This document shows, piece by piece, positions 1 to 36,439 of a DNA stretch of 36,439 bases. Position 1 is the stretch's first letter; each line of letters opens with the position of its first letter. The notes beneath the pieces were generated by a model, which had not been told where the DNA came from, did not search any database, and worked only from the letters and a program-made list of their open reading frames with translations. Made by a program: the position numbers and the translations under genes. Origin of the DNA: an uncultured Flavobacteriaceae bacterium (GTDB lineage Bacteria; Bacteroidota; Bacteroidia; Flavobacteriales; Flavobacteriaceae); NCBI GenBank assembly GCA_938009735.1, contig CALLIG010000156.1:1-36439 (forward strand), in the 5' to 3' direction.

Positions 1-61
1 ACCTATAAATGACCTTAACGTATCAATAGAATTTTATTTGAGGTTTGTTAGGTTGTGCTTT

Positions 62-94
62 TGCCCACTAATTGGTTATTAGTGGGCATTTTTT
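62..94 (+). terminator. Rho-independent terminator of a gene upstream of the window
   Basis: TGCCCACTAA / TTAGTGGGCA 10-bp perfect stem with 7-nt loop followed by T-run. Confidence 0.75.
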
Positions 95-202
95 ATGCCC
101 GCTATTCATTTACAGAATTTTTATTCTAATGTTACAACATACCATCTAAAATGTGATCAAAAGCAAATTGATAGTATTCAAGTCAAACATTAACATTATT
201 TC

Positions 203-230
203 GTTTAACTTAATTTAAAAATAGTTAAAC
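203..230. promoter_or_regulatory. Perfect 8-bp inverted repeat GTTTAACT-N12-AGTTAAAC, candidate operator upstream of the photolyase operon
   Basis: Read directly; lies just upstream of TATTTTTG (237-244), a match to the Bacteroidota -7 TAnnTTTG motif; similar repeat at 10057-10081. Confidence 0.5.
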
Positions 231-236
231 ATTTTG

Positions 237-244
237 TATTTTTG
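237..244 (+). promoter_or_regulatory. Candidate -7 promoter element (TATTTTTG) for the 280-7539 operon
   Basis: Matches TAnnTTTG, 35 nt before the first ATG at 280. Confidence 0.45.
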
Positions 245-279
245 TAAAAGACAGATTAACACAAACAAAAACATAAAAT

Positions 280-444
280 ATGTTCGGATTCTTCAATAAG
301 AAATCAGAAAAAGAAAAACTGCAAGAACAATATGCAAAGTTTTTAAAAGAGGCACATTCGCTTTCTACTACGAATAGAAAGTTGAGTGATCAAAAAACAT
401 TTGAAGCTGAAGAAGTGATGAAACAAATTGAAAAGTTGAATTAA
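280..444 (+). CDS. Small Lacal_2735-like conserved protein (54 aa)
   Basis: Translated by hand: MFGFFNKKSEKEKLQEQYAKFLKEAHSLSTTNRKLSDQKTFEAEEVMKQIEKLN; below the ORF-track size cutoff. Confidence 0.75.
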   Translation: MFGFFNKKSEKEKLQEQYAKFLKEAHSLSTTNRKLSDQKTFEAEEVMKQIEKLN

Positions 445-460
445 TCGTTTGCATATAAGT

Positions 461-862
461 ATGGCAGAAGATAAAAAACCAGATCAGGTAGTTTTCAATA
501 CTGAAACCCAAAAATATGATGGGGCACTTAAACCTTACGCAACATCGGTGGGCGCACCAGTAATTACAACTACAGACACCATTGCATGGAAGAATAGGAG
601 CATCTCTAAAATTAATCACAAAGTTCAAGCAAGGTATCTTGAACTCAAAGAAGAATATGATAAAATGATGCAAGAGTTTGAGTACAATCAGCTCATTTTC
701 AATGCAAAATTTTCTTTTGAACCCATTTTCGGAGAGGTGTATCATTTGTACAAAAGAGAGAATGATGAAACCTTTCTTTCATTAATAGCTCCTGACCAAT
801 GTAGTTTTGATGCATTGGGTAGTTTTTATTTGAATGCGGACCAAATCTGGGAAAAAGTATAA
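461..862 (+). CDS. DUF2452 domain-containing protein
   Basis: ORF; internal Met at 461 preferred (MAEDKKPDQVVFNTETQKYDGALKPYATSVGAPVI). Confidence 0.75.
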   Translation: MAEDKKPDQVVFNTETQKYDGALKPYATSVGAPVITTTDTIAWKNRSISKINHKVQARYLELKEEYDKMMQEFEYNQLIFNAKFSFEPIFGEVYHLYKRENDETFLSLIAPDQCSFDALGSFYLNADQIWEKV

Positions 863-869
863 TTCAACT

Positions 870-1157
870 ATGGCAGAGACTAAAGAATTCACAGAGAGAG
901 AATTAGATCGAATTATAGAAATGGCTTGGGAAGACCGCACTCCTTTTGAAGCAATTTTATTTCAATTCGGACTACCCGAAAAAGAAGTGATCAAAGTGAT
1001 GCGCGGTAATCTAAAGGAATCAAGTTTCAAGCGATGGCGAAAAAGAGTAAACAGCGGTGTCAGCCAAAAGCATCTAAAAAAACGAAATCCGGATATTACA
1101 CGATTTAAATGCTCACGTCAAAAAGCAATATCAGGGAATAAAATAAGTAAACGGTAA
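870..1157 (+). CDS. TIGR03643 family protein
   Basis: ORF; start at 870 (MAETKEFTERELDRIIEMAWEDRTPFEAI...); family commonly adjacent to photolyase genes. Confidence 0.7.
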   Translation: MAETKEFTERELDRIIEMAWEDRTPFEAILFQFGLPEKEVIKVMRGNLKESSFKRWRKRVNSGVSQKHLKKRNPDITRFKCSRQKAISGNKISKR

Positions 1158-2276
1158 ATGAAATTATTTGAAGATAATAATTCTATCTTTCCAACCTCTT
1201 ATGCAGAAATACTTCAACGTGTTCGAAATATTGATCCTGTAAAATATGGATCTACGCGTAATTACATTAACGGTTCAGTAACTTATTTATCCCCCTATAT
1301 TTCAAGAGGAATAGTATCCACAAAATTTATTCTTTCACAAGTGCTAAATCGTGGCTATCAACCTGCACAAATCGAAAAATTTATTCAAGAATTAGCTTGG
1401 AGAGATTACTGGCAACAAGTTTGGATTGCTAAAGGAGATGCCATCAATCAAGATTTAAAACACCAACAAAACCCTGTTTCAAATACTTCAATTCCGAAGT
1501 CTATTGTTACATCAAATACCGGAATAGAAGCGATAGATACTTCGATTCAAGAGTTTTATAAGACGGGTTATTTGCATAATCACGTTCGAATGTACATTGC
1601 AGCAATAGCCTGTAATATGGCGCAAAGTCATTGGAAAGTACCAGCTCAATGGATGTACTATCATTTATTAGATGCCGATTGGGCAAGTAATGCATTGAGT
1701 TGGCAATGGGTTGCTGGTTCGAATGCAAATAAAAAATATGTAGCGAATCAAGATAACATCAATAAGTACTGTTTTACGCAGCAAAAGGACACTTTCTTAG
1801 ATCTGCCTTATGAAGCTTTTAATAGTTTGGAAATTCCTGATATTTTAATAGATACGCCGAAGCTATTGTTAGAAACCAATTTACCAAAACCTCATCCGAT
1901 TTCGATTGATGAAAAGCTTCCGACATGTATCTATAATTTTTATAACCTTGATCCGCTCTGGAAGAAGGATATCTCAGCAAATAGAATATTGCTACTAGAA
2001 CCTTCTCATTTTAAAGAATATCCTGTATCTGAAAAAACCATTGATTTTATAACTACATTTTCCAAAGAAAATATAGAAAACATACAAGTCTATGTTGGTG
2101 AGTTTAAAGACATGATTTCAACGAATAACATTGAAAGCGTCTATTACAAAGAGCATCCGCTAAATCATCATTATCAAGGCATTGAAGAATCTAGAGATTG
2201 GATGTTTGACGTGGAAGGCTACTACCCTTCTTTCTTTTCTTTTTGGAAAAAATGCAAAAAACAACTCCGCTATTGA
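1158..2276 (+). CDS. Photolyase/cryptochrome-superfamily FAD-binding protein with inverted topology (NewPHL-like)
   Basis: N-terminus begins directly with FAD-domain motifs ([67 protein letters not shown]); ~150-aa C-terminal domain ([22 protein letters not shown]...VYVGEF). Confidence 0.8.
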
Positions 2277-3730
2277 ATAAAGAAGCTGTAAATATTGTTT
2301 GGTTAAAACGAGACATTCGTTCGCAAGATCACGAGTCATTATTACGAGCAGAACAGGCTGGTATTCCGTATTATATTATTTACTTATTTGAACCTTCTAT
2401 CATTGAATATCCTGATACTAGCTCTAGGCATTTACAGTTTATCTATCATTCCATTTTAGCGCTAAATAAAACCCTTGAGCCTTTTAATAGATCTGTTTCT
2501 GTTTTCTACGGAGAAGCAATTAGCATTTTTGATTATTTACAGGAACGGTTTCACATAAAGAATGTTTTTAGTTATCGTGAAAGTGGTACGCTAATCACTT
2601 GGCAGCGTGACAAAATGGTGTCTTCATTTTGTAAAAAAAACGCCATAATATGGCAAGAATCACAACGAGACGGTGTTTTAAGAGGCATAAAAAATCGAGA
2701 TAACTGGAATAAACAATGGCATACTACCATGCACCAGCCTATTATTCAAAACAAGTATTCTATTGCCAAACATGAAGCATTAGCTCATTCCTTCGTAATT
2801 CCTGAGAAATTAGAGAAACAATTAAAAGCATATTCAAAACAGTTTCAGCCTGCTGGCGAGTCTAACGCTTGGCGGTATTTGAAATCATTTACCAATCAAA
2901 GAGGATTTAACTACCAAAAACATATTTCAAAGCCTACCGAGAGTAGAGTCTCTTGTAGTCGTTTATCACCATATTTAGCTTGGGGAAATCTAAGTATTAA
3001 ACAAGCTTTTCAGTTTGTTGGTACGCACCCTAATGGAACAAAAAACAGTAGGGCTTTTTCTGCCATGCTTACCAGGTTGCATTGGCATTGTCATTTCATT
3101 CAGAAATTTGAAGTAGAATGCCGTTATGAAACTCATTGTATTAATAGTGGTTACGAGCTACTACCCCATCAAAATAACGAAGCTTTTATAAAAGCTTGGA
3201 AAACTGGCACAACTGGCTACCCTTTAATAGATGCGTGTATGCGTGCCGTGGAACAAACTGGCTGGATTAATTTTAGAATGCGTGCTATGGTAGTTTCCTT
3301 TCTGACAATGAATTTAGATCAAGATTGGCGTGATGGCACATATCACTTGGCACGTCAATTTTTAGATTATGAACCTGGCATTCATTATCCGCAATTTCAA
3401 ATGCAAGCGGGCACTACAGGCATTAATACGGTGCGTTTGTACAATCCTGTGAAAAATTCGCAAGAACATGACCCTGAGGGGATATTCATCAAAAAATGGA
3501 TTCCTGAACTTGCAAACGTTCCTTTAGCTTACATTCATGAGCCTTGGACTATGTCTGCAATGGAGCAAACTTTTTGCGGAGTTATCTTAGGCGAGCACTA
3601 CCCCAGCCCTATTGTTGATTTGCAAGAAAGTGCACGAATTGCAAGAGACAAAATTTGGGGACATAAAAAGCATCCGGCTGTGCAAAAAGAAAAAAAGCGC
3701 ATCTTAAATACCCATGTCAATAGAAAATAA
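2243..3730 (+). CDS. Cryptochrome/deoxyribodipyrimidine photolyase family protein, classical topology
   Basis: N-terminal antenna domain ([19 protein letters not shown]) and FAD domain ([44 protein letters not shown]); start uncertain, overlaps upstream ORF. Confidence 0.85.
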
Positions 3731-4364
3731 CATGATATATACAAAAGAAGATATTGAAAAGCTGGACCGAGTAACCAAATTGAAAATCATCAATGCGGTC
3801 ACAGGAATAAAACCTGCAAACCTTATTGGTAGTATCAACAATAACAGACAGACCAACCTTGCGATATTTAGTTCAGTAGTCCATTTGGGTAGTTCCCCCG
3901 CCCTTTTGGGTTTTATCGCTAGGCCAAGTACTGCAGAAGTAGGACATACTTTTCGCAATATTCAAGAAAACGGATGCTACACCATCAATCACATTCACCC
4001 TGAATTCATAGAAAAAGGGCATTATACCTCCGCAAAATTTGATACTAGTATTTCAGAGTTTGATCGCTGTGGTCTTTCTGAAGAATATATTCCTGATTTT
4101 AAGGCGCCTTTTGTTAAAGAGAGTAGCTTTAAAATGGGTTTGCGCTTTATTGATGCGCTTGATATAAAACATAATGGCACCACTTTAGTTATTGGAGAAA
4201 TTCAACATTTGATTGTACCTGACGCCGCGATGATTAATGGTGATATCAATTTAGAGGCTTCAAATAGTGTTGGCATTTCAGGTTTAAACAGCTACTATTC
4301 ATTAAAAAAGATTAAAAGCCATCCGTACGTGCGAGTTAATGAAGTACCAGCATTTGACAAATGA
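3714..4364 (+). CDS. Flavin reductase family protein
   Basis: FMN-binding split-barrel flavin-reductase features ([40 protein letters not shown]); start could be 3714 or 3732. Confidence 0.75.
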
Positions 4365-4489
4365 AAAAGCAACACCTGCCTGAAAAAATATGCATCGTTT
4401 GTGAGCGTCCATTCACCTGGCGTAAGAAATGGGAAAAGAACTGGAACGAAGTAAAATATTGTAGTGAACGCTGCAGAAGAAATAAATGA
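4361..4489 (+). CDS. DUF2256 domain-containing small zinc-ribbon-like protein (42 aa)
   Basis: Translated by hand: [42 protein letters not shown]; CxxC...CxxxC; ATGA overlaps with both neighbours; below ORF-track cutoff. Confidence 0.85.
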
Positions 4490-5973
4490 AAAGTATCAAT
4501 ATCATATTTCCGCATCAACTATTTCAAGAATCTCCGCTTTTTGAAATAGATGCTCCTTTTTATATCATTGAAGAATATTTGTTTTTCAAGCAATACCCCT
4601 TCCACAAACAAAAAATAGCATTTCATAGGGCAACAATGAAAAGGTATGCAGATTTTCTTAGGAAGGAAAAAAACCAAAATGTACATTATGTTGAGGCTAC
4701 GGAACCTATTTCAGATATAAGGAAGCTCATACCTGAACTAAAAAACAAAGGCATTGAACATATCAATTATATTGACCCTACAGATAATTGGCTTCAAAAA
4801 AGAATAGACAATGGTTGTAGTGAAAATTCAATTTCAACCACCATTCATACCTCCCCATTATTTTTAAATACTAAAGAAGATCTAAGTGCCTTCTTTAGAG
4901 TGGATAAAAAGAAATACCATCAAACGACTTTTTACAAAGAGCAGCGTGAAAAGCGAAACATTCTCATAGATGCTGATGGAAAGCCAACAGGTGGTAAATG
5001 GACCTTTGATACCGAGAACAGAAAAAAATATCCTGCTAAAAAAACACCTCCTTCTATTCAATTTCCTGATGTGGACGATTATTATAAGGAAGCTAAGCAG
5101 TATGTTAAAAAACATTTCTCAAATCATTATGGAAGCCTAACCGATCATTCTTTATACCCAACAAATTTCGAAACAACTAATACATGGTTGCATCAATTTT
5201 TTGAGCAGCGCTTTATGGAGTTTGGTGTTTACGAAGATGCCATTGTTTCAGAAAATTCCATATTAAATCATAGCGTATTAACTCCGATGCTTAATGTGGG
5301 CTTATTAACACCTAAAGAAATTATTGATTCGTGTTTAATATATGCTGCAGATAATAATGTGCCTATTAATTCTACAGAAGGATTTGTGCGTCAAATTATA
5401 GGATGGCGAGAGTTTATAAGAGGTATTTACGAAGCTCGAGGTAGCGAAGAGCGAACGACTAATTTTTGGGGATTCAAAAAGAAAATTCCAGCTTCATTCT
5501 ATGATGGCACAACAGGTATTCCGCCGATTGACATAACCATTAAAAAGGTATTGCAAACTGGCTATTGCCATCATATTGAGCGTTTAATGGTACTTGGTAA
5601 TTTTATGATGCTCTGTGAATTTGATCCAGATGAAGTATACCAATGGTTTATGGAGCTTTTTATTGATTCTTATGATTGGGTTATGGTCACCAATATTTAC
5701 GGAATGAGCCAATTTGCTGATGGCGGTTTAATGGCAACCAAACCCTATATCAGCGGAAGTAATTACCTTATGAAAATGAGCAACTATAAAAAAGGAGATT
5801 GGCAAGCTACTTGGGATGGTCTATTTTGGAGATTTATGCATACTCACCGTGATTTCTTTTTATCAAATCCACGATTAGGCATGTTAGTACGTATGTTTGA
5901 TAAGATGGATGAACAGAAAAAACAAATGCATTTAAAAAATGGAGAAGCATTTTTAGAATCTTTAGCAAACTAA
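4486..5973 (+). CDS. Cryptochrome/photolyase family protein, FeS-BCP/PhrB-like (prokaryotic 6-4 photolyase clade)
   Basis: N-term [17 protein letters not shown]-term motifs [80 protein letters not shown]. Confidence 0.85.
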
Positions 5974-5974
5974 A

Positions 5975-6424
5975 ATGAAACTATCAATTTTACGCTTACT
6001 ATTCGATTTCGGATTGCTAGTTCTGATTTGGATGGTACAACTTATCATTTATCCTAGTTTTCAATTTTATTCAGAAAGCGATTTGTTACCATGGCACGAA
6101 AAGTACATGGTAGCGATCTCGTTCGTGGTAATTCCGTTAATGTTTGGACAGTTGATTACCGCAATACTTCAATTGATACATAATCGCAACTGGTTTTCAA
6201 TAGTAAGCATGTTTCTAATCGTTATGGTTTGGGTTAGTACGTTTACCCAATTTGTACCAATACACGATGCTATCGCTTCAGGTGAAACAAACAAGCAATT
6301 GCTAGAAGATCTCGTTTTTAAAAATTGGATACGCACTACAATCTGGACCTTGATTTTTATATGGACTTTTATCAATATCTTTCGCCAGCTTTCTGCTAAT
6401 ATAGCAGCGCATAACAAGATCTAA
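5975..6424 (+). CDS. Predicted four-TM membrane protein
   Basis: ORF with about four hydrophobic segments, 1 nt after preceding stop. Confidence 0.65.
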   Translation: MKLSILRLLFDFGLLVLIWMVQLIIYPSFQFYSESDLLPWHEKYMVAISFVVIPLMFGQLITAILQLIHNRNWFSIVSMFLIVMVWVSTFTQFVPIHDAIASGETNKQLLEDLVFKNWIRTTIWTLIFIWTFINIFRQLSANIAAHNKI

Positions 6425-6435
6425 TACGAGACGAA

Positions 6436-7539
6436 ATGAACATCATACTTACAGGAGCAACAGGTACATTAGGCTCTAGAGTGCTCTTCTCACTTTTAGA
6501 GCAGAAACTTGAAAAGATAAACCAGATTTATCTTTTGGTACGAAGTAAAGCAGCAACATCTCCGCATGAGCGTATTGAAAATATGTTGTCGAGCGAAAAT
6601 ATTCCGCAATTTATTAAAACTCATGGTCTTTCTATCCGTAAAAAGATTACGGTTGTTCATGCGAATACGATATTAGATCCGGCTTCTTTTTTAGAAAAAC
6701 AGCCCATTGATTATTTTATACACTCCGCAGGCTATGTAAATCTATCCACAAACCCCACCGCCAAAGCGGAAGTATTTCGTGAAAATTTTGATTTCACGAA
6801 AGCCATTTTTGAAGCTTATTCTGATCGTATCGCGAAATTTGTTTACATCAGTACAGCCTTCTCTTTTGGTGACAATGGTGGCGTTTTGAAAAATGATTAT
6901 TTTGAAAATAACACAGGAAACTATCGCAATCACTATGAAGCAGCAAAACATGCTTCTGAAAAATATATACTAACACAGGGAAAAGAAAAAAATATATCTA
7001 TACAAATATTACGACCAAGTGTGCTAGGTGGTAATATTGAAGAGGCACCTAATTTTTTTATTTCAAAGTATATGGTCTTCTATCTGTTTGCTAAGTTTTT
7101 CAATAATAATACGTCGAGCGATACAATTCGTATTTCAACCAATACTTTATCAGGACTCAATATCATACCAACAGATTATGCTGCCAATGTTATTGTAAAA
7201 GTATTTGAAAGCGATATACAGCAATTGAATATTGTAAATGCAAAGGAGACCAATATGATGAAAGGCATAACAAAAATATTAGATGCCGTTGGTTTTTCTA
7301 ATTTCACTTTTACCCAAGAGCAAATTACCTCAACAACCGGCTTCACTTCAAAACTTGAAGAGTTTTATTATGGCACCATTGGCGTACATCTTCATCCGTA
7401 TCTAAATTCAAAGCCTAATGAGTGGGATACTGCCTTATTAGAAAGTATACTGCCTATACCTTGTTATAATCTTGAGGATTATTTGTTACAGACTGTTTCC
7501 TTCGCTAAAGCTGCTAATTTTAGAAACCAAAAGTGGTAA
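6436..7539 (+). CDS. SDR family oxidoreductase (NAD-binding_4 / thioester-reductase-like)
   Basis: N-terminal Rossmann motif ILTGATGTLGSRVLFSLL, FVYISTAFSFG, YEAAKHASEKYI (YxxxK). Confidence 0.8.
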   Translation: MNIILTGATGTLGSRVLFSLLEQKLEKINQIYLLVRSKAATSPHERIENMLSSENIPQFIKTHGLSIRKKITVVHANTILDPASFLEKQPIDYFIHSAGYVNLSTNPTAKAEVFRENFDFTKAIFEAYSDRIAKFVYISTAFSFGDNGGVLKNDYFENNTGNYRNHYEAAKHASEKYILTQGKEKNISIQILRPSVLGGNIEEAPNFFISKYMVFYLFAKFFNNNTSSDTIRISTNTLSGLNIIPTDYAANVIVKVFESDIQQLNIVNAKETNMMKGITKILDAVGFSNFTFTQEQITSTTGFTSKLEEFYYGTIGVHLHPYLNSKPNEWDTALLESILPIPCYNLEDYLLQTVSFAKAANFRNQKW

Positions 7540-7551
7540 GATGCTATGCGT

Positions 7552-8079
7552 TTATTTTAAATGTTTTGTAATCTTTGAACTCATGGGTTTGGTTAAAGAA
7601 TAGTAATAATCAATTAATTTACCTTTTTTGTCCACTACGTATTTTTGAAAATTCCACTTTACGCTAGAGTTCTTCTTCCCATTTAACTCTTTAGATGTCA
7701 AATACTTGAATAACGGGTGTTGCTTGCTTCCTTTGACATCAACTTTTTCAGTTAATAAAAAAGTAACTCCGAAATTACGTTCACAAAAGGTTTGAATTTG
7801 AGAAGCATCACCTGGCTCTTGCTTACCAAACTGATTGCAAGGTGAACCGATAACCACTAGATTATTTGGGTATGTATCACTTAATTTTTGAAGGTCTTTG
7901 TATTGGTTTGTAAATCCACATTCAGAAGCTACATTCACAAATAAGATGTGCTTTCCCTTATACTTTGATAAATCTATAGAGCTACCATCGAGAGCATTTA
8001 TTTCAATATCATACAAAGAAGTGTTTGTAATGTTTTCTTTCTTAGTCGGTTTTGTCTTTGCTTCTCTAGTCGTTTTCAT
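7552..8079 (-). CDS. Glutathione peroxidase family protein (Cys type)
   Basis: ILFVNVASECGFTNQYKDLQ, SPCNQFGKQEPG, VKWNFQKYVVDKKGK. Confidence 0.9.
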   Translation of the reverse strand: MKTTREAKTKPTKKENITNTSLYDIEINALDGSSIDLSKYKGKHILFVNVASECGFTNQYKDLQKLSDTYPNNLVVIGSPCNQFGKQEPGDASQIQTFCERNFGVTFLLTEKVDVKGSKQHPLFKYLTSKELNGKKNSSVKWNFQKYVVDKKGKLIDYYYSLTKPMSSKITKHLK

Positions 8080-8180
8080 AGTTTTTAACTTTAAAGGTGG
8101 CTAAGCACCCATGCAATATTTTAATGTAAAAGTATTATTTTTGTTTAGCACATTGAGTTAAAAATTCAACAAAATTAATC

Positions 8181-9431
8181 ATGAACAAGCAAGACTATAA
8201 AATACATGTCATTGGCGCAGGAGTAAGTGGTCTTATTGCTGCCAAAGTTTTAGAAGATCATGGGTATTATCCTATTATACTTGAAGCAACCGATCGTGTT
8301 GGAGGTCGTGTAAAAACCGATCTTATAGAAGATTACCAACTTGACCATGGTTTTCAAGTGTTACTTACAGCTTATCCCGCTGCACAGAAATATTTAAATC
8401 TTGATGCGCTAGAATTACAGAAGTTTTTACCTGGTACAACTATATTTAATAGTGGTAAGAAACAGACTATTGGTGACCCTTTAAGGAATTTATCCTTACT
8501 ATTCCCAACCTTATTTTCAAGTATAGGAACGTTTTCAGACAAATTAAAGATCTTAAAACTCAATAGGCTTTTAAAGAAAACTACGTTAGATGAAATTTTT
8601 TCAAAAACAGAAAAAACCACATATCAATATTTAGTAGATTTTGGATTTTCTTCAGAAATGATTTCTCAATTTTTTACTCCTTTCTTTAGTGGAATATTTC
8701 TAGAATCACAATTAGAGACCTCAAGTAGAATGTTTGAGTTTGTTTACAAAATGTTTGGAGAAGGTTTTGCAGCATTACCGAAAGCTGGTATTGAAGCCAT
8801 ACCAATGCAACTCAAAGCCAATTTAAAAGAGACCAATTTTCGATTTGACACAAAGGTAACAGCTGTAAAAGATGGTAAAATATTTCTTGATGATACTACT
8901 GAACTTGAGAGTCATTTTACGGTGATTGCCACAGCACCAAGTAAATTAGTTGCCAATTTAAAAAATCAAGATACCCAATGGAAATCTTGCGACACCTTAT
9001 ATTTTGAGACTGATAAGAACCTTATTGAGAAACCACTTATTGGTTTAGTTGCAGATAAAGATGCACTTATTAATAATATATTTTATCATACCAGCATTGC
9101 CTCAAAATCTAGTGGTGCAAAAGAATTAGTATCTGTTACTATTGTCAAAAATCACGATTTATCAGAAGATGCTCTTAGAATTCGAATTCAACAGGAATTA
9201 CAAGACTATTGCGGCATAACCTCCTGTAAATTTATTAAACACTATCATATTCCTCAGGCGTTACCAAAATTAAATGAATTGCAAAATGAAATGCTACCTT
9301 CAGAGACAAGATTGACAACCGGTATCTTCTTAGCTGGGGATATGCAACTTAATGGATCATTAAATGCTGCGATGATAGCCGGAGAAAGAGCAGCACTTGG
9401 TATTATTGAAACACTTACTAATTCGATTTAA
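8181..9431 (+). CDS. NAD(P)/FAD-dependent oxidoreductase (amine oxidase/phytoene desaturase-like)
   Basis: IHVIGAGVSGLIAAKVLEDHGYYPIILEATDRVGGRVKTD dinucleotide-binding motif. Confidence 0.85.
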   Translation: MNKQDYKIHVIGAGVSGLIAAKVLEDHGYYPIILEATDRVGGRVKTDLIEDYQLDHGFQVLLTAYPAAQKYLNLDALELQKFLPGTTIFNSGKKQTIGDPLRNLSLLFPTLFSSIGTFSDKLKILKLNRLLKKTTLDEIFSKTEKTTYQYLVDFGFSSEMISQFFTPFFSGIFLESQLETSSRMFEFVYKMFGEGFAALPKAGIEAIPMQLKANLKETNFRFDTKVTAVKDGKIFLDDTTELESHFTVIATAPSKLVANLKNQDTQWKSCDTLYFETDKNLIEKPLIGLVADKDALINNIFYHTSIASKSSGAKELVSVTIVKNHDLSEDALRIRIQQELQDYCGITSCKFIKHYHIPQALPKLNELQNEMLPSETRLTTGIFLAGDMQLNGSLNAAMIAGERAALGIIETLTNSI

Positions 9432-9446
9432 ACAGAAAGTGTAGTG

Positions 9447-9809
9447 CTAGCTAATAGCTTCATATTGTTTTAGAAGCTCCAATGAAGTATAGTCTAATGC
9501 CTTTTGAGATGTTCCTTCTAGAATTACTTTTGGCGCGAAGCCTGCTTTTTCAGCCGCTAACCATCGCGATATACATAGGCACCATTTCGAACCCGCAACG
9601 AGTCCAGGAAACTGCCATTGCGGTTTAGGAGTGCTTAAATCATTTCCTTTTGATTTGGTATACGCTAAGAATTCGGTAGTCATAATTGCACATACAACAT
9701 GCGTTCCTGCGTCTTGAGATATCGTACGACAGAATCCATCTCTAAAATATCCTGTTACAGGATCAGTACAACACGGCTCTAGTTTAGTACCTAGAACATT
9801 TAATTCCAT
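9447..9809 (-). CDS. DUF2237 family protein
   Basis: MELNVLGTKLEPCCTDPVTGYFRDGFCRTISQDAGTHVVCAIMTTEFLAYTKSKGNDLSTP; WQFPGLVAGSKWCLCISRW. Confidence 0.85.
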   Translation of the reverse strand: MELNVLGTKLEPCCTDPVTGYFRDGFCRTISQDAGTHVVCAIMTTEFLAYTKSKGNDLSTPKPQWQFPGLVAGSKWCLCISRWLAAEKAGFAPKVILEGTSQKALDYTSLELLKQYEAIS

Positions 9810-9812
9810 GTA

Positions 9813-10040
9813 TTAAAATGAAGACTCTGGTCTTCCTTTTAAACGTTTTTCAATTTTCTTTTTCTTAACAGTTAAACGCTTCATCATATCCATTACACTA
9901 TCATCCTTAGATTCTTTAAAAATCTCATTTAATGCAAGTATTAGACGCTTAGCCTCTCTTGAAGCATTTACTCTGTCACTAGTGGTCATATTGCTCATCT
10001 TAGCCTTCTCAAATTCTAGCGCTTCGTTCATTAAGTCCAT
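9813..10040 (-). CDS. Small conserved hypothetical protein (75 aa, helical, basic)
   Basis: ORF with 3-nt gap to DUF2237 gene; promoter-like motif upstream. Confidence 0.6.
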   Translation of the reverse strand: MDLMNEALEFEKAKMSNMTTSDRVNASREAKRLILALNEIFKESKDDSVMDMMKRLTVKKKKIEKRLKGRPESSF

Positions 10041-10056
10041 AATCTCTTTTTCGTTC

Positions 10057-10081
10057 GTTTAATTTACAAATTTAGTTAAAC
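10057..10081. promoter_or_regulatory. Inverted repeat GTTTAATT-N9-AGTTAAAC overlapping candidate -7 element (TAAATTTG on minus strand, 10067-10074)
   Basis: Shares TCGTTTAA and TAGTTAAACAT with the repeat at 203-230; upstream of minus-strand gene at 10040. Confidence 0.45.
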
Positions 10082-10275
10082 ATAATACATTTTTAAATTG
10101 TAAACTATTGATTGTGTTAATTTTGTTATTGTTTACCTTGATACCATGCAATTATAATAAAATAGTTTTACTCAGGAGCTCAAAGTAGATAACTTCTAAT
10201 AAGTAGGTGATCACTATTAAACAAAGTCATAACTAATTTACATACCACTACAATTATTTTCAGTAATTTTCCGCC

Positions 10276-11283
10276 ATGCAGCAACCTTTGGTGAGCATTT
10301 TAATTCCCTTCAAAAACACCGTTGACTTTCTTGATGAATGTCTTGAATCTATAAGCAACCAAACCTATAAAAACTTTGAGGTTATTGCCGTAAATGATCA
10401 TTCTACAGATGAAAGTAAAGTTGAAGCATTGACATTCCAGAAAAATGATGCAAGAATACAGGTGCTAGACAATGCAGGTAATGGAATCATCCCTGCTCTT
10501 CAAACAGCGTATAAACAAAGTAAAGGCCAATTCATCACCAGAATGGATGCTGATGATATTATGACACCAATTAAGTTAAAGGTCATGGTCGATAATCTTC
10601 AAAAACACGGTGCTAGACATTTAGCAGTTGGTCAAGTAAAGTACTTTTCTTCTAACGGAATTAGCGATGGATACGCACGCTATGAATCATGGCTAAATCA
10701 ATTAACTCAAAGTGGCACTAACTATTCAGAAATCTATAAAGAATGTGTTATCCCCTCACCTTGCTGGATGGCTTATCGAGAGGATTTAGATCTTTGTGGC
10801 GCTTTCGATTCAGAACGATATCCTGAAGATTATGATTTAGCGTTTCGTTTTTATGAAAACAGATTGAAATGTATTCCCTCTTCAGAAATGTTGCATTATT
10901 GGCGTGATTATGATCATCGAACCTCACGTACTAGCGATCACTACGCTGAAAACTATTTTCTAGAGATAAAACTCCATTATTTTTTGAAATTAAATCATGT
11001 CCATAAAAGACCTCTCGTAGTTTGGGGTGCCGGAACTAAAGGGAAAAATATAGCAAAAAGCCTCATAGAAAAACAAATCGATTTTTACTGGGTATGCGAC
11101 AATGCGAACAAAATAGGAAAAGATATTTATGGTCAAAAAATGCTGCACTACTCTGCTTTAGAGGAACTAAAAAATCCTCAGACCATTATTACTGTAGCAA
11201 ATAGAGATGCTCAAACTATGATTTATGATTTTCTATCTGGTCTTCTGCAAGAAAATATGCAAGACTATTTTTTCTTTTGTTAA
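10276..11283 (+). CDS. Glycosyltransferase family 2 protein
   Basis: VSILIPFKNTVDFLDECLESISNQTYKNFEVIAVNDHSTDES, RMDADD. Confidence 0.9.
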   Translation: MQQPLVSILIPFKNTVDFLDECLESISNQTYKNFEVIAVNDHSTDESKVEALTFQKNDARIQVLDNAGNGIIPALQTAYKQSKGQFITRMDADDIMTPIKLKVMVDNLQKHGARHLAVGQVKYFSSNGISDGYARYESWLNQLTQSGTNYSEIYKECVIPSPCWMAYREDLDLCGAFDSERYPEDYDLAFRFYENRLKCIPSSEMLHYWRDYDHRTSRTSDHYAENYFLEIKLHYFLKLNHVHKRPLVVWGAGTKGKNIAKSLIEKQIDFYWVCDNANKIGKDIYGQKMLHYSALEELKNPQTIITVANRDAQTMIYDFLSGLLQENMQDYFFFC

Positions 11284-11385
11284 CCCTTATTACTTTAGCA
11301 AGTCCTTTTTTTAAAGTGTCTTTTGTCATAAAGCACAGCGGTCTTTTGTCTTTTTTGAATTATATTTGCCAAATCAAAATTGGGA

Positions 11386-13305
11386 ATGCAGTTTAAACAT
11401 CCAGAACTTCTTTGGGCCTTTTTTCTACTACTGATTCCGATATTTATCCATCTTTTTCAACTTCGAAAATTTAAAAAAACTCCCTTTACAAACGTAAAGT
11501 TCTTGCAAAAGGTAGTTGCTGAATCAAGACGAAGTAGCTCGCTAAAAAAATGGTTACTCCTTTTTACTAGAATGCTGTTATTTGCCGGTTTAATTCTGGC
11601 TTTTGCACAACCATTCTTTGCTGAAAAATCAGCTTTAAAAACCAAAGAAACAGTTATTTATTTAGATGATTCTTTTAGCATGCAAGCGAAAGCTAATAAT
11701 GCTTCTTTATTAGAAAATGCAGTTCAAGAGCTGATTACATCAGTACCTGAAAATCAAAAAATAAGTGTATTCACCAATCAAAGCGTGTTCAAAAACGTTA
11801 CGGTAAAAAGTTTACAAAATGACTTATTAGGTCTAGTACCAACATCGAAGCAATTAAGTCTTGATGACATTTACTTAAAAGCAAACACCTTCTTTACATC
11901 TGATGAAAGTGTAATTAAAAATCTTGTGCTGATTTCTGATTTTCAGCAAAGTATGGCTCAAAAAACTATGGACTCCTCGACTACAGTTGTGAAGCATCTG
12001 GTTCGAATGGGTGCCGGAAATTTAGAAAATGTTTCTATCGATTCTGTTTACATAAACACGCAAGGATTAGAAAATATAGAACTTACAGCCCTTATCTCAA
12101 CAAATTCTGATTTAGAAAGTATTCCAGTTTCTCTTTTTAATGGTGAAAGCTTAATCGCTAAAACAGCTGCCACTTTTTCAAAAAACAAAAAAGCCAAAGT
12201 AAATTTCACGCTTCCAAAACAGGAGGCCATAAAAGGTAAAATAGAATTATCAGATTCCGGCTTGGCCTATGACAATCAATTCTATTTTAATATCGATTCC
12301 AAAGAAAAAATAAAAGTACTTGCCATTGGTAGCGAAAAAAGTGATTACTTAGAACGAGTATTTAGCAATGACGATTTCAAGTTCATCTCATATTCTCTTA
12401 AGCGTTTAAATTATAGCGATTTGAATGATCAAAATTTAATCATTTTAAATGAACTAGAAAGCATCCCCAACGCTCTTGCGACCAGTTTAAGATCGTTTAC
12501 TCAGAATAATGGAAACCTCATTATCATACCGAATACTCAAATTGATTTTAATTCTTATAACCAACTAGCTTCCAATTTTTTTGCGACTAACTTTACACAA
12601 AAGGTAAACTATGAACGAGAAATCACGAACATATCTTTCTCGCATCCGTTGTATAAAAATGTTTTTGAAAAAAATGTGAGCAACTTTCAATACCCAAAAG
12701 TGTCTCAATATTTTAGAGTAAAAACACAAGCGCCGAATATTTTGGCGTATCAAGACAAAGATCCATTTCTGTTTGGCTCTAGCCGTGTTTTTATATTTAC
12801 TGCATCGCTTTCAACGGAAAATTCCAACTTTAAAAATTCTCCATTAATAGTGCCAACTCTTTATAATATGGGCATTAACAGCTTAAAGTTACCAGACCTG
12901 TATTACTCGTTAGGCTCTACGACATCTGTTGATATTCCGGTTCAATTAACCAAAGACCGTGTTTTAAAAGTGGCCAAAGATGGACTTGAATTTATTCCGC
13001 AACAGAAATCGTTTGCAAACAAAGTGTCGCTCTCTTTTTATGAAAATCCGAAATCAGATGGAATTTTTAGCGTAACGAGTGAAGAAACCTTGCATAAAAA
13101 TCTAAGCTTTAATTACACCAGGGCAGAAAGTGAACTTAATTATCTTGATGTAAACAACATCAAAGGCGCTTCTGTAAATGACTCTGTTCAAAATTTGTTC
13201 GAGCAAATGGAAAATGACAATGCTATAAATGAGCTTTGGAAATGGTTTGTTATTTTAGCTTTGTTATTTATGCTAATTGAAGTGTTAATACAAAAATACC
13301 TGTAA
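11386..13305 (+). CDS. BatA N-terminal domain-containing membrane protein (vWA-like)
   Basis: MQFKHPELLWAFFLLLIPIFIHLFQLRKFKKTPFTNVKFLQ; C-terminal TM; start 6 nt inside ORF-track start. Confidence 0.8.
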   Translation: MQFKHPELLWAFFLLLIPIFIHLFQLRKFKKTPFTNVKFLQKVVAESRRSSSLKKWLLLFTRMLLFAGLILAFAQPFFAEKSALKTKETVIYLDDSFSMQAKANNASLLENAVQELITSVPENQKISVFTNQSVFKNVTVKSLQNDLLGLVPTSKQLSLDDIYLKANTFFTSDESVIKNLVLISDFQQSMAQKTMDSSTTVVKHLVRMGAGNLENVSIDSVYINTQGLENIELTALISTNSDLESIPVSLFNGESLIAKTAATFSKNKKAKVNFTLPKQEAIKGKIELSDSGLAYDNQFYFNIDSKEKIKVLAIGSEKSDYLERVFSNDDFKFISYSLKRLNYSDLNDQNLIILNELESIPNALATSLRSFTQNNGNLIIIPNTQIDFNSYNQLASNFFATNFTQKVNYEREITNISFSHPLYKNVFEKNVSNFQYPKVSQYFRVKTQAPNILAYQDKDPFLFGSSRVFIFTASLSTENSNFKNSPLIVPTLYNMGINSLKLPDLYYSLGSTTSVDIPVQLTKDRVLKVAKDGLEFIPQQKSFANKVSLSFYENPKSDGIFSVTSEETLHKNLSFNYTRAESELNYLDVNNIKGASVNDSVQNLFEQMENDNAINELWKWFVILALLFMLIEVLIQKYL

Positions 13306-14561
13306 TGAATATACTCTTAAAAAATGCGATTATTGTAGCTGCTAACAACAAGAGTTTACATTTAAAAAAGCGCGATATTCTAGTTAAAAATGGAGTTATT
13401 GATACTATTGCGACAAAAATAAATCCCCCATCGAAAACCAAAATAGTCACCTATAAAAACCTTCATGTTTCTATAGGCTGGTTTGACACTAGTGTAAGTT
13501 TCGGTGAGCCTGGTTATGAAGAACGTGAGACTATAGCGAACGGATTACTAACCGCAGCCAAAAGTGGTTTTACTGATGTTGTATTGAACCCAAACGCACA
13601 CCCAGTACCTGATAGCAGTTCTGATATAGTCTTTTTGAAAAATGCTGCAAATGGGCAGGCTACAAATTTGCATCCAATGGGAACCCTAACAGTTAAAGCG
13701 GAAGGAAAAGATCTCGCTGAGCTATATGATATGCAAAGTTCTGGTGCTGTTGCTTTTTATGACTATAAACATCCTATAGAAAATTCAAATCTTTTAAAAA
13801 TAGCTTTGCAATATGCGCAAAACTTTGACGGACTAGTCTGCTCTTTTCCGATGGATGTGAAAATTGCTGGCAAGGGTATCGTTAATGAAGGAGAAGTATC
13901 TACCAAAATGGGACTCAAAGGAATTCCTACTCTAGCGGAAGACTTACAGATCGCCAGAGACCTTTTTATTCTAGAATATTCAGGTGGAAAACTTCACATA
14001 CCTACGATTTCAACAGCCAATGCGGTGAAGCTAATCGCGGATGCCAAGAAAAAAGGTCTAGATGTCACATGTAGCGTTGCTATTCATAATATTAGCCTAA
14101 CAGATGATAAACTAGAAGAATACGACTCTAATTTTAAAGTGATGCCACCTCTTAGAACATCTAAAGATGTTAAGGCACTTCAAAAGGGGTTAAAAGATGG
14201 TGTTATTGATTTTGTAACATCAGACCATACGCCCATGAATATTGAAGAGAAAAGAGTGGAATTTGACAATGCCTCCTTTGGAACAACTGGACTAGAAAGT
14301 GCCTTTGGAGTACTAAATACTATTTTCGGTCTAGAAACAAGTGTTGAGATTTTAACTAGAGGCCATGAACGATTTCAATTAGAACGCCCTGAAATTAGAG
14401 AAGGTGCTGCAGCTTGTCTAACCCTTTTCGAAAATGACGAAGCCTTTACTTTTGACGAAACTCATGTGCATTCTACCTCTCAGAATAGTATGTTTATTCA
14501 GCAAGATTTAAAGGGAAATCCTTACGGAGTAATAAATGGCACCGAAGCAATTTTATCGTAG
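13305..14561 (+). CDS. Dihydroorotase family protein, metal-site-degenerate paralogue
   Basis: FGEPGYEERETIANGLLTAAKSGFTDVVLNPNAHPVPD, FVTSDHTPMNIEEK; HxH replaced (TSV); TAATG overlap with upstream gene. Confidence 0.8.
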   Translation: MNILLKNAIIVAANNKSLHLKKRDILVKNGVIDTIATKINPPSKTKIVTYKNLHVSIGWFDTSVSFGEPGYEERETIANGLLTAAKSGFTDVVLNPNAHPVPDSSSDIVFLKNAANGQATNLHPMGTLTVKAEGKDLAELYDMQSSGAVAFYDYKHPIENSNLLKIALQYAQNFDGLVCSFPMDVKIAGKGIVNEGEVSTKMGLKGIPTLAEDLQIARDLFILEYSGGKLHIPTISTANAVKLIADAKKKGLDVTCSVAIHNISLTDDKLEEYDSNFKVMPPLRTSKDVKALQKGLKDGVIDFVTSDHTPMNIEEKRVEFDNASFGTTGLESAFGVLNTIFGLETSVEILTRGHERFQLERPEIREGAAACLTLFENDEAFTFDETHVHSTSQNSMFIQQDLKGNPYGVINGTEAILS

Positions 14562-14601
14562 CTTTAGTGTTATTAACAAATAACTTTAAAACCAACCAAT
14601 T

Positions 14602-15009
14602 ATGATTATTTACGGAATTACACTTATTATTTTAGGAATTTTAGCAGTACCCTCTTTGCTTTTATCAAGAAAACCAGACGCTAAAGAACTTTTAGATAAA
14701 ATAACACCGTTTCAAGGGTGGATTGGCCTAGCATTTTGTTTGTGGGGAATTTGGGGTATTATAAGTGCAGTACTAAATATGGGTGCGATGGGAACAGGAT
14801 GGATTCTTGGTTTAGCCGTAAGTATTGTAACCGCTGTATTAGGTTTCTTACTTGGATACGGAATGATAAACCAATTACTATTATCGAAGAATGAGGAGGC
14901 TAAAGAAAAAGGAGCTGAATTACTTGCCAAACTAGCACCATTGCAGGGAAAATTTGGAATGGCAGCGATTATTCTTGGTATAATATATATTGTATTTAGC
15001 ATATTATAG
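14602..15009 (+). CDS. Predicted multi-TM membrane protein
   Basis: Hydrophobic ORF, several TM segments. Confidence 0.65.
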
Positions 15010-15037
15010 AAAAATCATAAACTGAATAATTTAAAAT

Positions 15038-15066
15038 AGAGATCCTTCTGGGGTCTCTTTTTTTTG
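15038..15066 (+). terminator. Rho-independent terminator
   Basis: AGAGATCC-TTCTG-GGGTCTCT stem followed by T-run. Confidence 0.7.
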
Positions 15067-15098
15067 TGCATCATTTTAAGTTCACCTATTTTTGACAG

Positions 15099-15422
15099 AT
15101 GGACGAAACAACACCAGGTAAAACTACCGCAATAGTTGCCTATTTTACATTAATAGGCTCATTAATAGCCTTAAGTATGAATAACGAGCCGAAGCATGAA
15201 TTTGCACGTTTTCATACACGACAAGCTTTTGGTCTGCATATTATGTTTTTAGGTCTTGCACTTTTTTTAAGCTATGCCTTTAATGAATACGCCTGGTACG
15301 GACTTTATATACTTTATATGGTATTATGGGGCTATGGTTTTGTTGGAGCTTTAACGGATAAAAAACAAGAAGTTCCAGTATTAGGTCCTTACTTTCAAAA
15401 ATGGTTTACTTTCATTCAATAA
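15099..15422 (+). CDS. Small membrane protein (DUF4870-like)
   Basis: ORF with 3-4 hydrophobic segments; HEFARFHTRQAFGLHI motif. Confidence 0.6.
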   Translation: MDETTPGKTTAIVAYFTLIGSLIALSMNNEPKHEFARFHTRQAFGLHIMFLGLALFLSYAFNEYAWYGLYILYMVLWGYGFVGALTDKKQEVPVLGPYFQKWFTFIQ

Positions 15423-15428
15423 GATTAT

Positions 15429-16088
15429 ATGACAACAGCTCCTTTATCCTTAGAACATTTAATTAGACCATCTAGCTTAGCAACAGGAAAGCCTCCTGTG
15501 CTTTTTATGTTCCATGGATATGGAAGTAATGAGGAGGATTTATTTTCTTTTGCCCCAGAATTACAACCTGAATTTTGTGTGATTTCAGTTCGTGCCCCCT
15601 ACCCTATGGAACCAATGGGTAACGCTTGGTACGCAATAAATTTTGACGCAGAAAATGGCAAATGGAGCGATGATGAACAAGCTAAATCTTCGATAGTTAA
15701 AATTGTTCACTTTATTGATGAAGCCTGCAAAGCTTATGGTTTAGATGATGAAAATGTCACCCTACTTGGTTTTAGTCAAGGTACAATTCTTAGCTATGCA
15801 GTTGGAATTTCATATCCTGAAAAAATAAATAATATAGTTGCCTTAAGCGGATATATTAATGAAAATATTCTCATCGAAAATTATACACATAAGTCACATA
15901 AGAACCTTAAAATATATGCCTCTCATGGACAGGTAGATCAGGTGATTCCGCCAGAATGGGCGCAAAGAGCTCCTGATTTTTTAGCGAAATTGAATATTGA
16001 ACATATGTATGAAGAATTTCCTGTTGGTCATGGAGTTGCCCCACAAAATTTCTACGCGTTCAAAAAATGGTTAAATAATAAGTTTTAG
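15429..16088 (+). CDS. Alpha/beta hydrolase, phospholipase/carboxylesterase family
   Basis: FMFHGYGSNEEDLFSFAPEL, LLGFSQGTILSYAV (GFSQG), ASHGQVDQVIP, VGHG. Confidence 0.85.
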   Translation: MTTAPLSLEHLIRPSSLATGKPPVLFMFHGYGSNEEDLFSFAPELQPEFCVISVRAPYPMEPMGNAWYAINFDAENGKWSDDEQAKSSIVKIVHFIDEACKAYGLDDENVTLLGFSQGTILSYAVGISYPEKINNIVALSGYINENILIENYTHKSHKNLKIYASHGQVDQVIPPEWAQRAPDFLAKLNIEHMYEEFPVGHGVAPQNFYAFKKWLNNKF

Positions 16089-16579
16089 AAAGTACTAGCG
16101 TATAATAAATGGCTAGTTAGCGTGAAATCAACACCTAAATCATCTTTAAGCTCATAATATAAGATCATCTCACCCCAATGTTTTCCATCGGTAAACTCGG
16201 CTAAAATCCATTTATGGTTGAGAACTTTAATCTTGTTTATTTTAAAATCTCCCTCCATGCCTTCATACGGCACTAATGGGTTGTTTCCCTTTGTTTCATT
16301 AGTCTCTAATAATTTATCCGCAATGTATCGCTCAGGGTTTTCAACGTTCAAATGCGCATAATTCTCCATGGCATAATCATTATTCTCTAAAGAAAAATGT
16401 TGCACGTCAAGGACCTTAATATTAAGCTGTTGTACAGAATCTTTAAGACTAACTATTTCACTCTTCAACTTATCAATTGATGCATCTTTACTATCAGCTA
16501 ATTTGCCACTACTACGAAATAAGTAAATTGCAATTAAACTAGCAAAGGCAAACAGGTACATGAATATTTTGTTCTTCAT
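16085..16579 (-). CDS. Hypothetical protein with N-terminal membrane anchor and coiled coil
   Basis: ORF; N-terminal hydrophobic segment then heptad-like stretch; 4-nt stop-to-stop overlap with convergent esterase. Confidence 0.65.
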   Translation of the reverse strand: MKNKIFMYLFAFASLIAIYLFRSSGKLADSKDASIDKLKSEIVSLKDSVQQLNIKVLDVQHFSLENNDYAMENYAHLNVENPERYIADKLLETNETKGNNPLVPYEGMEGDFKINKIKVLNHKWILAEFTDGKHWGEMILYYELKDDLGVDFTLTSHLLYASTF

Positions 16580-16603
16580 CAGATATATTTTAAATCGTAT
16601 TTC

Positions 16604-17389
16604 TTAAACGGTGATTACTAAATTATCGTACGCTAGATGTACGTTTTTAGGCAATTGCTTTTCTACTTCGTCATGAAAACCTAACATATGACTAATATGA
16701 GTAAAATAGGCTGTTTCAGGGTTTACTTTTTCAACAAAAGCTAATGCCTCTTCTAAATTAAAATGTGAATGATGCGGTTCTTCTCTTAATGCATTCACCA
16801 CGATAACTTTAGAACCTCTAACTTTCTCAATCTCTTCTTCACTAATCCGTTTTACATCCGTTAAATAAGTGAAGTTTTTTATTCTAAAGCCAAATACTTG
16901 CAAACGATTATGATCAGCTTCAATGGGAATCACTTCGGTTTCTCCTAACATAAATGAACGATTGTTTTCAATACTATTCACCGCTACTGCTGGCGCACCA
17001 GGGTATCTGTTCTCATCTGCAAAAATATAATCGAACCTTTGTTTTAATGAATCAATTACTCTGTCATGCGCAAAAATTGAAATATCACCTTGTCTAAAGA
17101 AATATGGGCGTATATCATCAATACCAGCCGTATGATCAGCATGTTCATGCGTAAAAAGTATACCGTCTAATTTCGGAATTGGATTGCTAAGCATTTGTTG
17201 TCTGAAATCAGGACCGCAATCAATAACATAGTTATTATCATCCCAAGAAATCAAAACAGATACTCGAAGTCTTTTATCTTTTGGGTTTTCACTCAAACAA
17301 ACCGGATGTGTACTGCCAATAATCGGCACCCCTTGCGATGTTCCTGTTCCTAAAAAAGTGACCTTCAACCTACCTTTCATTAATTTCAA
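16604..17389 (-). CDS. MBL-fold metallo-hydrolase (PhnP-like)
   Basis: TFLGTGTSQGVPIIG, GILFTHEHADHTAGIDD, YFTHISHMLGFHDEVE. Confidence 0.88.
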   Translation of the reverse strand: MKLMKGRLKVTFLGTGTSQGVPIIGSTHPVCLSENPKDKRLRVSVLISWDDNNYVIDCGPDFRQQMLSNPIPKLDGILFTHEHADHTAGIDDIRPYFFRQGDISIFAHDRVIDSLKQRFDYIFADENRYPGAPAVAVNSIENNRSFMLGETEVIPIEADHNRLQVFGFRIKNFTYLTDVKRISEEEIEKVRGSKVIVVNALREEPHHSHFNLEEALAFVEKVNPETAYFTHISHMLGFHDEVEKQLPKNVHLAYDNLVITV

Positions 17390-17554
17390 AATTATACTTT
17401 ATTTATTGAAATCATTCGAATAAATTTAAATGAATGTATTCCGGTTGTATTTAATAGTAAATCGCAGTAATAGCAGTAATTATCAATTAAATTTCATGTA
17501 AAAAATAATTTATAAATATTTGATTCGTTTATGATTTAGGTAGGATGAACTTCT

Positions 17555-17562
17555 TACTTTTG
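17555..17562 (+). promoter_or_regulatory. Candidate -7 promoter element (TACTTTTG)
   Basis: TAnnTTTG match 21 nt before the ATG at 17583. Confidence 0.4.
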
Positions 17563-17582
17563 TTATACATAAAACATATAAA

Positions 17583-19043
17583 ATGGCTTCTGTTTTAAAA
17601 AGGGATAAAGCATTTGAAAACATACCTTCAATCAAGGCGAAAACCCTTCGGATTAATTTAAATCCCGATATATACGGCACATTTGCTGAGATCGGCGCTG
17701 GTCAAGAAACAGCCCGTCATTTTTTCAGGTCTGGAGGAGCTTCAGGCACCATTGCTAAAGCGATGAGCGCCTATGACAAGCAATTTAGTGATGCTATTTA
17801 TGGTATTGAAAAAGATGGTCGTTATGTAACTCAACCTCGTTTAAAAACGATGTTGAATCATGAGATGAATCTTATGGAAGAGCGTATTAGTAGAGAAAGT
17901 CATCCTGATCGATTATTTTTCTCTTATGCTAATACTGTTGCAACTATCGATTTTTCAAAGAGATATAAAGGTCACGGTTGGATAGGAATTCGTTTTCAAC
18001 TTGATCCGGATCAAAAAGAACTTGATGAAATTATTATTCACGTACGTTTCAAACAAAATGAAGCAAGACTTCAGCAAGAAACATTAGGCATATTAGGGGT
18101 TAACCTTATATATGGTGCTTTTTACAAGTATCACAAGCCCAAGAAAATGTTGAAATATCTATATGATCATATAGATAAAGACACCATTGAAATTGACATG
18201 ATTAATTTTACTGGTCCAAATTTCAAAGATGTAGATAATAGATTAATGAGTCTTCAGCTTATCAAAAATGATATGACTGATGCGGTAATGTTCGGTCCTG
18301 ATGGGAACAACCTTTTGCCTGCTGCTGTTCTTTACAAAAAGAATATTTTGGCATTAAGGGGAAGCTTTAGACCTGTTACCAAAGTGAATCTTGATATGTT
18401 TGAAAAATCTTATGACATATTTGTACGAGATTCAACGGTTGATGTTGAAAAGACTATAGTAATTTTTGAAATCACCCTATCAAATTTGAAGGCATCAGGA
18501 GAGATTGATGAACAAGATTTCATGGACCGCGCTGAACTACTATGTTCTATGGGGCAACATGTAATGATCTCTAAGTTTCAAGAATACTATAAACTAGTAG
18601 AATATTTTAATAATTACACGAAACAGCGCATTGGTCTGACCATGGGTGTGAACAATTTAGTAGATGTTTTCGACGAAAAATACTATAGACATTTAAGTGG
18701 TGGAATTTTGGAAGCCTTCGGAAAGTTATTTTTCAAAGATCTTCAGGTCTACCTCTACCCTATGAAAGATGCTGAAACTGGTCAAATAATGACTAGTAAC
18801 AATGTTAAGGTTCATCCTAGAATGAAAGAATTATATAAATTCTTCAAATACAATGGAAAGGTGATGGACATTATAGATTACGATCCGGAGATTATGGATA
18901 TTTTCTCAAGAGATGTACTCAAAAAAATCATTAGCGGTGAAGATGGTTGGGAAAAACAACTACCAGAAGGTATTGCTGAAATAATTAAAAGTAAAGAACT
19001 TTTTACTCGAAAATTACTGGAGGCTGAAAAACAGAAATCGTAA
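17583..19043 (+). CDS. Conserved Bacteroidota protein of unknown function (486 aa)
   Basis: Long ORF; IPSIKAKTLRINLNPDIYGTFAEIGAGQETARHFFRSGGASGTIAKAMSAYDKQFSDAIYG; inconsistently named in annotations. Confidence 0.8.
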   Translation: MASVLKRDKAFENIPSIKAKTLRINLNPDIYGTFAEIGAGQETARHFFRSGGASGTIAKAMSAYDKQFSDAIYGIEKDGRYVTQPRLKTMLNHEMNLMEERISRESHPDRLFFSYANTVATIDFSKRYKGHGWIGIRFQLDPDQKELDEIIIHVRFKQNEARLQQETLGILGVNLIYGAFYKYHKPKKMLKYLYDHIDKDTIEIDMINFTGPNFKDVDNRLMSLQLIKNDMTDAVMFGPDGNNLLPAAVLYKKNILALRGSFRPVTKVNLDMFEKSYDIFVRDSTVDVEKTIVIFEITLSNLKASGEIDEQDFMDRAELLCSMGQHVMISKFQEYYKLVEYFNNYTKQRIGLTMGVNNLVDVFDEKYYRHLSGGILEAFGKLFFKDLQVYLYPMKDAETGQIMTSNNVKVHPRMKELYKFFKYNGKVMDIIDYDPEIMDIFSRDVLKKIISGEDGWEKQLPEGIAEIIKSKELFTRKLLEAEKQKS

Positions 19044-19064
19044 TTACGCAAAACATTAATACTA

Positions 19065-19098
19065 AAAAATCCCCTTTTATAACCAAAAGGGGATTTTT
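19065..19098. terminator. Bidirectional terminator between convergent genes
   Basis: AAAAATCCCCTTTT / AAAAGGGGATTTTT stem. Confidence 0.8.
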
Positions 19099-19116
19099 AT
19101 ATTTAAACACAACTAT

Positions 19117-19572
19117 TTAATCTTCAAGTAATTGCGCGGCGTGATCTTTAGTTTTTACTTTATCTATCACTTTTGAAACTATCCCGTTTTTGTCGACTAT
19201 AAAGGTCTTTCTGTGAATTCCGTCATACACTTTACCCATAAACTTTTTCTCCCCCCAAACTCCAAAAGTATTGATCACAGTATGATCTTCATCAGCTAAT
19301 AATGGAAAAGGAAACTCATATTTATTTCTAAAATTTGTTTGTCTTTTTTCAGAATCAGCACTAACACCTAACAACTCATAACCTTGTGCTTGTAATTCAG
19401 CATAATTATCTCTTAAATTACAGGCCTCTACCGTGCAACCAGGTGTACTAGCTTTAGGGTAGAAAAAAACGATTAATTTTTTACCTTTATAATCAGATAA
19501 ATGTATAGTATTGCCATCTTGATCTTTGGCTGAAAATTCAGGAACAGTATCTCCAATTTTTAATGTTTTCAT
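19117..19572 (-). CDS. bcp: Thioredoxin-dependent thiol peroxidase (peroxiredoxin, Bcp)
   Basis: KLIVFFYPKASTPGCTVEACNLRDNYAELQAQGYELLGVSADS. Confidence 0.92.
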   Translation of the reverse strand: MKTLKIGDTVPEFSAKDQDGNTIHLSDYKGKKLIVFFYPKASTPGCTVEACNLRDNYAELQAQGYELLGVSADSEKRQTNFRNKYEFPFPLLADEDHTVINTFGVWGEKKFMGKVYDGIHRKTFIVDKNGIVSKVIDKVKTKDHAAQLLED

Positions 19573-19627
19573 AGTCAATTTTGATATAAATTATGTTCAA
19601 TTATTTTTATATAAAATTAAACTAAAA

Positions 19628-20290
19628 ATGACGAAAAGCGAAAAGGTAGATTTCACCATCAAAACGCTTCAGGAATTGTACCCAACCATTCCCGTGCCAT
19701 TAGATCACAAAGACCCTTACACCCTGCTAATTGCGGTATTAATGTCTGCTCAAAGTACCGATGTTCGGGTAAATAAAATCACACCTTTACTGTTTGCAAA
19801 AGCTGATAATCCGTATGATATGATCAAGCTATCGGTTGAAGAGATTCGAGAAATCATAAAGCCAGTTGGTTTATCACCAATGAAAGCTAAAGGTATTTTC
19901 GGATTATCGAAAATGTTGGTAGAAATGTATGATGGTATTGTTCCACAAGAACTAGAATTGCTAGAAGAATTTCCGGCGGTTGGTCACAAAACGGCAAGTG
20001 TTGTAGTTTCACAGGCATTCGGAATTCCAGCATTTCCGGTTGACACACATATTCACAGATTAATGTATCGTTGGGGTTTTACAAATGGAAAGAATGTGGT
20101 ACAAACTGAAAAAGACGCTAAACGCCTGTTTCCTAAAGAATTATGGAATGATTTACACCTGCAAATTATTTGGTATGGACGTGAATATTCACCAGCAAGA
20201 GGTTGGAATATGGAAAAAGATACGATCACCAAGACCATTGGAAGGAAAAAAGTAATTGAAGATTATTATAAAACTAAAAAGACCCGCTAA
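19628..20290 (+). CDS. nth: Endonuclease III (HhH-GPD DNA glycosylase)
   Basis: PYTLLIAVLMSAQSTDVRVNKITP, EEFPAVGHKTASVVVSQAFGIPAFPVDTHIHRL (catalytic Lys/Asp retained); ORF-track start (19526) extends into divergent bcp; start reset to 19628. Confidence 0.9.
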   Translation: MTKSEKVDFTIKTLQELYPTIPVPLDHKDPYTLLIAVLMSAQSTDVRVNKITPLLFAKADNPYDMIKLSVEEIREIIKPVGLSPMKAKGIFGLSKMLVEMYDGIVPQELELLEEFPAVGHKTASVVVSQAFGIPAFPVDTHIHRLMYRWGFTNGKNVVQTEKDAKRLFPKELWNDLHLQIIWYGREYSPARGWNMEKDTITKTIGRKKVIEDYYKTKKTR

Positions 20291-20305
20291 TTGCGGGTCT
20301 TTTTT
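20276..20305. terminator. Bidirectional terminator; nth stop codon lies in the loop
   Basis: AAAAAGACCCGC-TAATT-GCGGGTCTTTTTT. Confidence 0.8.
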
Positions 20306-20447
20306 AGTTTAAAATGTTTTCAAACTTGAAGTCTTTATATTCAATCACATGGAGTGATTTCGAAAAGTTCAGTAAAAACCGAACTGTTTCTTTACTAGAC
20401 CTAACAAGTGTACATTCTTTTTCGTGTTCAGAGTAAATTTTTTCCAT
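20304..20447 (-). CDS. 47-aa small protein downstream of ECF sigma factor (copy 1)
   Basis: Reverse-strand translation: MEKIYSEHEKECTLVRSSKETVRFLLNFSKSLHVIEYKDFKFENILN; paralogue of 21517-21660. Confidence 0.7.
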   Translation of the reverse strand: MEKIYSEHEKECTLVRSSKETVRFLLNFSKSLHVIEYKDFKFENILN

Positions 20448-20520
20448 ATTGGTATAGTCTTGTTATGATAGAATAACGCAACTAAAATGGAAATATTGTT
20501 TTTACTGTCTGAACGGAATG

Positions 20521-21102
20521 TTAATTAGTCAGTACTATATTATTCTTATCTATTATTTTTCGCAGGTTAATTAAGGCATATCTCATTCTACCAAGTGCGG
20601 TATTGATACTGACACCAGTATTTTCAGAGATTTCTTTAAAACTCATGTCTTTATAAATACGCATTAAAAGCACTTCTTTCTGATCATCTGGTAATTCTTC
20701 AATTAAATCTCTTAAATCAGAATCAATTTGATCTTTAATGATTTGTTTTTCGGCATTTAACTTATCGTCACCAATTACTGAGAAGATATTGAAGTCATCA
20801 TTACCTTCAAACTTGGGCATTCTTTTGTTTTTTCTAAAATGATCAATGATCAAGTTATGTGCAATTCTCATTACCCATGGCAAAAATTTACCCTCTTCAC
20901 TATAAGATCCTTTCTTTAAGGTCTTGATTACTTTAATAAAGGTATCTTGAAAGATATCTTCAGTAATATCTCTATCCAATACTTTTGAATAGATAAAACT
21001 TGTAATACGCTGGTTATGTCTGTTGATTAAAACTTCTAACGATTTTTCATCTCCACTAATGTAATCTCTTACTAGTACTGAGTCTTCAATCTGATTTTCC
21101 AT
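20521..21102 (-). CDS. RNA polymerase ECF sigma-70 factor (copy 1)
   Basis: TEDIFQDTFIKVIKTL, GKFLPWVMRIAHNLIIDHFRKNKR, MSFKEISENTGVSINTALGRMRYALINLRK; start set to 21102 by ungapped alignment with copy 2 (ORF extends to 21162). Confidence 0.9.
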   Translation of the reverse strand: MENQIEDSVLVRDYISGDEKSLEVLINRHNQRITSFIYSKVLDRDITEDIFQDTFIKVIKTLKKGSYSEEGKFLPWVMRIAHNLIIDHFRKNKRMPKFEGNDDFNIFSVIGDDKLNAEKQIIKDQIDSDLRDLIEELPDDQKEVLLMRIYKDMSFKEISENTGVSINTALGRMRYALINLRKIIDKNNIVLTN

Positions 21103-21463
21103 GCGAGTAGGTTTTTTAGTTAAAGTTTGGGACTCTCTGTTTGAAAGTTTTTTTTGAGCCATTTGGTTACTTTTTGAGTTTAATTTTAAATCTTAGCATT
21201 ATTGCGTCGATTTTCAATTATGACCTAAAACTATATATATCGGGGCGATCGAAAAAAAACTTGTTGTCAAACTAGCAGTTTATGATGTGAAAACGCACTT
21301 TTCTATTTTTAAACAAAATAAAGTGCACAAGATGGCGTTATCATCTCTTCGTTTTCAAGAAGTCGTTCGTCGATGTTTTTAGGCATTTTATCGACATGTA
21401 CATGACTACATTGAATATTCAAACAACACCTACAAGCTAAATCTTACATAATGTGAAGCACAA

Positions 21464-21497
21464 AAAAGCCCCGACAATTAAAATTGTCGGGGCTTTT
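21464..21497. terminator. Strong terminator after the upstream sigma/small-ORF unit
   Basis: AAAAGCCCCGACAATT-AA-AATTGTCGGGGCTTTT perfect stem. Confidence 0.85.
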
Positions 21498-21516
21498 ACT
21501 ATATGTATTGAAATAC

Positions 21517-21660
21517 TTAGTTCATGTTAGATTCAAATGTCATACCCTTTACTTTGGTTATTTTAAGGGATTTTGAATAATTCAATAAAAACGATACCGT
21601 TTCTGGTTTAGCTTTTACGATTTTAGAATTTTCCTGTTTCTTATTGTAAATTTTTTCCAT
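21517..21660 (-). CDS. 47-aa small protein downstream of ECF sigma factor (copy 2)
   Basis: Reverse-strand translation: MEKIYNKKQENSKIVKAKPETVSFLLNYSKSLKITKVKGMTFESNMN; 21/47 identical to copy 1 without gaps. Confidence 0.7.
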   Translation of the reverse strand: MEKIYNKKQENSKIVKAKPETVSFLLNYSKSLKITKVKGMTFESNMN

Positions 21661-21734
21661 ATCTAGTTTAGTATTGTTTGATATGATAACGCTACCAAAA
21701 CTAAATATAATGAAATGACTCGTTCTACAACCTA

Positions 21735-22316
21735 TTAATTCGTTAAAACAATATTATTCTCATTTATGATCTTTCTAAGGTTGATTAATGCGTAGCGCAT
21801 TCTACCTAAAGCTGTATTAATACTTACACCAGTATTTTCCGAAATTTCCTTAAAACTCATGTCCTTATATATACGCATCATTAATACTTCTCTTTGATCC
21901 ACAGGTAACTCCTCTATTAAAGCAGTTAGATCACAATCTATTTGATCTTTGATTAGTTGACTTTCAATGTTTAATTTTTCATCGCCCATTACAGAGAAGA
22001 TATTAAAACTATCTCCACCAGTATACATTGGCATTCTTCTATTCTTTCTAAAATGATCAATAATAAGATTATGCGCAATGCGCATTACCCAAGGTAAAAA
22101 TTTACCTTCTTCATTATAAGTACCTCTTTTCAGCGTTCGTATAACTTTAATAAAAGTGTCTTGAAAAATATCTTCAGTAATACCTCGGTCATTGACCTTT
22201 GAATAAATAAAACTACTGATGCGTTGATTGTGCCTGTTGATGAGTGCTTCTAGTGCTCTTTCATCTCCGGCAATGTATCTCTGAATTAAAATGGGGTCGT
22301 CAATCTTTACTTCCAT
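21735..22316 (-). CDS. RNA polymerase ECF sigma-70 factor (copy 2)
   Basis: Near-duplicate of 20521-21102, both 193 aa and alignable without gaps. Confidence 0.92.
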   Translation of the reverse strand: MEVKIDDPILIQRYIAGDERALEALINRHNQRISSFIYSKVNDRGITEDIFQDTFIKVIRTLKRGTYNEEGKFLPWVMRIAHNLIIDHFRKNRRMPMYTGGDSFNIFSVMGDEKLNIESQLIKDQIDCDLTALIEELPVDQREVLMMRIYKDMSFKEISENTGVSINTALGRMRYALINLRKIINENNIVLTN

Positions 22317-22553
22317 AACTATTACTTTTTTTGGTTAAACTTAGGGGCCTCTTCAATACGAAAAGGTCTTGTGGGTCATTCTTCCAATTGTAAAAAGTAA
22401 TGTTGCGTTATAGGCTTTTTGACGTTTAAGTGAGTTCAAATATAGATAAAATAATATAATTCTAAAAAAATTCTATTGTTACACACACATTTAATGTCGC
22501 AAACTATACAATTCTAGCGAATGAAAAGTTGATATTGTATCTTTGACATCCTT

Positions 22554-25346
22554 ATGAAAAAGATGCCGAATATACTTGACGTTAACCCCAAAGAAAACAT
22601 TATTATTAAAGGTGCAAAATTGCACAATTTAAAAAATATTGATGTTGTTATTCCTAGAAACAAGTTAGTTGTAATTACAGGTTTATCCGGATCAGGAAAA
22701 TCAAGTCTTGCTTTCGACACCTTATATGCAGAGGGACAACGGCGTTATGTAGAAAGCTTGTCATCATATGCTAGACAATTCTTAGGGAAGCTTGACAAAC
22801 CAAAAGTTGATTATATAAAAGGAATAGCACCCGCCATTGCCATTGAGCAAAAGGTAAATTCAACCAACCCGAGATCTACTGTTGGCACTACTACTGAAAT
22901 TTATGATTATTTAAAATTACTTTTTGCACGAATCGGAAGAACAATTTCTCCTATTTCAGGTAATGAAGTAAAAAAGAATACAGTAAGTGATGTTGTCAAT
23001 CATGTCAAAACATATGAGGCAGGTACGAAACTACTATTGCTAGCTCCAATCAAAATTCAAGAGGATAGAGATTCTTTAAAATCGCTGCAATTATTTTCCA
23101 AACAAGGCTATGCTAGAATAAAATATAAAGGAGAAGTACTTCGGATTGATGCTGCCCCTGAAAATATAGGTAAGGAATTCGATTTGGTAGTTGATAGAAT
23201 CATCACTAAAGATGATGAAGATTTCTATAACCGTTTGGCGAATGCAATTGATACTGCATACTTTGAAGGTAAAGGGGATTGCATAATAGAGGAACTAGCT
23301 TCTGAAAAGCAATTACTTTTTAGTAACAAGTTTGTGCTAGACGGAATGTCTTTCTTAGAACCTAACGTTCATTTATTCAGTTTTAATAATCCTTATGGGG
23401 CTTGCCCGAAATGTGAAGGGTATGGCGATGTCATAGGAATAGATGAAGATTTGGTAATTCCGAATACGGCACTATCCGTATTTGAAAATGCAGTTTTTGC
23501 TTGGCGTGGAGAAAGTATGGGCTTCTATCGTGATGAGTTGGTGAACTCAGCGTACAAATTTGATTTTCCTATTCATAAGCCCTGGTTTGAATTATCCGAA
23601 GAACAAAAACAATTGGTTTGGGATGGCAATGAGCATTTTATAGGCCTTCATAAATTCTTTGGTAAACTAGAAGAGAAAAGTTACAAAATACAGAACCGTG
23701 TCATGCTATCCCGCTATCGCGGAAAAACCAGATGTAAAGTTTGTAAAGGCAGACGTTTACGACCAGAGACTGATTATGTAAAAGTAGCTGATAAATCAAT
23801 ATCAGATTTGGTAGAGCTACCTATTGACAAACTAGTTACATTCTTTGAAAGTATTGAATTAAATGATCATGATTCGCAAATTGCAAAGCGACTACTGAAA
23901 GAAATCAATACAAGACTTGGCTTTTTATATAAGGTTGGTTTAAACTATTTAACTCTAAATCGTAAATCAAATACCTTATCAGGTGGAGAAAGTCAGCGTA
24001 TCAATCTCGCTACTTCTTTAGGTAGTAGTTTGGTCGGCTCTATGTATATCTTAGATGAACCGAGTATTGGGCTGCATCCAAAGGATACTGAAAACCTAAT
24101 CGATGTTTTAAAATCATTACGTGATTTAGGTAATACCGTTATTGTAGTTGAGCATGATGAGGATATTATGAAAGCTGCCGATGAAGTCATTGATATAGGT
24201 CCTGAAGCTGGAACTCATGGCGGAGAAGTAGTTGCGCATGGCACCTTAGCTGAAGTTTTACTTTCTTCTTCACTAACCGCTAGTTATTTAAATGGTACGG
24301 AAGAAATTGCAGTTCCTGAAAAAAGAAGGACCTCTAAAAATTTCATAAAGATTAAAGGAGCGAGAGAAAACAACCTCAAAAACATAGATGTAACCTTTCC
24401 GCTAAACATGCTAACTGTTGTTACGGGAGTATCTGGTAGTGGTAAAAGTACTTTAGTCAAAAAGCTGCTTTACCCTATAATACTAAAAGAAGTTGGTGGC
24501 TATGGCCAAAAAGCTGGACAATACACTTCTTTTGAAGGAACATATAAGGATATCAAACATGTTGAATTTGTAGATCAAAACCCAATTGGTAGGTCTTCAA
24601 GATCAAACCCTGTTACCTATATTAAAGCCTACGATGATATTCGAAGTCTTTATGCATCTCAGAAATTAAGTAAAATTCGTGCTTATCAAGCCAAACACTT
24701 TTCCTTTAATGTTGATGGTGGTCGTTGTGAAAAATGTAAAGGAGAAGGTGAAATTACGGTAGAAATGCAGTTTATGGCCGATGTGCATTTAGAATGTGAT
24801 ACTTGTGGTGGCAAACGTTTTAAAAAGGAGGTCCTCGAAGTAAAATTTGAAGAAGCCAATATCGACGACATCTTAAATATGACCATAGATGATGCCATTG
24901 CTTTCTTTGAAACGCATCAACAGACTAAATTAGTTACCAAACTTAAACCCTTACAAGATGTAGGTCTGGGCTACGTAACATTAGGGCAGTCCTCCTCTAC
25001 CCTTTCTGGTGGAGAAGCGCAAAGAATCAAGTTGGCCTCTTTTCTGGTAAAAGGAAAAGCCAAAGACAAAGCGCTATTCATTTTTGACGAACCCACAACC
25101 GGACTCCATTTTCACGATATTAAAAAGTTATTGAAATCTTTCAATGCCTTAATTGCAACAGGGCACTCTATTGTAGTGATTGAGCATAATATCGAATTAA
25201 TAAAATGTGCAGATTATATCATTGACTTAGGACTCGAAGGAGGAGATTATGGCGGGCAACTACTAGCTGATGGTACTCCCGAAGAGGTTATAACCAGTAA
25301 AACTTCTCATACAGCTCGATACCTTAGAGATAAATTGTTAAACTAA
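22554..25346 (+). CDS. uvrA: Excinuclease ABC subunit UvrA
   Basis: VVITGLSGSGKSSLAFDTLYAEGQRRYVESLSSYARQFL, LSGGESQRINLATSLGSSLVGSMYILDEPSIGLH, CEKCKGEGEITVEMQFMADVHLECDTCGGKRF; start may be 22563. Confidence 0.95.
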   Translation: MKKMPNILDVNPKENIIIKGAKLHNLKNIDVVIPRNKLVVITGLSGSGKSSLAFDTLYAEGQRRYVESLSSYARQFLGKLDKPKVDYIKGIAPAIAIEQKVNSTNPRSTVGTTTEIYDYLKLLFARIGRTISPISGNEVKKNTVSDVVNHVKTYEAGTKLLLLAPIKIQEDRDSLKSLQLFSKQGYARIKYKGEVLRIDAAPENIGKEFDLVVDRIITKDDEDFYNRLANAIDTAYFEGKGDCIIEELASEKQLLFSNKFVLDGMSFLEPNVHLFSFNNPYGACPKCEGYGDVIGIDEDLVIPNTALSVFENAVFAWRGESMGFYRDELVNSAYKFDFPIHKPWFELSEEQKQLVWDGNEHFIGLHKFFGKLEEKSYKIQNRVMLSRYRGKTRCKVCKGRRLRPETDYVKVADKSISDLVELPIDKLVTFFESIELNDHDSQIAKRLLKEINTRLGFLYKVGLNYLTLNRKSNTLSGGESQRINLATSLGSSLVGSMYILDEPSIGLHPKDTENLIDVLKSLRDLGNTVIVVEHDEDIMKAADEVIDIGPEAGTHGGEVVAHGTLAEVLLSSSLTASYLNGTEEIAVPEKRRTSKNFIKIKGARENNLKNIDVTFPLNMLTVVTGVSGSGKSTLVKKLLYPIILKEVGGYGQKAGQYTSFEGTYKDIKHVEFVDQNPIGRSSRSNPVTYIKAYDDIRSLYASQKLSKIRAYQAKHFSFNVDGGRCEKCKGEGEITVEMQFMADVHLECDTCGGKRFKKEVLEVKFEEANIDDILNMTIDDAIAFFETHQQTKLVTKLKPLQDVGLGYVTLGQSSSTLSGGEAQRIKLASFLVKGKAKDKALFIFDEPTTGLHFHDIKKLLKSFNALIATGHSIVVIEHNIELIKCADYIIDLGLEGGDYGGQLLADGTPEEVITSKTSHTARYLRDKLLN

Positions 25347-25363
25347 ATTGATCTTGTATTTCT

Positions 25364-25636
25364 ATGGATATTGAAATTTGCTGTCCTAAATGTGAATGGA
25401 AACCTGATGGCAGGGCTTATTGGCAATGCAGCTGTGGGTGTACATGGAATACTTTTGAAACTGCTGGCAAATGCCCATCGTGTGCAAAAAGCTGGGAAGA
25501 TACTATGTGTCCTGGACCAGGCTTTCCTGGCGGATGTGGTAAATGGTCTAAACATATAGACTGGTATCGCAACCTTGATAAGAGTTTCAAGGAAGAACTT
25601 GAAAAAAGTTTTAAAGAAATTTCGGTGAAACAATAG
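25364..25636 (+). CDS. Cys-rich zinc-ribbon protein (90 aa)
   Basis: CCPKCEWKPDGRAYWQCSCGCTWNTFETAGKCPSCAKSWEDTMCPGPGFPGGCGKW; starts 17 nt after uvrA. Confidence 0.7.
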   Translation: MDIEICCPKCEWKPDGRAYWQCSCGCTWNTFETAGKCPSCAKSWEDTMCPGPGFPGGCGKWSKHIDWYRNLDKSFKEELEKSFKEISVKQ

Positions 25637-25791
25637 GGCTGATAGCAACTCTAAGGCTATAAAAAACATATTACAACATCGTAATAATCTGATTTTCAAT
25701 ATTTTACTTATCAACTAAAATTTCTGGCACGCTGTTTGGTATATACTAATCGAATGTGAATAATTCCATTCAGAATTTAAAACCTTATATC

Positions 25792-27039
25792 ATGAGAAAT
25801 TTAGTACTCATATTTACAGCTCTTATTTTAGGTACCTCTGGTATCATAGCTGGTACAACTGATGATAAGGTTGCTGAACGCAATGCTTATCGTAACAATA
25901 ACAACAGATCTTTTATTTTTGTTGAAAACGGCATTACGTTTTCCGTTTATCCTGATGGCGAATTTGATTTTTACATCGACAACAGAATTGGCAACCGTAG
26001 AAATAATGTAACCTTTAATTCAGGTTTCGATTATAGTCCATATGCTCAATATGATGATTATGGAGCGGTAGTTCAAGTTGAGAATGTTCCAATCTTTTAT
26101 GACCATTATGGTCGAGTTGCCCAAGTTGGTGATGTAGATGTAACTTATAACAACAACAGAGTGTATTCAGTAGGTAATATGTTTGTGTATTACAACCGAA
26201 GAGGCTTTTACGATTATCACACAGGTTATATCAACAGTTTTAACAGACGTTATGTATACCGACCGTTTCACGGCTTCTTTGCAAGACCATCTTTAGGATT
26301 TAGTTTAGTATTCGGTAATCCTTACAGAAGGTTTTACAGCCCAACACGATATTCGTTTTACAACCCTTACAGGTATAATAGTCGAAGAACTTTTGCAAAG
26401 TTAGGTAGAGAACACAGGTATAACCGTGTTCGCAAACAAAGATCAACAGTTTATAGAAACGATAAAAGAGTTGCTGTACGAAACAATGCTCGAAGAAGTA
26501 ATAAAACAGTAGCTAGAAGCAATGGGAGTCGTACAAATAGAACTGCCGCTCGAAGTAATGCTAACCGTTCTAACAGAACTTCAACAAGAAGTAATTCGAA
26601 CAGAACAGTAGCTAGAACAAATACAAAACGTTCAAATACTAGAGCCAACGGAAGAAGCACTACTGTAAGAAGTAGTAACTACCGAAAAGGTAATAGTACT
26701 AATGGCAGAACGGTAACTAAAAGACAAGTTACTCGAACGCCTCAAAGAACAACTGTAAAAAGAAGTACGTCAACAGTACGTAAGCCAGTTAGTAGAACTG
26801 TAAAAAGAACTGCTAACAGAACACAGAGAACAGTTGCTAGACCAACGCAACGAACTTCAAGAAGTACTGGTAATACCAGCAGAAGTTCAAGCAAAAGGTC
26901 TTATAACAAGGCTCCTGCAAGAAGCTCTAGAAGTACAGCAAGCAGAAGCACATCTTCAAGATCGGTTCGTAAAGCACCAGCTCGAAGTTCAAGAAGTACA
27001 AAAAGTGCGTCTACCTCAAGAAGTAGAGGAAGACAATAA
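25792..27039 (+). CDS. Secreted protein with Arg/Ser/Thr/Asn-rich low-complexity C-terminus
   Basis: Signal-peptide-like MRNLVLIFTALILGTSGIIAG; Tyr/Asn/Phe-rich middle; degenerate (A/N)RSN(R)T-type C-terminal repeats. Confidence 0.75.
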   Translation: MRNLVLIFTALILGTSGIIAGTTDDKVAERNAYRNNNNRSFIFVENGITFSVYPDGEFDFYIDNRIGNRRNNVTFNSGFDYSPYAQYDDYGAVVQVENVPIFYDHYGRVAQVGDVDVTYNNNRVYSVGNMFVYYNRRGFYDYHTGYINSFNRRYVYRPFHGFFARPSLGFSLVFGNPYRRFYSPTRYSFYNPYRYNSRRTFAKLGREHRYNRVRKQRSTVYRNDKRVAVRNNARRSNKTVARSNGSRTNRTAARSNANRSNRTSTRSNSNRTVARTNTKRSNTRANGRSTTVRSSNYRKGNSTNGRTVTKRQVTRTPQRTTVKRSTSTVRKPVSRTVKRTANRTQRTVARPTQRTSRSTGNTSRSSSKRSYNKAPARSSRSTASRSTSSRSVRKAPARSSRSTKSASTSRSRGRQ

Positions 27040-27066
27040 AAATAGTTTTTAGGTTGGTTAGTTGTA

Positions 27067-27104
27067 AGCCCTGTAGCAAATTCATTTGCTGCAGGGCTTT
27101 TTTT
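27067..27104 (+). terminator. Rho-independent terminator (possibly bidirectional)
   Basis: AAGCCCTGtAGCAAA-TTCA-TTTGCTGCAGGGCTT followed by T-run. Confidence 0.8.
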
Positions 27105-27112
27105 ATTTCAAG

Positions 27113-28579
27113 CTATGATGCTTTAAAACGTTTCAGTAGCTTATCAATAATACCGGTAATATCTTCAGAGATCTTAAAGCGATATAAAACAAATACATAT
27201 AATACTACCATAGGAATACTCTTAAATAGAATATTTACAATAGGATGATATGGAAAACTCAAAAAATAGAAAGACACTCCAATTACGATCAAAAGAGCCA
27301 ACACCTTTAATGTATCAGCAGTAAACGGAAGCATTTTAAATTTGACGTTTACATAAATCAATTTAATTGTATTAAAAATGAAAAATGCGAGCAGACTTGC
27401 TGTTGCGGCACCTTCAATACCAAATTGAGGAATTAGCCAGTAGTTGAACAAAATAGTCAAAATCGCAAGCAATAGACCCATAAGCAATATGGCTCTGTAA
27501 TAATCTGAATTGTATAAAATCGCATTGTTATTTCCTAAAAGAGAATCATATACTTTGACTAAACCAATTATTAGCACTACAAAAAATCCGCCACGATAGG
27601 CTTCAGGAATTACCTGGTATAGTTCTTCCACATTCAAAACAATCAATAAAAACAATATACCCGAGGCTATAAATAAGGTCAAGGAACTTTTTTGATATAA
27701 GGTTTTTAACCCTGCATTATCCTTATCATTTAAAAGCTTTGCTGTTAAGGGCGATGTGATTTGTTGCATGCTACGAGAAGGTACTCCTATAACTACTGCG
27801 ATATATACTGATACACCGTAATAAGCGACATTCTCAATGTCAATTAACTGATTTAACATCACTTTATCAACTTCTAACAAAACAACGGCGGCAGAACCAC
27901 CAATGATTATTAAGGCACTATAACTTAATATACTTTTAATGTTCTCAGGCCAATTGAAATTAAGCTTAGGCATACGTAATTTGTAGGCATATATTTTCAT
28001 AAATACCATTCGTATGATATAAAGACCTACCAAAGCCATTAAAAAAAAGTCAACTGTAATAGTTTTAAAATAAAGAAGAATCAGCAATATCATAGTTCCA
28101 GCTCTCACGAAAACTTCTTTCATGAAATTCCCGAAAACGGACTTCATATGTACTTTGGCCCAGGCATAGAAAATCTCAAAATACGCCATTGCTATCCCAG
28201 TAATGAAAATGTACCAGACATAGTCTTTTACAATTACGTTTTGTTGAGATAAAAAATCTCCAATTAAGTCATTAGCCACATAAACAAACCCCAACAGCGG
28301 AAGAATAAGTAGCAAGGGCAACAAAAGCATAAGGGTTAAAAAACTATCCGAGTTTTCATTTTTTGAAAATGAACTAAAAAACTTAACGATGGTATTCGGT
28401 ACCCCGAAAGCCATTATTGGCATTAAAATATTTGAATACGCCAAAATAACGCCAACTAAACCATAGTACTCAGGAGTAAAAAATTCAGTAAATAAAAAAA
28501 GAGTATTTACTGCACCTATGGCAAAACCGATATAGGTTATTACAGTATTATTCAGCGCTTGTTTGAGTACGATACCCAT
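27113..28579 (-). CDS. Polysaccharide biosynthesis / oligosaccharide flippase family protein
   Basis: Multi-TM; VITYIGFAIGAVNTLFLFTEFFTPEYYGLVGVILAYSNILMPIMAFGVPNTIVKFF. Confidence 0.85.
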   Translation of the reverse strand: MGIVLKQALNNTVITYIGFAIGAVNTLFLFTEFFTPEYYGLVGVILAYSNILMPIMAFGVPNTIVKFFSSFSKNENSDSFLTLMLLLPLLLILPLLGFVYVANDLIGDFLSQQNVIVKDYVWYIFITGIAMAYFEIFYAWAKVHMKSVFGNFMKEVFVRAGTMILLILLYFKTITVDFFLMALVGLYIIRMVFMKIYAYKLRMPKLNFNWPENIKSILSYSALIIIGGSAAVVLLEVDKVMLNQLIDIENVAYYGVSVYIAVVIGVPSRSMQQITSPLTAKLLNDKDNAGLKTLYQKSSLTLFIASGILFLLIVLNVEELYQVIPEAYRGGFFVVLIIGLVKVYDSLLGNNNAILYNSDYYRAILLMGLLLAILTILFNYWLIPQFGIEGAATASLLAFFIFNTIKLIYVNVKFKMLPFTADTLKVLALLIVIGVSFYFLSFPYHPIVNILFKSIPMVVLYVFVLYRFKISEDITGIIDKLLKRFKAS

Positions 28580-29850
28580 TAGATATATTCAGCTAGTTTT
28601 CTGGTAAGCTCCCTCCTACTGTATTGATTGGTATGCATAGAAGAGACGCTTAGTTGTTTTTTTTGATATTGCTCAAACCAATTTAAAAGTACGTTTTTCA
28701 ATTGAAAATGAGCGCTGTAATCAAATATTGCTCCCGTTTTAGTATCTGCAACCATTTGAGCAACTTCCCAATTTTCAGGACCAATACCTAAAATTGGACG
28801 TTCGGCTGCCATATATTCAAATAGCTTACCTGGAATAATACCTTGTGTTTCTTCGGAATTAATTTCTGCTAATAACAGTACTTGTGATTTCTGCTGATAG
28901 TGTATCGCTTCATCATGAGAAACATAACCTATAACATCAATGTGAGCTGCTAAACCCATTTTTGTAATGGTCTGAAGTACATCATCGCTGAGTACTCCTA
29001 AAAATTGTAAGCGAAGTGTTTTTTTAAATGCTGCATTTTCAGAAATCAATTCCGTGAGCACTTTCCATAAGTTCTCCGGATTCCTTCCTGAAAGCATTGA
29101 GCCAATATGTGAGATCGTAAATTTCTCATCTAGCCTAACCGGGCTTCCTAAAACGGTATCAAAACCATTTGTAATTACTTTGATCGGTTGCTTTGTAATT
29201 TCTTCAAACTCTTTCTTAGTCGTTGCACTAGTTACAACAATCTTATCTGCATTCGTTAAGACCAATTGCTCCAACTCCTTATGGCGATTTGCTGCCATTG
29301 CAGTTAGCTTAAGCTTTTTATGATAACCAATAGTCGTCCAAGGGTCACGAAAATCGGCAATCCATTGCACTTTTTTAAACTCCTTTAAATAATGACCTAT
29401 AAGATGAACACTATGAGGAGGACCTGTGGTAATTACTGTTTCAATTCCTTCTTTTTCAATAACACCATGTAGAAATTTTACAGAAGGTCGCACCCAGTAT
29501 TTTCGAGCATCGGGAATAAAAAAATTGCCGCGTATTGCAAGCATTATTTTTTCTAAAATCGATTGATTCTTAGTTTGAATAATTCCGGAACTGATGCGCT
29601 TGGTTTTCTTCTTTGAAAAAAGACTTGCTATTCGATAAGGTTCAAAAATTCGATTTTTATAGATAGTTACATCATCAGGAATCTCATTTTCAAACGTCTG
29701 GTCAACAATCGGATAATTAGGATTCTCAGGAATATAAACTATTGGTTCGATACCAAAATCTCGCAGATACTTTACAAACTTTAGCCAGCGTTGTACACCA
29801 GGCCCGCCAGCTGGGGGCCAATAATAGGTGATGACCAGCACTTTTCGCAT
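28579..29850 (-). CDS. Glycosyltransferase family 4 protein
   Basis: VLVITYYWPPAGGPGVQRWLKFVKYL, SMLSGRNPENLW, GIIPGKLFEYMAAERPILGIGP. Confidence 0.85.
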   Translation of the reverse strand: MRKVLVITYYWPPAGGPGVQRWLKFVKYLRDFGIEPIVYIPENPNYPIVDQTFENEIPDDVTIYKNRIFEPYRIASLFSKKKTKRISSGIIQTKNQSILEKIMLAIRGNFFIPDARKYWVRPSVKFLHGVIEKEGIETVITTGPPHSVHLIGHYLKEFKKVQWIADFRDPWTTIGYHKKLKLTAMAANRHKELEQLVLTNADKIVVTSATTKKEFEEITKQPIKVITNGFDTVLGSPVRLDEKFTISHIGSMLSGRNPENLWKVLTELISENAAFKKTLRLQFLGVLSDDVLQTITKMGLAAHIDVIGYVSHDEAIHYQQKSQVLLLAEINSEETQGIIPGKLFEYMAAERPILGIGPENWEVAQMVADTKTGAIFDYSAHFQLKNVLLNWFEQYQKKQLSVSSMHTNQYSRRELTRKLAEYI

Positions 29851-32297
29851 TAGGCTTGTGGTTTTTCTTCTCTTTTAGATCTCCAGAATGAAAACCCGAT
29901 TCCTCCTAGAACAATCAACCCTAATAAGATAGAGCTAGCAAGTGTTATTTTACTTCCGTTTACAACTACTTCTGGTTCAAACTTAAATTCAATGGTGTGT
30001 TCCCCTTCAGGTATTCTTAATGCTCTTAATACATAATTTACTTTGAAATGATCTGTAGGTAATCCATCTATATAAGCATTCCATCCATTGGCATAATACA
30101 TTTCAGAAAATACAGACACACCTGCAAAAGCATTATTTGATTTATAAACAAGATGGTTGGGCTGATAATCAGTCAATACAATCGAAGTAAGAGAATCTGT
30201 TCGAAACGCAAAACGATTAATATTCGTAAAATCATTAGTATTTACAACAGCCTCGGTATTGGTTTTTAAACCTTCTAAAGCATTAATTTCTTCATCTGCG
30301 GAACTGACCTTTTTAAGCTCATTAATAAACCAAGCATTACCATTTGCTTCTGGGTTTTGAGCAGGATATCTTCTACCCTCTTGATCTTGTTGCACTACAT
30401 ACTTGACGTTCAACATGTTCAAAATAGTCATATTGCCTTTCGATAATTGATATGTAAAAAGATCTTGAATACCTGCAGGCTTAGCTGCATGATAGCCGCT
30501 TATCGACTGGTGAAAATAGGCTGTACGGGCCCCGCTCAAACCTTCTGACTGGTCAAAAACTCTATAAATACCTTTGTCTTTCTTAATTTCTTTGTCTAAC
30601 GGAGTTTCTTTGAACGGATCACTCATTGTCCGTTTTGAAACAAAACTATCCGTATTAACATACCTAAGATCTACACCAACCAAGTCAAAAACGATTAAAG
30701 CTCCCAAGGAAATAATCACCATGTTTTGTTTTAATTTTTCCTTTAAGAAAAACCAAAGTGTCGCAGCAGATAAAAAGATCAATAGCATTGAGCGAAAGAG
30801 ATCGTTGTTATAAACCATCTTACGATCTGCTTTTACCATTTCTGGTAGCTGTTCCATTCCACCATTTCCAGACAAGCGAACATCACCAGGCGAACTAAAA
30901 TCAAACATCCCTTTAAAAACAAACAACATAACACCCAAGCCTAAACTTATGCCTGCTGCAATTTTAAGCGCTTTAAGCTTTTGCTTTTTTTCTATCGATA
31001 TATCAAAAATTGCTACTAAAGCCAAAATAGCAAGCACCGGCGCACATAATTCAAGAATCACTTGAATTGAAGAAACCGCTCTAAATTTGTCATACAATGG
31101 AAAGTAATCAATCATGAAATCTGTCAAGAGACTGAAATTCTTTCCCCAAGAAAGAAATAGCGACATCAAAACTCCTCCTAAAAGCCACCATTTAGCTTTC
31201 TTTCTCACTAAGATCAACCCTAATATAAAAAGGAAAAAAATAATTGCGCCTATATAAGCGGGGCCAGCGGTACTTGGTTGACCGCCCCAATATAGTGGTA
31301 AGCCACTTGTAAAATCGGCAGCTCTATTTCTAGGTAAACCCTTATCAACTAGATAATCGTAAGTTTTTGAATCCTTACCTAAATTCTCATTTGATGCGCC
31401 CCCGAAAAGACGAGGCACAAAAAGATTTAATGATTCTGTGATGCCATAACTCCAGTGCGTTATATAATCTTTATCTAGACCAGAAGATTGTTCTTTTGGG
31501 TTTCCATTTTCATCTAAAGTTAATTGAGAAGGCCCACGTGTACTCCAATCAGCATATTCCTTAGTTGCCATAAGACCTGTTGCGTTCGCAGCAATACCAA
31601 GTGTTACGGCCACCAGTAATATTCCAACTGATGCAAAAAAGTGTATTAAATATTTCTTTCTAATCGCTTCTACCAAATAAACAGCGCCTAAAATCAAAAC
31701 CAATAACATAAAATAATATGTCATTTGATAATGATTAGCTCTAATCTCTAGTGCCATTGCGATAGCAGTTAGCACAAAACCCCAGAGATATTTTTTTCGA
31801 AAAACCAGAATGATGCCACCTAAAACCATAGGTAAATAGCCCATTGCATGAGCTTTTGCATTATGTCCTGCGCCAAATATTATAATTAAATAAGTAGAAA
31901 AACCAAAAGCGAGAGCCCCAACTATTGCTAATTTATAGTCCACTTTCATACAACATAGTAGAATGTAAAAGCCAATAAAGTATAGAAAAAGATAATCTGC
32001 AGGTCTAGGTAGAAAACGAATTACATTATCTAGCTTTTTTACATAATCATGCGGATAATAAGCTCCGAGTTGATATGTCGGCATACCTCCAAATGCACTA
32101 TTTGTCCAATAAGGTTCTTGGCCATCGTTTTTCTTTCGAAAATCATTTTGTTCTTTAGCCATGCCAACGAACTGTTTGATATCATGTTGGCTTATAACCT
32201 TGCCCTGTAAAACAGGACTAAAATATGCTAAAGAAGCAATGACGAAGAAAACAGCAACAAAAAAATGAATGAAAAATGCTTTTAAACCTTTACGCAT
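29850..32297 (-). CDS. YfhO family membrane protein
   Basis: Large multi-TM ORF; SQHDIKQFVGMAKEQNDF, AFGGMPTYQLGAYYP, C-terminal YYANGWNAYIDGLPTDHFKVNYVLRALRIPEGEHTIEFKFEP. Confidence 0.85.
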   Translation of the reverse strand: MRKGLKAFFIHFFVAVFFVIASLAYFSPVLQGKVISQHDIKQFVGMAKEQNDFRKKNDGQEPYWTNSAFGGMPTYQLGAYYPHDYVKKLDNVIRFLPRPADYLFLYFIGFYILLCCMKVDYKLAIVGALAFGFSTYLIIIFGAGHNAKAHAMGYLPMVLGGIILVFRKKYLWGFVLTAIAMALEIRANHYQMTYYFMLLVLILGAVYLVEAIRKKYLIHFFASVGILLVAVTLGIAANATGLMATKEYADWSTRGPSQLTLDENGNPKEQSSGLDKDYITHWSYGITESLNLFVPRLFGGASNENLGKDSKTYDYLVDKGLPRNRAADFTSGLPLYWGGQPSTAGPAYIGAIIFFLFILGLILVRKKAKWWLLGGVLMSLFLSWGKNFSLLTDFMIDYFPLYDKFRAVSSIQVILELCAPVLAILALVAIFDISIEKKQKLKALKIAAGISLGLGVMLFVFKGMFDFSSPGDVRLSGNGGMEQLPEMVKADRKMVYNNDLFRSMLLIFLSAATLWFFLKEKLKQNMVIISLGALIVFDLVGVDLRYVNTDSFVSKRTMSDPFKETPLDKEIKKDKGIYRVFDQSEGLSGARTAYFHQSISGYHAAKPAGIQDLFTYQLSKGNMTILNMLNVKYVVQQDQEGRRYPAQNPEANGNAWFINELKKVSSADEEINALEGLKTNTEAVVNTNDFTNINRFAFRTDSLTSIVLTDYQPNHLVYKSNNAFAGVSVFSEMYYANGWNAYIDGLPTDHFKVNYVLRALRIPEGEHTIEFKFEPEVVVNGSKITLASSILLGLIVLGGIGFSFWRSKREEKPQA

Positions 32298-32330
32298 GGG
32301 TAGTTTTAGTAGTTGATACTGCTAAAATAC

Positions 32331-32594
32331 TCAATCAATTTCCTCAAAGTCAATATAATCACCAACTTTTTCTGAAGAATTACCTTTTGACTTCGGTTTC
32401 TTTTCAATGATTACATCACCTACCCTTTCTTCATTGGTAGTATTTTGCTGTGCAAAATCTCCAAACTTTTCTTTAAAATGTGCTTCAGTTTTTTTTGCAG
32501 CGTAATTAATTATTTTGGGCGCAAACAGTTTTGCCAGCATCTTAAATAAATAATAGATCAGAACTATTATTAAAATTGTCTTTAAAAAAGCCAT
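32331..32594 (-). CDS. DUF4834 family protein
   Basis: MAFLKTILIIVLIYYLFKMLAKLFAPKIINYAAKKTEAHF; start reset to 32594. Confidence 0.75.
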   Translation of the reverse strand: MAFLKTILIIVLIYYLFKMLAKLFAPKIINYAAKKTEAHFKEKFGDFAQQNTTNEERVGDVIIEKKPKSKGNSSEKVGDYIDFEEID

Positions 32595-32699
32595 ATTAAT
32601 TTCTTCTTTACATATCAAAAATACAATTCTCACGTTGTAATAGATGGACGAAAGTCTTAAAATAATAATAAAATCAGTCTCATGGGCTATTCTCTTATA

Positions 32700-33794
32700 A
32701 TGAGAAATATGAAAAAAATATATTTTATTGTCTTTGCAATGCTTCCTTTTTTTGGGTTTTCACAATACACAGATGTTATCAATTCTAACCGACCAGGACT
32801 TTCTGTAAGTGCTTATGCGGTAGGCAGAAACGTAATTCAAGTAGAAGCAGGACTTCGCTATGAACAAAGCGATCATTCCCTTTTAAACACACAAGCAAAC
32901 CTTTGGGGTACTGATATATCATTACGATATGGCTTGTTGTTTGAACAGCTAGAAATCAACTATGAAGGTACATTTCAAAATAAAAAGACGGTATTTGCTA
33001 CTTCAGGATTAGAAGATTCTTTTTGGAACTTTTCAAGAAATCGATTGGGATTGAAATTTTTAGTTTACGATCGTTACAAAGATCCTGAAAGAAATAAACC
33101 GAATATTCATAGCTGGCGTGCAAACAATGTATTTCAGTTGAAAAACTTAATTCCTTCAGTTTCTGTTTATGGTGGCGCTACCTTTAATTTAGGTGACAAT
33201 CCTTTTTACATTGGTGACCCAACAGTTTCTTATAGAGCTATGATTGCTACCCAGAGTAAGTTAACTCCTCGCTTTGTATTTATCTCCAATATAGCTTATG
33301 ATCGAATATCTACAGACTTTCCTGAACTAAGTTATTTGGTTTCATTATCCTACGCATTTCGAAATCCAAAATGGAGTTCTTTTGTCGAGAATCAAGGTAT
33401 AAAAAGTGATCGATATGCTGATGTTCTAATTCGAGCTGGTGTTGCACATTTACTAAAAGAAAACCTGCAAGTTGATGTGAATATGGGTGCCAGTTTCAAA
33501 AACACACCCTCACGTATCTTTATTAGTGCTGGTATGTCGTATCGTTTTGATATGCATCAAGACAAAGAGATTCCGATTGAAGATCAGGAAGCAGGTGAAA
33601 ATGGCGGACCGATTAAGAAGAACGCCATGAAAAAGAAGAAAAAAGAAAAGAAAGAAAAGAACGACGGATCTGGCGCCGAAGATATTGATTTAAGCCCATC
33701 AAGAAAGCAACTTCGTAAGCTCAAGAAAGCGGAAAAGAAGAAAAACAAAGGTAAAAAGAGTAAGAAAAAAGATGATGGCGTCATTGAATTTTAG
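32700..33794 (+). CDS. Outer-membrane beta-barrel-like protein (phenol-degradation MetA/transporter-like) with Lys-rich C-terminal tail
   Basis: Signal peptide MKKIYFIVFAMLPFFGFSQ; NSNRPGLSVSAYAVGRNVIQVEAGLRYEQ; tail KKKKKEKKEKND...; start among 32682/32700/32709 uncertain. Confidence 0.7.
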   Translation: MRNMKKIYFIVFAMLPFFGFSQYTDVINSNRPGLSVSAYAVGRNVIQVEAGLRYEQSDHSLLNTQANLWGTDISLRYGLLFEQLEINYEGTFQNKKTVFATSGLEDSFWNFSRNRLGLKFLVYDRYKDPERNKPNIHSWRANNVFQLKNLIPSVSVYGGATFNLGDNPFYIGDPTVSYRAMIATQSKLTPRFVFISNIAYDRISTDFPELSYLVSLSYAFRNPKWSSFVENQGIKSDRYADVLIRAGVAHLLKENLQVDVNMGASFKNTPSRIFISAGMSYRFDMHQDKEIPIEDQEAGENGGPIKKNAMKKKKKEKKEKNDGSGAEDIDLSPSRKQLRKLKKAEKKKNKGKKSKKKDDGVIEF

Positions 33795-33831
33795 ATCTCT
33801 GATATGCAATAATTGATTTAAAAACTAATCA

Positions 33832-34218
33832 TTGACCAAAACCATTTTTTATAAAACCTTAACGCTACTCATAGGGTTTGTCTGGCTTATAAACGGCCTG
33901 ATTTGCAAAGTACTTAACTTTGTCCCAAGACATCAAGAGATTGTTTCTGAAATACTAGGAAGCGCAAATGCAAGTATACTTACAAAAGTAATTGGTGTCT
34001 CTGAAATTTGTATGGCGATCTGGATTTTCTCAGGGATTAAATCTCGATACAATGCTATCTTACAAATTGCAATTATAGCAACCATGAACATTTTAGAATT
34101 CTCACTCGTACCTCATTTATTACTTTGGGGTAGGTTTAATATCATATTTGCAACTTTGATGATACTAACCATTTATTATAACGAGTTTGTGTTGAGTAAA
34201 AAACTAGATGAATCGTAA
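33832..34218 (+). CDS. DoxX-like family membrane protein
   Basis: Four-TM ORF; LIGFVWLINGLICKVLNFVPRHQEIV...VIGVSEICMAIWIFSG. Confidence 0.75.
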   Translation: MTKTIFYKTLTLLIGFVWLINGLICKVLNFVPRHQEIVSEILGSANASILTKVIGVSEICMAIWIFSGIKSRYNAILQIAIIATMNILEFSLVPHLLLWGRFNIIFATLMILTIYYNEFVLSKKLDES

Positions 34219-34958
34219 TGAGTAGCTTTCTCAAAAACCATCCGTTTGCAGTAGACGCTTTTTTTGATAGCTCAACGGTGCTAGCTTATGCCGTACCTAA
34301 AGAAGAACTAGAAAAGCTTATTCCTGAATGTTTAGAAATCGATACTTTTGATAATAAATGGGGTTTTGTTGCCATGGCAATGGTGCAAACAAAAAATTTA
34401 CGCCCAAAAGGATTTCCCAAATTCATGGGAAATGACTTTTTCTTAATTGGGTTTCGCATATTCGTAAGATACACCACAAGTACAGGCAAGCGACTCCGCG
34501 GACTTTACATTATCAAATCAGAGACGAATAAGAAGAAAATGGAATTTTTTGGGAATATTTTCACCCACTATAAATACACCACCGTTGATATTGAACAAAT
34601 AATAACAGCAGAAAAGACCGAAATACGGTCAAAAAAATCAAATTTCGAAGTGCAAATTGAAAACACGAAAGAGGATGTTGACTTGCCTTTAACGTCCCCT
34701 TTTGCTAATTGGAAAGAGGCAAGACGCTTTGCTGGTCCACTACCCTTTACCTTTACTTATGATAAAACTAAAGAAGAAGTTTTAATCATTGAAGGTGTAC
34801 GTTCAAATTGGAGGCCAACACCCATAAAAATCATTAAAGAGTCGATATCCTTTATTGATCAACTAAATCTTAAAGGTGTGGCTCTTGCAAATGCTTTCAA
34901 GGTTGAACAAGTTCCTTATTGGTGGAAAAAAGGAAAAATCGATAAATGGACACGATAA
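34218..34958 (+). CDS. DUF2071 domain-containing protein
   Basis: HPFAVDAFFDSSTVLAYAVPKEELEKLIPECLEIDTFDNKWGFVAMAMVQTKNLRPKGFP; TAATG overlap with upstream. Confidence 0.75.
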   Translation: MSSFLKNHPFAVDAFFDSSTVLAYAVPKEELEKLIPECLEIDTFDNKWGFVAMAMVQTKNLRPKGFPKFMGNDFFLIGFRIFVRYTTSTGKRLRGLYIIKSETNKKKMEFFGNIFTHYKYTTVDIEQIITAEKTEIRSKKSNFEVQIENTKEDVDLPLTSPFANWKEARRFAGPLPFTFTYDKTKEEVLIIEGVRSNWRPTPIKIIKESISFIDQLNLKGVALANAFKVEQVPYWWKKGKIDKWTR

Positions 34959-35698
34959 GAAAACCTTTTCAGGGAGTTTGGAATATTGTCAGATTCAATT
35001 GGCATTTTTATCTCTGCTCAATAGTTTTGGTTGTCGTATTATTTGCATTTACGTTTGTTAAAACCTCAATATCTCCTTATTATATACTAGTACCAGCATT
35101 TACAATTCTGCTTGTAACAACCATATCATTACTTGTTTCTAGTTATGTCTACGATTTTTCGAATTTATATTCTTTACAATGGATGGATGAATTATCTATG
35201 ATAAAACCAGATTACATTATGAACGTGAATGCAGGGTTTGATGAAACTAGTGATTTATTAGTTCAAAAATATCCGGATGCATCATTACGTGTATTAGACT
35301 TTTATGACCCTGATAAACATACTGAAATATCAATACAAAGAGCTCGAAATGCTTATCCTCCATTTCCTGGAACGCTATCCATTGAAACAAACAAAATCCC
35401 ATTAAAAGATCAATCTGTTGATGCAATATTTGCAATACTATCTGCACATGAAATAAGAGATAAAAATGAACGCATTCTTTTCTTTCAAGAACTTAACAGA
35501 ACTCTAAAAGAAAATGGATCTATAATAGTTACCGAACATCTTAGAGATATACCCAACTTTTTAGCTTACACCATCGGGTTTTTTCATTTTCATTCAAAAA
35601 GAACATGGCTTAAAACCTTTCAAGCCGCTGGTTTAAAAGTTAACGAAGAGATCAAAATAACCTCATTTTTAAACGTATTTGTACTAAAACATGCTTGA
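34946..35698 (+). CDS. Class I SAM-dependent methyltransferase with N-terminal TM hairpin
   Basis: Two N-terminal hydrophobic segments; IMNVNAGFDETSDLL, IPLKDQSVDAIFAILSAHEI, ELNRTLKENGSIIVTEHLRD. Confidence 0.8.
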   Translation: MDTIRKPFQGVWNIVRFNWHFYLCSIVLVVVLFAFTFVKTSISPYYILVPAFTILLVTTISLLVSSYVYDFSNLYSLQWMDELSMIKPDYIMNVNAGFDETSDLLVQKYPDASLRVLDFYDPDKHTEISIQRARNAYPPFPGTLSIETNKIPLKDQSVDAIFAILSAHEIRDKNERILFFQELNRTLKENGSIIVTEHLRDIPNFLAYTIGFFHFHSKRTWLKTFQAAGLKVNEEIKITSFLNVFVLKHA

Positions 35699-36089
35699 AA
35701 CTCATCTTAAAATTACCGGATTTGTATTAATTGCACTTGCACTAGTTCACGTTATTTTTCCAAAATATTTTTCTTGGAAAAAAGACCTAGCACAACTTAG
35801 TTTGGTAAACAGACAAATGATGATCGTACATACTTTTTTTGTTGCCTTGTTCGTATTGCTGATAGGTATACTTTGTATCACTTCATACAATGAATTAATC
35901 CATACCGTTTTAGGACAACGAATCGCACTTGGGCTTTCTGTGTTTTGGGGAATTCGTTTAATAATACAATTCGTAGGGTATTCTTCTAAACTATGGATGG
36001 GCAAAACCTTTGAAACAATAGTTCATGTTGTCTTTTCTTTCTTTTGGGTTTATTTAACTATTATTTTCTTTCTAGTTTATCAAGGCTAA
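35691..36089 (+). CDS. Predicted four-TM membrane protein
   Basis: Hydrophobic ORF overlapping upstream methyltransferase by 8 nt. Confidence 0.65.
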   Translation: MLETHLKITGFVLIALALVHVIFPKYFSWKKDLAQLSLVNRQMMIVHTFFVALFVLLIGILCITSYNELIHTVLGQRIALGLSVFWGIRLIIQFVGYSSKLWMGKTFETIVHVVFSFFWVYLTIIFFLVYQG

Positions 36090-36163
36090 ACTTAATTCTA
36101 AAGCCATAGTTATTTTATTTTAAAGATTAATATACCTAATATTGACCTTTGAAAAAATCACCT

Positions 36164-36439
36164 ATGGTTACCCTCAAAGAAGCGGTCACAAAATCAGAAT
36201 TAAAGCAATTTGTAAAATTTCCTTTCAGTCTTTACAAAGATTCATCGTATTGGGTGCCGCCTATAATTAATGATGAATTAGAAAGCTTTGATAAAACAAA
36301 AAATCCAGCTTTTCAAAATGCAGATGCTTGGTTTTTTCTTGCCTATAAAAATGACGCTATAGTTGGTAGAATTGTAGTAATAATAAATAGACTAGAAACA
36401 AATGATCAAGGCATTAAGAAAGTCCGTTTTGGTTGGTTT
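36164..36439 (+). CDS. N-terminal fragment of a GNAT-like/N-acetyltransferase-type protein (truncated by window end)
   Basis: Open to window end: MVTLKEAVTKSELKQFVKFPFSLYKDSSYWVPPIINDELESFDKTKNPAFQNADAWFFLAYKNDAIVGRIVVIIN... Confidence 0.55.
   Translation, partial: MVTLKEAVTKSELKQFVKFPFSLYKDSSYWVPPIINDELESFDKTKNPAFQNADAWFFLAYKNDAIVGRIVVIINRLETNDQGIKKVRFGWF

Follow-up and report, generated by a model that had tools for sequence, protein, structure and literature searches.

The inverted repeat at positions 203 to 230 of the window (the whole 36,439-nucleotide stretch analyzed here, contig C156 of an assembly of 390 contigs that is 84.8% complete) is very probably the operator of a photoreceptor-repressor of the CarH/LitR type. 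The computed support comprises the motif, its conservation, its promoter phasing, its co-occurrence with CarH, and the signature residues and fold of the regulator. From these results we infer that CarH would be the binding protein, that it would repress, and that AdoCbl and light would be the signal.

A conserved inverted repeat overlaps the predicted photolyase operon promoter

As the sequence-only reading had claimed, the repeat has perfect 8-bp arms, with GTTTAACT at positions 203 to 210 and AGTTAAAC at 223 to 230 enclosing a 12-bp loop. A perfect 8-bp inverted repeat is by itself nothing special, because the window contains 59 overlapping matches of this type (loops of 0 to 20 bp), many of them terminator-like. 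It is the motif that marks this repeat out. The repeat fits the family pattern GTTTAAY-N14-RTTAAAC and is the single match to GTTTAAC-N8..14-GTTAAAC in the window (expectation, 0.02). A symmetric weight matrix built from 50 sites, all of them in other genomes, gave it 36.4, the top of the window, compared to a peak of 17.7 across 60 random windows generated from a first-order Markov background. The earlier claim of a -7-like element beyond the repeat, with the repeat over the expected -33 element, was also borne out: TATTTTTG lies 6 bp 3′ of the repeat, which spans about -45 to -18 of the predicted promoter, i.e., the -33 position, as reckoned from the sequence. AT-rich intergenic DNA and the many inverted repeats in the window could suggest a chance palindrome; however, given the expectation per window and a fixed promoter phase that is conserved before orthologous operons in other genera, we regard the probability of chance as negligible.

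The operon downstream begins with a gene for a small Lacal_2735 family protein, after which come the DUF2452, TIGR03643/DUF2805, and photolyase genes (Table 1). The TIGR03643/DUF2805 protein has a helix-turn-helix look and recurs in light-type operons. The oxidoreductase gene at 6436 to 7539 likely belongs to the photolyase block. Upstream of the repeat, a hairpin (TGCCCACT..AGTGGGCA, 62 to 88) followed by a T-run is likely a terminator that parts the photolyase promoter from the upstream genes. Elsewhere in the window, two adjacent near-duplicate sigma-factor-like genes were observed on the minus strand (20521 to 21162 and 21735 to 22316).

Table 1. Candidate operators, promoter elements, and associated genes in the window
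Feature	Position	Strand	Remarks
Proposed CarH operator, class I, GTTTAAC-N14-GTTAAAC	203..230; arms 203-209 and 224-230	.	Pattern, matrix, promoter phase
-7 promoter element TATTTTTG	237..244	+	34 bp from operator start, the spacing in orthologous operons
Lacal_2735 family small protein (DUF6435)	280..444	+	First gene of operon
DUF2452 protein	461..862	+	
TIGR03643/DUF2805 protein	870..1157	+	HTH-like by eye
Short photolyase/cryptochrome-like protein (FAD_binding_7)	1158..2276	+	
Photolyase/cryptochrome (DNA_photolyase and FAD_binding_7)	2243..3730	+	
Flavin reductase-like protein	3714..4364	+	
DPRP-type photolyase-related protein	4486..5973	+	
NAD-dependent epimerase/Male-sterility-type oxidoreductase	6436..7539	+	
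-7 element TATTTTTG	8136..8143	+	Last G is first base of 8143 site; phase as at carH
Second, weaker candidate operator GTTTAGCACATTGAGTTAAAAATTCAAC	8143..8170	.	Matrix 20.0; random-window maximum 17.7
FAD amine oxidoreductase (Amino_oxidase)	8181..9431	+	
75-aa protein gene, then DUF2237 (9447-9809)	9813..10040	-	
Related repeat, N11 spacing, just before start of 75-aa protein gene	10057..10081	.	Standing uncertain
Weak candidate site, one mismatch	19595..19622	.	Matrix 24.5; between peroxiredoxin (-) and endonuclease-III-like (+) genes

Other candidate sites in the window and its genome

The sequence-only reading had named a related repeat at 10057 to 10081. The shared words are present, but its standing as a site of this type is doubtful, because its arms lie 3 bp closer together (N11 rather than N14), and it was dropped as an equal site on this spacing. 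It may be a 3-bp-shortened copy of the 28-bp site, since a paralogue of the adjacent 75-aa gene on contig C326 (L030:2510-2737) has a 28-bp site just upstream (two mismatches; score, 20.6). Homologues of the 75-aa protein were also found inside motif-bearing operons of other genomes. The better second candidate is the site at 8143 to 8170, located between divergent glutathione peroxidase (minus strand) and FAD amine oxidoreductase (plus strand) genes, where the promoter phasing is carH-like. The FAD amine oxidoreductase gene starts about 10 bp past the site, as in the carH phase, and is likely its target. The promoter phase of the weak candidate at 19595 to 19622 is not typical.

Exact matches to GTTTAAY-N14-RTTAAAC numbered five in the genome of the window, compared to zero for the reversed control. 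Four of these front the photolyase operon of the window, an SRPBCC-SDR-photolyase operon (L028), a fasciclin gene (L030), and a TetR-ABC1-kinase pair (L027); the fifth (L031, contig C102) had a matrix score of 5.0 and is likely due to chance. On contig C13, a pair of fasciclin-type genes has two one-mismatch sites between them. Looser scans of this genome were uninformative (15 sites versus 10 in the control with one mismatch and 15 versus 12). We counted the low number of sites in this genome against CarH as the regulator.

Two further sites in this genome were observed. A near-perfect site at L032:5264-5291 (G000:C74; score, 26.5) precedes a gene for a 153-aa secreted-type protein with no assigned family. 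A one-mismatch site at L033:2705-2732 (G000:C107:60704-60731) is flanked by a cobalamin riboswitch and TonB receptor on one side and a btuFCD-like Peripla_BP_2-FecCD uptake operon on the other. A longer palindrome at this place, GTTTAATCTTT..AAAGATTAAAT, is kept with small changes in L313, L314, L321, and L336. Here, CarH may control the import of its own cofactor, or a different regulator may act.

A CarH/LitR-type regulator is encoded outside the window

The proposal that a LitR/CarH-type MerR regulator is encoded outside the window was supported. Contig C247 carries a gene (L035:1480-2376) for a 298-aa protein with MerR_1 and B12-binding_2 domains, and this gene heads an operon with crtI-like, crtB-like (SQS_PSY), and hydroxylase genes downstream. 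The protein was found via its MerR-type N-terminal DNA-binding domain (PF13411, E = 1.2e-12); a PF02310 scan missed it at its locus and detected just two B12 proteins elsewhere in the genome. Comparison with Thermus CarH (3whp and 5c8d) by phmmer gave an E value of about 3e-12, and the closest named CarH loci are from Flavobacteriaceae.

Both GxxWx9EH (here W143-x9-E153-H154) and ExHxxG were present in 43/43 aligned orthologues; in the full B12 motif (ExHx2Gx41SxV/Tx22-27GG), SxV/T and GG were not conserved. The residue after the signature Trp is Gln in 42 of the 43 orthologues and His in many CarH proteins. We counted both of these departures against CarH. The published light signature consists of GxxW, EH, GxxH, and GxxxP (PMC11796333); in this protein, GxxH reads NxxH and the other three elements are present. 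In an AlphaFold model of the orthologue L231 (pLDDT = 87.7), the top twelve PDB matches were all Thermus CarH, and the model predicts the CarH fold, a four-helix bundle and a Rossmann B12 domain. A different MerR protein, MliR (PMC9478572), was set aside and is not this regulator.

We also detected a site at the carH-crtI junction (at most one mismatch) in 16/80 named loci, compared to 0/80 in the control, for example in Kordia aestuariivivens, Flavobacterium soli, and Algibacter luteus. Among these 80, the junction site was absent in the loci closest to the CarH of this genome. The carH-crtI operon of this genome itself has one good arm and a start-codon arm (matrix score, 9.4), and this was counted against CarH.

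The motif follows CarH across the Flavobacteriaceae

We scanned 81 Flavobacteriaceae genomes for the motif, with the reversed motif as a control and strong CarH orthologues defined by a score of >190 bits. Across the 57 genomes with a strong CarH, 167 sites were detected compared to 30 in the control (Wilcoxon P = 4e-10), so the motif does not occur at the frequency of the AT-rich background. Enrichment was not clear in the other 24 genomes (15 versus 7, P = 0.054). The motif is also conserved upstream of the orthologous operons in other genera.

Two other proteins could in principle bind the site. The first is a TetR-family regulator (PF17931) encoded with the ABC1 kinase, with CarH merely sharing its neighborhood; in many genomes the site lies 30 to 40 bp upstream of the TetR gene, as for an autoregulated repressor. 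If this were the TetR operator, enrichment should need TetR, yet 12 strong-CarH genomes without a TetR match keep 28 sites (3 in the control), alongside 139 sites (27 in the control) in the 45 genomes with both strong CarH and TetR. In three genomes without a TetR match (G073, G019, and G079), sites still precede fasciclin, crtI, or SRPBCC-photolyase genes. Conversely, the 6 genomes with TetR but only weak CarH have 4 sites (3 in the control). This co-occurrence speaks against the site as a PF17931 operator, and we consider TetR binding highly improbable. Numbers were low in genomes with weak CarH and no TetR (two genomes, 0 versus 0) and in those with neither protein (14 genomes, 6 versus 4). 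Two genomes with TetR and without CarH have 5 sites (0 in the control), four of them in G080, an 81% complete assembly with no CarH match; we counted G080 against CarH.

The second is the helix-turn-helix-like TIGR03643/DUF2805 protein, which is encoded with the photolyases and is frequent in site-bearing operons. However, 19 strong-CarH genomes without a match to this protein have 40 sites compared to 8 in the control (P = 5e-4), which leaves its role as the binder scarcely credible. Given the motif counts in the groups defined by CarH, TetR, and TIGR03643, we conclude that the motif follows CarH across the family.

For part of the genomes, we identified the genes next to the sites by BLAST, with proteins of the window's genome as references. 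Among the matches listed, 50/69 annotated sites in strong-CarH genomes and G080 had a regulon-type neighbor, as did 0/5 sites in the no-CarH genomes G003, G030, G060, and G061, where 3/5 were intragenic. The neighbors were of several kinds: Lacal_2735-DUF2452-TIGR03643-photolyase operons; operons of a 142-aa protein, TIGR03643, a 231-aa protein, and the 75-aa protein; TetR-ABC1-flavin reductase; fasciclin; carH; crtI-crtB-hydroxylase; and SRPBCC-photolyase. Of the target classes suggested by the sequence-only reading, photolyase and carotenoid genes were thus recovered, while rhodopsin and folE genes were not seen among the targets. A second, weaker group of CarH-like proteins (about 30 to 39% identity) was observed in G007, G014, G025, G028, G032, G038, G040, and G067, where the motif is not enriched; this group may use another operator.

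Operator architecture and promoter phase

The sites hold fixed positions relative to the promoter. The -7 element TAnnTTTR starts at +34 in 21 of 54 oriented sites, those of photolyase, TetR, and TIGR03643 operons (class I), and at +14 in a further 17, those of crtI and fasciclin (class II). At carH promoters, the final base of the -7 element is also the first base of the left arm (-7 phase), and the start codon coincides with the second arm: in 62/80 named loci, GTTWAA stands at exactly -22 from the carH start codon, after which come the rest of the arm, N14, and nATGAACA, which contains TnnACA. Three Flavobacterium-type loci (L288, L301, and L309) have ATAAACAAT in place of ATGAACAAT at the start of carH, giving a perfect TAAACA half-site; an ATA start codon or a shifted start is possible there. 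The +34, +14, and -7 phases differ by 20 to 21 bp, about two helical turns, as does the distance from arm to arm.

Flanks outside the search pattern were conserved in the 54 oriented sites (T at -1, 98%; A at +28, 96%). RTTAAAC with this A reads TAAACA, so that the CarH core TnnACA is present in each arm. Only two arms are conserved, inverted and 21 bp apart, and no tandem 11-bp direct repeats (nAnnTnnACAn) were found. In loci fetched by protein, spacer length peaks at 14.

Sites over the -33 region, the -7 element, or the start codon fit repression. CarH could instead bind and mainly activate, in the classic MerR-like manner, given that the operators of class I promoters stand in place of the -33 region, where inspection showed no clear TTG. 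However, a protein bound at class II or carH-type sites would sit on the -7 element or the start codon and block there, and known CarH/LitR proteins repress (PMC8156234, PMC9758184). We consider activation as the main mode to be most unlikely.

Discussion

By analogy with CarH (PMC8156234), we propose repression through binding over the promoter in the dark and release in the light. In the dark, AdoCbl-CarH would bind both inverted arms, each with its TnnACA half-site, and at 203 to 230 it would thereby block RNA polymerase. Light would break the Co-C bond and release CarH, and the photolyase operon would be transcribed. The same CarH would also control crtI-crtB, its own gene, the TetR-ABC1-kinase pair, the fasciclin gene, and the second photolyase operon.

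The predicted system has much in common with the AdoCbl photoreceptor-repressors of Thermus thermophilus, Bacillus megaterium, and myxobacteria: a MerR-type DNA-binding domain with a B12-binding domain, Wx9EH and ExHxxG, linkage to carotenoid genes, an operator over -35 or -10, and the TnnACA half-site core. For CarH, the literature describes both this core and operators that extend over -35 or -10 (PMC9304148, PMC8156234). In contrast to the three or four tandem 11-bp direct repeats (nAnnTnnACAn) of CarH operators in the literature, the flavobacterial half-sites are inverted and 21 bp apart, which we also counted against CarH. The regulon also differs in its photolyase and fasciclin operons, and the protein differs in having Gln for His after the Trp and degenerate SxV/T and GG. 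Class II LitR proteins (PplR1 of Pseudomonas putida and PmlR2 of P. mendocina) are likewise of the LitR family, target photolyase, short-chain dehydrogenase, and cryptochrome genes, and use paired half-sites at a fixed spacing overlapping -35. However, their operator, T(G/A)TACA-N12-TGTA(C/T)A (PMC9758184), does not match GTTTAAY-N14-RTTAAAC, and class II LitR works with a LOV protein. Because it is unlike both the CarH direct repeats and the class II LitR operator, the flavobacterial site is a variant.

Light-induced carotenoid genes of another flavobacterium have been reported in the crt cluster of Chryseobacterium lacus; that study detected neither car nor lit operon genes, left the regulator open, and described no operator (PMC7064467). 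In the literature searched, with subscription journals mostly outside it, we found no description of the flavobacterial site or of a light-responsive regulator or operator for flavobacterial photolyase and carotenoid genes.

More tentatively, flavobacterial CarH might have an operator class of its own, an inverted TnnACA pair two turns apart that is placed on promoters only at phases separated by two turns (-7 element at -7, +14, or +34). It might control a sunlight regulon shared across the family that comprises repair, carotenoids, and fasciclins, perhaps with cofactor import via the btuFCD-like site, and its photochemistry might be altered, since Gln takes the place of the light-state His ligand.

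Among the heterotrophs of the sunlit ocean, flavobacteria are a major group. The motif supplies targets throughout the family that are ready for testing and ties light sensing to vitamin B12 supply. It offers a candidate inverted CarH operator to set beside the direct-repeat operators already described, and it places TIGR03643, DUF2452, Lacal_2735, and the fasciclins, families of unknown function, in the context of a light response.
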